DNA of 64,000 nucleotides from Halostagnicola sp. A56 (GTDB taxonomy: Archaea; Halobacteriota; Halobacteria; Halobacteriales; Natrialbaceae). The notes beneath the pieces were generated by a model. That model was not told the origin of the DNA, ran no database searches, and saw only the letters and a list, made by a program, of their open reading frames with translations. Each line of letters begins with the position of its first letter. The stretch's first letter is position 1. Both the position numbers and the translations under genes were made by a program. Below, one piece after another: positions 1-64,000 of this stretch. The DNA lies in contig NZ_JMIP02000017.1 in assembly GCF_000691505.1 (NCBI RefSeq), positions 62,001-126,000 of the forward strand, written 5' to 3'.

Positions 1-7
1 GACGGAG

Positions 8-16
8 TCTATTTAC
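8..16 (+). promoter_or_regulatory. TATA-like box of the polysaccharide deacetylase gene
   Basis: The AT-rich run TCTATTTAC is centred about 28 nt before the ATG at 41. This is the spacing expected for a leaderless haloarchaeal transcript. No BRE was tested. Confidence 0.4.
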
Positions 17-40
17 TTCCGGTCGGGGTGACGTTTCGGT

Positions 41-1111
41 ATGAGTTCACGCGGAGACGGAGGATACGCGTTCGCGCTCTGTCTCACCCACGACATCGAT
101 CGCGTCTACAAGACGCCACAGAACTACCTCTTCGATAGTCTCTCACAGCGAGACCCGCGTCACCTCGCCGGGTTGGTGTCCGCCAAGAACCCCTACTGGC
201 AGTTCGAACGAATCATGGCCCTCGAGTCGATGCTCGGGGTCAGGTCGGCGTTTTACGTCCTCGACGAACGTCGCCTCGCGGATCGACCCAAGCGCGAGTG
301 GGCGACGCTCTCGGGGTGGAGTCGCTACTCCGGTCGCTACGACGTCACCGATCCGCAACTGGCGGCGACGCTCGAGAGCCTCGAGAACGGCGGCTGGGAG
401 GTCGGGTTACAGGGGTCGTTTACCTCTCCACGAGACCCAGCCCGGCTTCGGTACGAGAAAGAACGCATCGAGGACGCGACGGGTCGACCCGTTCGCGGGA
501 ACCGCCAACATTACCTGAACCTCGCCCGCCCCGAGACCTGGGACCACCACCGCGAAATCGGGCTCGACTACGACGCCTCGCTGGCCGACCCGCACAGCCT
601 CGACTTTCAGTACGGCCACGAACTGCGCCGACCCTTCGACGACGAGTTCGTCGTCTTCCCGTGGACGATTATGGACCAGACGACCATGGAATCGGCCGGG
701 ACGATGTCGGGGATCAGGGACAACTGCGAGCGGATCCTCAAGGAGGTGTGCAACGAAACCGGCGTCCTCGTGCTCGATTGGCACCAGCGAACGTTCTACG
801 ACCCCGATTTCCCCGGCTGGGGCGGCACCTACCGCTGGCTGATCGAGCGCGCCCTCGAGATGGGTGCGTGGGTCGGGCCGCCGCGGACGTTCTACGACGC
901 GACGAGTCAGCCCGACGGGACCGTTGTGGAGACCCTCGAGACGCTTTCGGCCCGCGAGAGAGCCGAATCCGACGCACACACCGACCCGACCGGATACCGG
1001 GATCGAGCCCCCGACTCGAACGGGCACCGCGGTCGTACCGCCGGCGAGACACCGCTCCAGACCCGTTCCTCGGAGTCTCCCACCAACGCGGGTGATTTAC
1101 CGGACCGATGA
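41..1111 (+). CDS. Polysaccharide deacetylase family protein (NodB-like)
   Basis: 356 aa. The N-terminal LTHDID motif (about residues 15-20) takes the place of the first metal-binding motif of carbohydrate esterase 4 enzymes. A later DWHQRTFYD segment (about residues 246-254) resembles the C-terminal His-bearing motif. Such enzymes remove N-acetyl groups from polysaccharides using a metal. An in-frame TGA at 29-31 and a TATA-like box support the ATG at 41, so the gene is complete. The last 60 or so residues are polar and low-complexity. Its stop overlaps the start of the formyltransferase-like gene (ATGA), which suggests a two-gene operon for sugar modification (inference). The actual substrate cannot be read from sequence. 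Confidence 0.8.
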   Translation: MSSRGDGGYAFALCLTHDIDRVYKTPQNYLFDSLSQRDPRHLAGLVSAKNPYWQFERIMALESMLGVRSAFYVLDERRLADRPKREWATLSGWSRYSGRYDVTDPQLAATLESLENGGWEVGLQGSFTSPRDPARLRYEKERIEDATGRPVRGNRQHYLNLARPETWDHHREIGLDYDASLADPHSLDFQYGHELRRPFDDEFVVFPWTIMDQTTMESAGTMSGIRDNCERILKEVCNETGVLVLDWHQRTFYDPDFPGWGGTYRWLIERALEMGAWVGPPRTFYDATSQPDGTVVETLETLSARERAESDAHTDPTGYRDRAPDSNGHRGRTAGETPLQTRSSESPTNAGDLPDR

Positions 1112-2076
1112 CTGCGACACGAGAACGGCTGGATGTCGATCGCGCGCCGGAGACCGATTCGGCGACGGAAACCGACCCAGCCATGGCGATCGACTCACTG
1201 ACTGAATCAGAGCCCGAAACGGGCCCTCGCCGGGTTTGTCTCCTCGCCGATCCCTACCTCGAGCGCTGGCAGATCCGCGCACTCGAGCGGGCGGTCGAGC
1301 GGACGGATATAGAGATCCCGCTCGTGCTGGTGGCCGCCCCCGCCGACCCCGGTGTCGATCCCGACGCGGCAGCGTCGGCGATCAACGGCGGCTTCGGCGT
1401 GGACACGATCCGACTGGGGGCGTCGCTGCTCGCCCGAGAGCGGGCCTGGTCGCTGGTCGTCGCCGAGCGGAAACTCGCGGAGCTGTTCGGAGCCGAATCG
1501 CATCCGCTCGAGCATCGCCAACGGGTCGGGACGATCGACTGCCTCGAATCGTCGACGATTCGCCGCGTTCGCCCGATCGAAGACGGCGACTGGAACGAAC
1601 TCCCCGAATCGGCGGTCGAGGCCGCTACACAGCAGTGTGACGTCGTCGTCAGGTTCGGCTTCGGGCTGGTTCGCGGCGACATCCTTACCGCGACCGAACA
1701 CGGCGTCTTGAGCTTCCACCCGGCGGACATCAGACGATATCGGGGACTCGGACCGCCGAAGGCGTTCGTCGACGACCGCTCGAGCATCGGCGCGACGCTG
1801 CAGCGACTCACCGACGAGATCGACGGCGGCGAGATCGTTGCGGAGGATTGGATCGACATCGACGACTGTGCGACCCTGTGGGAGGTCTACGATCGGGTGC
1901 ACGAACTCGAGATCGAACTGCTCGCGACCGGGATCGAATCGCTCCGCGAGCCGGCGTTCGAACCGACCGTGCCCGACTCGCTCGGGCCGTACTACTCGAC
2001 GAAATCGCGGCGCGAGGCCGGGTTCGCAGTGCGTACGCTGGCGAAGAACGTTCGCGGGCGCTGGGGTCGCCGTTGA
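1108..2076 (+). CDS. Formyltransferase-family protein
   Basis: 322 aa. The C-terminal two thirds resemble the 10-formyltetrahydrofolate-dependent formyl transferase fold. A SFHPADIRRYRG segment (His204) matches the HPSLLPRYRG motif, followed by DEIDGGEIV, which matches the D-x-G motif with the catalytic Asp. The Asn of the usual Asn-His-Asp triad appears as Ser202, so catalysis may differ. The N-terminal 30 or so residues are acidic and probably disordered. The gene overlaps the preceding deacetylase by four bases, so deacetylation followed by N-formylation of a sugar is possible (inference). It is not ordinary Met-tRNA formyltransferase, because Archaea initiate with unformylated methionine. 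Confidence 0.7.
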   Translation: MTATRERLDVDRAPETDSATETDPAMAIDSLTESEPETGPRRVCLLADPYLERWQIRALERAVERTDIEIPLVLVAAPADPGVDPDAAASAINGGFGVDTIRLGASLLARERAWSLVVAERKLAELFGAESHPLEHRQRVGTIDCLESSTIRRVRPIEDGDWNELPESAVEAATQQCDVVVRFGFGLVRGDILTATEHGVLSFHPADIRRYRGLGPPKAFVDDRSSIGATLQRLTDEIDGGEIVAEDWIDIDDCATLWEVYDRVHELEIELLATGIESLREPAFEPTVPDSLGPYYSTKSRREAGFAVRTLAKNVRGRWGRR

Positions 2077-2152
2077 CGGATCGGGCGCGGCCTGCTCGAG
2101 CCCGGACCACCATAGCAGAACGGATTTACGTTCCCGAGGCGTTTGCCCGGAT

Positions 2153-2764
2153 ATGGATTACGAATCGAGTCTCGACCGCGCGATGGAGAACGTCCCCGAC
2201 ATCGGGGGCGACGAAGAACGGTTGCAGATTCCCGACGCCCAGCCGCAGAAAGACGGCGCGTTCACCCGGTTTACCAACCTCGGGGAGATCGCGGACGTGC
2301 TCTCTCGAGAGACCGAGCACCTCCACCGGTTCGTCCAGCGCGAACTGGGGACCAGCGGGAAACTCGAGGAGGGTCGAGCCCGGTACAACGGATCGTTCTC
2401 CCAGACGGACTTCGACGCCGTCGTCGACGCCTACGTCGAGGAGTACGTCCTCTGTTCGGAGTGTGGCCTGCCGGACACCCGTCTGGTCCGCGAGGATCGC
2501 ACGCCGATGCTGCGCTGTGACGCCTGCGGTGCGTTCCGACCGGTCACCAAGCGCTCTGCGGGCGGCCAGCAACAACAACAGCGCGAGGCCGTCGAGGAAG
2601 GACAGACCTACACCGTCGAGATCACCGGCACGGGCCGCAAGGGCGACGGCGTCGCGGAGAAGGGCAAGTACACGATCTTCGTCCCCGGCGCGGACGAGGG
2701 CGACGTGGTCGACATCTACATCAAGAACATCTCGGGCAACCTCGCGTTCGCCCGGCGCGACTAG
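2153..2764 (+). CDS. eif2b: Translation initiation factor aIF2 subunit beta with TRAM domain
   Basis: 203 aa. Residues 1-135 carry the aIF2-beta/eIF5-type fold, with a C-x2-C ... C-x2-C zinc ribbon (Cys101, Cys104, Cys122, Cys125). Residues about 145-203 form a TRAM domain (VEEGQTYTVEITGTGRKGDG) likely to bind RNA. It is part of the aIF2 heterotrimer that brings initiator Met-tRNA to the small ribosomal subunit. The in-frame ATG at 2153 gives the family N terminus (MDYESSLDRA). Longer upstream readings are low-complexity. The extra TRAM domain makes it longer than the roughly 140-residue form in many other Archaea. Confidence 0.93.
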   Translation: MDYESSLDRAMENVPDIGGDEERLQIPDAQPQKDGAFTRFTNLGEIADVLSRETEHLHRFVQRELGTSGKLEEGRARYNGSFSQTDFDAVVDAYVEEYVLCSECGLPDTRLVREDRTPMLRCDACGAFRPVTKRSAGGQQQQQREAVEEGQTYTVEITGTGRKGDGVAEKGKYTIFVPGADEGDVVDIYIKNISGNLAFARRD

Positions 2765-2940
2765 TTCGGGTTCGAATTTTCGGAGCCGGTCCGTTGTATT
2801 TCTGCGGCGGGTCGTTTCGCAGGACCGTTCTCGAGTTCGTGACAGTTGACGGTGACTCGAGCGTGAGTTCGCGATCGGGAGTGATAGTGATCGGGAGCCA
2901 GTAGTGGTCGAGAGCGACTCGAGCGACGCAGCGACCCGGC

Positions 2941-3009
2941 GAATCAGCGACGCAGCGAATCAGCGACGCAGCGTGACTCGACCGATCTCTCTACTCGACC
3001 GATCTCTCT
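2941..3009. repeat. Two adjacent tandem duplications (16 nt and 17 nt)
   Basis: GAATCAGCGACGCAGC occurs at 2941-2956 and 2957-2972. ACTCGACCGATCTCTCT occurs at 2976-2992 and 2993-3009. Both are perfect tandem copies lying back to back in non-coding DNA. Confidence 0.9.
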
Positions 3010-3013
3010 GAAA

Positions 3014-3038
3014 GCCCCCGACTCGTTCGGTCGGGGGC
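3014..3038. terminator. GC-rich hairpin, possible terminator or repeat-element arm
   Basis: Perfect 8-bp arms GCCCCCGA (3014-3021) and TCGGGGGC (3031-3038) with a 9-nt loop. There is no T-run, so termination is only one possibility. It lies 250 nt downstream of the aIF2-beta stop. Confidence 0.4.
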
Positions 3039-3282
3039 CTCGCTGCTTCTCGTCGCTTCGCTCCTGCGGTGCTTGCGTCGTCCGCCGTCCCGAACGAGTC
3101 GACCCCTTTCGATCCCACCCGGACCGGGCCTCCCCCTCCCCAGCCTCGGCGCTCACTCCGCTCGCGCCGTCCCTCGCACGAGTCGACCGTGCTGGCTCAC
3201 CGCGTTCGCCAGCACCGTCCGCGCGCGCCAGTCGTTCGATCGGGTATCAATCGATCCGACGCGGGTACCTCCGGCCCGACTC

Positions 3283-3400
3283 GCAGAGCTTCCGGCAACG
3301 TGTCGGTCCGACTTGCGGGAACTTCCGGTTCGACTTGTGGGAACTTCCGGTTCGACTTCGGGAAACGTGTCGGTCCGACTCGAGGAACCGTCGGCCGACC
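3283..3400. repeat. Degenerate tandem repeat with 22-nt period
   Basis: GGGAACTTCCGGTTCGACTT occurs at 3317-3336 and 3339-3358. Degraded copies on both sides share the pieces AACGTGTCGGTCCGACT and TTCCGG. It ends about 40 nt before the HAD gene. Confidence 0.75.
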
Positions 3401-3436
3401 GCGAAACTAAAGTCAGCTTGCGCCAGTTACACACGC

Positions 3437-4090
3437 GTGGGAGTAACGTTCGATCTGTTCGGCACGCTCGTGACCGTGTCCCGACCCGACGATCCGGCCG
3501 AGGCCGTCGCCGCAGAACTCACGGAGCGGGGCGTCGACGTGCCGTCAGACTGGTCCGACGCCTACGCGGAGATGCACATCGACGCACCCGACGGCGCGGA
3601 GATCCCGCTCCCGGCCCACGTCGCTCGAGCGCTCGACAGCCGCGGCGTCGACTGTCCGGCCAACGCCGCGCGACGGGCCGTCGTCGCCGCGTTCGACCCC
3701 GAGGTCGAGAGCAGAGACGGCGCTCGAGCGGCCATCGAGGCGGCTCGAGAACACGGACCGGGACCGGTCGGGATCTGCTCGAACTGCAGCGTGCCCGAAC
3801 TCGTCGGCCGAACGCTGGTCCGAGCGGACGTGAGCCGCGACGATTTCGACGCCGTCGTGACCAGCGTCGGCTGCGGCTGGCGAAAACCCGCCCCCGAGAT
3901 ATTCGAGGTGGCCGCGGATCGACTTGGCGCCGCGCCGTCCGACCTCGTCCACGTCGGCGACGACCCGGCGACCGACGCCGGCGTCGAAGCCGTCGGCGGC
4001 ACCGCACTCGTTCTCGGGGACGGCGAATCCGGGGGCGAGTCCCTCGAGACGCTTCCTCGACGATTCAAGGGAGGGGGGCTGTGGGAGTGA
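3437..4090 (+). CDS. HAD-superfamily hydrolase, first gene of the cobamide operon
   Basis: 217 aa from a GTG at 3437, chosen because it places the HAD motif I (VTFDLFGTLV, Asp at residue 5) at the N terminus. Motif II is SNCS, motif III Lys lies in GWRKPAPEIF, and motif IV is HVGDDPATD. Motif I has Asp-Leu-Phe-Gly-Thr, so the second acidic residue of classical DxDxT phosphatases is absent. It lies 40 nt before cbiB on the same strand, so a role in cobamide metabolism, such as the missing alpha-ribazole phosphate phosphatase, is tempting but unproven. The family call is secure; the substrate is not. Confidence 0.8.
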   Translation: MGVTFDLFGTLVTVSRPDDPAEAVAAELTERGVDVPSDWSDAYAEMHIDAPDGAEIPLPAHVARALDSRGVDCPANAARRAVVAAFDPEVESRDGARAAIEAAREHGPGPVGICSNCSVPELVGRTLVRADVSRDDFDAVVTSVGCGWRKPAPEIFEVAADRLGAAPSDLVHVGDDPATDAGVEAVGGTALVLGDGESGGESLETLPRRFKGGGLWE

Positions 4091-4130
4091 GCCGCGTCGG
4101 AGTTCCGTCTCGGAAGCAGGAGGCGTTTCG

Positions 4131-5216
4131 ATGCTCGTAACTGCGCTGGCCGTCCTCGCGCTGGCGTTCTCACTCGATCTGGCGGTCGGGGAGCCGCCGA
4201 ACCGAGTCCACCCCGTGGCGTGGTTCGGTCGGCTCGCCGGAGCGTTCGACCGGGATTGGGGCGGCGACGAGCGACGACAGCGCCGAATCGGTGTCGCCGT
4301 CGCGGCGGTCTTGCCGCTCTGGCTCGCCGCCGTCGCCGTCGCGGCGGTCTTCGCGGCGACGCTCGTCGCGCCGGTACTCGGCGCGCTAACCGCCGCGCTC
4401 GTCCTCTACTGTTCGACCAGCCTGCGACTCCTCTTGGGACTGAGCGGGTCGGTAATCGCAGCGACGGAAACCGACCTCGAGCGGGCCCGCGAACGGCTTC
4501 GGGGGCTCGCCGGCCGCGACGCCGCCGATCTGTCCCCAGCGCACATCCGGAGCGCGGCCGTCGAGAGCGCCGCGGAGAACCTCTCGGACGGCTTCGTCGC
4601 CGCGGCGATTCCGTTCGCGGTGCTCGCGCCCGTCTCGTTGCCGGCGGCAGCGGGCGTCGCGGCCTGGGTCAAGGGCGTCAACACGCTCGATTCGATGCTC
4701 GGCTACCGGTCGAAACCCATCGGCACGGCGAGCGCCCGCCTCGACGATCTCGTGATGTGGATCCCGGCGCGACTGACGGCGGTCTGTCTCGCGATCGCGG
4801 CGGCCGACCTAGGCGCGCTCTCTCGCGCCCGACGATGGGCTCGAGTGCCGTCGTCGCCGAACTCGGGCTGGCCGATGGCGACGCTCGCCTGTGCCCGTTC
4901 GATCCGGCTCGAGAAACCGGGTGCGTACGTCCTCGACGATCGGCCCGGCGTGGCGCTCCCCACTGTTCGAGACGGTGAGCGGGCGCTCGCAACCGTCCGG
5001 ATCGGCGCCGTCGTCGCTGTCCTGACCGCCGCCACACTCGCCATCGTGATCGCCGTCGCGCTCGCCACCGTCCGGAGCGGCGCCATCGTCGCCATCGGCA
5101 GCGTCGTCGGTTTCTCGAGTGCGGAGCCAGTGATGCTCGAGCGACTTGCTTCATCGTCACTCGATCTCGCGGGAACTCGAAGCAATTACCTTCCTTCAGA
5201 GAAGGGTTGGATATAA
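4131..5216 (+). CDS. cbiB: Adenosylcobinamide-phosphate synthase CbiB
   Basis: 361 aa integral membrane protein. The N terminus has the family signature DLAVGEPPNRVHPVAWFG. Later ESAAENLSDGFVAAAIPF and VKGVNTLDSMLGYR are typical CbiB/CobD-type motifs. It attaches aminopropanol (or its phosphate) to adenosylcobyric acid to give adenosylcobinamide or its phosphate. The ATG at 4131 is chosen because the extended upstream frame runs through the HAD gene. Its TAA overlaps the start of cobS (TAATG). The last 90 or so residues contain a hydrophobic Ala/Val/Ile stretch and a polar tail less like the family core. Confidence 0.93.
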   Translation: MLVTALAVLALAFSLDLAVGEPPNRVHPVAWFGRLAGAFDRDWGGDERRQRRIGVAVAAVLPLWLAAVAVAAVFAATLVAPVLGALTAALVLYCSTSLRLLLGLSGSVIAATETDLERARERLRGLAGRDAADLSPAHIRSAAVESAAENLSDGFVAAAIPFAVLAPVSLPAAAGVAAWVKGVNTLDSMLGYRSKPIGTASARLDDLVMWIPARLTAVCLAIAAADLGALSRARRWARVPSSPNSGWPMATLACARSIRLEKPGAYVLDDRPGVALPTVRDGERALATVRIGAVVAVLTAATLAIVIAVALATVRSGAIVAIGSVVGFSSAEPVMLERLASSSLDLAGTRSNYLPSEKGWI

Positions 5217-5974
5217 TGGATTTATTACCTTCCGCGCTTCGGGGCGCGCTCGGCTTTCTCACCCGACTCCCGATTTCTCAGGAGACGGACGATTGGGAGG
5301 CGTTTCTCTCGAGTCCGTGGACCTTCCCGCTCGTCGGCTACCTCGTCGGCTGGCTCGTCGCGATTCCCGTCCTGTTGACTGACTACCTTCCCGCGGCGAC
5401 GGTCGCACTCGCCTATCCGCTCGCGGTGTACGCGGTGACCGGCATCCACCACCTCGACGGCGTCGCGGACCTCGGTGACGCACTGGTGGTCCACGGCGAC
5501 CTCGAGAAACGCCGGGCCGTCCTCTCCGATACGACGACGGGCGTGGGGGCGATCCTCGCAGTGTCGGTCGTCGTTGCTGGCCTCGCCTTCGGCGCGCTCG
5601 CGCTCGCAGATCTCCGGGCGATCGACGCGGTCGGTATCGTCCTCGTCGCAGAGATCGCGACTAAACTCGGTCTGGCGGCGATGGCCACGCTGGGAAGCAC
5701 GGAGCACGAGGGGATGGGCAAGTCGCTGACCGACGCGGTCTCTCCGCTCGGCTTCGTCGTTCCCCTCCTGATCGCCGTCGCCGTGATCGGGCTCACGTGG
5801 CCCACACAGACCGCGGCCGTCACCGCCGTCGGTGCGCTCCTCGGCACCGCGTTCGCGTGGGCGCTCGCGGGGCGCTACCTCGGCGGCATCAGCGGCGACA
5901 TTTTCGGCGCGGCCAACGAGATCGGACGCGTCGCGGGCGTCCACGCGGGGGTGATCGCGTGGATGCTCTTGTGA
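5216..5974 (+). CDS. cobS: Adenosylcobinamide-GDP ribazoletransferase CobS
   Basis: 252 aa, about the family length, with several hydrophobic helices. The diagnostic TGIHHLDGVADLGDAL segment (about residues 78-93) holds the acidic metal-binding residues, and GDIFGAANEIGR lies near the C terminus. It joins activated lower ligand (alpha-ribazole) to adenosylcobinamide-GDP, the last step of cobalamin assembly at the membrane. The ATG at 5216 overlaps the cbiB stop. A TTG three codons upstream is less likely. Confidence 0.93.
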   Translation: MDLLPSALRGALGFLTRLPISQETDDWEAFLSSPWTFPLVGYLVGWLVAIPVLLTDYLPAATVALAYPLAVYAVTGIHHLDGVADLGDALVVHGDLEKRRAVLSDTTTGVGAILAVSVVVAGLAFGALALADLRAIDAVGIVLVAEIATKLGLAAMATLGSTEHEGMGKSLTDAVSPLGFVVPLLIAVAVIGLTWPTQTAAVTAVGALLGTAFAWALAGRYLGGISGDIFGAANEIGRVAGVHAGVIAWMLL

Positions 5975-6579
5975 TGTGTGGCGGGCGGGGCACTCGTTTC
6001 GAGGGCTCTACCGAGAAACCGCTGTATCCGATCGACGGTGTGGCGATGATCGACCGCGTCAGGCACGCGCTCGAGGCGAGTCGGGTCGAGTCGATCTACG
6101 CCGCGGTCTCACCGAACGCGACCGAAACGGCGACCCACCTCGAGACGACCGACGGCGTCACCCCGATCGAAACCGCCGGCGACGGCTACGTCGCGGATCT
6201 CGTCGCCGCGCTCGAGCGACCCGAACTCGAGCCCCCGCTGGTGACCGTCGGCGCGGACCTCCCCGCGCTCTGTGCCCCCGTTCTGGATCGGATCGTCCAC
6301 CAGCACGGCGAGGCCGACGCGTCGCGGACGGTCTGCGTTCCCGCGGCGCTGAAGCGGCGACTCGGCGTGCGGATCGAGTCCCGCCTCGAGTCGAAGCCCC
6401 ACCTGGTGCCGACGGGGGTCAACGTCGTCGGCACGACCGACCAAGATATGACACACGTAAGTTACGATCCGCGACTGGCGGTCAACGTGAATCGACTGGA
6501 AGACGCGCCGATCGCGTCGGACATCGCCTCAGGCGCTCGATCGGACCCCGACGATCCAGGAGGGATGTCGTGCGCGTAG
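5959..6579 (+). CDS. cobY: GTP:adenosylcobinamide-phosphate guanylyltransferase CobY
   Basis: 206 aa. The protein starts MDALVMCGGRGTRF, the nucleotide-binding loop of archaeal CobY and MobA-type enzymes, followed by EKPLYPIDG. It activates adenosylcobinamide phosphate to the GDP form; it is the non-orthologous archaeal replacement of bacterial CobU. The GTG at 5959 is chosen over the ATG at 5974 because it restores the first beta strand. The gene then overlaps the end of cobS by 16 nt. Confidence 0.92.
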   Translation: MDALVMCGGRGTRFEGSTEKPLYPIDGVAMIDRVRHALEASRVESIYAAVSPNATETATHLETTDGVTPIETAGDGYVADLVAALERPELEPPLVTVGADLPALCAPVLDRIVHQHGEADASRTVCVPAALKRRLGVRIESRLESKPHLVPTGVNVVGTTDQDMTHVSYDPRLAVNVNRLEDAPIASDIASGARSDPDDPGGMSCA

Positions 6580-7610
6580 TCCTCGCCGCTGGCGGCACCG
6601 AGACGGCGCTGATCGACGGGATCAGCGCGGCGGGTGCGACCCCGGAACTGATGGCGCACACGCCGCCCGCGGACGCCGAAATCGTCGCCTACGGCGAACC
6701 GATCGCAGCGCCGGTGACGCCCGTCAGCCCGAGCGGGTGTCCGACGCCCGCGGCCATCACCCGGGCGGTTCGGGAAGTCGTCGGTTTCGACCTCACCGTC
6801 CTCGACGCGGGGCTTCCCGAGGAAACGGCGGCACCGACGGTCTCGCTCGATGCGGCCCCCGGAGCCGACATCAGGTCGGCGGTGGCCGTCCCCGACGCGG
6901 CGGCGATCTACGACCGCGCTCGCGAGTTCGGCGCGAGCCTCCCCGACGACGAGATCCTGGTCGGCGAAACCATCCCCGGCGGGACGACGACCGCGCTCGG
7001 AGTCCTGACCGCGCTCGGCGAACCCGCCGATGTCTCCTCGTCGCTACCGACCAACCCGCTCGAGCGAAAGCGAGCCGTCGTCGACGAGGCACTCGCCGCG
7101 AGCGACCTCGCGGCCGGCGACTGCGCCGACGAACCGCTCGAGGCGATTCGGCGGATGGGCGATCCCGTGCAGGCCGCGGCGATGGGCGTCGCGACGGGCG
7201 CGCTCGAGGCTGGCCTCGAGGTGACGCTCGCCGGCGGCACGCAGATGGCGACCGTCGCCGCCCTCCTGCGCCGATCGGGCGTCGACGCCGACTTCCCGAT
7301 CGCGACCACGTCGTTCGTCGCCGACGAACGGGGCGGCTCGCTCGGGGAGACCTGCTTTCGTCTGAACTGCGAGTTGACCGTCACCGATCCCGGATTCGAC
7401 GGGGCGGATCACGTCGCGATGGAGCGATACTGCGCCGGCGAGGCAAAAGAGGGTGTTGCGATGGGCGGGGCGCTCTCGCTGGTTCCGGACGGCGAGCTAC
7501 CGGCAGTCAGAGACCGCCTCGTCACCGTCTGCGATCGGCTCGGGATCGAAGCGAGCGGCGGCGACGAGGTCATCCCTGAAACGGACGACGAACCGACCCA
7601 TGGATCCTGA
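6570..7610 (+). CDS. cobT: Archaeal CobT-like nicotinate-nucleotide:base phosphoribosyltransferase
   Basis: 346 aa from a GTG at 6570 (protein start VRVVLAAGGTETALIDGIS). The motifs ETIPGGTTTALGVLTALG and GGTQMATVAALLRR fit the archaeal branch of the CobT family, which activates the lower-ligand base to its alpha-ribotide. It overlaps cobY by 10 nt and cobD by 11 nt, so co-translation within the B12 operon is likely. The family identity is good, but archaeal members of this branch are less studied than bacterial CobT, so the exact base is uncertain. Confidence 0.88.
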   Translation: MRVVLAAGGTETALIDGISAAGATPELMAHTPPADAEIVAYGEPIAAPVTPVSPSGCPTPAAITRAVREVVGFDLTVLDAGLPEETAAPTVSLDAAPGADIRSAVAVPDAAAIYDRAREFGASLPDDEILVGETIPGGTTTALGVLTALGEPADVSSSLPTNPLERKRAVVDEALAASDLAAGDCADEPLEAIRRMGDPVQAAAMGVATGALEAGLEVTLAGGTQMATVAALLRRSGVDADFPIATTSFVADERGGSLGETCFRLNCELTVTDPGFDGADHVAMERYCAGEAKEGVAMGGALSLVPDGELPAVRDRLVTVCDRLGIEASGGDEVIPETDDEPTHGS

Positions 7611-8712
7611 TTCCGTTCTCGAGGGCGTGCGAGTTCCGCATGGCGGCGAGACCGATCGAGCGGTGCTCGACTTCTCGGCGAACACGAACCCGTTCGTCCC
7701 CGACGGCGTCGAGGAGGTGTACGCGAACGCCTTCTCGGACGCGCGTCGGTATCCCAACGACGACTACCCCGAGTTTCGGGCGGCGGCCGCCGTGTACGTC
7801 GACTGCAACCGCGAGCACGTCGTCCCCACGCCGGGCGGTCTCGCGGCGATTCGACTCGCGATGGAGACCGCCCTCGAGCCGGGCGACAGGGCGCTCGTTC
7901 CGTATCCCAGTTTCGGCGAGTACGCCCGCGAGGTCGCACTACAGGGAGCGAACCCCCTTTTCGTAGCCCACGAGTCGATGCTCGAGGCGACGACGAATCT
8001 GCTCGAGTCCTGTTCGCTCGCCGTGGTCTGTACGCCGAACAACCCCACGGGCGAGGCCGCGGACGTGAACGACCTCGAGCGGTTCGCGAACCGCTGTGGG
8101 GACGCAGGAACGACGCTTTTGATCGACGAAGCCTTCCTCGGGTTTACCGACGTGCCCTCCGCCGCGAGCAGTTCCTGGGGCCCTCGCTCCAGCGATCACG
8201 TTATCGTCGCCCGATCGCTCACCAAACTCTTCGGACTGCCGGGCCTGCGCGCCGGGTTCGCCGTCGCGTCGGGCGATCGGCGCGGCCGGCTCGAGACCGC
8301 CCGCCGATCCTGGTGTCTCGGAACCCCCGCCGCTCGAGTCGGCGCGTACTGTCTCGAGCAGGATTCGTTCGTCGAGACGACCCGCGAGCGCGTCGACCGC
8401 GAGCGCGACCGAATGTGCGCGGCGCTCGAGACGCGATTCGACGTCTTCCCGTCCGACGCCCCGTACCTGCTCTGTGAGGCTGGTGACGAGGACGTTTCAG
8501 AGATTATCGAGACCGCGAGCGAGCGCGGCGTCGCGATCAGGGACGCGCGGACGTTTCGCTCGCTCGAGTCGCACTTCCGGGTCGCCGTGAAGGACAGGGA
8601 ACGCAACGACCGGGCGCTCGAGGCCCTCGGCATCGAACGCTCGAGCGTCGAGGAGTCAGGTGTCGAGCCAGATATCGAACAGTCGGACGGCGAACCGACG
8701 GGGGACGAGTGA
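7600..8712 (+). CDS. cobD: L-threonine-O-3-phosphate decarboxylase CobD (class I/II aminotransferase fold)
   Basis: 370 aa PLP enzyme. Conserved parts are FSANTNPFVP near the N terminus, CTPNNPTGE, LLIDEAFLGF and the PLP-lysine segment SLTKLFGLPGLRAGF. It makes (R)-1-amino-2-propanol phosphate, the linker used by CbiB. The fold is shared with histidinol-phosphate aminotransferase, but the FSANTNP motif and the position inside the B12 operon favour CobD. The last 35 residues are an acidic tail typical of halophiles. The stop overlaps the GTG of cbiZ. Confidence 0.9.
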   Translation: MDPDSVLEGVRVPHGGETDRAVLDFSANTNPFVPDGVEEVYANAFSDARRYPNDDYPEFRAAAAVYVDCNREHVVPTPGGLAAIRLAMETALEPGDRALVPYPSFGEYAREVALQGANPLFVAHESMLEATTNLLESCSLAVVCTPNNPTGEAADVNDLERFANRCGDAGTTLLIDEAFLGFTDVPSAASSSWGPRSSDHVIVARSLTKLFGLPGLRAGFAVASGDRRGRLETARRSWCLGTPAARVGAYCLEQDSFVETTRERVDRERDRMCAALETRFDVFPSDAPYLLCEAGDEDVSEIIETASERGVAIRDARTFRSLESHFRVAVKDRERNDRALEALGIERSSVEESGVEPDIEQSDGEPTGDE

Positions 8713-9548
8713 GCGGCGGTGGCGAGGACGTGACGGACGCCCCCGAACCGAGCGCTGGCGATTCGATCGAACCGACCGAAAACGACGACTCTGCCGAAAG
8801 CGATGACTCGGCTGAACCGACCGCGTTCGAGACGACTCGACGCGACGGAGTCGTTCGCCTCCGCCGCGCCGGCGTCGAATGGCTCTCGAGCGGGGCCGAC
8901 GGCGGGCGGTGGGAGACCGACGCCGCGTACAACCTCTCGATACCGGACGGCTGGCCGCGGACGGACCTCGAGACCTACGTCGACGACCGACTCGAGCGCG
9001 CCGGGTTCGACGAGCGCGGCCCCGCGTTGCTGACCGGCGTCGACATCGCCGACGCCCGCGGTGCTCGTTGTGGGCCGGTCACGGCTATCGTCACCGCCGG
9101 CCTCTCGAATCCCGCCGTACTGCCGATGAACCCCCAGGGCGGCGCGCTACCGGACGGCGACCTCGAGAGCGCGACCGACCCCGGTGACCCGGTCGGGACC
9201 GTCAACGTCCTCGTCGGGACGACCCGATCCCTCTCAGCGGGAGCGCTCGCGAATCTCCTGACGGTCGCCGCGGAGGCCAAGACTGCGACGCTGCTCGAGA
9301 TGACCGGGTTTCCTGGAACGACTAGCGACGCGATTATCGTCGGACACGACCCTGCGGGCGAGCGGTCCGAGTTCTCGGGGACCGCGACGGTGGTCGGGGC
9401 GGCGACGCGAGCGTGCGTCCGGGACGCGCTCCTCGAGGCTCTCCGTGCACACTACGACGGAAGCGAGATCAGTGCTCCGCCCTCGCTCGAGGCGGCTAAA
9501 TACGGACTCTCGACGGACGTCGCCGCAGATGTCTTCGACCTCGATTGA
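8709..9548 (+). CDS. cbiZ: Adenosylcobinamide amidohydrolase CbiZ
   Basis: 279 aa from a GTG at 8709 that overlaps the cobD stop. An acidic, probably disordered leader covers about residues 1-45. The CbiZ domain follows, with TAAYNL-like AAYNLSIP, SNPAVLPMN and the C-terminal GTATVVGAATRACVRDALLEAL. It hydrolyses imported adenosylcobinamide to adenosylcobyric acid so that salvaged corrinoids can re-enter synthesis at CbiB. It is the last gene of the operon and fits with the btuFCD importer 15 kb away. Confidence 0.9.
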   Translation: MSGGGEDVTDAPEPSAGDSIEPTENDDSAESDDSAEPTAFETTRRDGVVRLRRAGVEWLSSGADGGRWETDAAYNLSIPDGWPRTDLETYVDDRLERAGFDERGPALLTGVDIADARGARCGPVTAIVTAGLSNPAVLPMNPQGGALPDGDLESATDPGDPVGTVNVLVGTTRSLSAGALANLLTVAAEAKTATLLEMTGFPGTTSDAIIVGHDPAGERSEFSGTATVVGAATRACVRDALLEALRAHYDGSEISAPPSLEAAKYGLSTDVAADVFDLD

Positions 9549-9599
9549 ACGCGAACGCCATTCTGGTCGCCAGCTGTCCGACTTCGCCGGTCACTGGAG

Positions 9600-9983
9600 T
9601 CACAGCGAGTTTCCCCCGCCCTCGTCGACCGGATCCTGTGACCGCTCGTCGAGGCTCTCGAGATCGCGTTCGGGGTTCGCCTCGTTTCTATCGCCTGCCT
9701 GTCCCGTTATCTCGCCGTAGATCGCCTCTCGAGCTTCTTCGGCTGATTCGAACTCCTCACCAGCGAGTCGATCGAAGACGCTTCCGAGCGATTCCGTCTC
9801 GTTCGGAAGCGCCATCCGATCGTCGCCGTACTCCGACGCGATCTCCTCGCTGGTGACCGGATACTCGAGTTCGCCCAGGTGCTCCTCGACGTTCTCGAGG
9901 ATCGATTCGGTGGTGTCCGCGCGATCGGCTTTTCGGTCGCCGATACGATCCTGTGCGCGATCCGCGTCGGGTTCGTCGGCCAT
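9600..9983 (-). CDS. Small acidic haloarchaeal protein (DUF5789-like)
   Basis: 127 aa. The ATG at 9983 gives MADEPDADRAQD; the longer upstream frame reads through non-acidic, improbable sequence. The middle has the recurring haloarchaeal motif LEYPVTSEEIASEYGDD and NETESLGSVFDRL, which I associate with DUF5789 (from memory, not searched). No catalytic motif is seen. It converges on cbiZ with a 51-nt gap. Confidence 0.75.
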   Translation of the reverse strand: MADEPDADRAQDRIGDRKADRADTTESILENVEEHLGELEYPVTSEEIASEYGDDRMALPNETESLGSVFDRLAGEEFESAEEAREAIYGEITGQAGDRNEANPERDLESLDERSQDPVDEGGGNSL

Positions 9984-10550
9984 GTGCGGGCGTACCCGAA
10001 GCGCGCTGAAAAGCGGTTGGCCGGCGAGCGCGTGTGCCGGCCTGTCGGAACGAAATCGCAGGTGGCCAGTCTCACTCCGAACCGAACTCTCTCGAGACGT
10101 TTGTCGACATCCGGATCGCTCTATAGACCACATATACACCGTTTTTGGCCCCCGTGGTGTCCGTTCGACTGGCGTGTTCGGCCAGTGCCACAGATCGTAG
10201 TCAATCGCCTCGGAACCTCACTGTTCGGTGTCGTATTGGTGAGACCGGCACCGATTCGGGCGACTCGTGAACATCGTTCGCGGCCACACGCCTGCGGAGA
10301 CAATCACACATGGGCCGATCCCGGCGAGTCCCCACGCCGCAACCGAAGTGGCTTCGCGCCACCGGCCCGATTCGGACTCGATACGGCCATCTCGAGTCCC
10401 CTCATTTTCACTCACGCTTGATCCGATGTCGACGGGTGTCAGACGAGTCTTCTCAGCACATGACAACTGATTTTCCTTCGATATCGAACCCAGCGAAACC
10501 CACCTTGCCTTCGGCGATGACCCTTACCACCCCCCATGGCTACTGCACCA

Positions 10551-10604
10551 TACCCCGCGGGAAGCCACCATCACACCAACTACCTACCGCTGTTCCGCGG
10601 GGTA
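10551..10604. repeat. Inverted repeat upstream of glpA
   Basis: Perfect 10-bp arms TACCCCGCGG (10551-10560) and CCGCGGGGTA (10595-10604) with a 34-nt spacer. It ends 65 nt before the glpA start. It could be an operator pair or an RNA structure. Confidence 0.6.
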
Positions 10605-10635
10605 TTCTCACTGGTTCACAACTCGATCTCGAGTG

Positions 10636-10645
10636 AAACATATGT
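10636..10645 (+). promoter_or_regulatory. TATA-like box of glpA
   Basis: AAACATATGT lies about 27-34 nt before the ATG at 10670, consistent with a leaderless transcript. Confidence 0.45.
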
Positions 10646-10669
10646 CCGTCCGGACGGCGTACGACGCCT

Positions 10670-11911
10670 ATGAACAGTCGAACGGACGTCCTCGTTATCG
10701 GCGGCGGCGCGACCGGCGTCGGGATCGCCAGAGACCTCGCGCTTCGGGACGTAGACGTGACGCTAGTCGAACGCGACGGCCTGGCCGCGGGCGCGTCGGG
10801 CCGGTCTCACGGCCTCTTACATAGCGGCGCCCGATACGCCGAATCCGACGAAGCGGGCGCTCGAGAGTGCCTTCGGGAGAACCGTATCCTTCGGTCGATC
10901 GGTGGCGACTGTGTTCGCCACACCCGCGGTCTGTTCGTCCAGTTGGCCGGTGACGATCCGGACTATTTCGAGGCGAAGCGCGCCGCCTGTGCGGAGATCG
11001 GCATTCCGACGGAGATCGTCGACGCGAACGAGATCCGGGCGGAACTGCCGGCGCTCAACCACGAGGTCGAACGGGCGATGTGGGTCCCCGACGGCGTCGT
11101 CGTTCCCTCTCGGTTGGTCGCTGCGAACGCAGCAGACGCCCGCGATCACGGCGCGGAAATTCTGCCCCACGCGCCGGTCACGTCGATGACGCTCGAGGAG
11201 GGCGACGGCGAACCCAGCACGCGGAGAATATCGCAGGTTTCGATCGGCGGCGAGCCAGAACGCACCATTGAACCCAAAATCGTTGTCAACGCTGCCGGCG
11301 CGTACGCCGAACGGATCGGCGAACTGGCAGGCGTCTCGATTCCGATGCGCCCGACCAGAGGCGTCATGGTCTCGGTCGAGTACGACTCGTTCGAACCGGT
11401 GCTCAACCGCTGTCGCGATCCGGACGACGGCGACATCATCGTTCCCCACGACGAGGAGGTTGTCCTCGGGACGACGAGCGTTCCCGTCGACGATCCCGAC
11501 GAGTACGAACGGGCCGACTGGGAGGTCGAACGCACGGTCGCCGAGTGCTCGAAACTGGTCCCGGACGTCAGCGAGCGGGAGATCACGCGAACCTGGTGGG
11601 GTGTCAGACCGCTGTACGAACCGGACGAAGCCGCCCGCGGCGGCCGCGGGATCTCGAGGGGGTTCGTCCGACTGGATCACGCCGACGACGGCGTCGACAA
11701 CTTCCTCAGTATCGTCGGCGGCAAGCTCACGACGTATCGGCAGATGGCCGAGGCGACCACCGATCTGGTCTGTGCGAAACTCGAGGTGGACGCCGAATGT
11801 CTTACAGCCGATGTCTCGCTTCCGAACGCGGACGATCCGGCGCAGTTAGACGCCTACGTCCGGGAGTTCGACGCTGGCAGTCCGACGGACGCGGATCTCG
11901 TCGGTCGGTGA
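10670..11911 (+). CDS. glpA: GlpA-type FAD-dependent glycerol-3-phosphate dehydrogenase, short form
   Basis: 413 aa. The N-terminal dinucleotide-binding loop VLVIGGGATGVGIARDLA, SHGLLHSGARYA, VVNAAGAYAERI and IVGGKLTTYRQMAE are GlpA/GlpD family motifs. It oxidises glycerol-3-phosphate to dihydroxyacetone phosphate and passes electrons to the respiratory chain. The protein stops about 125 residues short of E. coli-type GlpA, lacking the C-terminal cysteine-rich BFD-like domain, and no glpB or glpC follows. It may be a second, shorter paralogue, or its 3' end was lost when the adjacent AT-rich island arrived. The catalytic FAD domain looks complete. Confidence 0.85.
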   Translation: MNSRTDVLVIGGGATGVGIARDLALRDVDVTLVERDGLAAGASGRSHGLLHSGARYAESDEAGARECLRENRILRSIGGDCVRHTRGLFVQLAGDDPDYFEAKRAACAEIGIPTEIVDANEIRAELPALNHEVERAMWVPDGVVVPSRLVAANAADARDHGAEILPHAPVTSMTLEEGDGEPSTRRISQVSIGGEPERTIEPKIVVNAAGAYAERIGELAGVSIPMRPTRGVMVSVEYDSFEPVLNRCRDPDDGDIIVPHDEEVVLGTTSVPVDDPDEYERADWEVERTVAECSKLVPDVSEREITRTWWGVRPLYEPDEAARGGRGISRGFVRLDHADDGVDNFLSIVGGKLTTYRQMAEATTDLVCAKLEVDAECLTADVSLPNADDPAQLDAYVREFDAGSPTDADLVGR

Positions 11912-12338
11912 CTGGATTCGTAAACGACCGCTGCAATCAGGTGTAACGTGTGCCAGTCAGCCATGTCGACGAACGGGTCGTCTACTTATCTCGTCACTTG
12001 TACTGGCGAATCCACTGCTGTAGTGGCTGCCATTGGTTCTCCCCCGATAGTCGTACAGCGGCAATAGTGAGTAGAGTAACAGAATGACCGGACTGGTTGC
12101 CAATTTCGACAGTAGTTGTCGCAAAGGTCGTAGAAGATACAGCAAAGCAGTAGCTATAGTCTAGGAAGAATACGGGGACAAATGGGAGACTAATCGGAAT
12201 GGTTGTAAATAGAACCAAATACTATTTTTGATGACGATCTTTTTACACATAATATTAGTGTGGCTGATATATTTATATGCGTCTTCAGAAAGAGCTAATG
12301 CGATTGATTACCATACGTTGAGCATAGTGGGATCTGCA
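11912..12338. other. AT-rich segment with no clear gene
   Basis: The base composition drops sharply compared with the flanks. A 74-codon minus-strand frame (11994-12218) and other short frames exist, but none has recognisable or acidic haloarchaeal character. It is the left edge of the accessory island. Confidence 0.5.
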
Positions 12339-12467
12339 ATGAAAGAACCATGTGATGATGGCGATCATGATCCGGTTTGGGACCCCGAGTCGGGAACAAC
12401 CGTGTGTACAAAATGTAAATTACCGAGCGAAGAAATAATCAACTCACTTGGGCACACCCTCTATTAG
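12339..12467 (+). CDS. Possible small protein with Cys pair (hypothetical)
   Basis: 42 aa if started at the ATG at 12339. It reads MKEPCDDGDHDPVW with a later CTKCKLPSE pair, so one C-x2-C and a single upstream Cys could bind a metal. An upstream hydrophobic extension in the same frame starting at 12228 is possible. No relative is recognised. It lies alone in AT-rich DNA beside an IS200-type remnant, so it could equally be a fragment. Confidence 0.35.
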   Translation: MKEPCDDGDHDPVWDPESGTTVCTKCKLPSEEIINSLGHTLY

Positions 12468-12490
12468 GTACTAACATTCATTGACCTCCT

Positions 12491-13038
12491 CCCGTGCCTA
12501 AAGTCGCGGGAATCCCACCATGGGATTTCGTTCGTCCTCCTCGTGACGTTGGATGTACTTCTCGACAGTCTCGCTTGAGACGTAGCCTGCTGTTCCCGCG
12601 TAGTAGCCGCGCGCCCACTTGATTTTCTCGCCGTCGTGGTCGGCGTGTCGATGGTTATACTTCCGCGAACTGATGCCTTTGAACCAGTTGGCGAGAAGTG
12701 ACGGGGCGTGCTTCGGGGGACTACTCACGAACAGGTGAACGTGGTAGGATTGGACGGTGAGGTCAACAATTTCCAACCCTTCTCGTCGGCGATTTCGTGC
12801 AGGATTCGACGCACACCGCCTTCGACCTCGTTAACCAGTACCGAGTTGCGATACTTCGGCAACCACACTATGTGGTAGTTGAGGTTGTAGGTTGCGTGTC
12901 GTGTGGTTTTCATCCGTCTACACACTATGATGAGAAACGATGTTAAAACTGCCGGATAGCGTGGGAAATCCGGCCGATTGTAGCAATATGTTCCGGACGC
13001 ACTATGCCTACCGATCGACCCGCGCCTGAAGACGCGGG
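12491..13038 (-). mobile_element. IS200/IS605-type insertion sequence remnant (tnpA only)
   Basis: About 550 bp bounded by two hairpins of the kind recognised by IS200/IS605 HUH transposases. The left-end hairpin is CCCGCG-CCTGAAGA-CGCGGG (13019-13038) upstream of tnpA. The right-end hairpin CCCGTG-CCTAAAGT-CGCGGG (12491-12510) overlaps the end of tnpA and has one mismatched pair. The transposase inside is frameshifted and no tnpB accompanies it. Exact ends were not resolved, because this family makes no target duplication. Confidence 0.75.
12498..12913 (-). pseudogene. tnpA: Frameshifted IS200-type transposase TnpA
   Basis: Reading starts at the ATG at 12913 (MKTTRHATYNLNYHIVWLPK) and continues in frame to about 12773. 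It then needs a change of frame to continue as EIVDLTVQSYHVHLFVSSPP to the TAG at 12498. The HVHLFV motif is the metal-binding HUH-type motif, and the C-terminal GYVSSETVEKYI helix carries candidate catalytic tyrosines. The junction between tgg-aaa-ttg codons and the downstream frame suggests loss of several bases between short TTGG repeats (inference). The element is therefore probably immobile unless helped in trans. Confidence 0.85.
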
Positions 13039-13050
13039 TATGCGCTCGCA

Positions 13051-13272
13051 CTATGCATCAATGGTGATTCGATACACAGTCGGGTTTCCGGATGTTTCAC
13101 GCCAGACACTGAGCACTCCCTTGCGAACGAGCTGTTGAAAGATTGGACTAATTCGTTGTGGAGATGCGTTGGTAGCTTCTGTTATATGCTTGACTTTTAT
13201 ATGGTTGTTCCCCTTTCTATGGTGGTCACGGATCGCTGCCCGAACTTCTGACTCGAGTTCGACTTCTTGCAT
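13051..13272 (-). CDS. Small winged-helix DNA-binding protein
   Basis: 73 aa. The order of helices and the phrases EVRAAIRDHHRKG, NASPQRISPIFQQLVRKGVLSV and NPTVYRITIDA fit a minimal MarR/Lrp-like winged helix, with a recognition helix at about residues 34-50 and a wing at the C terminus. It starts at the ATG at 13272. It lies between the IS200 remnant and the integrase pair in AT-rich DNA, so it probably belongs to an integrated element. Target genes are unknown. Confidence 0.65.
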   Translation of the reverse strand: MQEVELESEVRAAIRDHHRKGNNHIKVKHITEATNASPQRISPIFQQLVRKGVLSVWRETSGNPTVYRITIDA

Positions 13273-13607
13273 ACCTATATATTTAACAAACCCTCATTAA
13301 AATATTACCCATTGTTCATGTGGTAATCCGGTAGGGAATGTGTTTACGAGAAAAACGATTGCTCTTCGAGATCGGAGAAAGTCAGATTTTCAGCGATTGT
13401 TTCAATTTTCGTGTCAGCTTGAGCTTTTGCATCGGATGATCGTGATCTCGAGCGAGAGGTTAGATCTCAACTCATCACCCTAGAGACGACATTAATCTAG
13501 AATAGAAGGACTAGAGATAGCGCCAATAACGACATAGTGATCGAGATAAGATCACTTAGCTCGAAATATGGGGTACTTTGAAGGTCCCACAATCGAATGC
13601 GTCTCGT
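13273..13607. other. AT-rich intergenic region
   Basis: 335 nt with no convincing ORF. It separates the divergent winged-helix gene and the DUF5805-like gene and probably holds both promoters. Confidence 0.5.
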
Positions 13608-14000
13608 ATGTCCGAATCCGTCGAGACTACTCGGAAATCTGTGAAGACCTACCTTCCCGAGTACCAGAAAGACGAGTGGAAATCCCACGCCGAAGCGCTC
13701 GGAATGAGCCAGAGCGAGTTCGTCAGGACGATGGTCCAGGCCGGACGAAACGGGTTCGAACCGGCGAACGAGGAACCCGATTCTGGGAACGCAGACCCTA
13801 GGGGTAACGACCTCGAAAGCAGGGTCCTCGAGTTGCTGTCCGCTGACACGTATTCGTGGGAGGAACTCCTCGAGGCGGTCAGCGACGACATCGAAGCGAG
13901 ACTCGAGGAGACGCTCAGCGAACTCCAGAACGAGAATCGAATTCGATACAGCGGTCGGCACGGTGGATACACCGTCATCGAGGAGACGGATGGCGACTAA
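13608..14000 (+). CDS. DUF5805-like protein with RHH-type N terminus, partner of the recombinase
   Basis: 130 aa from the ATG at 13608 (MSESVETTRKSVKTYLPEYQ). Residues about 10-45 (TYLPEYQKDEWKSHAEALGMSQSEFVRTMV) look like a ribbon-helix-helix DNA-binding unit. The C-terminal half (WEELLEAVSDDIEARLEETL and GRHGGYTVIEE) looks like a small winged helix. The stop overlaps the start of the tyrosine recombinase by 11 nt. I recall this gene pair being common in haloarchaeal genomes, so it may act as a recombination directionality or regulatory partner (inference). Confidence 0.7.
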   Translation: MSESVETTRKSVKTYLPEYQKDEWKSHAEALGMSQSEFVRTMVQAGRNGFEPANEEPDSGNADPRGNDLESRVLELLSADTYSWEELLEAVSDDIEARLEETLSELQNENRIRYSGRHGGYTVIEETDGD

Positions 14001-15033
14001 CGTCGATGCGGCCGAGGAGGTTTCCGACCCCATCGAGTACTTCCTCGAGGACCAGCGCTACCACGGAAAAAGCGAGCGGACGCTCGCGGCGTACGACCGT
14101 GTTCTCCACGAGTTCGAGTCCTACGTCCGTTCAGAGTTCGAGGCCGTCGAATCGCCGGACGACGCAGACCGACGCGAATGTATGGCCTGGATCCACTCCC
14201 TTCGCGGTGCTCGAAAACCCAGTACGATCGCGACCTACGCCTCGTATCTCAACCGCTTTTACGACTACATGAACAGGGTCGGGGAGTTCGACGAGAACCC
14301 GATGGCGCTGGTGATGGAGGAGATGTCCGAATCCATCGATACGAACCCCACGCGCCGTGATATCTCCGTCTCCGAGATGCGGTCGTTCGTCGACTCGATC
14401 GGCCACCCGCTCGAGCGCGCGGTGATCGTCACGCTGCTCAAAACCGGGATGCGAGTCGGCGAGCTTTGCAATCTCGACCTTCGCGATCTGCACATCGACG
14501 TTTCGCGACTCGAGTACGATCGACAGCCGCGCGTAGAACTCGAGCGGCGAGCGGACTCGCTTTTCGTCTCCGCGAGGCCCGCTCGCGGGGCCACCGTCAA
14601 CGGCGAAGAGCGCACGGCCTCGAACAAGCGCGAACGTGATACGATCGTTCCCGTCGATGCGGAGCTTCAACGGGCGCTCGAGCGGTGGCTCGCGATTCGG
14701 CCGGACAGTCGATCGCCGGCGGAGCCGCTCTTTCTCGACACCGGCGAGTCGTGGGGACAGCGGCTCACACCCGCGGATATTCGCTATATCGTCGAGAAAC
14801 ACGCTCGAGAACGCGGCTGGTACCGGACGGGCGGCGGCGCGACCGAAAACGTGACGCCGCACTACTTTAGACACTTCTTTACGACACATCTCAGGGATCG
14901 AACCGGCGACCGCGGCGTCGTGAAGTACCTCCGCGGAGACGTCGCGAGCGACGTGATCGACACGTACACCCACAATTGGGGCGATCAGGTCCGAACCGTC
15001 TACGAATCCAATATTTACACCTTATTCGTGTAG
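13990..15033 (+). CDS. Tyrosine recombinase / integrase (XerC/D-like)
   Basis: 347 aa. Residues about 10-115 form a SAM-like N-terminal core-binding domain (YFLEDQRYHGKSERTLAAYD). The catalytic domain carries Arg in LLKTGMRVGELCNL, the HxxR box in TPHYFRHFFTTHL, and a C-terminal THNWGDQVRTVYESNIY segment with His/Asn and candidate nucleophile tyrosines. A Lys-bearing region lies between. It cuts and joins DNA at specific sites, either for element integration or chromosome dimer resolution. The ATG at 13990 overlaps the preceding gene, so the two are translated together. Nothing in the sequence looks broken. Confidence 0.88.
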   Translation: MATNVDAAEEVSDPIEYFLEDQRYHGKSERTLAAYDRVLHEFESYVRSEFEAVESPDDADRRECMAWIHSLRGARKPSTIATYASYLNRFYDYMNRVGEFDENPMALVMEEMSESIDTNPTRRDISVSEMRSFVDSIGHPLERAVIVTLLKTGMRVGELCNLDLRDLHIDVSRLEYDRQPRVELERRADSLFVSARPARGATVNGEERTASNKRERDTIVPVDAELQRALERWLAIRPDSRSPAEPLFLDTGESWGQRLTPADIRYIVEKHARERGWYRTGGGATENVTPHYFRHFFTTHLRDRTGDRGVVKYLRGDVASDVIDTYTHNWGDQVRTVYESNIYTLFV

Positions 15034-15446
15034 CGAGAGGGTGAAACGCCCTCTGTGGGATATATTTACTATGTTCGTACTAAATAGTGTCCGTCTGTGC
15101 CGAGACAGGTAAACTGAATAACGCTATATCATATTTGGTGGGGCCAGTGAAATTCCGTACCACTAGAAACTCGGTTAGATACATCGTCGGGCAACGCGTG
15201 GGTGTCTCTCCGATTTGCTTGCTGAGCCGGACTGCTGCAGTCGCTTCCGACGAAACTGAATTCGTCCAGCGACGAGGGCGGACGGCCGTTCTGGCGACCG
15301 CTGAAACGGGTACTTCCGTTCTATCCGCAAATCAACCGGATATGGTCTGGGATGACGATCAGAGTGAATATATCCTCCGTCGCTATATCAAGCCCGAGAA
15401 TTCGGTTCGGGGGAGTTACCAGTTCCCGTCCGGATCGCCCTCGAGT
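15034..15446. other. Intergenic region, no gene seen
   Basis: 413 nt between the recombinase and the convergent zinc-finger gene. A long plus-strand frame (15087-15602) runs antisense over the zinc-finger gene and lacks haloarchaeal protein character. No repeats or hairpins stood out. Confidence 0.55.
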
Positions 15447-15680
15447 TCACTGCGTCGCCGTCAGGACGTCGTCGACGTTGAAAATATCCTCGGTGAGTCC
15501 GCTCCCGTCGCAGTCGTCGTTCGGACACTCGTAGTGCCACCCGTCGCGCGTCGCCTCGCCCTCCGCGAAGCGCTCGCCACAGACGTGACAGCAGAGTTGT
15601 GATTTCCTACACGAGTCCCGGTGCAACTCGAGGGCAAGTTCAGTCTGGAACGACTGATTGCAGTTACGACAGGTGTGCAT
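15447..15680 (-). CDS. Small zinc-finger protein (C2H2-like plus CPxC knuckle)
   Basis: 77 aa. The N terminus MHTCRNCNQSF...LELHRDSC has a C-x2-C ... H-x4-C finger. A second module has CHVCGERF followed by YECPNDDCDG, another four-cysteine site. Haloarchaea encode many such one- or two-finger micro-proteins, some of which affect biofilm or swarming, but no role can be assigned here. It starts at the ATG at 15680 and is transcribed towards the recombinase. Confidence 0.8.
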   Translation of the reverse strand: MHTCRNCNQSFQTELALELHRDSCRKSQLCCHVCGERFAEGEATRDGWHYECPNDDCDGSGLTEDIFNVDDVLTATQ

Positions 15681-15856
15681 AATTCGTCAGACGACAGCAT
15701 CCGTAAAAACTGCTTGGGTTCTCGGATCCGCGTCTGTCCGCGTCTCGAGGGGTCTATGCGGTATAGTCGGCAGCGGAGCGCACTCGAAAAGCGAGCGAGT
15801 GAGAGACGGGAATCGATTTGGAAGACGGTGCGAATCGGGTCGCTCGAGCCGGCCGA

Positions 15857-17272
15857 TTACTCGTCGCGACCGAGGATGCCGCGTTCGGTCATCTTCGCGG
15901 GATCGAGCACTTCGTCGGCTTCGTCCTCGGTCAGGTAGTCCTTTTCGAGGGCGACCTCGCGAACGGTCTTGTCCTCTTTGAGCGCTGCTTTCGCCACTTC
16001 GCTGGCCTTGTCGTAGCCGATGTGGACGTTCAGCGAGGTCGCAAGCGCCATCGACTGGAGAACCGCGGACTCACAGTGCTCGCGGTTCGCCTCGAGTTCG
16101 TCGACGAATCGCTCGGCGAAGGTCGAACTCGCGTTCGAGACGAGTTCCGCCGACTCGAGGAAGTTGTGCGCGAGGACGGGTTTGTAGAGGTTGAGGTCGA
16201 TCTGTCCCTCCGCGGCGGCCGAGGAAACCGCGGCGTCGTTGCCGATGACCTGTTTGTGGACCTGATTGACCGCCTCTGCGACGACCGGGTTGATCTTACC
16301 CGGCATGATCGACGAGCCCGGTTGGTTCTCCGGCTGTTCGATCTCGCCGAGGCCGTTGCGAGGCCCGGACGCGAGCAGTCGGAGGTCGTTCGCGATCTTG
16401 TTCAGCGAGCCGGCGACGACCCGGAGCGCGCCGTGGGCCTCGGACATCGCGTCGTGGGCCGCCTGCGCCTCGAAGTGGTCATCGGCCTCGCGGAACTGCA
16501 CGCCCGTCTCCTTGGTGATGTACTCCGCGGCGCGGCCGGGGAACTCCTCGTGGGTGTTCAGCCCGGTTCCGGTCGCGGTGCCGCCCAGTGCGAGTTCCGA
16601 GAGGTGATCGCGGACCGAATCGACGCGGTCGAGACCCTTCTCGACCTGGGTCCGGTAGCCGCCGAACTCCTGACCGAGCGTGACCGGCGTCGCGTCCTGC
16701 AGGTGGGTTCGCCCGGTCTTGACGACGTCGTCGAACTCGTCTTCCTTTCGCTCGAGAGCCTCGCGAAGCGTATCGAGGGCGGGGATGACGTCCTTTTCGA
16801 CCGCCTCGAGGGCGGCGACGTGCATCGCCGTCGGGATCACGTCGTTGCTCGATTGGCCGTAGTTGACGTGATCGTTGGGGTGGACGACGCGGTCGCCGAC
16901 CTCCGCGCCCATGATCTCGGCGGCGCGGTTCGCGATGACCTCGTTGGCGTTCATGTTCGAGGAGGTTCCGGAGCCGGTCTGGAAGACGTCGACCGGGAAC
17001 TGGTCGTCGTGTTCGCCGGCGATGACCTCGTCGGCCGCGTCGATGATTGCCGCGGCGATCTCGTCGTCGACCAGGTCGAGGTCCCGGTTGGCCTGTGCGG
17101 CAGCTTTCTTGACGACGCCGAGCGCCCGGACGAAGCGGCGGCCGAACGAAATCCCCGAGATCGGGAAGTTCTGAATCGCCCGCTGGGTCTGAGCGCCCCA
17201 GTAGGCGTCTTTCGGAACCTGCATTTGGCCGAGACTGTCCTCCTCGATGCGGAACTCGTCATCGTCTGCCAT
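15857..17272 (-). CDS. fumC: Class II fumarate hydratase
   Basis: 471 aa, the usual length. It contains TGSGTSSNMNANEVIANRA, GRTHLQDATPVTLGQEFGG and the superfamily signature GSSIMPGKINP. It interconverts fumarate and malate in the citric acid cycle as a soluble homotetramer without an iron-sulfur cluster. The ATG at 17272 gives the expected acidic N terminus. It stands alone, with the PH-domain gene upstream on the same strand about 200 nt away. Confidence 0.96.
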   Translation of the reverse strand: MADDDEFRIEEDSLGQMQVPKDAYWGAQTQRAIQNFPISGISFGRRFVRALGVVKKAAAQANRDLDLVDDEIAAAIIDAADEVIAGEHDDQFPVDVFQTGSGTSSNMNANEVIANRAAEIMGAEVGDRVVHPNDHVNYGQSSNDVIPTAMHVAALEAVEKDVIPALDTLREALERKEDEFDDVVKTGRTHLQDATPVTLGQEFGGYRTQVEKGLDRVDSVRDHLSELALGGTATGTGLNTHEEFPGRAAEYITKETGVQFREADDHFEAQAAHDAMSEAHGALRVVAGSLNKIANDLRLLASGPRNGLGEIEQPENQPGSSIMPGKINPVVAEAVNQVHKQVIGNDAAVSSAAAEGQIDLNLYKPVLAHNFLESAELVSNASSTFAERFVDELEANREHCESAVLQSMALATSLNVHIGYDKASEVAKAALKEDKTVREVALEKDYLTEDEADEVLDPAKMTERGILGRDE

Positions 17273-17470
17273 ACGCGGAGTGTGGCGGTGAGTCAGGTAA
17301 AAGCCACCGAAAGTTCGACGCGGCCGGCGGGAGAGGGACGACGAGAAAGGGGCGTCACGGCCGACGAGAAGGGGACGACGCGGTCGGAAAGAAGTGCGAC
17401 GTGGTCCGCGAGAATCGATTTCGACGCAGCCGACGGAAAATCGTGAACTCGAGTGTGCGAGTCGAATCGA

Positions 17471-19171
17471 TCAGGTGAAATCGACGGTGAGCCCGAGGTC
17501 GTCGTCTCGAGCGCGTTCACGCAACGACCGCTGGAGCCGATTTCGACTCGTTTTGTGTACGTCTCGTGCGTCTTCGAGTTCCAGATCGTAGATCGTCGGC
17601 GGGGCCAGCGAGAACGAACTCGAGCTGGCCGTATCGACGATGACCGAGGCGAGTCCGAGCCGCCGCTGGAAAATCGACCGGCGCGTCGAGATCGTCTGGA
17701 CGCGATAGTACGGGATGACGGTGGTTCGGCGGCGCCAGAACCCACGGCGGATCACGAGGTGGTCTTCGCCGACGTAGTACTGGATGTTGACGTACCGCAG
17801 GTGTGCCGCGGGCGGAACGGCGACGAAGACGATCGCAGCGAGGTACCACTGCTCGAGGGGGGTCACGAGCGTCACGGCGAAGATGGCGGCGACGAAGACC
17901 CCGGCGATGATCGAGTAGCGCGCGACGTATCGGCGTCGGGCGAGCGCCGGTGGGCTGTGAAACTGGGGCGTTTCGGACCCGGTCAGTCGCTCGGTGAACT
18001 CGTAGACGCGGTCTCGCTGGGCCAGCGGGACGGCCGACTGGCTGCCGGTGCCGCTTTCTGGGCCGTAGCCTGCGGTCTCGATCCACATTCCCGCGTAGTC
18101 GATCAGGCGCTGAAGGGGATTGTCCGTGACCGTGACCGACTGGATCTTCTCCGAGGGAATCGAGCCGCTGTACCGCTGGAGCAAGCCCCGTTCGTAGACG
18201 AAATCGCGCCCAGCGCGGCTGAGGGTGAAGCCATAGTACGCGCCGAAGGTGTAGGCGACGCTGACCAGGTACGTGATGATCACACCGTAGGCGAACGACA
18301 CGAGCGTCAGAACGCCGTAGTTCCCGATGCTCGCGGTCTCGAGGTCCGCGGGACCGCCGATGGGCTGGGAAACCGTCAACAGGTGATTGATGACGGGATC
18401 GATCGCGATGAAGACGAAAAACAAGAGCGCCGCGCCAAGCGCCGGCCGAAACGAGGTAAACGAGTACAACAACAGCTCTCGGGCCTCGAGTTCGAACAGC
18501 GACCGAGTTCGATCGTCGTGTCGGGTTCGGCTGGCGGACTGCGTTCCGACACTGTGATTTCTCGCGTTGGATTCGCTCGAGACCGAATCGGTCCCGGCGA
18601 CAGTTTCGTCTGCGGACGCGGGGGTCTCAGTACCCGTTCGTTCGGTCGCCGTGGCACTCGCGTCGCCCTGAAGATCAGTCTCTCGAGCGTCGTCGTGATC
18701 CGTGCCAGCCTCAGATCGAGATCCCGTCGCTCGAGCGGTCCGGCGGCGGATCTCGCGCTGGAGTCTGTCGGCTTCTGCCTCGGAGACGAAATTCAGTCTC
18801 GCCTCGGTTTGGCCACCGCCTGCGGTCTCGATGGAGACGACGGCCAGACCGAGCAGTCGATGAAGGACGCTGATTCGAACGTCGACGTTCTGGATTCTCC
18901 GGTAGGGGATTTCGCGTGACCGCCGCGAGAAGACGCCGGACGCGACATCGAACGTCGTGTCGGTTACCTCGTACTCGTAGCGCAAGTAGTAGGCGACGCC
19001 GTAGATGCCGCCGAGCACGAAGCCGATCGGGGCCGCCGCGATCGTCCACGAGGCCGATCCGAACTCGAGGAGCGTCGTCCCCAACGTGACGAGCGACGTG
19101 GCGACGAAGAGCCCGGCGAGCGCGCGCTGGAGCCCGTGGGTGACCGCCGCGAGGTGATGGAGTCGATTCAT
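17471..19171 (-). CDS. Membrane protein with repeated bacterial PH domains (YdbT-like)
   Basis: 566 aa. Pairs of transmembrane helices alternate with bPH2-type domains, seen as YEYEVTDTTFDVASGVFSRR + IPYRRIQNVDV near the N terminus, YGFTLSRAGRDFVYERGLL + IPSEKIQSVTV in the middle, and EDHLVIRRGFWRRR + IPYYRVQTI at the end. A long Ser/Thr/Asp-rich linker (about residues 145-220) separates the first two. It overlaps the smaller PH gene upstream by four bases, giving a YdbS-YdbT-type pair. A function in membrane stress or export has been suggested for bacterial relatives but is not established. Confidence 0.82.
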   Translation of the reverse strand: MNRLHHLAAVTHGLQRALAGLFVATSLVTLGTTLLEFGSASWTIAAAPIGFVLGGIYGVAYYLRYEYEVTDTTFDVASGVFSRRSREIPYRRIQNVDVRISVLHRLLGLAVVSIETAGGGQTEARLNFVSEAEADRLQREIRRRTARATGSRSEAGTDHDDARETDLQGDASATATERTGTETPASADETVAGTDSVSSESNARNHSVGTQSASRTRHDDRTRSLFELEARELLLYSFTSFRPALGAALLFFVFIAIDPVINHLLTVSQPIGGPADLETASIGNYGVLTLVSFAYGVIITYLVSVAYTFGAYYGFTLSRAGRDFVYERGLLQRYSGSIPSEKIQSVTVTDNPLQRLIDYAGMWIETAGYGPESGTGSQSAVPLAQRDRVYEFTERLTGSETPQFHSPPALARRRYVARYSIIAGVFVAAIFAVTLVTPLEQWYLAAIVFVAVPPAAHLRYVNIQYYVGEDHLVIRRGFWRRRTTVIPYYRVQTISTRRSIFQRRLGLASVIVDTASSSSFSLAPPTIYDLELEDARDVHKTSRNRLQRSLRERARDDDLGLTVDFT

Positions 19172-19635
19172 ACTGCGTCGTCCGTGTCACTTTCGATAGC
19201 GAGCTCTCGGAGGGTATCCTGCAGGCGTCGCGCGCGGTCGGGAGTGAGTCCGGGGACGCGGACATCAGCGTTTCGCGTTCCGGCGGTGTAGACCACCACG
19301 CTCGAGAGCCCCAAGGCGCGTTCGATCGGGCCGAACTGGGTGTCGACGTGCTGAACCCTGACGAACGGGACCGCGGTTTCGACGACGGTGATCACGCCGC
19401 GCTCGAGATAGAGGGCATCGTCCTGAAGTTCGAACTGCCAGCGCTGGTAGAGCCGGACGGCGTAGGCGACCGCCAGCACCCCGGCGAGCCCGATCACGCC
19501 GGCTATCGCGGCGACCGGAACGTCGATCGCGGAGATCACTCGATCGACGCCGACCAGCGCCGCGCCGAGAACGGCGACGACGATGGCCCCCTGGGCGATC
19601 CAGAGCAACCGAATACGCGAGTGAAGAGATTCCAT
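19168..19635 (-). CDS. Small membrane PH-domain protein (YdbS-like)
   Basis: 155 aa. Two N-terminal transmembrane helices (about residues 10-30 and 37-62) precede one bPH2 domain with the marker residues LYLERGVITVVETAVPFVRVQHVDT and LGLSSVVVYTAG. It is the first gene of the pair with the YdbT-like protein, which it overlaps by ATGA. The two probably form a membrane complex (inference from context). Confidence 0.82.
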   Translation of the reverse strand: MESLHSRIRLLWIAQGAIVVAVLGAALVGVDRVISAIDVPVAAIAGVIGLAGVLAVAYAVRLYQRWQFELQDDALYLERGVITVVETAVPFVRVQHVDTQFGPIERALGLSSVVVYTAGTRNADVRVPGLTPDRARRLQDTLRELAIESDTDDAV

Positions 19636-19753
19636 ATCAGTACGGTATTAGTTCGTGACGATAAAAGTAGGGTACCTTCTCGCAGGAGCGAACGTACCGT
19701 TTACTGGTTGGTTTTTGGCGTTCGAACGCGTCGCCGGTACGCCCGTCAGTTCG

Positions 19754-20005
19754 TTATTCGCTCTCGTCGTACTCGTCCGGGGTGTACGTCGACAACTCGA
19801 GTGCGTGGATGTCGGTCGTCATGTGGCCGTCGAGGGCGTCGTAGACCTGCTGGTGCTGCTGGACCAGCGGGAGTCCGTCGAAGGCGGGCGAGACGACCGT
19901 CGCCGCGAGGTGGTCGTCGTCGTGTTTCCCGCGAGCGCGCGTGACCGTCGCCTCCGCGTCCTCGAGTTCCGATTCGATGATGTCCGCGACGTCAGTTGGA
20001 TTCAT
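19754..20005 (-). CDS. bolA: BolA family protein
   Basis: 83 aa from the ATG at 20005 (MNPTDVADIIESELEDAEAT). It shows the BolA class II KH-like fold with DDDHLAATVVSPAFDGLPLVQQHQQVYDALDGHM, including the conserved His residues used with monothiol glutaredoxins to hold an iron-sulfur cluster. It ends with IHALELSTYTP, as in the family. It diverges from the unknown gene at 20102 across a 96-nt gap. Confidence 0.93.
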   Translation of the reverse strand: MNPTDVADIIESELEDAEATVTRARGKHDDDHLAATVVSPAFDGLPLVQQHQQVYDALDGHMTTDIHALELSTYTPDEYDESE

Positions 20006-20101
20006 ATCGTATCGTTTCGCGTCTCGAGCCAAAAGGGCCGCGGTCCGACGGGCGCGAGTGGATCCCGCGTGTTTATGGCGATCGGAGTCCCGGTCTCGGG
20101 T

Positions 20102-20611
20102 ATGTCGCTCGCGAGCGAGACGCGTCGGGCCGCAGAGAACTACCCGTTTCTGATCACCGCACTCCGTGCGGGCGTCGTCAACTACACTGCCGCTGCGCGC
20201 TTTCTCGACATCGACGGCGAGACGGACGCCGTCGCGACCGCCCTCCGACGATACGCCGAGGAACTACCCGAGTACGAGTCGTCTGCCGGAGACGTTCGCG
20301 TCACGATGACGAGCGGGATCGGGCCCCTCGAGGACCCGGCCGACGCCGAAGCCGATGGCGGCGATCGCACGCTCGCGGTCGGCGGATCGGCGTTCGGTCC
20401 CGGCGGCGAGGGGTACACGGCGATCGTCGCGAGCGGGGAGATCGACGCGTCGTCGCTTTCGAGCGGGCTGGCGGCCCTCGAACTCGCGGGAATCGACGTT
20501 GCCGGAGCCGGGTTCGATGGCGAGGAGCTGCTCGTCGTCATCGAGCGCCTGGACGGGGCGAACGCCGTTCGGGTCATCGAGCGGGTACTCGAGAGCAGAT
20601 CGAACGAGTGA
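20102..20611 (+). CDS. Conserved haloarchaeal protein of unknown function
   Basis: 169 aa from the ATG at 20102 (MSLASETRRAAENYPFLITAL). The N-terminal 50 residues look like a helical, possibly winged-helix unit (GVVNYTAAARFLDIDGETDAVATALRRYAE). The C-terminal half resembles an ACT-like domain (YTAIVASGEIDASSLSSGLAALELAGIDV...VVIERLDGANAVRVIERVL). An amino-acid sensing regulator is possible but not demonstrated. It lies between bolA and cysS. Confidence 0.7.
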   Translation: MSLASETRRAAENYPFLITALRAGVVNYTAAARFLDIDGETDAVATALRRYAEELPEYESSAGDVRVTMTSGIGPLEDPADAEADGGDRTLAVGGSAFGPGGEGYTAIVASGEIDASSLSSGLAALELAGIDVAGAGFDGEELLVVIERLDGANAVRVIERVLESRSNE

Positions 20612-20731
20612 GTTCGAAACTACCGGCGTCGCAAACCCACTACGGTCGCAAGCCCACCGCCGTCGAACCGCAATCGAATCGGCGGTACGGCATCACACGG
20701 TTTAACTTCCGTCCACGGATACGGTGGGGTA

Positions 20732-22237
20732 ATGACCCTGCACGTGACGAACACGTTGACGGGCGATCTCGAGCCGTTCGAGCCGCAGGATCCCGAGAAC
20801 GTTCTGCTTTACTACTGCGGCCTGACGGTTTCGGATCCGCCCCACCTCGGGCATGCGCGCTCGTGGGTTCACGTGGACGTGATGCATCGCTGGCTCGAGC
20901 ACCTCGGCTACGACGTTCGTCACGTCGAGAACTTCACCGACGTCAACGAGAAGATCGTCGCGCGCGTGGGCGAGGACGACCTCGGCGACAGCGAATCGGC
21001 CGTCGCCCGGACGTACATCGACCGGACGATTTCGGACATGCGCTCGCTCAATCTCCTGCGAGCGGAAGTCTACCCCCGGGTTTCCGAACACGTCCCGGAG
21101 ATCGTCGATCTGGTCGAGACGCTGGTCGAGAAGGACTACGCCTACGAGTCGAACGGGTCGGTCTACTTCGACGTGACGCGCTTCGAGGACTACGGCAAAC
21201 TCTCGAATCAAGACCTGGATGAGATCGAGTCGCAGGGCGAACCGGACGAGCGCAGCGAGAAGCGCCATCCGGCCGATTTCGCCCTCTGGAAGGCGGGCGG
21301 CGTCGATCCGGACGCGGTCGAGGAACACCGCCACGAGGGCGTTTCCGGCGACCCGCCGGCGGGGCTGACCTGGGACTCACCGTGGGGCGAGGGCCGTCCC
21401 GGCTGGCACATCGAGTGCTCGGCGATGAGCATGACTCACCTGGGCGAAACACTCGACATCCACGTCGGCGGCCGCGACCTCGTTTTCCCCCACCACGAGA
21501 ACGAGATCGCTCAGTCCGAGGCGGCGACCGACGCTCAGTTCGCCAACTACTGGCTCCACTGTGAGTTGTTCCAGATGGACGACGAGAAGATGTCCTCGAG
21601 TCTCGGCAACTTCGTCACGGTCAGCGAGGCGGTCGATGCCTGGGGGACGAACGCGCTGCGGACCTTCCTCACCGCCGGCTCGTACAACAGCAAACAGCTC
21701 TACTCCGACGAGACGATTTCCGAAGCCAGAGAGCGCTGGGATCGCCTCGAGCGAGCCTACGACGCCGCCGTCGACGCTGTCGACTCGCCGGACGCGGCGA
21801 CCAAGGTAGCGGACACGTCGTTGCGAACCGCCGTCGACGACGCTCGAGACGCCTTCGAAGCCGCGATGAACGACGACTTCAACACCCGCGAGGCACAATC
21901 TGCGCTGCTGGAAGTCGCGACGGCGATCAACCGCCATCTGGATGCAGCAGCTGCTGACGAACACGACGACGGCTACGATTACGTCGGGCTTCGCCGCGCC
22001 GTCGAAACGCTCGAAGAGTACGGCGAAATCCTCGGGCTCGCGTTCGACGGCCAGACGACCGGGTCTGCGGCGCTCGCTGGCGACGTCGTCGAGCTCGTCC
22101 TCGACGTTCGCGAACAGGAACGCGAGCGAGGAAACTACGAACGTGCAGACGAATTACGGGACGAGCTCGAGGCGCTCGGCGTCGAGGTGCAAGACACCGA
22201 CGACGGCGCGAGTTACCGACTCGAAACCGACGAATAA
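20732..22237 (+). CDS. cysS: Cysteinyl-tRNA synthetase
   Basis: 501 aa class I synthetase. The HIGH motif appears as PHLGH (residues 37-41) and KMSSS at residues 286-290. Zinc ligands are suggested by Cys29, the WHIECSAM cysteine and HHENE. It charges tRNA-Cys with cysteine, so this organism uses the direct route. The C-terminal NERGNYERADELRDEL-like segment is the usual anticodon-proximal end. The ATG at 20732 is preceded by the AT-rich GGTTTAACTT, a good leaderless promoter. Confidence 0.96.
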   Translation: MTLHVTNTLTGDLEPFEPQDPENVLLYYCGLTVSDPPHLGHARSWVHVDVMHRWLEHLGYDVRHVENFTDVNEKIVARVGEDDLGDSESAVARTYIDRTISDMRSLNLLRAEVYPRVSEHVPEIVDLVETLVEKDYAYESNGSVYFDVTRFEDYGKLSNQDLDEIESQGEPDERSEKRHPADFALWKAGGVDPDAVEEHRHEGVSGDPPAGLTWDSPWGEGRPGWHIECSAMSMTHLGETLDIHVGGRDLVFPHHENEIAQSEAATDAQFANYWLHCELFQMDDEKMSSSLGNFVTVSEAVDAWGTNALRTFLTAGSYNSKQLYSDETISEARERWDRLERAYDAAVDAVDSPDAATKVADTSLRTAVDDARDAFEAAMNDDFNTREAQSALLEVATAINRHLDAAAADEHDDGYDYVGLRRAVETLEEYGEILGLAFDGQTTGSAALAGDVVELVLDVREQERERGNYERADELRDELEALGVEVQDTDDGASYRLETDE

Positions 22238-22340
22238 CCCAGATTGTGAGTCTGCGGGACGCTGGTAACGACGGGATACAGCGCGCCGGATTCGGGAGGG
22301 CACACGATACTTTTACTGCCACTGCAAGTGCCTCGAGCGT

Positions 22341-22994
22341 ATGAACCGCCGCGCGTTCATCGCGACAGTCGGCGTCGGTGGCGCGGGACTCACCGCGGGG
22401 TGTATCGGTGACTTTCTCGAGGATTTGACGACCTACGAGGCGGCCCCCGCCACCGTTTCGGACGCCGCGCTCGAGTCGACCGACTACGAACACGACGAGA
22501 CTGACCGGTGGACCGACGAGGAATCGTTCGCGACCGAGACGGTGGAGGTGACGAGTTACGCGAACGAGTACAGCCGAACGATCGATCTCTCGGTCCTCGG
22601 AATGGGAGAGATCAGGGCCGGTGTGTTCGGCGCGATTTCGACGCCGAAAGTCGAGGTGGTCGGCGAGAGCTACAACCCGGTCGGGGAGATGGACCACGAC
22701 GAACTCCTCGCGGATCTACAGGATCGATACGGGGAGCTTTCGGTAGCGAGCGACGCGGAAGTCGCTACCCGGGAACTCGAGGCCGTCTCACAGACGGTCT
22801 CGATAGCGACCTTCGAGGGCGAAGCGACGCTCGAGGACGACGAGAACGTCGACGTGTTCGTCGACGTTAGCCAGCCCGATCACCGCGACGACCATCTGAT
22901 TTTTGCAGGCGTCTATCCGCAGGATATCCCGGACGAAGCCGACCGCATCGACACGTTGATCGAGGGCGTCGAACACGAGAGCGAGAGTGACTAA
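22341..22994 (+). CDS. Tat-exported lipoprotein (DUF6517-like)
   Basis: 217 aa. The N terminus has a twin-arginine signal (MNRRAFIATVGVGGAGLTAGC) with a lipobox cysteine at residue 21, so it is anchored on the outer face of the cell membrane. The body alternates beta strands (ATETVEVTSYANEYSRTID, TPKVEVVGESYNP) and is acidic. I associate this with DUF6517 from memory. No catalytic residues are evident. Confidence 0.72.
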   Translation: MNRRAFIATVGVGGAGLTAGCIGDFLEDLTTYEAAPATVSDAALESTDYEHDETDRWTDEESFATETVEVTSYANEYSRTIDLSVLGMGEIRAGVFGAISTPKVEVVGESYNPVGEMDHDELLADLQDRYGELSVASDAEVATRELEAVSQTVSIATFEGEATLEDDENVDVFVDVSQPDHRDDHLIFAGVYPQDIPDEADRIDTLIEGVEHESESD

Positions 22995-23025
22995 CTGCAG
23001 AATAAGGGAGGCCCTCGAGCGGGAC

Positions 23026-24060
23026 TTACAGTCCGAGTGCGGTCAAAATCGGAATCCCGCTTACGAGAGCGCCAACGAGATAGCCGCCGATCGCGCCGCC
23101 GTTGAGAAGGGGTAAGCCGGCGTGTGCTCGCCCTTTCGTCACCATGTACATCAGTACGAGAAGACCCGCAGTAGTGCCGAGTATCGCTCCGAGCGCCGGG
23201 ACGTTCAACGCGATCCCCGGCACGTCGATCGCTCCCCCCTCGAGGAAGAACGCGGCGCTCGCGACCAGAATCGTCGGAATGACGGCATCGCCAAGGCCGA
23301 TGAAGAGGGCGTCACGTCCGCTTTCTTGGCCGTCGTCCGAACTGGCCGCGTCACTCGAGGTATCCGCACCGGTCTGGCTGTCGGCGGCACTCGAGCCGTG
23401 GCCCGATCCGTCCGTCGTGCTCGAGTCGTCCTCGAGAACGCCGTCGGTGCTGCCCTCGGCGAGGTAGGAGTAGGGGAGACTCGTCGGGATGATGAAGATC
23501 ACGGGGATGTTGAGCTCCATCACGCCGTCGGCGAGGTCGAGCATGTGTTCGGTTTTGTAGACGCTGATCGCGTCGTATATGGCCAGTACAGCGAGAAACA
23601 GGATCGCCGGGAGCAACCCGAAGCTGATACCGAACAGTCCGCCAGCGCCGGCGGCCATCACTACCCCGGCGATGTCGATGACGTACCACTCCGGATAGAC
23701 CAAGAGCGCGCCGGCGACGCCGGCGGCGGCGGTGAGCGCGAGCGCGTTCACTGATCCGACGGAAACCGCCGGAGGGATCACCTCGGTGAAGACGTAATAC
23801 GCGAGCATCCCGCTCACGGCGATTATCAGCCCGCGAATCAGGCGTTCGGCGTCGTACTTGAACGCCGCCAGCATGATTCCCGTGGCGACGAGGATAACAG
23901 CGAAATAGATTGCGCTGTTGGTCGGATCCGTGGGATCGTCGACGGCCTGTCGGTCGGCGTCGTAAAACGGCTCTACTAGTGCCAGTGCACCGAACTGAAC
24001 GGTGAGAAACAGCAGGACCGTCATTCCGACGGCGAGGACCATTCGTGCCCGTTGGTTCAT
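23026..24060 (-). CDS. Presenilin/signal-peptide-peptidase-type intramembrane aspartyl protease (PSH)
   Basis: 344 aa with about nine transmembrane helices. The catalytic pair is present as YD (Tyr162-Asp163) and GLGD (Asp258), followed by a PAL-like LPLL (residues 316-319). A long polar loop of Ser/Asp/Gly (about residues 202-249) sits between the two catalytic helices, as in the family. It cuts transmembrane segments, for example remnant signal peptides. It is transcribed towards the DUF6517-like gene. Native substrates are unknown. Confidence 0.87.
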   Translation of the reverse strand: MNQRARMVLAVGMTVLLFLTVQFGALALVEPFYDADRQAVDDPTDPTNSAIYFAVILVATGIMLAAFKYDAERLIRGLIIAVSGMLAYYVFTEVIPPAVSVGSVNALALTAAAGVAGALLVYPEWYVIDIAGVVMAAGAGGLFGISFGLLPAILFLAVLAIYDAISVYKTEHMLDLADGVMELNIPVIFIIPTSLPYSYLAEGSTDGVLEDDSSTTDGSGHGSSAADSQTGADTSSDAASSDDGQESGRDALFIGLGDAVIPTILVASAAFFLEGGAIDVPGIALNVPALGAILGTTAGLLVLMYMVTKGRAHAGLPLLNGGAIGGYLVGALVSGIPILTALGL

Positions 24061-24175
24061 ATCCGGCCGTTCGAACCCCTCCGGTATCTGTGTTTTCCTC
24101 TCTCGGAACCGTTCGACGGGTCGTCCCTCGAGGCCGGTGTTTTAGATCGGGACATCCGAGAACGGACCGCAGCGA

Positions 24176-24433
24176 TCAGCGCGCGTAGAGCGTGGCCCCA
24201 ACCAGCGACGGCTGATGGACGCCATCGTCGGGCGTCACCGCGTAGTACGGCCGGTCGACGGGACCGAACACGTCGACGACGCGACCAACCTCCGACAGGT
24301 TGTCGTCGAGGACAATCGTACCGATCGCGTCGTCGACGTCGTCGCGTTCTCCGAGTACGCCCGCAGATTCGTCGTCCGGTCTGAGGACGAGCAGTCCCTG
24401 TGCGATTCGGACGACCTGACCAACTCGCTGCAT
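24176..24433 (-). CDS. gar1: H/ACA ribonucleoprotein subunit Gar1
   Basis: 85 aa. The small beta-barrel sequence ([46 protein letters not shown]) is characteristic of archaeal Gar1, which binds Cbf5 and helps product turnover during guide-RNA-directed pseudouridylation of rRNA. The ATG at 24433 overlaps the srp19 stop (ATGA), a pairing seen across haloarchaea. Confidence 0.9.
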   Translation of the reverse strand: MQRVGQVVRIAQGLLVLRPDDESAGVLGERDDVDDAIGTIVLDDNLSEVGRVVDVFGPVDRPYYAVTPDDGVHQPSLVGATLYAR

Positions 24434-24720
24434 CACTCGCGCATGGCGACGACGTAGGCCGCCACGGCCTGTACCAGATCGTTCTTCGTCGAGTCCTCCG
24501 CGCCGCGGACGACGACTCGGCCCCGCTCGTCCCAGGGCGCTCTCGAGTATGACTTATCGCGCTCGACGATCGCGTCGTAGCCGATCTGCTGGACGGCCTT
24601 CGCGATTTCGTCGACCGTCGGCTCGTCGACGGCGAGATCCTCGGGAACCCGGCGTCCGTCGGCCCGGGAGCAAGTCGAATCGAGATAGGCGGGCCAAATG
24701 ACGTTTTCGACCATGTCCAT
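24433..24720 (-). CDS. srp19: Signal recognition particle protein SRP19
   Basis: 95 aa when started at the ATG at 24720 ([26 protein letters not shown] is the family N terminus; 24714 is an equally good start). A longer frame to 24753 is unlikely because an AT-rich promoter-like AAAAGGGTTTA lies inside it. SRP19 folds 7S RNA so that SRP54 can bind. A basic [15 protein letters not shown] segment contacts RNA. It overlaps gar1 by four bases. Confidence 0.92.
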
Positions 24721-24845
24721 CCCTGCGAAGGCCGGCGAGTAAACCCTTTTCATCGGCTGTCGGCGGGCTGTGAATCGACCCGGTACAAATCAAAGATCAG
24801 TAGCGAGCCTCGAGCGCGAGGACGGTCGAACTCCCGATCGAGTTC

Positions 24846-25988
24846 TCAGCGTCGGCGGAGCGCGAACGCGCTCGCCGCGAGTATGGCCGCGACAGCGATC
24901 GGAACGCCGAATCCGGGAATCGGTTCGCCGGCAGTCGAGTCGTCGCCGTCGTCGCTCGAGTTACTGGCTTCGCCGGGGTCGTACACCCGTTGTTCCTCGT
25001 CGACTTCCGTCAGGTCCGCCTCGATTTCGGCGTAGGCGTCCGGGTAGACGTTCTGGACGATCTCTTCGATCGCGAAGACGACCCGCGGGGCGGGTTGGCT
25101 CATCGCGTTGTCGTCGACGGCCATCACGTTCCCCTCAGCGTAGGCCGTCGTGTTCTCAACCCCCGAAGTGAACGGATACTCGTCCTCCGAACCGGTGGGG
25201 TGTATGATCCAGTCGGGGTCTTCCGCAACGATCCGTTCCGGGTCGATTTCGCCCCACGATATTTCGAGACCGACTCGCTCGGCGATGTTCTCGACGCCGG
25301 CAGTGGTGAGCACCTCGTGCTGGAAGGAGTTCGTCCCGGTAGTATAGCCCTTGCGCATGTCGTAGAACGCGAGCGGTCGATCCTCGGCGTCGTCGGCCGT
25401 CGCGTTCTCGAGCAGGTCGATGCGTTCGTCCATCCACTCGACCGTCTGCACCGCGCCGTCGCACTCGCCGACCAGTTCGCCGGTGGTGAGGACGTTCTCC
25501 TGAACGTCCTCAATCGAGTTGCCTTCGCCGAAGACGTAGATGTCGAGTCCGGTCTCGCGAAGTTTCGCAATGTCCTCGTCGAGCGTTGCGTTCGCCACGA
25601 GGACGAGGTCGGGATCGAGCGCGACGAGTTGTTCGTAGCGGACCTCGTACTCCGCGTTCATAACGGCCGTTCTGTCCCCCATCTCGAGGTCGGCAGTCGC
25701 CGGCGTATCGGGCATTCCGGTCAGTCGATCCTCGGCACCGATTTCGAACATCGTCTGCGCGTCGCTCGGCTGGAGCGCGACGACAGACTCGGGCGCTTGC
25801 TCGAGCGAGATCGTCTCGCCCGTCGCGTCGGTAAACTCTGCGGGGAACTCACACTGCGCGTCTGTCGCACTGGTCGCCCCCAACCGCTCGTTCGGGTCGG
25901 CTTCCGCGGATACATCGGCCGCGGCCAGTGGCGCGAACCCCGAGGTAACGAGCGTAATGGTCAATAATACTGCCAGTTTCCGTTGCAT
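24846..25988 (-). CDS. btuF: Cobalamin ABC transporter substrate-binding protein BtuF, PGF-CTERM anchored
   Basis: 380 aa. A Sec signal peptide (MQRKLAVLLTITLVTSGFAP) is followed by the BtuF/FhuD fold with SVVALQPSDAQTMFEIGAEDRLTG and LVALDPDLVLVANA. After an Asp/Ser linker comes a C-terminal PGFGVPIAVAAILAASAFALRRR-type PGF-CTERM tail, processed by archaeosortase and lipid-anchored. It captures corrinoid outside the cell for BtuCD. The start at 25988 is set by the signal peptide. It is divergent from btuC, with only 61 nt between, so one control region could serve both. Confidence 0.87.
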   Translation of the reverse strand: MQRKLAVLLTITLVTSGFAPLAAADVSAEADPNERLGATSATDAQCEFPAEFTDATGETISLEQAPESVVALQPSDAQTMFEIGAEDRLTGMPDTPATADLEMGDRTAVMNAEYEVRYEQLVALDPDLVLVANATLDEDIAKLRETGLDIYVFGEGNSIEDVQENVLTTGELVGECDGAVQTVEWMDERIDLLENATADDAEDRPLAFYDMRKGYTTGTNSFQHEVLTTAGVENIAERVGLEISWGEIDPERIVAEDPDWIIHPTGSEDEYPFTSGVENTTAYAEGNVMAVDDNAMSQPAPRVVFAIEEIVQNVYPDAYAEIEADLTEVDEEQRVYDPGEASNSSDDGDDSTAGEPIPGFGVPIAVAAILAASAFALRRR

Positions 25989-26000
25989 TCGGCTGTGTAT

Positions 26001-26044
26001 CCACGGTACTTCAACAAATATTTGGCTACTCCAACCGTGGTTGG
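26001..26044. promoter_or_regulatory. Inverted repeats in the btuF-btuC divergent control region
   Basis: CCACGGT (26001-26007) is matched by ACCGTGG (26034-26040), flanking the AT-rich CAACAAATATTTGG. A second perfect pair CCAAC/GTTGG (26031-26035, 26040-26044) overlaps the right arm. The placement between two divergent starts suits an operator. Confidence 0.45.
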
Positions 26045-26049
26045 TGTCG

Positions 26050-27180
26050 ATGAAACGATCGGTCCGGACCGTGTCCTGGTCGGCCGGCTTGGGGAGTCTC
26101 CTCGTCGCGGTCGTCATCGTCAGCGCGGGACTCGGATCGGTCTGGATCGAACCGCAGATCGTCGCGAAGGCGATTCTCAACGCGATAGTCATTCCCGCGG
26201 GCGTCGAGATCGAACGCGCCGCCGTGCCGCTGGTCGGTGGGTCGATTCCGTTCCCTGACCCAACGTATGCGAGCGTCTTTTCGTTCGACATCGCGACGAC
26301 GGACCAGGTCATCGTCGAAACGCTTCGCCTTCCCCGGATCGCGCTGGCCGCGACGGTCGGGTTCGCGCTTGCGGCCGCCGGAACCGTGATGCAGGGGTTC
26401 TTCCGGAACCCGCTGGCCGACCCCTCCATAATCGGCGTCTCCTCGGGAGCGGCCGCGGGCGCGGTCGCGGCGATCGCGTTTCCCGCGCTGATTCCGTTCG
26501 GCGGTCTGCACTTCGCCGCGTTCGTCGGCGCGCTCGGAACCGCCTTTCTGGTCTACGCGATCGCGACCGACGGCGGGCGGACCCCCGTCGCGACGCTGCT
26601 GCTGGCGGGGATCGCCGTGCAGGCGTTTCTCGGCGCGGCCATCTCCTACATGCTCGTCTACAGCGGCGACGACCTGCGGGAAGCGACCGTGTGGATGATG
26701 GGCCACCTCCAGAACAGTTCCTGGGGCGACGTCGGGTTCGCGCTGCCGGTCACGCTCGTCGGCGTCCTCATCCTCGGCGGCTTCACTCGAGAGATGAACG
26801 TCCTCCTGCTCGGCGAGGAGGACGCACAGCACCTCGGCGTCAACGTCGAGCGAACGAAGTTACTCTTGCTCGCGCTCGCGAGCATCGTCACGGCGGCGGG
26901 AGTCGCGGTCGCGGGCGTCATCGGCTTCGTCGGGTTGGTCGTCCCGCACATCATGCGACTGCTCGTCGGCCCCGATCACCGAATCTTGCTCCCAACGAGT
27001 ACGCTCGCCGGCGGCTCCTTTCTCGTCGCAACGGATACGATCGCGCGACTGGACTCGGTGTCGCTGCCGCTCGGAATCGAATTCGGAATGCCCGTCGTCC
27101 CCGTCGGCATCGTCACCGCGGCGCTTGGCGCACCGTTTTTCCTGTTCTTGCTCACCCGACGCGAGGTGCATTCGGTATGA
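26050..27180 (+). CDS. btuC: Cobalamin ABC transporter permease BtuC
   Basis: 376 aa FecCD-type permease with about ten transmembrane helices. Family motifs are RLPRIALAATVGFALAAAGTVMQGFFRNPLADPSIIGVSSGAA and GFVGLVVPHIMRLLVGPDHR. It forms the membrane channel for corrinoid uptake. The ATG at 26050 follows the short divergent promoter region, and the stop overlaps the btuD start by four bases. Confidence 0.93.
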   Translation: MKRSVRTVSWSAGLGSLLVAVVIVSAGLGSVWIEPQIVAKAILNAIVIPAGVEIERAAVPLVGGSIPFPDPTYASVFSFDIATTDQVIVETLRLPRIALAATVGFALAAAGTVMQGFFRNPLADPSIIGVSSGAAAGAVAAIAFPALIPFGGLHFAAFVGALGTAFLVYAIATDGGRTPVATLLLAGIAVQAFLGAAISYMLVYSGDDLREATVWMMGHLQNSSWGDVGFALPVTLVGVLILGGFTREMNVLLLGEEDAQHLGVNVERTKLLLLALASIVTAAGVAVAGVIGFVGLVVPHIMRLLVGPDHRILLPTSTLAGGSFLVATDTIARLDSVSLPLGIEFGMPVVPVGIVTAALGAPFFLFLLTRREVHSV

Positions 27181-28559
27181 CCGACAGTGAGGACGCCGCT
27201 TCCGGTCCGATCGCCGTCGAACGCGTCGATCTCTCGTTCGGCGACGTGAGCGTTCTCGAGAACGTCTCGCTCACCATCGAATCTGGCGAATTCGTCGGAC
27301 TCGTCGGGCCGAACGGGGCCGGCAAAACGACGTTATTACGTGCGATAAGCGGCGCGCTCGAGCCCGATACCGGACGAGTCACGATCGACGACGTCGATAT
27401 TCACGACGTGTCGTCCCGGGCCTCGAGTCGGCTCGTCTCCGTCGTCCCGCAGGACACGAGCCTCTCGTTTTCATTTTCCGTCCGCGATGTCGTCGAGATG
27501 GGGCGATATCCGCACCGGTCGCGGTTCTCGCCGCCGACGCAGGCGGATCGGGACGCGATCGATCGAGCCCTCGAGCGGACCCGAACCGAGGCGCTCGCGG
27601 ATCGGCCGATCGACGAGATCAGCGGCGGACAGCGCCAGCGCGTCGTCCTCGCCAGAGCCGTCGCACAGGAAACGCCCGCGCTCTTGCTCGACGAACCGAC
27701 GGGGAGTCTCGACATCAACCATCAGATCGAGACCCTCGAGTTGGTTCGGGAGCTGGTCGAGAGCGGCCGGGCGGTCTGTGCGGCCATCCACGATCTGGAT
27801 CTGGCGGCGCGATACTGTGACCGACTGGTGATGCTCGCCGACGGCGGGGTTCGCCGAACGGGATCGCCGGCGGACGTGCTCTCCGCGGACACGCTCTCGG
27901 ACGTGTTCGATTCGAACGCAGCCGTCACCGAGAATCCGGTTACCGGAACCGAGACGGTTACGGCGCTTCCCGCCACTGAGAGTTCCGCTCGTGACGACGG
28001 CGAAGCGGCCGGTTCCGAACCCTCGATTCCCCCTGAAACTCCCGATCGCGTCCACATCCTCGGCTCCGGGTCGGCGGCGACGGGCGTGCTCGCGCGGTTG
28101 CACAACGCGGGCGTTCGAACCTCTCTCGGCCCGATTCCGAGCGGGGATATCGCGGCGGAAACAGCGCGCCGGCTCGAGAGAGACCGAATCGAAGTGCCAC
28201 CGTTCGATTCGGTCTCAGAGAGTGATATCGCGGCGTTCGAAGCGGCTGTGACCGCCAGCGACGCGGTGGTCCTCGCCGATGTCACGGTGAGTTCGGGGAA
28301 CCAACTCCTTCTCGAGAAACTACCGGCCGGAACGCCGCTCGTCGTCGTCGAGACGCGGCCGTTCGAGGACCGACACTTCGCCGGCGACGAGGCGAGGCGA
28401 CTGTATGATGAGTGTTGTTCGCGCGCACGCGAGGCGGATTCGGCGGGCGTCCTCGAGGCCGTTTCGTGGGCGGTCGCGAAACACGACGAGTCGATCGATC
28501 CTGAAAAAGAGGACACGGGGTCGACGAACTCGACGACCGGAACGGCCCGGACGAACTGA
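27177..28559 (+). CDS. btuD: Cobalamin ABC transporter ATPase BtuD with extra C-terminal domain
   Basis: 460 aa. The ABC ATPase occupies residues about 12-250: Walker A GPNGAGKT (44-51), signature ISGGQRQR (148-155), Walker B with LLLDEP (168-173) and the switch His in AAIHDLDLA. A polar linker (about 258-290) leads to an extra domain of about 165 residues beginning VHILGSGSAATGVLARLHNAG, which looks like a Rossmann-type fold. Typical BtuD is about 250 residues, so this is a long fusion. The extra domain may sense or chaperone corrinoid or nucleotide (inference). Confidence 0.9.
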   Translation: MTDSEDAASGPIAVERVDLSFGDVSVLENVSLTIESGEFVGLVGPNGAGKTTLLRAISGALEPDTGRVTIDDVDIHDVSSRASSRLVSVVPQDTSLSFSFSVRDVVEMGRYPHRSRFSPPTQADRDAIDRALERTRTEALADRPIDEISGGQRQRVVLARAVAQETPALLLDEPTGSLDINHQIETLELVRELVESGRAVCAAIHDLDLAARYCDRLVMLADGGVRRTGSPADVLSADTLSDVFDSNAAVTENPVTGTETVTALPATESSARDDGEAAGSEPSIPPETPDRVHILGSGSAATGVLARLHNAGVRTSLGPIPSGDIAAETARRLERDRIEVPPFDSVSESDIAAFEAAVTASDAVVLADVTVSSGNQLLLEKLPAGTPLVVVETRPFEDRHFAGDEARRLYDECCSRAREADSAGVLEAVSWAVAKHDESIDPEKEDTGSTNSTTGTARTN

Positions 28560-28595
28560 ACGGTTTTTTACCCGTCGGACACCCAGTGACCGACA

Positions 28596-30518
28596 ATGAC
28601 TGAGGACGAGTACGACTACGAAGCACTCGGACTCGTCGCCGGACTCGAGATTCACCAGCAACTCGATACGGCGACGAAGCTGTTCTGTGAGTGCCCGACA
28701 GCGATTCGCGAACCCGAAGACACAACGCGTCAGTTCACCCGCTACCTCCATCCGACGCGCAGCGAACTCGGCGAACTCGACGACGCCGCCGTCGAGGAGA
28801 GCATGGTCGAACGCGAGTTTACCTACCTCGCCTACGACTCGACGTGTCTCGTCGAAGCCGACGACGAGCCCCCACATCGACTGGACGACGAGGCTCTCGA
28901 GACCACGCTCGAGGTGGCCCAGCTGATGGACATGAATCCGGTCGATCAGGCCCACGTCATGCGAAAGATCGTCGTCGACGGATCGAACACGTCGGGCTTC
29001 CAGCGCTCGACGCTGATCGCGACCGGCGGAGAGATCGAGACGAGCGACGGCGCGGTCGGAATCGAGGACCTCCTGCTCGAGGAAGAGAGCGCCCAGCGCG
29101 TCGAGGAGACGGACGACGGCGTCACCTACAGTCTCGATCGGCTCGGGATTCCGCTGGTCGAAATCGGCACCAGTCCGGACATTCGTTCGCCAGAGCAGGC
29201 GCTCGAGGCAGCGGAACGAATCGGGATGTTGCTCCGCTCGACGGGGAAAGTAAAGCGCGGACTCGGAACGATCCGCCAGGACGTCAACGTCTCCATCGAG
29301 GACGGTGCGCGCGTCGAGATCAAGGGCGTCCAGAGCCTCGACGACATCGACGACATCGTCCGCAACGAGGTCCGGCGACAGGCGAAGCTCGTCGAAATTG
29401 TCGACGAACTCGACGAGCGGGATGCGGACGTTGGCGAGACACAGACCGTGACGGAGGTCTTCGAAGGGACGGACAGCGGCGTGATCGGCGGCGCGCTTTC
29501 GGCCGGCGGATCGGTAACTGCCGTTCCGCTGTACGGATTCGACGGTATCGTCGGACGCGAAATCGCGCCCGATCGCCGGCTCGGAACCGAATTCTCGGAT
29601 CACGCCAAACGCCACGGGGCGGGCGGGATCTTCCACACCGACGAGCTCCCGGCCTACGGCGTGACCGAAGCGGAAATCGAGTCGCTTCGGGATGCGGTCG
29701 GCGCCGGAGAGAACGATGCCGTCGCCATCGTCGCCGCCGAGACGGCCGTCGCGGAATCGGCCATCGAGGCCGTCGCGGACCGCGCTCGGACCGCACTCGA
29801 GGGCGTCCCCGAGGAGACTCGCGGGGCGAACGACGACGGGACGACCCGGTACCTCCGTCCGCTGCCCGGCGCCGCGCGGATGTACCCCGAAACTGACGTT
29901 CCGCCGGTCGAACCTGACCCGAGCGACGTCCCCGAGCCAGAGCTCCTGACCGAGAAAGTCGAACGCTACCAAGAGGAGTACGGCCTCGGCGAGGGGCTGG
30001 CCGAGCAGGTCGCCTACGGAACCCACATGCCCTTCTTCGAAGAAGTGGTGGCAGACGGCGTTTCCGCGAGTGACGCGAGCGGCGGCTCGTCGGACTCGTC
30101 CGATGGCATCGATCCGACGCTGGCCGCGACGACCCTCGAGTCGACGCTGACCGAACTCAGACGCGACGACGTGCCGGTCGATCAGTTGACCGACGATCAT
30201 CTCGAGGGCGTACTCGAGATGGCCGAGAGTGGGGAGCTACCGAACGAGGGGATCCCGGATCTGCTCTCGGTGCTCGCGAAAGAGCCCGACCAGTCGCCGG
30301 CGGCTGCCGCAGAGGACGCGGGACTCGGATCCGCCGGCGAGGACGAGGTTCGGGAAACGATCGTCGAAGTCGTCGAGCGAAACGAGGATCAGGTCGAACA
30401 AGAGGGTATGCAGGCCTTCTCCGGATTGATGGGCGAGTGTATGGGCGCGCTCCGCGGAAAGGCGGACGGCGACCTCGTGAGCGAACTGCTCCGCGAAGAA
30501 ATTCAGAAGCGAGCCTGA
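28596..30518 (+). CDS. gatE: Glu-tRNA(Gln) amidotransferase subunit E
   Basis: 640 aa. Starts with the GatB/GatE kinase-like domain (GLEIHQQLDTATKLFCEC, near-universal in the family). GatE-specific inserts include an AspRS-like GAD domain around GVIGGALSAGGSVTAVPL. LPGAARMYPETDVPPV and a YqeY-like tail (EGMQAFSGLMGECMG) follow. With GatD it converts Glu-tRNA(Gln) to Gln-tRNA(Gln) in Archaea. It starts 36 nt after the btuD stop and is preceded by a T-rich stretch. Confidence 0.95.
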   Translation: MTEDEYDYEALGLVAGLEIHQQLDTATKLFCECPTAIREPEDTTRQFTRYLHPTRSELGELDDAAVEESMVEREFTYLAYDSTCLVEADDEPPHRLDDEALETTLEVAQLMDMNPVDQAHVMRKIVVDGSNTSGFQRSTLIATGGEIETSDGAVGIEDLLLEEESAQRVEETDDGVTYSLDRLGIPLVEIGTSPDIRSPEQALEAAERIGMLLRSTGKVKRGLGTIRQDVNVSIEDGARVEIKGVQSLDDIDDIVRNEVRRQAKLVEIVDELDERDADVGETQTVTEVFEGTDSGVIGGALSAGGSVTAVPLYGFDGIVGREIAPDRRLGTEFSDHAKRHGAGGIFHTDELPAYGVTEAEIESLRDAVGAGENDAVAIVAAETAVAESAIEAVADRARTALEGVPEETRGANDDGTTRYLRPLPGAARMYPETDVPPVEPDPSDVPEPELLTEKVERYQEEYGLGEGLAEQVAYGTHMPFFEEVVADGVSASDASGGSSDSSDGIDPTLAATTLESTLTELRRDDVPVDQLTDDHLEGVLEMAESGELPNEGIPDLLSVLAKEPDQSPAAAAEDAGLGSAGEDEVRETIVEVVERNEDQVEQEGMQAFSGLMGECMGALRGKADGDLVSELLREEIQKRA

Positions 30519-30558
30519 TCGGGCTCTACCCGGTAACGGGTCTGAACGATCGTGCTCG

Positions 30559-31320
30559 TTATCGATCCGAACGCTCGTCCGATTCCTGCAGGTCGGGCCG
30601 CTCGGTCGCCCGTCGCAGCAATCCGAGAAACGTGTTGACTTCTCCTTCCGTCGGATCGGCTCTGCCGTACACGCGGCGGATCATCCGCATCGTCTTCTCG
30701 CGTTTCTCCTCGGGATGGTTTAGTTCGGCGAGCAGGTCGCCCCACTGATCGTAGAGTCGCTCGAGCAGCGGTTCCGGTGCGCGAACGCGCGTTTTGTCCG
30801 GGAGTTGCGTGTCGCCATCGGCGAGCGCGAGCGAGCGGAGTTCGTAGAGCGTGATCGTCGCCGCCTGTCCGAGGTTGAGCGCAGGGTACTCGGCGCTCGC
30901 GGGGATCGAACATATCTCGTCGATTCGGCTCAGCTCCTCGTTCGTGAGGCCGACGCGTTCGCGACCGAAGACGAGAACCGTGGGGGCGTCGACGGTGGGC
31001 AACCGTTCGGCGAGTTCGGCGGGCGTCGAGTACGGAAACCGAACGTGGTGTTCGTCGTCCTCGTTCGTGACGGCCGTACACCCGATCGTGTGGTAGTTCT
31101 CCACAAGATCGTCGAACGAGAGCTCAGTTGCGTTGGGCAAGATGTCGTCTCGAGCGTGTCCAGCGAACCCGTACGCTTCGCCGTCCGGATCGAGTTCCGG
31201 CGGATCGACCAGCAGTAAGTCCTCGAAACCGAAGTTCTTCATCGCTCGAGCGATGGTGCCCACGTTCCCCGGTGTCTCAGCGTCGACGACGGCGACGGCA
31301 GGCGGATCCCGCGTGTCCAT
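30559..31320 (-). CDS. SpoU/TrmH-family RNA 2'-O-methyltransferase (TrmJ-like)
   Basis: 253 aa from the ATG at 31320 (MDTRDPPAVAVVDAETPGNVG). SPOUT knot motifs are ETPGNVGTIARAMKNFG, LVFGRERVGLTNEEL and PALNLGQAATITLYEL. These bind SAM in the trefoil knot. The subgroup resembles TrmJ, which methylates position 32 of the tRNA anticodon loop, but another RNA is possible. The C-terminal helical extension (RVRAPEPLLERLYDQWGDLL) is common in this group. It is transcribed away from the origin-like region. Confidence 0.85.
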   Translation of the reverse strand: MDTRDPPAVAVVDAETPGNVGTIARAMKNFGFEDLLLVDPPELDPDGEAYGFAGHARDDILPNATELSFDDLVENYHTIGCTAVTNEDDEHHVRFPYSTPAELAERLPTVDAPTVLVFGRERVGLTNEELSRIDEICSIPASAEYPALNLGQAATITLYELRSLALADGDTQLPDKTRVRAPEPLLERLYDQWGDLLAELNHPEEKREKTMRMIRRVYGRADPTEGEVNTFLGLLRRATERPDLQESDERSDR

Positions 31321-31436
31321 GTACTCGGCTATTCGTGGACAGGGAAAAGAAGTCTGTTCGGAGCGAAGATCGAAGTGGGAATAATCGAAGTAGAGAGTTG
31401 CTAACATACATACTACTACTAACTGTTGTCAACTAC

Positions 31437-31464
31437 CTAGGCTAGTCTAGGTAAACTAGCCTAG
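31437..31464. repeat. Perfect 10-bp inverted repeat in the origin-like region
   Basis: Arms CTAGGCTAGT (31437-31446) and ACTAGCCTAG (31455-31464) with an 8-nt spacer. It is unusually rich in CTAG, a tetranucleotide that is generally rare in genomes. Confidence 0.85.
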
Positions 31465-31643
31465 TAAACAGCACTAGAGCGTGCGGTGTGCAATCCAGCG
31501 GAGCTGTGCAACGTATCGGAATGAGTTGATGGGAGATACTGTTCTACGGATGGAACTATTCTAGAGATATTGGTCCGTTTTGCCTTTGAGGCATCAATTT
31601 GTGAGCCGTTCTGTTCTGTGTGGCTGTTTTGTGTGACTACTTT

Positions 31644-31675
31644 GAGGGGGGACACACCTGCATCGCGTTTGTAAC
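31644..31675 (+). repeat. ORB-like repeat copy A
   Basis: G-rich block followed by ACACACC and the core TCGCGTTTGTAAC. It pairs with copy C in inverted orientation. Confidence 0.7.
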
Positions 31676-31700
31676 GGCGAATGTGTGTGGGGGTTCTGTT

Positions 31701-31730
31701 TTGGAACACACCTCTGTCGCGGATGTAAAT
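31701..31730 (+). repeat. ORB-like repeat copy B
   Basis: TTGGAACACACCTCTGTCGC followed by GGATGTAAAT. It has the same orientation and spacing of motifs as copy A. Confidence 0.65.
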
Positions 31731-31798
31731 ATGTCTATAGAATGAGGGTAAAGCGCCAGATTCGGGGGGTCTCTACTACCCCCACCCCCACATTTGGC

Positions 31799-31830
31799 GT
31801 TACAAACGCGACGGGGGTGTGTGTCCCCTC
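31799..31830 (-). repeat. ORB-like repeat copy C
   Basis: On the plus strand it reads GTTACAAACGCGACGGGGGT and then GTGTGTCCCCTC. Its reverse complement matches copy A over the core TCGCGTTTGTAAC, with the G-rich block. Confidence 0.7.
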
Positions 31831-32023
31831 GTTGCACAATCTCGAGTCCAGCTATCGCTCGAGTGGCTGTCTCACCTGCTCGAGCGTTGATTTTCCCGTT
31901 CATCGCTTTAGTTTGGGACCAGTTGGCATTGTCACGTTGTTACCACGGTGGTCAATCTCGAAGCTCTCTCGAATACTCACCTGTGTTCTCGCCCTTCCGT
32001 TCTCGCATCCATCCATCAACACA

Positions 32024-32054
32024 GTTACACGCGCGACACTGGTGTGGGGGTGTC
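32024..32054 (-). repeat. ORB-like repeat copy D
   Basis: On the plus strand it reads GTTACACGCGCGACACTGGT and then GTGGGGGTGTC. The reverse complement carries TGTCGCGCGTGTAAC. Confidence 0.65.
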
Positions 32055-32167
32055 GATGGAGACAACCTACGGCACGACACGGAGAGACATAGAAACGCGA
32101 TAGAAGCAACTCTCCCGAGATGGCCTAATTATCTACATTTGGGACCTAACGAAGGGTTGCATATAAC

Positions 32168-32196
32168 ATTTACACACGCGAGGCAACCCTATGGGT
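32168..32196 (-). repeat. ORB-like repeat copy E (degenerate) with overlapping 8-bp inverted repeat
   Basis: Plus strand ATTTACACACGCGAGGC; the reverse complement has TCGCGTGTGTAAAT. Its GCAACCCT (32183-32190) also pairs perfectly with AGGGTTGC at 32153-32160. Confidence 0.5.
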
Positions 32197-32232
32197 TTAT
32201 CTTATCCCAATTAGTATTCCCGCAGTATTGGA

Positions 32233-33495
32233 ATGTCCTCCAACGATGACCGGGACCCGCTCTTTCGCTACGACGATCCGATCTTCGCCGACGAGCGTTT
32301 GCTTGAGATCACGCACCTTCCGGGACCTGATCGGATCGTCGGACGAGACGAGCAGATGCAGCGGGTCGCCGACGCACTCAATCCGGCGGTGTTCGGGAGC
32401 GAGCCAAACCACCTGTTTATCTTCGGGAAGACGGGTACCGGGAAATCGCTCATCTCGCGATCCGTCACCCAGCGAGTGATTACCGAGGCCGAACGCGACG
32501 GCGTCACGGTCAAGTACGCCTTCATCGACTGTGGCGAGCAAAACACCGAAGCGTCGGTCGTCAAAACGATCGCCCAGATCATCAACGAGCCCGATAACAG
32601 CGGTATCACGGTTCCAGACCGCGGGCTCGGAACCGGGGACTACTACAAGCGACTCTGGCAGACGATCGATCACTGTACCGACGTAACGATCGTTATCCTC
32701 GACGAAATCGATATGCTTGAGGACGACGAGATCCTCCGAAAGCTCTCGCGGGCCGGCGAAAACCGACGAATTTCGGACGCGGCGATCGGGATTGTCGGCA
32801 TCTCGAACAAGATCGATTTCCCCGATCACCTCTCCGAGCGGGTCAAGTCCAGTCTCTCGCGAGACGAACTCGTCTTTTCGCCCTACGATGCGAACCAACT
32901 GATTGAGATCCTCGAGAAACGTCAGGACGCCTTCCACGACAGCGTGCTCGAGGACGACGTGATTCCGCTGACCTCCGCGCTCGCGGCCCAGGAACACGGC
33001 GACGCGCGAAAGGCGATCGACATTCTTCGAAACGCGGGTCGGCTCGCGAAGAAACAAAACGACGCGCGGGTCACCGCCGAAAACGTCCGCGAGGCGAAAG
33101 AGAAGACCGAAGCCGACCGGTTCAACGAACTGATCGAAGGGTCACCCCAGCAGGCGAAAGCGATCCTGTACGCGCTGACGGTATTGACCCAGAACAGTTC
33201 CCAGAAGGAGTTCCCGACGAAGATAATCTACAACCAGTACAAGGAACTGGCGCGACGCCTCGATTTCGACATCCTCTCGGAACGACGCGTCCAGGAAATC
33301 CTGCAGGAACAGAACTTCCTCAACGTGATCCAGTCCGAGCGAACCGGCCGCGGCCGCGGTCGCGGCGCGCACGCGAAACACCGACTGCTCGAGAATCCGT
33401 CGATCGTCGAGAAGGTGCTCCTGCGAGATTCCCGGCTTGCACTGCTCGACGAAAACGCGGATACCGAGACACAGGAGACGCCCTCCGGGAGGTAA
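32233..33495 (+). CDS. orc1: Orc1/Cdc6 family replication initiator
   Basis: 420 aa AAA+ ATPase. Walker A is GKTGTGKS (residues 65-72), Walker B VILDEIDML, and sensor regions follow. The C terminus holds a winged helix (KIIYNQYKELARRLDFDILSERRVQEILQEQ) that binds ORB repeats. It melts the origin and recruits the MCM helicase. The ATG at 32233 is the first in frame. It lies right beside a set of inverted repeats, so it most likely serves the local origin. The Arg/Gly-rich stretch near residue 375 is ordinary for the family. Confidence 0.94.
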   Translation: MSSNDDRDPLFRYDDPIFADERLLEITHLPGPDRIVGRDEQMQRVADALNPAVFGSEPNHLFIFGKTGTGKSLISRSVTQRVITEAERDGVTVKYAFIDCGEQNTEASVVKTIAQIINEPDNSGITVPDRGLGTGDYYKRLWQTIDHCTDVTIVILDEIDMLEDDEILRKLSRAGENRRISDAAIGIVGISNKIDFPDHLSERVKSSLSRDELVFSPYDANQLIEILEKRQDAFHDSVLEDDVIPLTSALAAQEHGDARKAIDILRNAGRLAKKQNDARVTAENVREAKEKTEADRFNELIEGSPQQAKAILYALTVLTQNSSQKEFPTKIIYNQYKELARRLDFDILSERRVQEILQEQNFLNVIQSERTGRGRGRGAHAKHRLLENPSIVEKVLLRDSRLALLDENADTETQETPSGR

Positions 33496-33654
33496 CCCCT
33501 CCGAACGATTCCGGTCAGCGACGCTCTTCGGAGGATTCTCATTTCGGAGGAGCAATATTCCACAGAAGTCCCACGCCTGGCCGCTCGGCGATACCGTTCG
33601 GACCGAATCGGCCGGTACCGCGATACCTTTTTGTCTTCCGTCCTCACTGTAGGT

Positions 33655-34557
33655 ATGAACAGCGTCGACGCCGTTGGAGTGGGTATCGGCGACGAGCACC
33701 CAACGCGGATCATGGGCGTTCTGAACGTCAGCGAGGAATCGCCCTACGATCCGAGCGTGTACGACGATCCGGTCGAAGCGGCCGCCTACGTCGACGAGGC
33801 GTTGATCGACGAAGGAGCAGACATCGTCGATATCGGTCTCGAGTCGGCGAACAAACGGTTCGACGTCCTCACGGCCGAGGAGGAACTCGAGCGGCTTCAC
33901 GTCGCCCTCGAGACGATCGACAACGTCGCCGGCGACGCGGTGTTTTCGATCGAAACGCGGTACGCAGCCGTCGCGGACGAGGCGCTCTCTCGAGGGTTCG
34001 ACATGGTAAACGACATCTGCGGGTTCGCCGATCCGAAGATGCCGACCGTCTGTCGAGAGCACGACGCCGCCGTGGTCAAGATGGCCAGTCCGCCCGACTT
34101 ACAGCGGCCGGGCGCGGTCGAGGAAACTGACTGGTCGAGTCGTCGATCCACGGCGTGGGCGGACTCCGCAGACTACGTCGACATGATCTACGAGGCGCTC
34201 AAACAGAACGGTTTCACGGACAAGACGATCGTCGATCCGGCGTTCGGCGGCTGGAGCGAGGCCAAGACGGTCGAACACGATCAGGAGACGTTCCGCCGGC
34301 TGTCGGAGTTTCGCGCGCTCGAGCGGCCGATGCTGATCTCGATCAATCGGAAGAACTTCCTCGGAGAGATCGCAGGTCGCGACACTGCGGATCGACTCCC
34401 GGCGAGTCTCGCGGCGACCGCGATGGCTATCGAGCGCGGCGCGGATATCGTTCGAACCCACGACGTGGCCGAAACCCGCGACGCTGCGCGAATCGGATCG
34501 GCGTTCGCCGATCGACCAACTCGAGACGGTGGTGGTCCATCGGCCGAGTCAGACTGA
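33655..34557 (+). CDS. folP: Dihydropteroate synthase-like protein
   Basis: 300 aa TIM-barrel. The N-terminal PTRIMGVLNVSEESPYDPS matches the family signature (usually MGILNVTPDSFSDG). DIVDIGLESANKRFD, SIETRYAAVADEALSRGFDMVNDICGF and IVDPAFGGWSE follow in the expected order. It condenses pterin pyrophosphate with an aminobenzoate-type acceptor in folate or methanopterin-like synthesis. The start at 33655 fits the family. Differences in the pterin-binding motif (ESANKRFD instead of ESTRPG) make the exact reaction uncertain. The pterin kinase mptE lies 400 nt downstream. Confidence 0.8.
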   Translation: MNSVDAVGVGIGDEHPTRIMGVLNVSEESPYDPSVYDDPVEAAAYVDEALIDEGADIVDIGLESANKRFDVLTAEEELERLHVALETIDNVAGDAVFSIETRYAAVADEALSRGFDMVNDICGFADPKMPTVCREHDAAVVKMASPPDLQRPGAVEETDWSSRRSTAWADSADYVDMIYEALKQNGFTDKTIVDPAFGGWSEAKTVEHDQETFRRLSEFRALERPMLISINRKNFLGEIAGRDTADRLPASLAATAMAIERGADIVRTHDVAETRDAARIGSAFADRPTRDGGGPSAESD

Positions 34558-34630
34558 CGGACGATCACGGACGACAGACGGACACACGATCCACGAACGA
34601 CAGACGGACACACGATCACGGACGATAAAC
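34556..34630. repeat. Short tandem repeat after folP
   Basis: The 21-nt sequence at 34571-34591 (ACGACAGACGG ... ACGATC) recurs exactly at 34597-34617, a 26-nt period, with partial copies on both sides. It is non-coding. Confidence 0.85.
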
Positions 34631-34810
34631 TAACGCACCGGCCCACGATCCCGCGTCGATCCGTACTCCCCTCACCACGAATTATAGTTCGTTACGTTCA
34701 GGCGTTCTGCGCTATGAAAACGACAGTATCGTGTCGGAAAATGTCGTCTTCGAGTCACCATGGCGGTAAGAGAAAGCTTATGCCGGAGGATTCGAAAGAG
34801 GGGAGTGGAC

Positions 34811-34878
34811 GCCGGGCGGCCTCCCGGGTAGGGGTACTTAGGAGGCGACCCCCGGCCCACAACACGGAATTATTGTGG
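34811..34878 (+). ncRNA. Candidate structured element (two adjacent hairpins) upstream of mptE
   Basis: Hairpin 1 nests GCCGGG/CCCGGC (34811-34816, 34851-34856) around GCCTCC/GGAGGC (34819-34824, 34841-34846). Hairpin 2 pairs CCACAA with TTGTGG (34857-34862, 34873-34878) around a 10-nt loop. They abut without a gap. No known RNA family is recognised. A basic, non-halophilic-looking reading frame (34714-34905) crosses it and is probably spurious. Confidence 0.4.
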
Positions 34879-34963
34879 TCCTACGCTCCGAAGTGGCAAC
34901 TGTAACCAGTGACGGCCGCGTCTCGAACCGATCACACTGGAAACGCTCGTCACTCAGTACCCT

Positions 34964-35662
34964 ATGGAATACAACGAATTCGAACCCATTTACGAGGCGA
35001 TTCTGGCGGATTTCGGTTTCGACCGAACGGCCGACGAACGCGCACGAGAGACGCTCGCGGCGCGAACCGATCCGTTCGATCTCGGGAAACTCGGCGTGGT
35101 TCGCGACGCGACGGTTGCGATCGCGGGCGCGGGGCCGTCCCTCGAGTCGCGGGCGGCTCTCGAGCGCGCACGAGCGTGCGACATCGTATTCGGTGCATCG
35201 ACCGCCGTCGACGTTCTCGAAGCGCACGATATCGCCGTCGACTGCATGGTGACCGATCTCGATAAGAACCCGGAGACGGTCGTTCGGTTGACCGAGCGCG
35301 GGACGCCGGTCGCCGTTCACGCACACGGGGACAATATTCCGGCGGTACGCGAGGTCGTTCCGCGGTGTCGACTCGAGTACGTGTTACCGACGACTCAGGC
35401 CAAACCGTCCGGCCACGTTCGCAATTTTGGCGGCTTCACGGACGGGGATCGAGCGGCGTTTCTCGCCGATGCGCTCGGCGCTCACAGCCTCGAGTTCGTC
35501 GGCTGGGATTTCGACGATCCGTCAGTCGACCCGATGAAAGCCAAAAAACTCCACTGGGCGATTGCTCTCCTCGTAGCGCTCGAGCAGCGCCGAAACGAGC
35601 GTTTTTCCGTTCTCGACGGACACCGAGAGTCAATTGACACGAGCGCGGTTGGTCTCGAATGA
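34964..35662 (+). CDS. mptE: 6-hydroxymethyl-7,8-dihydropterin pyrophosphokinase MptE-like
   Basis: 232 aa. Conserved features of the DUF115/MptE family are VAIAGAGPSLE, VTDLDKNPETV, AHGDNIP, PTTQAKP and NFGGFTDGDRA. It makes the pterin pyrophosphate needed by dihydropteroate synthase, replacing bacterial FolK, and is the functional partner of the folP-like gene upstream. The ATG at 34964 is used. A GC-rich hairpin pair lies 85-153 nt upstream. Confidence 0.9.
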   Translation: MEYNEFEPIYEAILADFGFDRTADERARETLAARTDPFDLGKLGVVRDATVAIAGAGPSLESRAALERARACDIVFGASTAVDVLEAHDIAVDCMVTDLDKNPETVVRLTERGTPVAVHAHGDNIPAVREVVPRCRLEYVLPTTQAKPSGHVRNFGGFTDGDRAAFLADALGAHSLEFVGWDFDDPSVDPMKAKKLHWAIALLVALEQRRNERFSVLDGHRESIDTSAVGLE

Positions 35663-35721
35663 CGATGTCGTTGTCGAAGTAGCGTACTAGTCCGCCGAGG
35701 TGCGTACGGACCGATCGCCGC

Positions 35722-36885
35722 TCAAAAGAGCGCGTCGATCTCTCCGCCGGTATCCATCAGCGACGAGAACTGTTCCTGGCTCTGTGCCTGGACGTCCGCG
35801 GTACGATTTTTCGCGTCGATCGCGACCTGCTGGAGCGTCTCGATCCGCGGCACCGACGTCACGCCGGTGAGCAATACGATCGAGCCGACCTCGCGTTCGC
35901 CGACGAGCGGGTAATCGCCGCCGCGGATTTCCATGCTACCGGTCTCCTCCTCGAGCCACGTGCGTCCGCGTTCGATTCCCTTTCGATTGAGGTGGGCGGG
36001 TGGACCGGTCGCGACCGCGAGTCCGCGTTCGGCACTCGCGATATCACAGGGGAGCGTCAGGCGGCCGAGTGCTGCCTTGCGAATCAGACTCGTCATCCGG
36101 CTCGTCGCCGACAGTTCGTCGGGCGAATCCCCATCCCGGAACCTGGAGATGAGCCCGTCGTTTGCGTTCTCGACGGTCTCTCGAGCGTAGCCGACGGTCG
36201 AGACGCCGCCGCCAGACAGCGTGTTGATGATCTCCGAGGAGTCGACCACGCTCTCGGCAACGTGGTCGCCCTCCTCTACCTCTCCTGCGGCGAAGAGCAG
36301 TCCGAACCGCTCTGCGATTTCGCGGTTTATCTCTCCGTAGCCGGTGCGAACCGATTCGCCGGTCTGTCGCCAGGCGTCGTTGTCGAAGACGAGCAAGTTG
36401 TCGACCTCGCGAACGAACGTCTGGAACGACCGGGCGGCATTGAGCGTGTAGATCCCGCCCTCGTCGGTCGCCGGGAGGATCCCCAGTCCGTACACGGGTT
36501 CGGAGTAAATCCGTTTGAGGTGCTTCGCGAGGACAGGCGCACCGCCCGAACCGGTGCCGCCGCCCATCCCCGCGACGATCAGAAACGCGTCGATTTCGTG
36601 AACCGGAACTCGGTCGACGGCGCCCTGTATCTCGTCGATGTCCTCTTCGGTGACCGTCGCTCCGAGTTCGTTGTCCGCGCCGACGCCGTGTCCTTTGACC
36701 CGCGTCTGCCCGATGAGGACTCGATGCTCCGTCGGAATCTCCTCGAGTCCGTGTAGGTCCGCGGTCGCGGAGTTGACTGCGATCGCCGATTCGACGAAGT
36801 TCCCGTCGATCGTCCGCTCGTACGACAGGAACTCGTCGACAACTTTCCCGCCTGCCTGTCCGAAGCCGATGAGTGCGAGTTTCAT
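35722..36885 (-). CDS. cetZ: CetZ tubulin-like cytoskeletal GTPase
   Basis: 387 aa. N-terminal MKLALIGFGQAGGKVVDEFL and the tubulin/FtsZ GTP signature GMGGGTGSGG place it in the superfamily. The absence of FtsZ-specific sequence and the haloarchaeal style (GYGEINREIAERFG) fit CetZ. It polymerises with GTP and controls cell shape and motility. The start at 36885 follows the family. It is divergent from the HalOD1 gene across 325 nt of regulatory DNA. Confidence 0.9.
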   Translation of the reverse strand: MKLALIGFGQAGGKVVDEFLSYERTIDGNFVESAIAVNSATADLHGLEEIPTEHRVLIGQTRVKGHGVGADNELGATVTEEDIDEIQGAVDRVPVHEIDAFLIVAGMGGGTGSGGAPVLAKHLKRIYSEPVYGLGILPATDEGGIYTLNAARSFQTFVREVDNLLVFDNDAWRQTGESVRTGYGEINREIAERFGLLFAAGEVEEGDHVAESVVDSSEIINTLSGGGVSTVGYARETVENANDGLISRFRDGDSPDELSATSRMTSLIRKAALGRLTLPCDIASAERGLAVATGPPAHLNRKGIERGRTWLEEETGSMEIRGGDYPLVGEREVGSIVLLTGVTSVPRIETLQQVAIDAKNRTADVQAQSQEQFSSLMDTGGEIDALF

Positions 36886-37210
36886 ATTGCGATTGTGGCC
36901 GTTCTTCGCGCTCGATCGGACACGCTCCGATCGGGCCGAGACCGGTTTCCACGCTCGAGAGATCCGGAATCTCGAGTATTGTTATGGGCAACATACGATC
37001 GATGAAAAGACAGTCAATCGATCAATACTCTCATCGATTCGTGAACGTACCGAGGCCAAACCACCCCTCGATCGGAGACGAATCGCGACCGAATCGACAA
37101 CGTACCCGGCGATACGTGTGACAGAATTGACCTCTCTACCGGGGATACAACGTCGTATTCGCGCGAAAACAACCAGCAAACTTATACCTTGTCAAAAGTT
37201 AGCATAGGGT
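36886..37210. promoter_or_regulatory. Divergent control region between cetZ and the HalOD1 gene
   Basis: 325 nt, no gene. It holds a perfect inverted repeat CTCGAGA/TCTCGAG (36954-36960, 36970-36976) with a 9-nt spacer about 70 nt upstream of cetZ, and an AT-rich AAACTTATA about 33 nt before the start at 37211. Confidence 0.5.
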
Positions 37211-37522
37211 ATGGTCTATCCGACAGACACTTCCCCGGTCGGTCGGCAGCTTCCCCCGAGCCAAGCCATCATCGAAGCCGTCGCAAACGCCGAGGGCATC
37301 GATGTGATCGATTTGCGACCGCCCGCCTACGAACCGCTTTACTCCGTGGTCGACCCCGAAGCGCTCGACCTCTTGTTCGCCCACCCGACGGACACCAGCG
37401 ACTCCGAAACGCGCGTCTCGTTCGTCTACGAGGGATACGACATCGTCGTCTACGGCGACGGTCAGGTCAGCGTTTCGGAGACGACCTCCTCTAACGGGAC
37501 GGTTAATTCGGTCGGAAACTGA
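37211..37522 (+). CDS. HalOD1 output domain protein
   Basis: 103 aa. The HalOD1 pattern is PPSQAIIEAVANAEGIDVIDLRP + PLYSVVDPEALDLLF + VSFVYEGYDIVVYGDGQVSV. In larger proteins this domain is the output module of haloarchaeal signalling systems; here it stands alone. Ligand and partner are unknown. It starts at the ATG at 37211. Confidence 0.85.
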   Translation: MVYPTDTSPVGRQLPPSQAIIEAVANAEGIDVIDLRPPAYEPLYSVVDPEALDLLFAHPTDTSDSETRVSFVYEGYDIVVYGDGQVSVSETTSSNGTVNSVGN

Positions 37523-37614
37523 CGCTGATCGACATCCTCTGTCTCCCCGTGCCGATACGCGGCTTGCTGAACTTCTATCACACGCCGACTAACCCGGGCC
37601 TTCGGATGGATTTC

Positions 37615-38682
37615 TCAGTTCGAAAGCGACACCGTGCGTTCCTGATCGCTCGAGCGATAGATCGCGTCGACGATCCGCTGGACTACGAGCGCCTCGTCGA
37701 CGCTGTTCTCGCGATCGTCGCCGGTCGCGATCGCGTCGAAGAACGCGACCTGTTCGTCGGTGTGGGTGTCGTTTTGCCGCGTCGTTATCGACGTGTCTTC
37801 GAGGTGGTCCGGACCGGTCGAACTCGCGGCGTGGAACGTCAATTCGTTCTCGAGCAGATCGAATCTGGCGGCCGCGTCGGTCCCTCGAACGACGAACTCG
37901 TGGTTTTCGGGTCGATTCGTCGCCCAGGCGACCTCCAGCGAGATCGACCGATTCGAGAGACAGCGTACGAACGCGCTCGCGGAGTCGTCGACGTCGAACT
38001 CGTTCGACCCGGAACCGGTCCCCCACATATCGAGGTAGGCGTACTCGTCGCGAGAGCCAAACTCGCCGCGAGAGACGCCAGTTACTTCGGCAACCGGGGG
38101 GTGCTCGAGGAGGTACATCGAGAGGTCGATCGCGTGTACGCCCAGATCGATGAGCGCGCCGCCGCCCGCGATCGAGCGCCGGGTGAACCACGATCCTCGA
38201 CCCGGAATGCCTCGCCTGCGAACGTAGTTCGCCTCGACGTGCGTGACGGTTCCCAACTCGCCGCGATCGATCCGGTTTTTCACGATCTGGACGGTGTTTG
38301 CAAAGCGATTGTTGAACCCCACCATCGAGACGCCCGCGGAGCCGGCCGCTGCCGCGGCGATTCGCTCGGCACTGGCGAGCGTGTGGGCGAGTGGCTTCTC
38401 GAGCAGAACGTGAAGGTCCGCCTCCAGGGCCGCGACTGCGTACTGTTCGTGAAACTTGTTCGGCGTCGTGATGATGACGGCGTCTGCCTCCTCGTAGAGG
38501 GCTTCGTAGTTATCGTACACGTCCACACCGTAGCGACCCTCGAAGCGCTCTCTGGCTTCCGGGGAGACGTCCATCCCGCCGATCAGCGGAACCTCGAGCT
38601 CGAGCAATCGCTCGGCGTGGTACTGGCCGATGTTTCCGAGTCCGACGATTCCGGTTTTGATGTCGCTTCGATCGGGAGTCAT
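37615..38682 (-). CDS. Gfo/Idh/MocA family NAD(P)-dependent oxidoreductase
   Basis: 355 aa. The N-terminal Rossmann domain has GIVGLGNIGQYHAERL, and the EKPLAHTL motif carries the catalytic-site Lys. The C-terminal alpha/beta domain includes GGGALIDLGVHAIDLSMYLL with the conserved Asp/His. Members oxidise sugars or inositols or act on sugar nucleotides. It lies downstream of, and on the same strand as, a sugar-type ABC importer, so it probably begins catabolism of the imported compound (inference). The start is at 38682. Confidence 0.88.
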   Translation of the reverse strand: MTPDRSDIKTGIVGLGNIGQYHAERLLELEVPLIGGMDVSPEARERFEGRYGVDVYDNYEALYEEADAVIITTPNKFHEQYAVAALEADLHVLLEKPLAHTLASAERIAAAAAGSAGVSMVGFNNRFANTVQIVKNRIDRGELGTVTHVEANYVRRRGIPGRGSWFTRRSIAGGGALIDLGVHAIDLSMYLLEHPPVAEVTGVSRGEFGSRDEYAYLDMWGTGSGSNEFDVDDSASAFVRCLSNRSISLEVAWATNRPENHEFVVRGTDAAARFDLLENELTFHAASSTGPDHLEDTSITTRQNDTHTDEQVAFFDAIATGDDRENSVDEALVVQRIVDAIYRSSDQERTVSLSN

Positions 38683-38924
38683 GTGGACGGATCAGCCCTG
38701 TTCGGGTGCGTCTCGAGCGTGCCGACGATTGCGTACGCACCGATTGGCCGACGGTACCGAACGTAGTACCTCTGTGGTCTTTGGTCCATCGCCGATTTTC
38801 ATCGAAAGACCATCGAGGGTTTGGACCGAACGAACAGTAACGATCTGTGCCGGACGAATTTCGGGGATCGCCGGTGAAAAAGCACGCGGTCGTCCGAACC
38901 CCATCGGTGTAGAAATACGGTCTA

Positions 38925-40112
38925 TCACCCGTCTGCCTCGGTCATCGTTCCCCCTTCGGCCGCCCCGTCGGCTTCGGGGATTCCGTGTGTGAGTGCCGTT
39001 CCCGTTTCAGTATCGAACAGGTGGATTCTCGCGGCGTCGAAGACGACCTCGACCTGCTGGTCGTCCGTGATCTGCGTGTCGGCGGGTAGACTCATCAGTA
39101 ACTGGTCCGGCGACGATGCTGGATCTCGGTCCATACCGCGGTCGACGGTATCCGAGAGCAACAGGTAAACGAACACTTCGTCACCCATCGGTTCGATGAC
39201 GTCGGTCCGGGCCGAGATCGCCTCGGTCGGTCTGGAAACGGCATCCGAACTCGCGGAGAGGTGGACGTCTTCCGGACGGACTCCGAATGTCACCTCGCGG
39301 CCGACGGCCACATCGGGTACTCGAGACGAATCGAACGCGACGTGAAAATTCGGCGTTTCGAGGCCGTCTTCGACGAGTTCGCCCTCGACGAAGTTCATCG
39401 AGGGCGAGCCGATGAAACCGGCGACGAACAGGTTGTCCGGTTCGTTATAACAGCTCAAGGGCGGATCGACCTGCTGGAGTCGCCCGGCGTCGAGGACCGC
39501 GATCCGGTCGGCCATCGTCATCGCCTCCGCCTGATCGTGCGTGACGTAGATGACCGTCGTCTGTAACTCGCGGTGGAGTCGCTGGAGTTCGGTTCGCATG
39601 TGGACCCGAAGCTTCGCGTCGAGGTTGGCAAGCGGCTCGTCCATCAGAAACACGCCCGGATTCCGCACGATGGCACGAGCGATGGCGACCCGCTGGCGCT
39701 GACCGCCCGATAGCTCGTTGGGCATCCGTTCTTCCATACCAGTTAGTTGGACGATGTCCGCAGCCTGCGAGACGCGCCGTTCGATCTCCTCGTCGTCGTA
39801 GGTTCTGAGACGAAGCCCGAAGGAGATGTTCTCGAAGACGTTCATGTGGGGAAACAGCGCGATGTTCTGAAACACCATTGCGACGCCCCTGTCTTTCGGC
39901 GCGAGGTTCGTGACCTCGCGCTCGCCGATGTAGATCGAGCCGTCGGTCGGTTTCGTCAGGCCGGCGACGGTCTCCATCGTCGTCGATTTCCCACAGCCCG
40001 ACGGGCCGACGAGACAGAGAAACTCCCCGTCCTCGATGTCGAGCGAGATCTCGTCTACTGCGGTGATGTCTTCGTACCGTTTCGTGACGTTATCGAGTCG
40101 TACTCGTGCCAT
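38925..40112 (-). CDS. Sugar-type ABC transporter ATPase (MalK/UgpC-like)
   Basis: 395 aa. Walker A is GPSGCGKST, signature LSGGQRQR, Walker B LMDEPLANLDAKLR, switch His in VTHDQAEAMT. A C-terminal OB-type regulatory domain begins with FIGSPSMNF and has VTFGVRPEDVHLS. It powers the importer formed with the two permeases upstream, starting 9 nt after the second permease. Such ATPases may be shared with other importers. Confidence 0.93.
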   Translation of the reverse strand: MARVRLDNVTKRYEDITAVDEISLDIEDGEFLCLVGPSGCGKSTTMETVAGLTKPTDGSIYIGEREVTNLAPKDRGVAMVFQNIALFPHMNVFENISFGLRLRTYDDEEIERRVSQAADIVQLTGMEERMPNELSGGQRQRVAIARAIVRNPGVFLMDEPLANLDAKLRVHMRTELQRLHRELQTTVIYVTHDQAEAMTMADRIAVLDAGRLQQVDPPLSCYNEPDNLFVAGFIGSPSMNFVEGELVEDGLETPNFHVAFDSSRVPDVAVGREVTFGVRPEDVHLSASSDAVSRPTEAISARTDVIEPMGDEVFVYLLLSDTVDRGMDRDPASSPDQLLMSLPADTQITDDQQVEVVFDAARIHLFDTETGTALTHGIPEADGAAEGGTMTEADG

Positions 40113-40121
40113 TGTGGTCTC

Positions 40122-41228
40122 TTACTCTTTGAGTGCGCCCGCGGTGAGTCCGCTGACGATTCGCTCCTGTGCGACGATCACCAGGATCGCGACGGGAATG
40201 ACCCCGATGATGCTCGAGGCGGCCATCAGGTGGTACAGCACCTCGTACTGGCCCTGGTAGGCAAGTATCCCCTCGAGAATCGGCGCCCAGTTCTGGGGCT
40301 GGCCGTCGGTCATCAGAAACGAGAAGAAGAACTCGTTGTAGACGGCGATGAAGGTCAATACGCCCGCGGTCGCGACGCCGGGTGCCGAAAGCGGGATGAT
40401 GACTCGGATCAGTGCACCCAATCGCGTGGTTCCCTCGACTCGTGCGGCGTCCTCGAGGCCCTCCGGTATCTGGGAGTAAAACGTCGTCAGGATAAAAATC
40501 GACAGCGGCATGAAGATCGCCGACAGCGGCAGGACCATCGCGCCGGGCGTGTTGTAGAGGGTTCCGTTGCCCGTGATCGGGCGAAGGATGCCGACGGGCG
40601 TGTTAAACAGATCGTTCAGCGGGATGAAAAACGCCGCTGGCGGGAAAAAAGAGATGACCAACACGAGCAACAACAGCGGCACCTTTCCGGGGAACTCGAG
40701 TCGGCCGAAGGCGTAGCCCGCGAGACTCGCGATGACGAGCACTACGACGGTCGATGCGCTCGCGATGACGAAGCTGTTGAACATGTACCAGTGAAACGGG
40801 ATGACCTCGAAGACCTCGACGAACGCGCCGGGATTGAACCCGTTCGGCGTGAGGAAGATGTCCTGTTGGCGCCCCTCCGGCGTCAGCGCGACCATCAGGA
40901 GCCAGTAGAACGGGAACAGCGTCGTCAGCAGGAAGAATATCGTCACCACGTAGAACAGCGACCTGTAGAGACGACCCGGGTTCGAAATCGACTCGTCGAC
41001 CCACCGTTGGAAGGGGCCGCGACGCAGGGGTTCGTCAGCCGATCCGTCGATCGCCGCAGATTCGGCCGTGGAGTCGTGGCCTGTGCCGGTCGAGTCTACC
41101 TGTCCGCCGTCCGGGATACTCGCGTTCGCGGACTCGTCGCCCGGAACGTTCGCGTTCGTGGCCCCACGGCCGATCCGTTTCGGATTCGATTCCGGTTTCG
41201 TCGCGCCTCTCGAGTCGTCGTCTGTCAT
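40122..41228 (-). CDS. Sugar-type ABC transporter permease (MalG-like)
   Basis: 368 aa from the ATG at 41228. The first 70 residues are an acidic, low-complexity cytoplasmic leader. Then come six or so transmembrane helices. The coupling-helix motif is EDAARVEGTTRLGALIRVIIPLSAPG. It pairs with the MalF-like permease, overlapping it by one base. The acidic leader is unusual for MalG proteins but common as a haloarchaeal add-on. Confidence 0.9.
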   Translation of the reverse strand: MTDDDSRGATKPESNPKRIGRGATNANVPGDESANASIPDGGQVDSTGTGHDSTAESAAIDGSADEPLRRGPFQRWVDESISNPGRLYRSLFYVVTIFFLLTTLFPFYWLLMVALTPEGRQQDIFLTPNGFNPGAFVEVFEVIPFHWYMFNSFVIASASTVVVLVIASLAGYAFGRLEFPGKVPLLLLVLVISFFPPAAFFIPLNDLFNTPVGILRPITGNGTLYNTPGAMVLPLSAIFMPLSIFILTTFYSQIPEGLEDAARVEGTTRLGALIRVIIPLSAPGVATAGVLTFIAVYNEFFFSFLMTDGQPQNWAPILEGILAYQGQYEVLYHLMAASSIIGVIPVAILVIVAQERIVSGLTAGALKE

Positions 41229-42274
41229 CAGTAGACACCTCCTTCCGTATCTCGGAACAGGACGACGTACACCCCGATGATCAGTCCGATCACCAGCGCC
41301 GTCGCGAACGCTACGGCCGCTGCTGTGGCGTAGATGCGGGTCCCGCCGAACATCGCCTCGACGACCAAACAGGTCAGCGACGGGACCGTCGTACAGCCCG
41401 CAGTCGACTCGATGAGCCCGTAGACACGCATCGCGTCCATCGTCCGGAACAACATCGCGACGAGTAACGCGGGAACCACCAGCGGGAGCGTGATCAACTT
41501 GAACCGCTGCCACGGCGAGGCTCCGGCGACTTCCGCCACCTCGTAGAGGCTCCGATCGATGCTCTGGAGTCCGGCGAGGATGAGCAGCGCCATGAACGCC
41601 GACGATTTCCAAATGTCGGCGATGAGGATGATAACGAACGAGTCGCGGCTATTCGCGAGCGGGGTCGCGCCGAACAGTCCGACCGACTGCATGAGGTCGC
41701 TTCCGAAGCCGACCGTCGGCTGAAAGAGCAGGAAGAAGATCATCCCCTGGATCACGATCGGCACGGCCCACGGCAGGATGATCGCGACCCGCACCCACCG
41801 CCGACCGCGAAAGTCCTGATCGAGGACGTAGGCCTGCCCGAACCCGATCACGGTCTCGAGGACGACGCTGATGACGGCGAACGCGAGCGTGACGAAAATC
41901 GCCTGCTGCAAGAACGGAACCCCGAGTTCGACGAACGGGAACGACGACGTGATCGAGACGTCGAGAAACTGCCGCGCGAGTCGCGCGTTTCCGGTCAGAA
42001 TGTCAACGTAGTTCTCGATTCCGACGAACTCTCCCAGCGGGGCCTGGCCTCTCGTCCGGTTCGCCCGAAGCGACATCACGAACGTCCGAAGGAGCGGGTA
42101 GAAGGCGATAAACGACAACAGCGCGAACGCCGGAAGCAGTAGCAGGTAGGCGTAGGCCGCCTCACTCAACCCCTCCATCCAGTTCGTGACCCGGTTCCCG
42201 GTTCGGTCGTACTCGGCTTCGTCACCGCCGCCGCTGATCAACTTCCCTTCTTCGGTGTCCGTATCAGTCGCCAT
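41228..42274 (-). CDS. Sugar-type ABC transporter permease (MalF-like)
   Basis: 348 aa with about six transmembrane segments. The EAA loop reads EVAEVAGASPWQRFKLITLPL, and an N-terminal AYLLLLPAFALLSFIAFYPLLRTF helix is family typical. It overlaps the substrate-binding protein gene upstream by 11 nt and is the second gene of the operon. It forms the pore with the MalG-like subunit. Confidence 0.91.
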   Translation of the reverse strand: MATDTDTEEGKLISGGGDEAEYDRTGNRVTNWMEGLSEAAYAYLLLLPAFALLSFIAFYPLLRTFVMSLRANRTRGQAPLGEFVGIENYVDILTGNARLARQFLDVSITSSFPFVELGVPFLQQAIFVTLAFAVISVVLETVIGFGQAYVLDQDFRGRRWVRVAIILPWAVPIVIQGMIFFLLFQPTVGFGSDLMQSVGLFGATPLANSRDSFVIILIADIWKSSAFMALLILAGLQSIDRSLYEVAEVAGASPWQRFKLITLPLVVPALLVAMLFRTMDAMRVYGLIESTAGCTTVPSLTCLVVEAMFGGTRIYATAAAVAFATALVIGLIIGVYVVLFRDTEGGVY

Positions 42275-43739
42275 GCTGTCCCTCCACGCTCGCTTCGCTC
42301 GCCTCGAGACGCTCGGCTAAGTCGGACATGGCCTCGTCCGGTGGCTTTACGGCTCGATACGCTGCGTTGACCTCCTGGGCGATCAGCGCGGATTGTTCCG
42401 GCCAGAGGTCGGTGACCGGCCGCGGGACCGCGTTCTCTCCGGCCATCCGTATCTGTTCTGTGTAGCGCGCGACGGGGCCGATCTGGTCGGCGCTCGCCTG
42501 CTCGAGTAACTCGAGTACGGGCGGGAGATACCCCAGTTGCTCGAAGATGGTGAGCATGACGTTCTCGCTCGTAAATGCTTCGAGGACGTCTGCGGCTCGT
42601 TCGAACCGGTCGGAGTGTGGATTGAGCGTCAGGTGCCATCCGCCTAACCCGGCGGCGGTCCCACCGACGCCCTCGAACTCGGCGTCGTCCTCGCTGACCG
42701 CGTACGGCATCGACATGACGCCCAGATCGTCGCCGAAGGCGCTTTCCGCGCCCGTCTGGGAGACTGCGAACGGCCAGTTTCGGTGGGCGATCGCGTCCCC
42801 GTTCGCGAACGGACTCAGGGACTGCTCTTCGGTCCACTGGACGATGGCCGACGGACAGATCTGCCGGTAGCCCTCGAGGGCGTACTCGTCGTCGGATCCG
42901 CGGATGAACGTCCGCATCATTCGAATCGCATCGATCACAGGCTCGGATTCGACGGTGATCGGGCGGTCGCCGGCGGTGAACAGGTTCTCGGTGCCGCCGA
43001 AGTAGCCGCCGCCCCAGGTGGACATCTCCTCCGTGAACGTACAACACGAGAGTCCCTCGTAGGCCGCTGCCTGCGTCGTGAAGCCGAAATCGGCGCCGCT
43101 CTCCTCGCGGGCGGCGGCAGTCGCCTCGGAGAACTCCCGCCACGACGGCGGCTCCGTCGCCCACCCGTCCGTCTCGTATCCCGCGTCCGCGATGAGATCT
43201 CGCCGGTACAGCATCAGGCCGAAATCCGGGAACAGGGGGAGCGCGTGGAGGACGTCGGTTCTCGGATCGCGCGCCGTCTCGAGAGCCGCCTCGAGGTACT
43301 CGTCTTCGACGCGTGCGAGGACATCCGGCGTGATCGTCTCCTCGAGCGGCGTCGTCTGTTCTCTGAGGATAAACGGGATCGTCCACCCGCTGTCCATCAT
43401 GAAGATATCCGGCGGCGACCGACCGGCCTGCAGCGCGGACTGGTATGATTGCATCCGCTGGGCGGAGTCGTCGACCCCCGCCTGCACCTCTACTGTGATG
43501 TCTTCGTCGAGGCCCGCGTCCCAGAGCGCCTGTTGAACCGACGGGGCGTCCCCCTCGGTGTGCATGATGCTCTCGAAGTCAGTATCCCCGGACATGACGA
43601 TCGTTCCCGGTTCGCGCGCCCGTCCCAGGCAGCCGGCGACGGCGACGCTCCCCGCACCCGCGGACGCCGACGCTACTTTGAGGAACGTCCGACGGGATAT
43701 CCCACGAGCGGACCGATCGGGGGTCGGCTTCGAGGCCAT
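42264..43739 (-). CDS. Sugar-type ABC transporter substrate-binding lipoprotein
   Basis: 491 aa from the ATG at 43739. A Tat signal (SRRTFLKVASASAGAG) and lipobox (VAVAGC) show export in a folded state and membrane anchoring. The body is a cluster-B type extracellular solute-binding fold (PDIFMMDSGWTIPFI, LHALPLFPDFGLMLYRRDLI, GYEGTDGW-like turns). It binds an oligosaccharide or similar solute and delivers it to the two permeases. It is the first gene of the five-gene operon. The specificity cannot be read from sequence. Confidence 0.9.
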   Translation of the reverse strand: MASKPTPDRSARGISRRTFLKVASASAGAGSVAVAGCLGRAREPGTIVMSGDTDFESIMHTEGDAPSVQQALWDAGLDEDITVEVQAGVDDSAQRMQSYQSALQAGRSPPDIFMMDSGWTIPFILREQTTPLEETITPDVLARVEDEYLEAALETARDPRTDVLHALPLFPDFGLMLYRRDLIADAGYETDGWATEPPSWREFSEATAAAREESGADFGFTTQAAAYEGLSCCTFTEEMSTWGGGYFGGTENLFTAGDRPITVESEPVIDAIRMMRTFIRGSDDEYALEGYRQICPSAIVQWTEEQSLSPFANGDAIAHRNWPFAVSQTGAESAFGDDLGVMSMPYAVSEDDAEFEGVGGTAAGLGGWHLTLNPHSDRFERAADVLEAFTSENVMLTIFEQLGYLPPVLELLEQASADQIGPVARYTEQIRMAGENAVPRPVTDLWPEQSALIAQEVNAAYRAVKPPDEAMSDLAERLEASEASVEGQHGD

Positions 43740-44094
43740 CGCTTCACAATAGAGGCTCCTCTCCCGTATAATCCTTCGCAGGCAACGATGTAATAAAGAC
43801 TGACTGTCCGGATTCGCCACTCGTCTAATACCGGCTTACGTCTCGTCGATGACGCGCTCACCGCGCCGATCGCTGCGCTACTCGTTTCGATCTATTTCGG
43901 CTCGAATTCCGATCGAACGGACGAATCCGGACGATGACGAACGCTCTCATCGAGTTTATCGACGGGAAAAGTTTCTGTGTGAATGCTATACGTGAGCGGA
44001 CTATCTCATGCTAACTAGGCATGTGGAGTTACCGCGTTGGCCGATTCAGTTTCAGGTTCAATTCTGAATAACGAAATCGAGCTCCTATCTACTG
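43740..44094. other. Intergenic region upstream of the sugar operon
   Basis: 355 nt, no gene seen. It should hold the promoter of the importer operon. No strong repeats were noticed. Confidence 0.5.
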
Positions 44095-44271
44095 TTACAG
44101 AAACGGATCGCTGCAGTCGATGACGACCCCGTGTTGCGGGCAGACGTACTTGCAGTGGCGCTTGTACATCGCGGTCTCGCAAAACGGACACGGTGGTCCG
44201 GTTCCGTGCTCGAGGTCGCGTTCAGTTTCGGAATCGGAGCCCTCTCCGGACGCTGTTTCGCTATTGTTCAT
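44095..44271 (-). CDS. Small zinc-finger protein (HVO_2523-like)
   Basis: 58 aa, ATG at 44271, TAA at 44095. An acidic leader of about 27 residues precedes CPFCETAMYKRHCKYVCPQHG, a four-Cys (C-x2-C ... C-x4... CPxH) knuckle, and it ends IDCSDPFL. Small one-domain zinc fingers of this kind are common in haloarchaea. I link it to the HVO_2523 group from memory. It lies downstream of nothing obvious and upstream of no operon. Confidence 0.75.
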   Translation of the reverse strand: MNNSETASGEGSDSETERDLEHGTGPPCPFCETAMYKRHCKYVCPQHGVVIDCSDPFL

Positions 44272-44418
44272 CGAGTATCCTCGCTGTAACGGTTCGTAAC
44301 CGATCCAACGACCGGCGTCGCTATCAACGTGGCGACTGCTCGAGGGCTGAAACGAAAAAGCGAATCGATGAATCGGCGCTTCGACCGCCTGCGTTAGTGA
44401 AGTGTCGTACTCCCGTTT

Positions 44419-47400
44419 TTAGCACTCGCTCCAGCCACAGGACTCGCAGGTCTTGCAGCCTTCGGAGAAGTAAAGCGAGAGCGAGCCACAGGACGGACAC
44501 TCCGGCGATTCGCCGGCATCGATGAGGTCCTGCGTGGCGTCGTGGTCGTCGACTGGCGGCTGGGCCGCAGCCCCGCCGTCGGTCTCGTGTGCGCCGGCCG
44601 GTTCGACATCCAACTCGGCGTCGGCTGATTCCTCGAGGGTCGCCTGTTTCGGATACGGTTTGTCGATCTCGTTATCGAGGTAGCGACGCATCGCGGTGCC
44701 GATAGCGTCCGGAATCGATTGGATCTGCTCGCCTTTGTCCCAGGCGACTTTCGGACTACGGGTGCCACAGAGTTCGTCGACGATCTCTTCTGGGTCGACG
44801 CCCGAGCGCAGCGAGGTCGAGATGACCTTCGCCAGCGCTTCGGTAAAGGAGTTCGTGAAGCCGCCCGAGTGGCCGATGTTCGCGAACAGTTCGAACGGCT
44901 GGCCGGTCTCGGGGTCCTCGTTGATCGTCACGTAGACCTTGCCGTAGCCGGTGTCGATCCGCTGGCTGACGCCCTGCAGGGCGTCGGGTCGCTCGCGTTT
45001 CTCGGTGAAGTCGACGTGAACCGCCTCGCTCTCGGCGTCGGCGAGCAGCGAGTCGACATCTTCCTCGAGAATATCTTGGACGTCCTCGCTCTCGAGGAAC
45101 GCCTCGAGTCCGCCGAAGATGTCGTCGATCTGCTCCACTAATGTTTCGGCGGCTTCGGTCTCGTCGGCGAAGTCGGCGTTGTCCGCGCGGGTCGTCAGCA
45201 CCTGCTTCGAGCGGGTGCCGTCGCGGTAGTAGGTGACGCCCTTCCCGCCGTTGTCGTAGACCCACTCGAAGACCTCTTTGGCGTCCTCGAGCGTGGAGTC
45301 GTTCGGCGCGTTGACCGTCTTCGAGATGGCCGAGTCGACGCCGTTCTGGCAGGCACACTGGACCGCGGCGTGTTGTTTCGCCGAGAGGTCGCTGGTGATG
45401 ACGAACAGTTCGCCGATGGCGTCCGGGACCGTCTCGAGGCCCTCGACGCCGTCGAACTGGTTGGTCGCCATCTGTTCCTGTGCTTCTTCCTTGACGGCGT
45501 CGACATCGATGTCGTTGTCCTCTAAGGTGCGCAGGAAGTAGTCGTCGAACTCGACCAGCATCTCGTCGCCCTGGACGTCGTCGGTGACGTTCTTGTAGTA
45601 GGCGACGTTGTAGATCGGTTCGCAGCCGCCGGTCGTGTTGCCGACCATCGAGGTGGTTCCGGTCGGCGCGATGGTGGTGACGTTGTGGTTTCGGATCGGG
45701 AAGCCGTCGGCCCAGTCCGCTGCGTCTTCGCCGGTCTGTTTCTCGAACCACTCGCGGTACTCGGTCGGGTTCGCGTACTTGGACTCGTCCCAGTCGTTGA
45801 ACGAGCCGCGCTCGGTCGCGAGTTCGTGGCTCTTCGCCTTCGCGCCGTGGTTGATGTGGGTCAACAGCTGGCTGGCGATCTCGTTACCCTCCTCGCTGCC
45901 ATATTTCACACCAAGTTGGACGTACAACTGGGCGAGGCCCATGACGCCTAGGCCGATTTTGCGCATGTCGCGGACTGTCCGCTCGATGTCCTCGACGGGG
46001 AAGTCTGACATCGTGACGACGTTCTCGAGGAATCGCGTCCCGTACTCGATGCGCTCGTCGAACTCCTCGAAGTCGATGGCCTCCTCGAGGAAGGCTTCGA
46101 TGGCGGCCTCGTGGGAGTCGTACTCCGCGGCGTGCTCGTCGGACCAGACGCGCCAGTCGGGCGCGTCGAGGTCGGCGAGCGTCGAGAGGTTGATGTGCCC
46201 GAGGTTGCAGGCCTCGTTTTCCTCGAGGGGCTGCTCGCCACACGGGTTCGTCGCGAGGATGCGGTGGTCCGGTTCGGCCTCGACGTCGAAGGAGTGTTCC
46301 TTGTTCACTCGCTCGAGGTAGATCACGCCGGGTTCGCCGTTCTCGTGAGCGCCCTCGACGATGCGTTCGAAGATGAGTTCCGCGGGGATCGAGAGCGGGT
46401 CGCCGACCTCGACGTGCTCGCCGAGGTCGTACCGGCTGTACATCTCCTTGGTCTCCTCGGTGGCGATGTGGGGCTCTTCCGTGCGCGGGTTGGTGAACGT
46501 GTACTCCTCGTCGTTCTGGACGGCCTCCATGAAGTCGTCGGTGACGCCGACGGAGATGTTGAAGTTCGACAGGTGGCCTTCGACGGCGTTGCGAAGGTGT
46601 TTTGGCACCCGGCCGTCCTCGTCGATGAGGTCTCGAGCCTCCTCAAGCGCCTCACTGAAGGAAGTATAGGTGTAGTCGTCGGGGTCGTTGAGCCGCAGCG
46701 TGTGGGCAAGTGAAACGTCCTTGTTTTTCGCGTGAATGAACTCGATGACATCGGGGTGGGAGACGCGCATGATCCCCATCTGGGCGCCGCGGCGGGTCCC
46801 ACCCTGCGCGATCGTCTCACAGAGCTGGTCGTAGGTCCGCATGAAGGTGATCGGGCCCGACGCGATGCCACCGGTCGATCCGACGGCGTCGCCAAAGGGA
46901 CGGAGCTTCCAGAAGCCGTAGCCGACGCCGCCACCGGACTGGAAGACCTCCGCGGCCTTCTTGGCCGTCTCGTGGATGTCCGAGAGGTCGTCGTCGGGGC
47001 TCATGACGAAACAGGCCGAGAGCTGCTGGAGTTCGTCGCCGGCGTTCATCAGCGTCGGGGAGTTCGGCATAAAAGAAAGCGATTCCATCCCTTCAGTAAA
47101 CGTCTCGGCGACATCTTTGACATGCTCGCGAACATCTGCTGGCAGTTCCGGAACGACGGTGTCGTAGGCGAACTTGTTGACGTTAGCTTCCGTCAGCGTC
47201 GTTTCGACGTCGTCGGCCGCCGTGGTGCCGTCGCCGAAGACCTCCGCGGCGAGTTCGTCGCGACGCGGGTGGTCGGGCTTTAGCTGGTCGGGCGTGACGG
47301 TGATCTCGAGATCCCGTTTTTCAGCCTCGAAGGGTGCCTCCGCGAGCGCGATGTTGCGCCCGACACGCTCGAAGAGTTCTTCTTGGGTCTCGATCAGGTC

Positions 47401-47541
47401 GCCGCTTGCGTCTTTGCGAAGATAGCGAGCCGGCAGAATATTCTGATAGGCGTTGTCGGTCAGGCGCTCCGCTAAGGTGTCCCCGTCGGTGCGCTTGATC
47501 GGCAGCGTCAGATCGTCCGCAGAGAGGTCAGACTTACTCAT
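44419..47541 (-). CDS. nrdJ: Class II (adenosylcobalamin-dependent) ribonucleoside-diphosphate reductase
   Basis: 1040 aa, uninterrupted by an intein. The N-terminal ATP-cone-like region is followed by LMNAGDELQQLSACFVM, SGGGVGYGFWKLRPFG, NPCGEQPL (catalytic Cys-bearing loop) and GCEPIYNVAYYK. The C terminus has a Cys-rich zinc-ribbon tail (CPSCGSLSLYFSEGCKTCESCG). It makes deoxyribonucleotides using a radical generated from adenosylcobalamin, so it is the major consumer of the B12 made and imported by genes in this window. No NrdB partner is nearby, in line with class II. It starts at the ATG at 47541. Confidence 0.95.
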   Translation of the reverse strand: MSKSDLSADDLTLPIKRTDGDTLAERLTDNAYQNILPARYLRKDASGDLIETQEELFERVGRNIALAEAPFEAEKRDLEITVTPDQLKPDHPRRDELAAEVFGDGTTAADDVETTLTEANVNKFAYDTVVPELPADVREHVKDVAETFTEGMESLSFMPNSPTLMNAGDELQQLSACFVMSPDDDLSDIHETAKKAAEVFQSGGGVGYGFWKLRPFGDAVGSTGGIASGPITFMRTYDQLCETIAQGGTRRGAQMGIMRVSHPDVIEFIHAKNKDVSLAHTLRLNDPDDYTYTSFSEALEEARDLIDEDGRVPKHLRNAVEGHLSNFNISVGVTDDFMEAVQNDEEYTFTNPRTEEPHIATEETKEMYSRYDLGEHVEVGDPLSIPAELIFERIVEGAHENGEPGVIYLERVNKEHSFDVEAEPDHRILATNPCGEQPLEENEACNLGHINLSTLADLDAPDWRVWSDEHAAEYDSHEAAIEAFLEEAIDFEEFDERIEYGTRFLENVVTMSDFPVEDIERTVRDMRKIGLGVMGLAQLYVQLGVKYGSEEGNEIASQLLTHINHGAKAKSHELATERGSFNDWDESKYANPTEYREWFEKQTGEDAADWADGFPIRNHNVTTIAPTGTTSMVGNTTGGCEPIYNVAYYKNVTDDVQGDEMLVEFDDYFLRTLEDNDIDVDAVKEEAQEQMATNQFDGVEGLETVPDAIGELFVITSDLSAKQHAAVQCACQNGVDSAISKTVNAPNDSTLEDAKEVFEWVYDNGGKGVTYYRDGTRSKQVLTTRADNADFADETEAAETLVEQIDDIFGGLEAFLESEDVQDILEEDVDSLLADAESEAVHVDFTEKRERPDALQGVSQRIDTGYGKVYVTINEDPETGQPFELFANIGHSGGFTNSFTEALAKVISTSLRSGVDPEEIVDELCGTRSPKVAWDKGEQIQSIPDAIGTAMRRYLDNEIDKPYPKQATLEESADAELDVEPAGAHETDGGAAAQPPVDDHDATQDLIDAGESPECPSCGSLSLYFSEGCKTCESCGWSEC

Positions 47542-47959
47542 GCGCGAGACACCTCGAGGCGAACGCGCCGCCGTCTGTCAGTTTCGTACGGTAGGTAGTC
47601 CTCGGTCGAATCATTCGTGACGAAAGTTCGGTATTCATGCATTCCTCATAAAGTGTGGTGATGTGGTCCTATTTTTCTTGTATTAGCACAATCTCATTTG
47701 TACAGAAGTCACTGTGTGATCTTGTGCGATGGTCGATCGCAGAACAGCCCAGACGGGCGTCTGCGAGGGTATTAGACTCTACGCAGCGGACGGCCTTAAT
47801 GATTTTCAGACCAAACTGGAAGTAGAATATTCGCTCTCCTGATCCGTCTCGAGTGCGCGAACGAGGCCGTATCCGAACGGTCTCTGGGTGCTGTCGTTCA
47901 TCGACTCTCGTTTGTCACGTCACCAGAAAGGTTACGTCCTTGCGTTCACGATATCGACT
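47542..47959. promoter_or_regulatory. Upstream region of nrdJ, with an inverted repeat
   Basis: 418 nt without a gene. GCACAA (47686-47691) pairs with TTGTGC (47722-47727) within an AT-richer zone, 145-186 nt upstream of nrdJ. The CATAAAG run near 47646-47654 is a possible TATA element for a longer leader. Confidence 0.35.
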
Positions 47960-48133
47960 ATGATCGAGTCACTCACAGGCTCCCCGGTGTTGCTCGGGCT
48001 CACGTTGCTGGCTGGCCTCATGGTCGTTATCGTCGCGGTCAAAATCGCGATCAAACTCGCCGTCCGCGTCGGCATCGTGGCCGCGGTTATTCTCGCCGCC
48101 TACTACACCGCCGGTCATCTGGGCGTCGTCTGA
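47960..48133 (+). CDS. Small hydrophobic membrane protein
   Basis: 57 aa from the ATG at 47960 (MIESLTGSPVLLGLTLLAGL). Two hydrophobic segments cover about residues 8-30 and 35-52 with a short basic turn (KIAIKLAVRVG). An upstream extension in the same frame (from 47888) is basic and unlikely. Function unknown. Confidence 0.6.
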   Translation: MIESLTGSPVLLGLTLLAGLMVVIVAVKIAIKLAVRVGIVAAVILAAYYTAGHLGVV

Positions 48134-48190
48134 ACCCGGCCAGAATCACAGCGCGCTTGACGAATTACCTGTCTCCCGTTTTCGAAGCCC

Positions 48191-48802
48191 TTAGATGTTC
48201 TCAAGGAAGTTCTCGATCAGATCGTGCCCGACCGCTGTCAGGACGCTCTCTGGGTGAAACTGCACGCACTCGATCGGGTGCTCGCGGTGGCGAACGCCCA
48301 TCACGAGCGTCTCGCCGTCGTGGTCGGCCGTCGCCGTAACGTCGAAACAGTCGGGAACCTCCGTCGCGACGAGCGAGTGGTATCGCCCCGCGCGGAAGCC
48401 GTCCGCGAGTCCGTCGAAGACGCACTCTCCGTCGTGATCGATCGAGGACGCCTTCCCGTGGACTGGATCCGGCGCTCGACCGACCGAGCCGCCGTACTCG
48501 TAGACCGCGGCTTCGAGCCCCAGACAGATTCCAAGCGTCGCCACGGTGGGACTGACCTCGCGGAGTACCTCTCTCGTGACGCCGACATCGCGGTCGTGTT
48601 TCGGGTGGCCAGGACCGGGACTGATGATGATCGCGTCCGGGTCGACGGCCCGCACTTCCTCGAGCGAGGCGGTGTTCTTCAGAACCACCGTCTCGGCGTG
48701 CTGACTGACGTACTCGACGAGATTGTACGTAAACGAGTCGAAGTTGTCGATGAACAGTACTGTCGGTCGATCGGTCTCGGTCGCCGAGACAGCGGCGCTC
48801 AT
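48191..48802 (-). CDS. trpG: Anthranilate synthase glutamine amidotransferase subunit
   Basis: 203 aa class I glutamine amidotransferase. Motifs are DNFDSFTYNLVEY, ISPGPGHP, LGICLGLEAA (catalytic Cys in GICLG), and the C-terminal HPES-containing VQFHPESVLT. It supplies ammonia to TrpE. The start at 48802 overlaps the trpE stop by four bases. It is the last gene of the trpD-F-E-G operon. Confidence 0.94.
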   Translation of the reverse strand: MSAAVSATETDRPTVLFIDNFDSFTYNLVEYVSQHAETVVLKNTASLEEVRAVDPDAIIISPGPGHPKHDRDVGVTREVLREVSPTVATLGICLGLEAAVYEYGGSVGRAPDPVHGKASSIDHDGECVFDGLADGFRAGRYHSLVATEVPDCFDVTATADHDGETLVMGVRHREHPIECVQFHPESVLTAVGHDLIENFLENI

Positions 48803-50484
48803 CGCGATACCTCCGTGGGCGATGTCGCGATCGGCGGCTCTTCTTCGATCCGCTCGAGGGCCGCGAGGACGCCGCCCATCTTCTTTTCGGTCTCTTCGTA
48901 CTCCGCGGTCGGATCGCTGTCGGCGACGAGGCCCGCACCCGCGCGGACGGTGATCCGCTGGGTACCCGGCGTGTCGTTCTCGACGGTCGCAGTTCGAATC
49001 ACGATCGCGAAGTCCGCGTCGCCGGTCCAGGAGTAGTAGCCGACGCCACCGCCGTAGAGTCCCCGGGGCTGGGTTTCTAACTCGTCGATGATCTCCATCG
49101 CCCGCACCTTCGGCGCGCCCGAAAGCGTGCCCGCGGGAAACGAGGCCCGCGTGGCGTCGAACGCGTCGGAATCCGCGCGCAACTGGCCGGTCACGGTCGA
49201 CTCGATGTGCTGGACGTGGCTGTACTTGAGGACGTTCATGAACTCCTCGACGCGAACCGAACCCGGTTCGCCGACGCGCCGTACGTCGTTGCGGGCGAGG
49301 TCGACCAGCATCGTGTGTTCGGCTCGCTCCTTGTCGTCGGCGAGCATCTCGCCTGCCAGCCGCCGGTCTTCGACGGGGCTCGAGCCCCGGTCGCAGGTCC
49401 CCGCGATCGGGTTCGACATGACTTCGGTCCCGCGAACCGAGAGCAGCGTCTCGGGGCTGGCGCCGACCACCGTAAGATCGCCGTGATCGAGGAGGTACAT
49501 GTACGGCGAGGGGTTCACGTCCCGCATCGCCTCGTAGAACCCGAGCGGATCGACCTCCCCGTATAACTCGCGCGTTCGCGAAATGACACCCTGGTAGATG
49601 TCGCCGTCGAGGACGTGTTCTTTCGCGCGCCGGACGCTCTCCTCGTAGGCCTGCCTCGAGCCGGCGACCTCGTCTTCGCGGACGAATCCGCCGGTTTCGG
49701 GTTCTTCGGCTCCCGCGAGGAGTTCGCCCACGCGTCGAGCTTCGTCGCGGATCTCCTCGTATGCGGCGGTCGGATCGTCGTCGGGCTCTAACACCGGCGT
49801 GAACACGAGCGAAACCGTTCCGTCGCGCTCGTCGAACGTGAGCGTCTTCGTCGTGAGGACGAACTGGGCGTCCGGGAACCGCGACTCTGGGCGTTCGAGT
49901 CCGACCTCCTCGAGCCAGAGATCGTAGACGGCGTCGTAGGAGAGAAAGCCGACGAGCCCGCCCTCTAAGTGCTGCCGGTCGTGATCCGGCATGTTCGCCA
50001 ACCGGACATCCGGCAGCGCGCCGCGAAGCGCGTCCACGGTGTCGTCGGCCCCATCGACCTTCATCGAATCGAGCGGCACGTCGGCCGAGAGCGCCTCGAC
50101 CGACGTTCCCTCGGGGCCGACCGTCACGACGGCCTCGGGATCGTAGCCGACGTACGAAAAGCGGGCGTGGCGCTCCGCGTCCGCTGAGCTTGGCTGAAAG
50201 GCACCATCCGGATCGCTCGAGGGCGTCTTCTGTGCGCTCTCGAGTAAGAACGCGTATGGAGTCTCATCGCCGGACCGGTCCCGCCCCTGCGCTGATCGTC
50301 CGGTGAGTGTCGCGTAGGCAGCAAGCGGCGTCGTCTCGAGGTCGTACGTCGCGACGACTCGGACGACGGCGGGTCGGTCCTCGCTCGAGCCGGCGTATTC
50401 GCAAAACGCCGATCGATCGAGGTCGAACGTCGGCGTCTTGGCGGTGTGATCTGCGGGGTCAGCTGCTGTGGAGTGGTCGGTCAT
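48799..50484 (-). CDS. trpE: Anthranilate synthase component I
   Basis: 561 aa chorismate-binding enzyme. NPSPYMYLLDHGDLTVVGASPETLL, ISRTRELY, the catalytic EEFMNVLKYSHVQHIEST region, LSGAPKVRAMEIIDELE and GGGVGYYSW are in order. It converts chorismate and ammonia to anthranilate. An acidic Ser/Asp-rich insert near residues 60-95 makes it longer than average. It lies 27 nt downstream of trpF on the same strand. Confidence 0.94.
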   Translation of the reverse strand: MTDHSTAADPADHTAKTPTFDLDRSAFCEYAGSSEDRPAVVRVVATYDLETTPLAAYATLTGRSAQGRDRSGDETPYAFLLESAQKTPSSDPDGAFQPSSADAERHARFSYVGYDPEAVVTVGPEGTSVEALSADVPLDSMKVDGADDTVDALRGALPDVRLANMPDHDRQHLEGGLVGFLSYDAVYDLWLEEVGLERPESRFPDAQFVLTTKTLTFDERDGTVSLVFTPVLEPDDDPTAAYEEIRDEARRVGELLAGAEEPETGGFVREDEVAGSRQAYEESVRRAKEHVLDGDIYQGVISRTRELYGEVDPLGFYEAMRDVNPSPYMYLLDHGDLTVVGASPETLLSVRGTEVMSNPIAGTCDRGSSPVEDRRLAGEMLADDKERAEHTMLVDLARNDVRRVGEPGSVRVEEFMNVLKYSHVQHIESTVTGQLRADSDAFDATRASFPAGTLSGAPKVRAMEIIDELETQPRGLYGGGVGYYSWTGDADFAIVIRTATVENDTPGTQRITVRAGAGLVADSDPTAEYEETEKKMGGVLAALERIEEEPPIATSPTEVSR

Positions 50485-50511
50485 GGATCGAAGTTCGATG
50501 GTCGGTGGCTC

Positions 50512-51168
50512 TCAGGGTCCCGGTTCGACGGCCTGTGCGTTTCCGGTCGCGCGTGAGACGAACGACTCGACCGCCGCCGGATCCTTGACGCCGCCGCGTT
50601 CCTCGACGCCGCTTGCGACGTCGACGGCGAACGGCTCGGCCGTCTGGACCGCCTCGACGACGTTGTCGGGGGTCAGTCCGCCGGCGAGGATCACGGCCGA
50701 CTCGAGGTCGGCCGTCTCAGCTCGCGTGCGCTCCCAGTCGTGGGTTCGGCCGGTGCCACCGCCGCCGTCGTCGCCGATGGAGTCGACGACGAAGCCGTCG
50801 ACCATGTCGTCGTACTGTTTCGCAATCGAGATGTCTTCGGCGTCGACCGCTAGCAGAATTCGGGTCTCGAGTTTCGCACGCAGATACGCGAGATCGCCGG
50901 GCCGGATCTCGCCGTGGAGCTGTATCGCGTCCGGCTCGATCTCGGTCGCCAGTTCGATCGCCCGCGCGTAGTCCGACGGCATCGTGACGAGCACCGACGT
51001 GACGAACGGGGGCGTCTCCGCGACGAGGTCCGCGGCACGTTCCGGGGACACGTCTCGAGGGGTGTCGACCGGCACGTCGGTAATGATACCGATCGCGTCC
51101 GCGCCCGCGTCGACCGCCGTCTGCAGGTCTTCGGACCGCGTGATGCCACAGACTTTGACGCGCGTCAT
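50512..51168 (-). CDS. trpF: Phosphoribosylanthranilate isomerase
   Basis: 218 aa TIM barrel. It begins TRVKVCGITRSEDLQTAVDAGADAIG (Cys7 acts in catalysis). The barrel holds IQLHG (QLHG box), and near the end GLTPDNV. A Gly-rich insertion (DSIGDDGGGGTGRTHDWERT) enlarges one loop. It overlaps trpD by four bases. Confidence 0.93.
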   Translation of the reverse strand: MTRVKVCGITRSEDLQTAVDAGADAIGIITDVPVDTPRDVSPERAADLVAETPPFVTSVLVTMPSDYARAIELATEIEPDAIQLHGEIRPGDLAYLRAKLETRILLAVDAEDISIAKQYDDMVDGFVVDSIGDDGGGGTGRTHDWERTRAETADLESAVILAGGLTPDNVVEAVQTAEPFAVDVASGVEERGGVKDPAAVESFVSRATGNAQAVEPGP

Positions 51169-52175
51169 CGTGCCTCCGGCGAAACCGAGCGGAGCAAATC
51201 GAGCTTTGCCGCCGCGTCGCCGCTGTCGATCGCGTTGCCGGCAATCGACGCACCCTCCTCGAGCGAGTCGGCTTCACCGGCGGCGTAAATCGCCGCGCCC
51301 GCGTTCGCGAGAATCACGTCTCGCTTCGCGCCCGTGACCGATCCGTCGACGATACCGCGGAGGTCCGCCGCGTTGGCTTCGGGCGTCCCGCCCGCGATGT
51401 CGCCGATGTCGTGGGCCGAGAGGCCGAGATCCGCGGGTTCGAAGGTCCTCGTTTCGACGCTCGAGCCGTCGACGTCGGCGGCGACCGTTTCGCCGTGGAT
51501 CGCGATCTCGTCGGTGCCGGCACCGTGGACGACCAGCGCCCGGTCGATGTCCATCCGCGCGAGCGCGTTCGCGAGGACGGGGACGAGATCCGGGTCGTAG
51601 ACGCCGACGACCTGTGCGTTCGCGCCGGCGGGGTTGGTCAGCGGCCCGAGGACGTTGAAGATCGTCCGCATGCCCAGTTCCTTTCGCGGCCCGATGACCG
51701 CCTTCATCGCGGGGTGAAACACCGGCGCGAGCATGAACCCGATGCCGTCGGCCTCGATGGCCGCCTCGACGGCCGGCGGTTCGGCTTCTACGTCGACACC
51801 GACCTCCTCGAGGACGTCCGCGCTGCCAGAGGAGGAAGACACCGAGTAGTTCCCGTGTTTAGCGACGGGAACACCCGCGCCCGCGGCGACGACCGCGCTC
51901 GTCGTCGAGACGTTGATCGTGTTGTAATCGTCCCCGCCCGTGCCGCAGGTATCGACCAGCGGCTCGCGGTCCGGGTCGATCGTTCGCGCGGCGTCGCGCA
52001 TCCCTTCGGCGAAGCCCGCGATTTCGGCTTCGGTCTCTCCTTTCGCGCGCAACGCCGCTAACAGCGCGCCGATCTGCGCCTCCGTTGCATCCTCGAACAC
52101 GGCGCTCGAGGCCGCTCGAGCCTCTTTCTGTGTGAGATCGTCTCCGTCAGTCACCCGTTCGACGTACTCCTGCAT
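51165..52175 (-). CDS. trpD: Anthranilate phosphoribosyltransferase
   Basis: 336 aa from the ATG at 52175 (MQEYVERVTDGDDLTQ). The family motif GTGGDDYNTINVSTTSAVVAAGAGVPVAKHGN (PRPP/anthranilate site) is followed by YSVSSSSGSADVLEE, where the family more often has RAVSSKSG. GMRTIFNVLGPLTNPAGA is also present. It transfers phosphoribose to anthranilate. It is the first gene of the operon; its promoter lies in the 175 nt upstream. Confidence 0.93.
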   Translation of the reverse strand: MQEYVERVTDGDDLTQKEARAASSAVFEDATEAQIGALLAALRAKGETEAEIAGFAEGMRDAARTIDPDREPLVDTCGTGGDDYNTINVSTTSAVVAAGAGVPVAKHGNYSVSSSSGSADVLEEVGVDVEAEPPAVEAAIEADGIGFMLAPVFHPAMKAVIGPRKELGMRTIFNVLGPLTNPAGANAQVVGVYDPDLVPVLANALARMDIDRALVVHGAGTDEIAIHGETVAADVDGSSVETRTFEPADLGLSAHDIGDIAGGTPEANAADLRGIVDGSVTGAKRDVILANAGAAIYAAGEADSLEEGASIAGNAIDSGDAAAKLDLLRSVSPEAR

Positions 52176-52186
52176 AGTAAACACCA

Positions 52187-52234
52187 ATGTACGTAGTTGT
52201 CTTACAATGTCCAAATGAGTACATCGGCTTAAAC
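52187..52234 (-). promoter_or_regulatory. trp operon promoter with a candidate operator
   Basis: On the minus strand the TATA-like GTTTAAG (52228-52234) lies about 55 nt before the trpD start, suggesting a short leader. Just downstream, ATGTAC (52219-52224) and GTACAT (52187-52192) form a perfect 6-bp inverted repeat with a 26-nt spacer over the expected transcription start. This resembles a repressor site, but no regulator gene is adjacent. Confidence 0.45.
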
Positions 52235-52349
52235 GTATCGGACGATCCGTGGTGATGGCTCGCGTACGCCGACCGATTCGAAACCTTCAATTACGGTGGT
52301 GGGCAACGAATAGTTGCACGAGGCGTGACGGACGCCGAGAGAACCGGAC

Positions 52350-52424
52350 GGGTTGGTGGTCTAGTCTGGTTATGACACCTCCTTGACATGGAGGAGGCCG
52401 GCAGTTCAAATCTGCCCCAACCCA
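52350..52424 (+). tRNA. tRNA-Val (GAC)
   Basis: 75 nt. The acceptor stem GGGTTGG (52350-52356) pairs with CCAACCC (52417-52423), discriminator A at 52424. The D arm (GTC/GAC around TAGTCTGGTTAT), anticodon stem CCTCC/GGAGG with loop TTGACAT (anticodon GAC), a short variable loop and the T arm GGCAG-TTCAAAT-CTGCC are all intact. CCA is not encoded. There is no intron. Confidence 0.96.
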
Positions 52425-52716
52425 TTTCTCAGCGACACAACGCGACGAGCGGTGCGTGGCGCGTCGCGCCACGATCGCGAACGGCGAAGCCGTGAGCGAA
52501 GCGAGGCGCTCGTCGCCGAGAAATTGTTACGGAAGATTTGAATCAGGGAGTGGAGCGTAGTGGAACGATCGTGGTTCAAATCTGCCCCAACCCACTACTT
52601 CTGTCGCAAGCAAATTCGCGAGCGACAGGATCGTTACGTTGGGCAGATTTGAATGAGGCAAGTCACGCGCAGCGAAGCGAGCATGTCTTGACGTGGTTCA
52701 AATCTGCCCCAACCCA
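52405..52716. repeat. tRNA-Val 3'-end copies: probable att-site scars
   Basis: TTCAAATCTGCCCCAACCCA, the last 20 nt of tRNA-Val (52405-52424), occurs twice more at 52575-52594 and 52697-52716. The latter two share extra flanks (CGTGGTTCAAAT..., ...CCACTACTT). This is the pattern left when elements integrate into a tRNA 3' end and are later lost. The 394 nt between the tRNA and the next gene contain no credible ORF otherwise. Confidence 0.7.
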
Positions 52717-52818
52717 CTACTTTCTGTCTCGAGCGTACCGTCGGCGGGAGTGAAATAGTGTGTCGATCTATGTGATGTAAGCGGCATGATTAATATGGAC
52801 CCACAGTGACGGCGATAT

Positions 52819-52986
52819 ATGGACGCGATCCGGATTCGGAAGTTCGGCGGGGTCGCATCGATCGTCGTCGGTGTACTCGTGGCGGGCACATCCATCGGCG
52901 TCAACGACCCGCTCGCTGGGTCAGTGGGCGTTCTCTGCGCGCTCATTGGGGGTGCGTCTCTGTACGACCTCCACGCCGCGGCGTAA
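52819..52986 (+). CDS. Small membrane protein, hypothetical
   Basis: 55 aa (MDAIRIRKFGGVASIVVGVL ... LYDLHAAA). Two hydrophobic segments (about residues 10-24 and 34-48) are joined by a polar turn. An AT-rich TTAATAT about 22 nt upstream could be the promoter. Family unknown. Confidence 0.6.
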   Translation: MDAIRIRKFGGVASIVVGVLVAGTSIGVNDPLAGSVGVLCALIGGASLYDLHAAA

Positions 52987-53090
52987 GCGACGGATTCGAA
53001 AACCGACCGATCCACTCCAGCGCCGCCTCGATCCGTTCTCCTCTCGAAAACGCTGAATCGGACATCTGGATTGGGAGAGATTGATCCCCG

Positions 53091-53870
53091 TTACCTCGAG
53101 AACAGCCCCTTCAATCGTCCGAACACGCCGCTCGAGTCGGACTCCGAATCCTCGCTCTTATCCGCTTCGGTAGAGTCGTCGTCCGATCCCATCTTGCCGG
53201 ACCCGACAGAACCCGACAGCGGGCCGTCGGTCGAGGATCGGCCGCGCTTTTGCCCCGACGAACCGGCGCTCCCGCTCGAGCACTCGAGGTCGTCCATCGA
53301 GAGATCGATCTCGCCGATGTCGGTCGTCTCCTCGCGGCCGTCGCCCGACTCGGCGGCTCTGACGTCCGCACCGGTGACCGCGCCGCGTTCGATACGCGCG
53401 GCGAGGTCCGCATCGTCGTCTTCACGAGCGGAGTCCATCTCGTTCTCGGCTGTCTCCGCCGGAGCGGGATCGTCGGCCGACGAGACGCTCGTGTTTGCGT
53501 CTTCTGTGATGTCGTTGGGATCGGCCGGCTGACCGGTTTCGATGGTCGTCGTGGTCGGTTTCGAGTCGCCGATCGACTCGGCGTCGAACGCGTCTTCGTC
53601 GTCTGACTCGCGGGAACGGTCGATCGAGTCGTCGCTTTCGTCCGATTCGGTCGTCTGCGCTCGGTTCGCCGCTTCGTGGTTGGCTTTCTCTCGGTCTGTT
53701 ATCGCTCGGTTTTCGTCCGCTCGCTCCGTCTCGTCGTCGGAAGTGGTCTGTTCACCCTCCGACGACGAGCCGATCGACTCGAGGATGTCGTCGACGCTCG
53801 TCTCGGAAACGACTCGAGTCGGGCCGCCGCCGGGCGTCGATCGGTCCCCGGAATCCGAATCGTCGGTCAT
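53091..53870 (-). CDS. Long acidic, probably disordered protein (hypothetical)
   Basis: 259 aa from the ATG at 53870 (MTDDSDSGDRSTPGGGPTRV). It is dominated by Asp, Glu, Ser and Thr with few hydrophobic stretches except SVDDILESIGSS near the N terminus, the ARIERGAVTGADVRAAESG segment and the C-terminal SSGVFGRLKGLFSR helix, which may be amphipathic. No enzyme motif. It is followed downstream by an intergenic gap and preceded by the BrkB-type gene on the same strand. Confidence 0.65.
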   Translation of the reverse strand: MTDDSDSGDRSTPGGGPTRVVSETSVDDILESIGSSSEGEQTTSDDETERADENRAITDREKANHEAANRAQTTESDESDDSIDRSRESDDEDAFDAESIGDSKPTTTTIETGQPADPNDITEDANTSVSSADDPAPAETAENEMDSAREDDDADLAARIERGAVTGADVRAAESGDGREETTDIGEIDLSMDDLECSSGSAGSSGQKRGRSSTDGPLSGSVGSGKMGSDDDSTEADKSEDSESDSSGVFGRLKGLFSR

Positions 53871-53955
53871 GGTTTGGTTTCCCGTCGCCGACAGCATAAT
53901 CTTTCTCCACGACGCTGGGCGATCGGTTCGAAAAAACGATCGCGTTCGCGAGCGC

Positions 53956-54738
53956 TCACTCGGCGAGTTCAGGCCGGGAGCCAACGACGTTGACGACGGC
54001 GCCGAACAGGATGAGGATCCCGGCGAAGTACAGCCAGGTGACGAACAGCAAGATCGCACCGACGGCGCCGTAGGCCTCGTACTGGCCGGCGTTGGCCGCG
54101 TAGATCTGAAAGCCCGCCTGGAGGACCGTCCAGCCGACCGCGGCGAAGACGGCTCCCGGGATCGCCTCTCGAGGCTCGAGCGAGATCGGCGGCAGAACGT
54201 AGTACATCGGGTAGAAGACGGCGAAGAGCCCGACCACGAGAAGCGGCCAGCTCAGGAGGCCGGCGATCGGAACCGTCTCCGAGAGCAAGCCGATAACCGC
54301 GGCCGTCACGATCATCAGGCCGAGCCCGCCGGCCCCCGCGAGAATGACGACCAGTCCGTCCGTGATCTGCTCGAGCAGCGAGTTCTCGGCGTCGGTGCCG
54401 TAGATCCGGTCGAACGCGAGGCTGAGTCCCCGGAACACCTTCAGGCCACCCCAGGCGGCGACCAGGAGCGCGACGATGGTCGCTTCGGCGCGGCCGGACT
54501 CCGTCGTCAACGCGTCTGTAACGAGGGTTTCACCGGCTTCGGGGAGGAAATCGCCGGCGACTCTGATCAGCTGTTCGGCGACGTCCTCGCCGCCGAGCAG
54601 CGAGCCGACGACGATCGCCAGCAGTATCAGCGGGATCACCGACACGAACGCGTAGTAGGCGAACCCCGCGGCGAGATACGTCAGGTCGCGGTCGCTGGCT
54701 GTGGCGTAGATCTCGAGGATCGTTTCTTTCGGATTCAT
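53956..54738 (-). CDS. YihY/BrkB-family membrane protein
   Basis: 260 aa with about six transmembrane segments. The family pattern DLTYLAAGFAYYAFVSVIPLILLA near the N terminus and the C-terminal YGAVGAILLFVTWLYFAGILILFGAVVN are clear. Its biochemical role is not established; the family was once mis-called ribonuclease BN. The ATG at 54738 is used because the upstream frame is made of the 27-bp repeats. Confidence 0.88.
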   Translation of the reverse strand: MNPKETILEIYATASDRDLTYLAAGFAYYAFVSVIPLILLAIVVGSLLGGEDVAEQLIRVAGDFLPEAGETLVTDALTTESGRAEATIVALLVAAWGGLKVFRGLSLAFDRIYGTDAENSLLEQITDGLVVILAGAGGLGLMIVTAAVIGLLSETVPIAGLLSWPLLVVGLFAVFYPMYYVLPPISLEPREAIPGAVFAAVGWTVLQAGFQIYAANAGQYEAYGAVGAILLFVTWLYFAGILILFGAVVNVVGSRPELAE

Positions 54739-54759
54739 AGTAGGTGTGTTCCGTCGATC

Positions 54760-54894
54760 GGTTCGGAGCGGGTTGTCTCCACAGTTGGCTCGGAGCGGGT
54801 TGTCTCCACAGTTGGCTCGGAGCGGGTTGTCTCCACAATTGGCTCGGAGCAGGTCGTTTCCACGATCGGTTCGGAGCGGATCGTTTCCACGATC
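54760..54894. repeat. Five tandem 27-bp repeats
   Basis: Units start at 54760, 54787, 54814, 54841 and 54868. The first three are almost identical (GG[TC]TCGGAGCGGGTTGTCTC...), the last two diverge (GTCGTTTCCACGATC). It lies between the BrkB gene start and the CAP-domain gene stop. The 27-bp length keeps all frames open, giving repetitive shadow ORFs. Confidence 0.95.
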
Positions 54895-54895
54895 G

Positions 54896-55660
54896 TCACC
54901 ACTCCGTACAGAAATTCTGCGTCGCGTAGACTTCTCCCTCCTCGGAGAGGTAGACGCCGACGCCGGTGCGATCCCACGACTGGCTCTGGCCGTTCTCGAG
55001 GATCGCGTCGCGGTGGTCCGGCGAGTTCATCCACTGGACGACCAGCGCTTCGGCGATCCCTTCTGCGGTCTGGTACTCCGCGGTCGTTTGTTTGTCGGGA
55101 ACTTCGACGGGGCGCTCGAGCCAGTTCATCGCCAGGTTCTCCCCGTAGCTTCGACAGTAATCAGCGACGTCGTTGTACCGATCGTAGGGATCTTCGCCGT
55201 CGGGGTTCGTGTGGGAGAAGTAGTCTCGGTCGTGCATGTCCTCGCTGTGGGCTCGGGAGACGGAGGCGATCGTGCCGTCCCACTCGAGGGCATCGAGGTC
55301 GTGTTCGGCGCGCCGATCGTTGACCTTCGCGTGGACGAAGTCCTCGACGGATTCGGACGTGACCGTCTCGACCTCGGTTTCGTAGCTCGTGGCGTTCGGA
55401 TCGCCGGGATCGGTGACGTCCGGATCGCGCTCGCCGGCCGGTGGCGGATCCCCGCTCGGTGCGGGAAGATCGTCGAACTCGCCGAAATCGTCGATGAGCG
55501 CCGGACCGGCCGCTATCGCTCCGATGGCGAGCCCGGACAACACCGCGAGCGCGAGGAGGAGTCGAACCGCAGACGCCAGTCGAGACGCGCCGCTCGAGGA
55601 CGATTCCGGTTCGTCGATGGATTCTGCACCGGGGGAATCGGTCGGTGGGCCAGGGCCCAT
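54896..55660 (-). CDS. Membrane-anchored CAP (SCP/PR1) domain protein
   Basis: 254 aa. A cytoplasmic Ser/Pro-rich N terminus and one transmembrane helix (about residues 30-52) precede an acidic linker and a CAP domain (about 105-254). Conserved CAP features are VNDRRAEHDLDALEW, RAHSEDMHDRDYFSHTNPDG (the metal-site His), YGENLAMNW and VVQWMNSPDHRDAIL. It is probably displayed outside the cell. The role of prokaryotic CAP proteins is largely unknown. A tandem repeat array lies just after its stop. Confidence 0.87.
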   Translation of the reverse strand: MGPGPPTDSPGAESIDEPESSSSGASRLASAVRLLLALAVLSGLAIGAIAAGPALIDDFGEFDDLPAPSGDPPPAGERDPDVTDPGDPNATSYETEVETVTSESVEDFVHAKVNDRRAEHDLDALEWDGTIASVSRAHSEDMHDRDYFSHTNPDGEDPYDRYNDVADYCRSYGENLAMNWLERPVEVPDKQTTAEYQTAEGIAEALVVQWMNSPDHRDAILENGQSQSWDRTGVGVYLSEEGEVYATQNFCTEW

Positions 55661-55779
55661 TCGTTTCTATCGAGACGCCCGAGTACTAAGACGTTCATGG
55701 TTACTCGCAGAACATGATCTCTGACGCACATTCTGATTCGTCGCACTACAGCGCCTGATCGACCGACACTGCGTTGTGC

Positions 55780-56106
55780 TCAATCACTCTGCGGCGCCGA
55801 CTCGTCACCGGTGCCGAAGATAGTCTCGTGAAAGCCGATCACCAGTCCGGGGACGACGGCCATGAAGAGGTGCTCCTCGAGCGGGATACCGGCGATATCG
55901 ATCCCGGTACGGAGTTTGATGTCGAAGACACCAATCTCGAGCGTGTACCGATCCCAGACGTAGGCGACCGGATACAGGGCGAGAACCGTCACTGCAGCCT
56001 TTCGGAGCGCACTCGCTCGGCGCAAGAGCGCGAGCGCGAACGCGCCCCAGAACAGTTCAGTCACGAGGTAGGTGTACCGGCCGAAGACACCGATATCGGG
56101 TACCAT
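55780..56106 (-). CDS. Single-domain lycopene cyclase-like membrane protein
   Basis: 108 aa from the ATG at 56106. Three hydrophobic helices contain the motif TYLVTELFWGAFALALL and GIPLEEHLFMAVVPGLVIGFHET, typical of one lycopene-cyclase (CrtYcd/CarR-type) domain. Complete heterodimer-type cyclases have two such domains, in one or two proteins. Only one is here, so it may work with another half or have a different role. An alternative start codon lies three codons upstream. Confidence 0.7.
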   Translation of the reverse strand: MVPDIGVFGRYTYLVTELFWGAFALALLRRASALRKAAVTVLALYPVAYVWDRYTLEIGVFDIKLRTGIDIAGIPLEEHLFMAVVPGLVIGFHETIFGTGDESAPQSD

Positions 56107-56170
56107 GGACCTCATACATCTCCAGTGCAAAAAAAGCGTCCCCCCGGAACCGTTCGTGACAGGCGGTATC

Positions 56171-56177
56171 TTAAATA
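56171..56177 (+). promoter_or_regulatory. TATA box of the CBS-HPF gene
   Basis: TTAAATA lies 30 nt before the ATG at 56207, close to ideal spacing for a leaderless haloarchaeal transcript. Confidence 0.6.
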
Positions 56178-56206
56178 CCCCGGCGCGAGTACCTCCACCC
56201 GTAACG

Positions 56207-57364
56207 ATGGATATCGCTGATATCGCCACCAAAGACTTCATCGAAGTAGATGTCGGAACGCGCATGGGGAAAGTCCGTTCGACCTTCGAGAACGGCAACC
56301 CCAAAGGAATCATCGTCACCGACGACGGGGAGTACGAAGGCGTCATCAGCGAGCGGGAAGTCCTTCAATCCCACGTCGAGGACGACGCAAAAGTCTCCGC
56401 GCTTTTGAAGCCAAGTCGAAACTCGCCGGCCCCGAAACTCGACCGCTACGAGGACGTTCGCGAGACCGCACGACAGCTCATTGAGAGCAACTCGAAAGTC
56501 GCGCCGGTGTTCGAAAACGGCGACCTCTGGGGTGTCATCAGCGGCGACGCGATCCTCGAGGCCGTCCTCGAGAACCTCGACACGCTCACCGTCGGCGACA
56601 TCTACTCCGACGATCCGATCACGGTCGACGAGAACGACGGGATCGGCAAGGCGATCAACTACCTCCGGGAAAACGGCATCTCCCGGCTGCCGGTCCTAAA
56701 CGAGAACGGCTACCTGACCGGCGTCGTCACCACCCACGACATCGCGGACTTCGTCATCCGAGAGAACGAGCGGACGACGACCGGCGACCGCGTCGGGGAC
56801 AACGATCGAATGCTCGACGTGCCGGTCTACGACATCATGAACAGTCCCGTCGAGACGACGACCCTCGACACGACGGCGAAGGAAGCGGTCGAGGAGATGC
56901 TCGACGACGACTACGCGGGACTGATGGTTACGCCCGACGACGACGATCGCGTCGTCGACGGCATCGTGACGAAGACGGACGTCCTGCGCGCGCTCACCTA
57001 CACGGAAGAAGAGCACATGGACGTCCAGATCACGAACGTGTCCTTGCTCGACACCATCACTCGAGAGTCCATCACGGAGAGCATCCAGGCGGTCGCGGAC
57101 AAATACCAGGAGATGCAGGTGATGCACGCCCACGTCCGCCTCCACCAGCACAACGAAAAACTCCGCGGCACGCCGCTGGTGCAGGTACAGATCCGCCTCC
57201 GGACGAACAAGGGACAGGTCGCGGGCACCGGCGAGGGCTACGGAGCCGAGAACGGCTTCCGCGTCGCGCTCGACAAACTCGAGCGCAACGTCCTCGAGAT
57301 GAAAGGCATCGCGAGCGACGAGGAGTACCGCGGCCAGCTGCTGCGAAAACTCAACGAAATCTGA
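56207..57364 (+). CDS. Four-CBS-domain protein with C-terminal HPF/YfiA-like domain
   Basis: 385 aa. Residues 1-270 hold four CBS domains (for example FIEVDVGTRMGKVRSTFENGNPKGIIVTDDG and PITVDENDGIGKAINYLREN...RLPVLNENGYLTGVV), which commonly bind adenine nucleotides in pairs. Residues about 271-385 start MDVQITNVSLLDTITRESIT and continue VMHAHVRLHQH ... ENGFRVALDKLERNV, resembling ribosome hibernation factors. Together they suggest an energy-sensing ribosome-hibernation protein (inference). The ATG at 56207 fits the TATA box. Confidence 0.85.
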   Translation: MDIADIATKDFIEVDVGTRMGKVRSTFENGNPKGIIVTDDGEYEGVISEREVLQSHVEDDAKVSALLKPSRNSPAPKLDRYEDVRETARQLIESNSKVAPVFENGDLWGVISGDAILEAVLENLDTLTVGDIYSDDPITVDENDGIGKAINYLRENGISRLPVLNENGYLTGVVTTHDIADFVIRENERTTTGDRVGDNDRMLDVPVYDIMNSPVETTTLDTTAKEAVEEMLDDDYAGLMVTPDDDDRVVDGIVTKTDVLRALTYTEEEHMDVQITNVSLLDTITRESITESIQAVADKYQEMQVMHAHVRLHQHNEKLRGTPLVQVQIRLRTNKGQVAGTGEGYGAENGFRVALDKLERNVLEMKGIASDEEYRGQLLRKLNEI

Positions 57365-57733
57365 GCCGACGGTGCGGGTCGATCGGTCTCTTTTCTTGGC
57401 GCATCGATGCAAAGCGACGGTGGCGTATCAGCGCCGGTTCGACGCCGCTCGATCGGAATTTCGGTCAGTCGTGCTTCCCCTCGACCGGCACCCCCGACTC
57501 GTCGTGCTCTCCTCGATCAGAAGCCCGACCCATCGTTCCTTCCTTCGATCAGAAGCCCGACCCATCGTTCCTTCCTTCGATCAGAAGCCCGACCCATCGT
57601 TCCTTCCTTCGATCAGAAGCCCGACCCTGAGTTCTTCTCCGTTGTTCGCTTCGAATGAGGTCTTTCCCATTTTCAATCACCCAATTCCCACTACTATGCT
57701 GACATATAAAACTCTTGCGCCGCTCGAAATACC
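57365..57733. other. Intergenic region with a 32-bp tandem repeat
   Basis: 369 nt, no gene. It holds three full and one partial copy of a 32-bp unit (57515-57627) and an AT-rich TATAAAA (57705-57711) upstream of the vapB remnant. Confidence 0.7.
57515..57627. repeat. 32-bp tandem repeat, 3.5 copies
   Basis: Units at 57515-57546, 57547-57578 and 57579-57610 begin GATCAGAAGCCCGACCCATC and are identical. A fourth is cut off after 17 nt at 57627. There is no spacer, so it is not CRISPR. Confidence 0.95.
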
Positions 57734-57922
57734 GATCAGTTCGCATTGAAAGAACTTGATTCGCTCATCGAGGACGGCGTGTTTAGTTCACGGTCCGAAG
57801 CGCTTCGGTATGGCGCCCGCCTTATCGCTCGCGAAGAACGACAAGCACGGCTCCACGACCAAACCGACGCCGAAGCGCGTGCGGATGTGAAAGAGCGCTT
57901 GGAGCGAAAGCGTGTACCTTGA
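57734..57922 (+). pseudogene. vapB: VapB-type antitoxin remnant
   Basis: The frame reads DQFALKELDSLIEDGVFSS...SEALRYGARLIAREE, the usual RHH antitoxin core, and ends ERLERKRVP with TGA at 57922. The N-terminal strand and any ATG are missing; an in-frame TAA lies about ten codons upstream and the MLTYK reading is in another frame. A TATAAAA lies about 25 nt upstream, so the promoter survives. It overlaps the vapC remnant. Confidence 0.65.
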
Positions 57923-58297
57923 TACCGATCCCGTTCTCGCACTCTTGAAAACCGACGACTGGGTCGCAAGCACAGTTGACCTCGAGGCATCGACGAACCG
58001 AAGACGTCGGTCGCGACGGCGATCGAGGTTCAGCACGTGATGGAAGATACCTGGAGCAAACAAGGGCTCTCGAATAGCCACACCAAGATTGCTAACGAGG
58101 GTATCGAATTAGTCTCGTTGACCGTCGACATGATGGACGCTGCTGGCGAGTTGCGACAGACGTACAATCGGCTCAATGTCTTCGACGCGGTCCATCTTGG
58201 GACTGCATACATACTCGAGGGACCGATTGTGTCAATCGATACGCTCTATCCTGATATTGACGAGATTGAACACTTCGATCCGCGCGACCTCGAGTAA
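57912..58297 (+). pseudogene. vapC: VapC-type PIN toxin remnant with one frameshift
   Basis: A GTG at 57912 gives VYLDTDPVLALLKTDDW, with the first PIN Asp. After GAGGCA (to 57989) the frame breaks; adding one base restores E-A-I-D-E-P-K-T and continues VATAIEVQHVMEDTW ... LNVFDAVHLGTAYILEGPIVSIDTLYP, including the later acidic PIN residues, to the TAA at 58297. A single-base deletion at about 57989/57990 therefore explains the loss. Confidence 0.82.
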
Positions 58298-58462
58298 GCA
58301 GTATGAGGGTGTCATAGAACAGGTCACATACCCTCTCTGTGACTGCTCGACCAGCGGTACGTACAGAGGATGTAGTCAGCAGCCTGTCTCGTGTAGTTTC
58401 CGGCATTCGGGGGGAGTCACAGGCTCGTCACAACAGCACCGAATTCAGTCCGACTGCTACTC

Positions 58463-58759
58463 TCACCCGATGAGAAGTTCAGGGGCGAAGAAGAGGGCAA
58501 CGAGAAGCCCCACCTGTACGAAAATTGCTGTGAGTCGCAGAACACCAGCCGCTCGTCCTCGGGATTTCGGAAGGGACTCAGCGATTCCGGACAAGGCAGT
58601 CCCAACTATCGCAAATAGCACCCAACTGCCCACTGTCGAATTTCCCATAATCACGTAATATACATAGATACCCGAGAGAAGGAATGCTCCACAGAGCTGA
58701 ACCAGTGCAAAGAGACCGCCAGAAGGCTCGCTAAATACGGTTTCGTCGATGGAGGACAT
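58463..58759 (-). CDS. Small three-helix membrane protein, hypothetical
   Basis: 98 aa from the ATG at 58759 (MSSIDETVFSEPSGGLFALV). Three hydrophobic segments (about residues 14-36, 42-60, 75-97) are separated by short polar turns. No family recognised. The start is chosen because upstream residues in frame are non-hydrophobic and cross a likely promoter. Confidence 0.65.
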   Translation of the reverse strand: MSSIDETVFSEPSGGLFALVQLCGAFLLSGIYVYYVIMGNSTVGSWVLFAIVGTALSGIAESLPKSRGRAAGVLRLTAIFVQVGLLVALFFAPELLIG

Positions 58760-59275
58760 GTGTGAATAGGTGCCCCTCGAAAGGATAAGTATTTGTGGCA
58801 TTTCCTCGCCATCTACAGGGATATTCTATCGCGCCTAGTGAACGGTGCCGACGACTCTACTCGGTTCGCATCTGTAGTGTGTGTATTTCACGCTCAGATA
58901 GATCTGGATAATAGAATTTCAACAGTGATATACTCGAGTTGTATGACACGAATTGCTACTGCATCTTGACCGCCACTACTGCTGGCAACACTGATTTCCA
59001 CACCGCTCACGGGTCACTGCGTTCCCCGTTCGCACTTCGAGATCCTCACTCCGTTCGGATCTCGCACTCCCCAGCCGATTCACTCACTCGTGTCCTCGTT
59101 CGTTCATCCCTCGCGCAGGTTCCACTCGCGGATCGCTATCGCGATCCGCTCCCGAGCGCACGCCACTGCACGTGACTTGTCCGGGATGGTGAACTCCGCC
59201 GTACTCTGTTCTGGTCGATCCAGGAACCAATTTCGAGTCTACTCGAGCGAACCGAAGTCGATCGAGCGAGAGTCG
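58760..59275. other. Intergenic region with palindromic hairpins, no gene seen
   Basis: 516 nt. It holds a perfect 9-bp inverted repeat GCGGATCGC/GCGATCCGC (59128-59136, 59141-59149, 4-nt loop) and a 7-bp pair CGAGATC/GATCTCG near 59040. These may be a bidirectional terminator or a repeat remnant. Confidence 0.55.
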
Positions 59276-59911
59276 TTAGTCGTCTTTCGCTCGTCGGAGA
59301 CCAACGAGAACCGCGAGCAGCAGCGATCCGACCGCGACCGGCACGCCGAACCCGCTCGCGCCCAGCACACCCTCGCCGACCTCGAGAGTGCCCGTATTAG
59401 TAATGGTCGGCGACGGACTCGCGGGTGTCGCCGCGGAGCTGTTCGCAAACGTGAGTTCGCTCTCGCCGTCGGCGGCGTCCTCGCTGGCCCGAAACGTGAT
59501 CGTCGCGACGGGTGCGGTGTTCGCGACCCCGTCGTCGGGCGACTCGAGTGCGGTTTCGACCGAGACGGTGCCCGCGTCCTCGTCGACCGCGCTCGAGCGG
59601 TCGACCTCCGAGTCGGTCGGCTCGTCGCCGTCTTCGAACCACGAGCCGTGTTCGACGTCGACGACCGAGAACCGATCCGCGTCGTAGTCGACGGTAAAGC
59701 CCGCCTCGCTGAGCCCGTCGCCGGCGGGGGTCCGATTGGCCGCGAGGACGACGTCGACCGCGACGGTTTCGCCGGCGGCCACGCGCGCGTCGTCCGGCTC
59801 GAAGCTGTAGACGGCGGGGCTGTGTCCGGCGCTGACCGGCGCGACGACGAGGCCGGCGGCCAGTAGCAGGATTGCGAGCACGACTGCGACTCGAGTGCGC
59901 GTCGCCGTCAT
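59276..59911 (-). CDS. Secreted cohesin-like surface protein with PGF-CTERM-like tail
   Basis: 211 aa. A Sec signal peptide (residues 1-28) is followed by a cohesin-type beta-sandwich (VAAGETVAVDVVLAANR ... EAGFTVDYDADRFSVVDVEHG ... VATITFRASE). The C-terminal hydrophobic segment ends VGLRRAKDD and is preceded by ASGFGVP, a variant of the PGF-CTERM motif lacking the Pro. It overlaps the P19-like gene upstream by four bases, so it belongs to the exported iron-handling set (context). Partners are unknown. Confidence 0.78.
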   Translation of the reverse strand: MTATRTRVAVVLAILLLAAGLVVAPVSAGHSPAVYSFEPDDARVAAGETVAVDVVLAANRTPAGDGLSEAGFTVDYDADRFSVVDVEHGSWFEDGDEPTDSEVDRSSAVDEDAGTVSVETALESPDDGVANTAPVATITFRASEDAADGESELTFANSSAATPASPSPTITNTGTLEVGEGVLGASGFGVPVAVGSLLLAVLVGLRRAKDD

Positions 59912-61104
59912 GAGTCGATCGAGTCCGGCACCATCAGTTCGACCGGGGGCATGTCGAAAAACGCCGTGTCGTACCCCTGGTGGCGCGCGACCTGCGGGAA
60001 CGAGTCGATCTCGATCGTCACCGTCGAACCCGGTTCGACGCCCGCGAGCGCGGCCCCGTAGTGGATGCCGTACTCGCCGTCGATCGTCTGCTCGAGCGCG
60101 ACGGCGCTATCGGTTTCGCCGCCCGAAACGGTGGCCGTCATGGCCATATCTGCGAGCGGGACCCGGTTGTAGGGCGTTCTGGGCGAGACGAGGAGATACC
60201 GCTCACCACCCTCGACGAACCGCGACCCGGACTCGAGAAGCCGCGTCACGAAGACCGCGTCGCCGCTCGTGGCCGCGTCCGCGCCGGAACTCGGCTCGAG
60301 ACCGATTCCGGGATACTCCTCTGCGGGCGGCAGCGCCGAGAACTGAACGTGTCCAGCGTCTTCGTCGTCGCTGTCGTTGTGGCCGCCGTTTTCCATATCT
60401 CCGCCGTGGCGCATCGGCTCGAGCGCGCCGGGTTCGCCCCACTCCTCGCGATCGAGGTACTCGACCCGGGCGGGAATTTCGTTGCGGAACGCCGCATCGT
60501 ACTCGAACTCGAATGAGGCGGTCTCCGTCTCTGCGAACTTGCCCTCGAGTTCGCCGGTCGTCCGCACATCGAGCGGCGGGATCGTCAACTCGGCGGTGTA
60601 GGTGCCGTCGTCGGCGAGCGGGACGTTGTCGCCGAAGTGAAAGCCCATCTGCTGGGAGATCATCGTCCAGAGCGTTCGCGGCGAGCCGATCCGTTCGCCG
60701 TCTTTCGTGACCCGAAGCTGTGTCCCGCTGTCGATGGGGAGCACGACGCCCGTTTCGGTGTCCCAGACGACGATCATGAGGTGGACGCCGTTGCCGTCGT
60801 CGGGTTCCTCGCGTTCGATCTCGTCGCCGCTGATGATCCAAAAGGGATGGACGTACGAGAGCATCGGCGCGAGCGTGTACTCGCCGGCCTCGACCGGCTC
60901 GAGCATCTCCATTGCTTCCCGGTGTGTCGGCAGGTATACCGCATCCGGTTTGTCCTGAATCTCGTAGAACTGGGGGAGCGTGGGGTCCCCGCTCCCGTCG
61001 GCGGTCTCGTCCTCGACCTCGAGGGTACACCCCGCTACCGCGACAGCGCCCGCCGCCGCGCCCGCTTGCACGAGAAAGTGCCGTCGATCGATTCGCCGGT
61101 CCAT
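59908..61104 (-). CDS. Tat lipoprotein of the P19/Tp34 iron-transport type
   Basis: 398 aa. It starts with a Tat signal and lipobox (RRHFLVQAGAAAGAVAVAGC). The domain includes MEMLEPVEAGEYTLAPMLSYVHPFWI, LPIDSGTQLRV and QQMGFHFGDNVPL, which resemble P19/Tp34 periplasmic iron-binding proteins with Met/His ligands. It probably binds or delivers iron or copper on the cell surface. A His/Asp-rich segment (near HNDSDDEDAGH) may add metal ligands. It lies between a Dyp-like peroxidase and a cohesin-like gene on the same strand. Confidence 0.78.
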   Translation of the reverse strand: MDRRIDRRHFLVQAGAAAGAVAVAGCTLEVEDETADGSGDPTLPQFYEIQDKPDAVYLPTHREAMEMLEPVEAGEYTLAPMLSYVHPFWIISGDEIEREEPDDGNGVHLMIVVWDTETGVVLPIDSGTQLRVTKDGERIGSPRTLWTMISQQMGFHFGDNVPLADDGTYTAELTIPPLDVRTTGELEGKFAETETASFEFEYDAAFRNEIPARVEYLDREEWGEPGALEPMRHGGDMENGGHNDSDDEDAGHVQFSALPPAEEYPGIGLEPSSGADAATSGDAVFVTRLLESGSRFVEGGERYLLVSPRTPYNRVPLADMAMTATVSGGETDSAVALEQTIDGEYGIHYGAALAGVEPGSTVTIEIDSFPQVARHQGYDTAFFDMPPVELMVPDSIDS

Positions 61105-61273
61105 GTGCGTTCTCAGCCGTTGGTCGCTTGTAACCGTTCGCTTTACCGCCGACGGTCGTCTAGTACGGCCGATCGTCTGTCATCGGCGGTCGTCTGGAAT
61201 CGATGCTCGTCTCGTCCGTCGACGGTCGTCGTACGTTCGGCGTCATCGTGCTGTCGGGCCGCTGGGACGGCGA

Positions 61274-62560
61274 TCAGTCGGGCCTCGGTGTTGGAAGCGC
61301 CCGACGCGACCGGGGCGGGAGGAGATAGTTCCCGCGCCGACCGACGAAGATGTAGCTACGAATGCCGTTGTTCTGGCTGATCCCAACGTCGAGGTCGGCC
61401 CCCGTCATCGCCTCCCGGACCGCCAGAAAGTCGTCCATCTCCCGCTGGAGTGATAGAAAATGAGTGCCGGGAGCATCGCCGTCGACCGTGTTAAAATCTC
61501 GCCGGAGGATGATCTGCTCGCCGTCTTCGCGCGCCCGCGCCGCCTTCTGGGCGTGGCCGACGACGCCACGATTCCGCGCGTCGGCCTCAGTGTCGTCGAT
61601 CTGCTCGTCGGTCAGTCCGTTCGAGGTCTCGAGCGCTTCGCCGACCTCGCCGACCTGATCCTCGTCGTGGTCCGGACTGAACGTCTTCATCACGCGCTGG
61701 GCGTGACTTTCCTGTTCGAACCAGACGTCGAGCTGGACGTCGAGCGACGAGAGCTGCTGGGTCGCCCCGCCGGCGAAGGGTCCGTCCCGAATCGTGACTC
61801 GGTCTTCGGTCGCCTGACTCTCCCGAAACCCGGATCGAAAGCCCATGAAAAACGGTGCCTCCTCCGGGACCGAGTCCGGAACGCCGTCGACGTCGGTGTG
61901 TTCGGCCGGCAGCCCCGGACCCACGAACCCGGTTCGGCGGCGCTCCTCGAGTCGCTCGAACACCCCAGTTAGATCCGTCTCGATTGGCTCGCCGTTTACC
62001 GTCTCGAGTTCTCCGAAGAGCGCTTTTTCGGCCCGGAGCACGACCTCGGGGTGATCGCTGGCGAGGTGGAGCAGTGCATCGAACTCGTCGAACGCGGGAT
62101 CTTCCCGGTCCGTCAGCGCTTCCGGCACGGGGAGATCGACCGTTTCCGGGAGCTCCCCGTCGAATCGATCGAAGTACGACGGCGTATACCCTACCGTGAA
62201 CAACAGCCCGTCGTTGCTCCATTCGTAGGCTCGCTCGAGTGTTTGCAGGCTGCCCTCGACCGTCTCCGCTGGCTCCGTCAACGAATCTCCATCGTCCCTA
62301 TCGGCGGGGTCGCTCGCGAGCGAGAGCGCAACGAGTACGTGGTGTTCTGGCGGTCGTACGTTGCCGTCGTCGTCGGTCTCGAGGAACTCGTTCCAGGCAT
62401 GTTGGCGCGCTGGAAGCGAGTCTGGGTCGTCGGTTCCAGCGGGCACGTCGACTTCCCCGCGCTCGTCGAGACAGGCGCTGATGGCGCTGGCACCGCCGAC
62501 CGCGACGACCGCTCGGAGGTAGTCTCGTCGGGAGAGTCCGCCACGCTCGGGAATCGTCAC
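61274..62560 (-). CDS. Tat-exported Dyp-type peroxidase-like protein
   Basis: 428 aa from a GTG at 62560. The Tat motif SRRDYLRAVVAVGGASAISAC contains a lipobox Cys. The C-terminal part (GHAQKAARAREDGEQIILRR, DFNTVDGDAPGTHFLSLQREMDDF) resembles Dyp/EfeB peroxidases, with His in GHAQ as a candidate heme ligand. In the EfeUOB systems such enzymes help ferrous iron uptake. Some classical Dyp motifs were not found with certainty, so it could be a divergent branch. A TATA box lies 22-33 nt upstream. Confidence 0.72.
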   Translation of the reverse strand: MTIPERGGLSRRDYLRAVVAVGGASAISACLDERGEVDVPAGTDDPDSLPARQHAWNEFLETDDDGNVRPPEHHVLVALSLASDPADRDDGDSLTEPAETVEGSLQTLERAYEWSNDGLLFTVGYTPSYFDRFDGELPETVDLPVPEALTDREDPAFDEFDALLHLASDHPEVVLRAEKALFGELETVNGEPIETDLTGVFERLEERRRTGFVGPGLPAEHTDVDGVPDSVPEEAPFFMGFRSGFRESQATEDRVTIRDGPFAGGATQQLSSLDVQLDVWFEQESHAQRVMKTFSPDHDEDQVGEVGEALETSNGLTDEQIDDTEADARNRGVVGHAQKAARAREDGEQIILRRDFNTVDGDAPGTHFLSLQREMDDFLAVREAMTGADLDVGISQNNGIRSYIFVGRRGNYLLPPRSRRALPTPRPD

Positions 62561-62581
62561 TAGCGGAACGTTGGCCTCGAG

Positions 62582-62593
62582 AAATATATATGT
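62582..62593 (-). promoter_or_regulatory. TATA box of the Dyp-like gene
   Basis: On the minus strand the AT-only run ACATATATATTT is centred about 28 nt before the GTG at 62560, the best TATA match seen in the window. Confidence 0.6.
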
Positions 62594-62711
62594 GTATTTC
62601 GGGGACTCGCCATCGAAGCCGGATTCGCAGCGTCGTCGCCGCCACGGGATTGACTTGCCCCTCGCGTGCGCCACCCCCAGCGTTTTGACCGGCGTCGTGG
62701 TGGGAGTCAGT

Positions 62712-62981
62712 ATGGTCGCTTCCGAACTGCAAAACGCCCGAACGAAACTCGAGGACGCCGCCGACACCGCCGAGGACGATATCAGTGACGACCTCAGTGA
62801 GGCCGCGGGGGAATTCGGCCGACTCGAGTCGGAGACGGACCGCGTCGATCACACGATGCTCGACGACCACCTGAACACGCTCAGGCAACTGCGCGAACGC
62901 GCAAGCGGCGAGACAGAAGCAGCCGTCGACCGGGCGATCGAGCACGCCGAGACGTATCGCAAGGATCTCGAGCAGGCCTGA
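62712..62981 (+). CDS. Small acidic helical protein (DUF7553-like)
   Basis: 89 aa from the ATG at 62712 (MVASELQNARTKLEDAADTA). It is almost wholly helical, Glu/Asp-rich, with heptad-like Leu spacing (LRQLRERASGETEAAVDRAI) that could form a coiled coil. I associate it with DUF7553 from memory. Function unknown; it is convergent with the Orc1-type gene. Confidence 0.7.
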   Translation: MVASELQNARTKLEDAADTAEDDISDDLSEAAGEFGRLESETDRVDHTMLDDHLNTLRQLRERASGETEAAVDRAIEHAETYRKDLEQA

Positions 62982-63011
62982 AAACGTCGAACTCTACGAG
63001 CCGGAGCGAAT

Positions 63012-64000
63012 TCACTCGAGCCGATCCAACACGGCCTCTTTCTCGTAGGCGAGCGTCAGCGACCGCGAGCGACCGCGGCCGTCGATTTCGGCGTAGTCGG
63101 CCTCGATCAGGCCGAGCTGGTCGAGTTTGTTGACGATTTCGGAGTAGCGCGTGTAGCCGAGGTCGGTCTCCTCGCGGAAGGCGTCGTAGACGGCGCCGGC
63201 CTGTTCGCCGTCGTTGGTCGCGATGACCTCGAGCAGGGCGCGTTCCGTGTCGCTGAGTCCCGAGAGGCTCTGCGAGAGGCTCACGTATTTCGACTTTTCG
63301 TAGGCGGTTTCGACGTCTTCGCGCTCGACGACGCGGCTGGCGCGCATTTCTGCGGTGAGTCCCGCCCGCCGAAGCAGGTCGATCCCGACCCGGAGGTCGC
63401 CGCTTTCTGCCGTTAGCTCGGCGACGTACTCGAGCGTGTCTCGGGAGATGACTCCGTCGTTGAACCCCTTTCTAACGCGCTCGTCGAGGATGTCGACGAT
63501 TTCGGGCTGGTCGTACACCGGGAAGTAGACGTCTTCGGGGCGGAAGACGCTCTGGACCCGCGAGTCCAGTTCGTCGATCACCTCGAGGGTCGGATCGGAG
63601 GAGACCACGACGACGCCGATCTTCGCGCCGGGGTACTCCTCGTGAGCGCGAAGCAACGAGTAGAGCGTGTCGGAGGCCTCGTTCTCGTAAAAGAGGTAGT
63701 TCACGTCGTCGAGCGCGACGACCAGCACGCGGTCTTGCTCGACGAGTTTCTCGGCGATCTGGCCGAACAGCTTCTTGAAGGAGATGCCCGACGAGGGCGG
63801 TTCGTAGTCGAAGGTTCCCTCGAACAGCCGCGAAAACACCGAGTACCGCGTCGAGTTGACCTGGCAGTTGACCCGAATCGTTCGAATGTCGCCAGTCTGT
63901 GCACCGACCTCGTCGAACAGCTTTTGAATCGAAGTGGTCTTGCCCGTTCCGGGCGGTCCGCGGACCATCACGTTCAGCGGGCGCGACCCGCGAACCGCGG
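63012..64000 (-). CDS. Orc1/Cdc6-family ATPase, cut by the window edge
   Basis: At least 329 codons, with the 5' end beyond base 64000 and the stop at 63012. Walker A is GPPGTGKT, Walker B VALDDVNYLF, and a C-terminal winged helix includes FREETDLGYTRYSEIVNKLDQLG. The N-terminal ISS/origin-contact segment lies outside the window. It is a divergent initiator paralogue, unlike the Orc1 at 32233, and lacks an obvious adjacent repeat cluster in the window. Confidence 0.88.
   Translation of the reverse strand, partial: AVRGSRPLNVMVRGPPGTGKTTSIQKLFDEVGAQTGDIRTIRVNCQVNSTRYSVFSRLFEGTFDYEPPSSGISFKKLFGQIAEKLVEQDRVLVVALDDVNYLFYENEASDTLYSLLRAHEEYPGAKIGVVVVSSDPTLEVIDELDSRVQSVFRPEDVYFPVYDQPEIVDILDERVRKGFNDGVISRDTLEYVAELTAESGDLRVGIDLLRRAGLTAEMRASRVVEREDVETAYEKSKYVSLSQSLSGLSDTERALLEVIATNDGEQAGAVYDAFREETDLGYTRYSEIVNKLDQLGLIEADYAEIDGRGRSRSLTLAYEKEAVLDRLE

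Follow-up and report, generated by a model that had tools for sequence, protein, structure and literature searches.

A probable second replication origin of the Natrialbaceae main chromosome, in which one type of box goes with one Orc1/Cdc6 clade and a CTAG array lies alongside

In the haloarchaeal origin families described in the main text of Wu et al. 2012 (PMC3528665), an intergenic region adjacent to orc/cdc6 carries inverted boxes with G-strings, and the type of box is linked to the family of the Orc protein; the locus reported here is alike in all of these respects. The Orc of one such family, oriC1, is conserved in all haloarchaea with at least 80% identity within the family, and Table 1 of the same paper includes three Natrialbaceae genomes. 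That CTAG clusters occur at haloarchaeal origins is likewise already published: Blow et al. 2016 (PMC4752239) reported them upstream of haloarchaeal orc genes, together with an orphan methyltransferase, the motif being printed as CATG in the text and as CTAG in a figure legend. As far as the accessible parts of the later papers go, the association between cluster and methyltransferase has been repeated (PMC10609329), a rise in CTAG was found at only one origin of Haloferax volcanii and its role was doubted (PMC5867850), the role of the motif has been called open (PMC6471742), and m4C modification of CTAG has been reported for Natrinema pallidum NMX15-1 (PMC12160562).

The window analysed here is a stretch of 64,000 nucleotides corresponding to positions 62001-126000 of contig C9 in the assembly of Halostagnicola sp. 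A56 (3.18 Mb in 26 contigs, 83.7% complete), and its Orc is 96% identical to the Orc of Halostagnicola sp. A-GB9-2 (L019). Based on the design of the locus, we propose, with a probability of roughly 0.8, that here the main chromosome of Natrialbaceae has a second, orc1/cdc6-linked origin. The locus has three of the features by which haloarchaeal orc/cdc6-adjacent origins are recognized, namely adjacency to orc, inverted and repeated origin recognition boxes (ORBs), and G-string ends (on ORB1-ORB4). Its elements, in window coordinates, are as follows.

30559-31321, minus strand: trmJ-like tRNA/rRNA 2'-O-methyltransferase gene (SpoU family), divergent left neighbour; PF00588 E 6e-25, TIGR00050
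31375-31468, no strand: least stable, AT-rich stretch in the stability profile, candidate DNA-unwinding element
31437-31477, no strand: CTAG array, six CTAG sites in 41 bp, including an inverted repeat; from the sequence and the recurrence of the cluster
31652-31674, minus strand: ORB1, core plus G-string pointing left; matrix score 34.4, exact core
31682-31694, plus strand: G-rich arm just inside ORB1, pairing with 31778-31790 (13-nt inverted repeat, 85%)
31706-31728, minus strand: ORB2; matrix score 36.0, exact core
31778-31790, plus strand: C-rich arm just inside ORB3, partner of 31682-31694 in the inverted repeat
31800-31822, plus strand: ORB3, inverted with respect to ORB1 and ORB2; matrix score 40.3
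32025-32047, plus strand: ORB4; matrix score 21.5, exact core
32170-32181, plus strand: ORB5, lacking the G-string, located 63 nt upstream of the orc ATG and possibly an operator; exact core, matrix score -4.9
32196-32203, plus strand: TATA-box-like element of orc (TTTATCTT; family consensus CTTTATTT), from an alignment of 49 promoters
32233-33495, plus strand: orc1/cdc6 initiator gene, 420 aa; TIGR02928 E 2.7e-121, 404.9 bits, with Cdc6 lid and C-terminal winged helix

The Walker A, Walker B and sensor-1 motifs of the Orc1/Cdc6 protein are all intact, its closest solved structures are 2v1u and 2qby_A, and the intergenic region 31322-32232 directly abuts the start of its gene at 32233, which agrees with the first-pass annotation of this DNA in placing an orc1/cdc6 gene beside the repeats. 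About 840 nt had been called non-coding in that annotation; the stretch between trmJ and orc is indeed non-coding, and its length becomes 911 nt (31322-32232) if trmJ begins at the ATG at 31321, the start chosen here, the longest trmJ frame beginning at 31407. For comparison, a search of genome contigs with the Orc returned 57 loci, 48 of them from Natrialbaceae, and these 48 together with the window make up the 49 rows referred to below. By tblastn, trmJ was found upstream of orc, at a distance of up to 3.2 kb, in 44/49 rows; the misses were L055 and L060-L063, and in L055 the gene was found by motif. Also within the window, a CetZ-type tubulin-like gene (35722-36885) follows orc at a distance of about 2.2 kb, and a CetZ-type gene was matched near the origin in 25/49 rows including the window (a hand count over loci of limited span). 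A second, distant orc1/cdc6-like gene with 29% identity occupies 63060-64000 on the minus strand and is partial at the window end (C9:125060-126133).

Exact cores of the form TCGCG-N2-TGTAA (TTACAnnCGCGA) are located at 31663-31674 (+), 31717-31728 (+), 31800-31811 (-), 32025-32036 (-) and 32170-32181 (-). Beyond these five the 64-kb window has no exact match; shuffling gave a mean of 0.12 and a maximum of 2 for the window (100 shuffles) and a maximum of 1 for the intergenic region (2,000 dinucleotide shuffles), and the whole 3.18-Mb assembly holds nine, five of them at this locus. All five repeats recognized at first pass, two in plus and three in minus orientation, are thus exact; of the positions given for them, 31644 and 31701 are the starts of longer repeats and the other three fall within 2 nt of the cores. 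Alignment of 224 sites from 48 Natrialbaceae loci gave the full box as TTACAnnCGCGAnGGGGGTGTGT, a core followed by a G-string, and as the sites were chosen by their core, the informative columns are those outside it. The matrix used for scoring was built on 180 sites from the 49 rows, with the last box of each row excluded and ORB1-ORB4 of the window included. A G-rich end is present on ORB1-ORB4 and absent from ORB5, which is why the latter scores as low as -4.9 despite its exact core.

The spacing of the inverted boxes is nearly fixed: the gap from ORB1 to ORB3 measures 116-127 nt in 49/49 rows, the window included, and several columns of the G-rich arm are at least 70% conserved in the alignment of the 49 rows. 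Only one exact core is present on the ORB1/ORB2 side in 16/49 rows. Downstream of orc there is no exact core in the window, the nearest core with one mismatch lying at 54510, and the window therefore shows nothing like the ORB-rich region downstream of cdc6 that characterizes negative control of the Haloarcula oriC2 type. As the known layout of haloarchaeal origins, the first-pass annotation gave inverted ORBs around an AT-rich zone. The inverted ORBs are there, whereas the least stable DNA lies outside the boxes, to the left of ORB1, in 46/49 rows. In the window, the listed least stable 60-nt segments of the intergenic region begin at 31375-31408, the best of them being in the top 0.12% of the 64 kb. 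The array has a median AT content of 62%, the interval between the inverted boxes one of 44% and the locus one of 37%. With only 44% AT in that interval, the ORBs do not clearly flank an AT-rich element in the textbook manner, keeping in mind that in the window itself a 40-nt stretch of 62% AT begins at 31722, between the boxes. A further box to the left of the CTAG array, which would bring the array within an inverted pair, was rejected for this type of box: in scans of up to 600 nt in the 49 rows the best matrix score was -3.7, whereas true sites scored at least 10.5 and controls at most -13.4, a value exceeded in seven rows.

Contrary to the concern, raised along with the first-pass annotation, that the repeats might not be conserved in close relatives, at least four exact cores were found in 48/48 related Natrialbaceae loci, and at least three exact upstream cores in 55/57 loci overall. 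Both exceptions are from Halomarina, L070 with no core and L071 with one core in only 252 nt of covered upstream DNA. A maximum-likelihood tree of Orc proteins was calculated from 72 chosen rows, 65 of them different, which comprised 26 of the 57 loci, two paralogues from the same assembly, 30 other loci, six oriC1 and seven plasmid rows, and the window. All 33 rows with at least two cores at their locus (33/33) fall in one clade of 35 rows with support of 100/100, the placement of long-branch rows in this tree being unsure. The remaining two rows of the clade are again Halomarina L070, with an altered box, and L071, with its short upstream stretch and single core. The six oriC1-type proteins form a separate group, also with support of 100/100, and no core is present at 36 of the 37 listed paralogue loci, the exception being L014 with one. 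Judged by these sequences, the box type TTACAnnCGCGAnGGGGGTGTGT goes with one Orc clade, and the earlier suggestion that the origin has an ORB type of its own is borne out. In Halomarina rubra (L070, 4184-4920) all nine box copies share the same one-letter change of the core, TTACAnnGGCG, eight of them ending in A and one in G. The Halomarina Orc lies inside the box-linked clade on a long branch, and it differs at 11 residues that are invariant in the other 64 family proteins, one of the 11 being in the winged-helix region (residue 299 on). Halomarina and the rest of the family form a natural initiator/box pair in which box recognition by an archaeal initiator may be mapped.

In 6/6 named complete-chromosome genomes searched, the main chromosome carries the locus, and the module is found on plasmids as well. 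A tblastn search of plasmid records with the Orc (E 1e-50) gave 278 records, nine of which had a best place above 60% identity, and seven of these nine were read. On the 48-kb Haloprofundus plasmid NZ_CP083665.1, whose incomplete gene table lists 40 genes, the only annotated initiator is a copy of this orc, accompanied by ParA, and two exact cores plus four with one mismatch lie upstream of it. This plasmid is natural evidence that an orc-box module can carry a replicon. The record CP031304.1 (987 kb) of Natrinema thermotolerans, which has four matching places, contains a syntenic trmJ-origin-orc-folP block; this record (L206, strain A29) is labelled a plasmid and is either part of a split chromosome or a mislabelled piece.

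The box nearest to the gene stands apart from the others. The last core lies at -62 to -77 relative to the orc start in 48/48 relatives and is followed, 14-15 nt on, by a TTTAT TATA-like element in 49/49 rows, and the plasmid copies of Haloferax larsenii and Haladaptatus share this layout. A gene-nearest box without G-string beside a TATA-like element suggests autoregulation of orc; since ORB5 both lacks the G-string and sits so closely upstream of that element, initiator bound to it would probably repress its own gene. In PMC3936714, the part available mentions autoregulation only for bacterial DnaA (introduction and reference list). One could go further and take all the boxes for regulatory or titration sites through which Orc controls its own gene and the neighbours, so that the locus would not be an origin at all. 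Regulators of transcription do exist in the Orc family, such as Orc1-2 (PMC9738581), and ORB5 abuts the orc promoter in every one of the 49 rows; however, ORB1-ORB4 are about 190 nt or more away from either gene start, are inverted and spaced, and bear G-strings, and the module provides the only annotated initiator of the 48-kb Haloprofundus plasmid, so that we consider a purely regulatory role highly improbable.

If the locus is a chromosomal origin, it is not oriC1. That identity is ruled out: the oriC1 Orc is a different and longer protein, with canonical boxes. In the six named complete genomes, where oriC1 and the window-type origin both lie on the main chromosome, a distinct oriC1-type Orc, 497-622 aa in length, shares 32.8-41.8% identity with the window Orc, far from the level of at least 80% seen within the oriC1 family. 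Canonical GAAAC-type ORBs are not of the window type, and TCCAnnTGAAACGAAGGGG-type (GAAACG) boxes, or shorter matches to them, were found near a CTAG array in 8/9 Natrialbaceae oriC1 loci, on both sides of it in seven; at L193 no box was matched with the pattern used. The array itself is present in 9/9 Natrialbaceae oriC1 loci examined (L193, L199-L201, L121-L124, L126), coinciding with or adjoining the least stable DNA in six of the nine, and it is absent from the single oriC1 locus examined outside the family (1/1, Halorussus). oriC1 is therefore like the window origin in being adjacent to orc and in having inverted boxes with a G-string and a CTAG array, but its array is placed between the boxes in 7/9 loci, whereas that of the window-type origin is outside them. 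At oriC1 the CTAG sites, often CTAGTAA, follow a spacing of 31-10-21/22 nt, near whole helical turns, in 9/9 Natrialbaceae loci, and this spacing is kept while much of the intervening sequence varies. GC and TA skew of the Natrinema gelatinilyticum orthologue showed no switch and neither did oriC1, with 400 kb considered for each, so skew has no power in this case. In the A56 assembly the oriC1-type orc is split into C9:182584-183597 (L113) and C18:120786-121322 (L130), which share an exact 39-nt stretch, and the C9 piece is about 87 kb from the window orc, as opposed to 1.31 Mb in two assemblies of the same genus (G008, G009). The split is probably an assembly chimera and possibly a rearrangement; a broken oriC1 in A56 is less likely than a chimera, given the 39-nt overlap and the occurrence of both parts together in 4/4 same-genus assemblies.

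The perfect CTAG-rich 10-bp palindrome seen at first pass at 31437-31464 is confirmed (arms 31437-31446 and 31455-31464, also scored as 13-nt arms at 92%) and belongs to the larger CTAG array. In four other Halostagnicola loci (L019, L196-L198) the sequence of the palindrome differs and a cluster of CTAG tetramers is present each time. The stretch 31322-31643 contains seven CTAG sites against a shuffle mean of 2.2, as many being reached in 3/2,000 shuffles; this excess over shuffles of the same AT-rich stretch is modest, and the strength of the observation lies in its recurrence across loci. Upstream of orc, 45/49 Natrialbaceae rows have a cluster of at least three CTAG sites, and no such cluster occurs elsewhere in these loci; the rows without an array are L040, L056, L057 and L060, with two CTAGs at that place in L056 and L057. 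Across 56 loci, CTAG occurs at 15.5/kb in the 300 nt to the left of ORB1 and at 0.30/kb outside, a 51-fold difference, and the next of the 16 palindromic tetramers is TATA at 5.8-fold. Two clusters of at least three CTAGs occur in 380 kb of contig C9, the larger being the window array; the other, a cluster of three, falls in a low-GC stretch at window 13480-13514. In 800 kb of N. gelatinilyticum there are four clusters, the two largest being at the orthologue of this origin and at oriC1, and among the 30 paralogue loci listed four have a cluster of three CTAGs. The array lies left of ORB1 in 3/3 Natrialbaceae plasmid copies read; in 7/7 testable loci outside Natrialbaceae, the 300 nt on that side contain no array. 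Where an array occurs at most 900 nt from ORB1, it lies in the least stable DNA or no farther than 60 nt from it in 42/44 rows. CTAG is half AT and so does not create an AT bias, and TA steps lower the computed stability. Helical phasing of the array was not apparent at this origin, the vector strengths being 0.07-0.08 at periods of 10, 10.5 and 11 with no clear period.

Whether the array takes part in origin function is a separate matter, as it might belong to the promoter region of trmJ or be AT-rich DNA in which an otherwise counter-selected tetramer is tolerated. Its distance to ORB1 is loose (111-894 nt, IQR 152-235) and no tighter than that to trmJ (IQR 318-385) in the 37/49 rows measurable for both. 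L027, L049 and L051 keep the usual distance between array and trmJ with ORB1 about 400-890 nt away, and Natribaculum (L060) has four exact cores without an array. In L061-L063, however, trmJ is not adjacent and the array is still left of ORB1, CTAG there amounts to 1.47 times its Markov expectation against 0.39 outside, and oriC1 has an array too, located between the inverted boxes in the 7/9 loci with boxes found on both sides. An array without any part in the origin is, on balance of this evidence, possible and rather doubtful.

A candidate orphan-type methyltransferase (PF01555, 365 aa) is encoded at C9:268763-269857, and one homologue is present in each of the 23/23 genomes tested, array-less ones among them. 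Judged by how widely it is spread and by its length and SPPY motif, both features described for HVO_0794, the enzyme is putatively specific for CTAG. Having the enzyme is thus no predictor of an array in this sample, and loss of the methyltransferase as the reason for missing arrays is ruled out.

For the proposed second origin, these elements can be arranged into a putative sequence of events. The product of the adjacent orc gene would bind the four G-string boxes ORB1-ORB4, and ORB1/ORB2 set against ORB3 at a near-fixed distance would form an initiator complex, perhaps aided by the G-rich inverted repeat next to their inner sides. The DNA would most likely open to the left of ORB1, in the AT-rich stretch of lowest stability that holds the CTAG array. 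The CTAG sites are probably m4C-methylated by the conserved orphan-type methyltransferase, and their methylation state after replication may delay re-firing. In its complete form, this would amount to a one-sided, methylation-gated origin, with an unwinding element outside the boxes that is built of CTAG m4C sites, a block of re-opening by hemimethylation, and ORB5 as a second, autoregulatory loop. Such a scheme follows the logic of bacterial Dam/SeqA, and we put it forward as a speculative model that is, taken whole, unlikely.

The first-pass annotation spoke of an active or dormant origin, and in that wording it finds support in the conserved boxes and the single Orc clade, activity itself being putative. 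The orthologous locus of Natrinema sp. J7 bears on the choice between the two. It is the region oriC9/ARS-5/pFJ5 of PMC5350488, as both of its primers, PARS-5-fwd and PARS-5-rev, have perfect matches in Natrinema gari L022, and the ARS-5 amplicon mapped on L022 spans orc, boxes and array. The table in that paper gives one ORB element for oriC9, compared with four exact cores counted in L022, and in the part of the paper available no mention was found of the box type, the orc-proximal box or the array. Transformation with pFJ5, the single published assay of an orthologue that was found, yielded <10 cfu/ug, as compared with ~10^3 for three other J7 regions. This low yield, along with the documented existence of haloarchaeal dormant origins with intact inverted boxes (PMC4595724), would fit a backup origin that is anatomically complete, replicates if the others are lost and rarely fires normally, like Haloferax mediterranei oriC4-cdc6H. 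Yet incompatibility with the resident copy can also weaken transformation, as reported for Haloarcula hispanica oriC2 (PMC3936714), and the near-fixed geometry, family-wide retention and maintained CTAG array suggest continuing selection. Dormancy is in our view a real possibility, although not the favoured one.

Cumulatively, our findings define an origin family precisely, by its box, its geometry and its initiator clade, as one that is kept in 48 Natrialbaceae loci and common to plasmids. The box cluster, the orc-proximal box and the CTAG array are separable, which makes the role of CTAG methylation addressable at one defined locus. The origin family is probably among the predictions of Wu et al. 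2012. From the text of PMC3528665 it could be matched to neither the oriC1, the oriCa nor the oriCb family, the box lists being in the supplement and outside this comparison, and since those predictions include Natrialbaceae we claim no first sighting. In the literature, judged mostly by title and with those supplementary lists set aside, no earlier description of the box type and the orc-proximal box was found.

Among the described systems, oriC1 of Haloarcula hispanica (PMC3936714, in the part available) resembles the window in its outward-pointing G-strings and in having a G-rich inverted repeat, an enhancer in that origin, on the inner side of the inverted boxes; it differs in that its AT-rich region lies between two boxes, whereas the least stable DNA of the window lies outside them. 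The system of Blow et al. (PMC4752239), as far as its accessible text goes, is like the window in having a CTAG cluster upstream of orc and a homologous orphan-type methyltransferase in the genome. In that work clusters go with the methyltransferase, whereas here a homologue of the enzyme is present even without an array, and here the array is in addition placed relative to the boxes.
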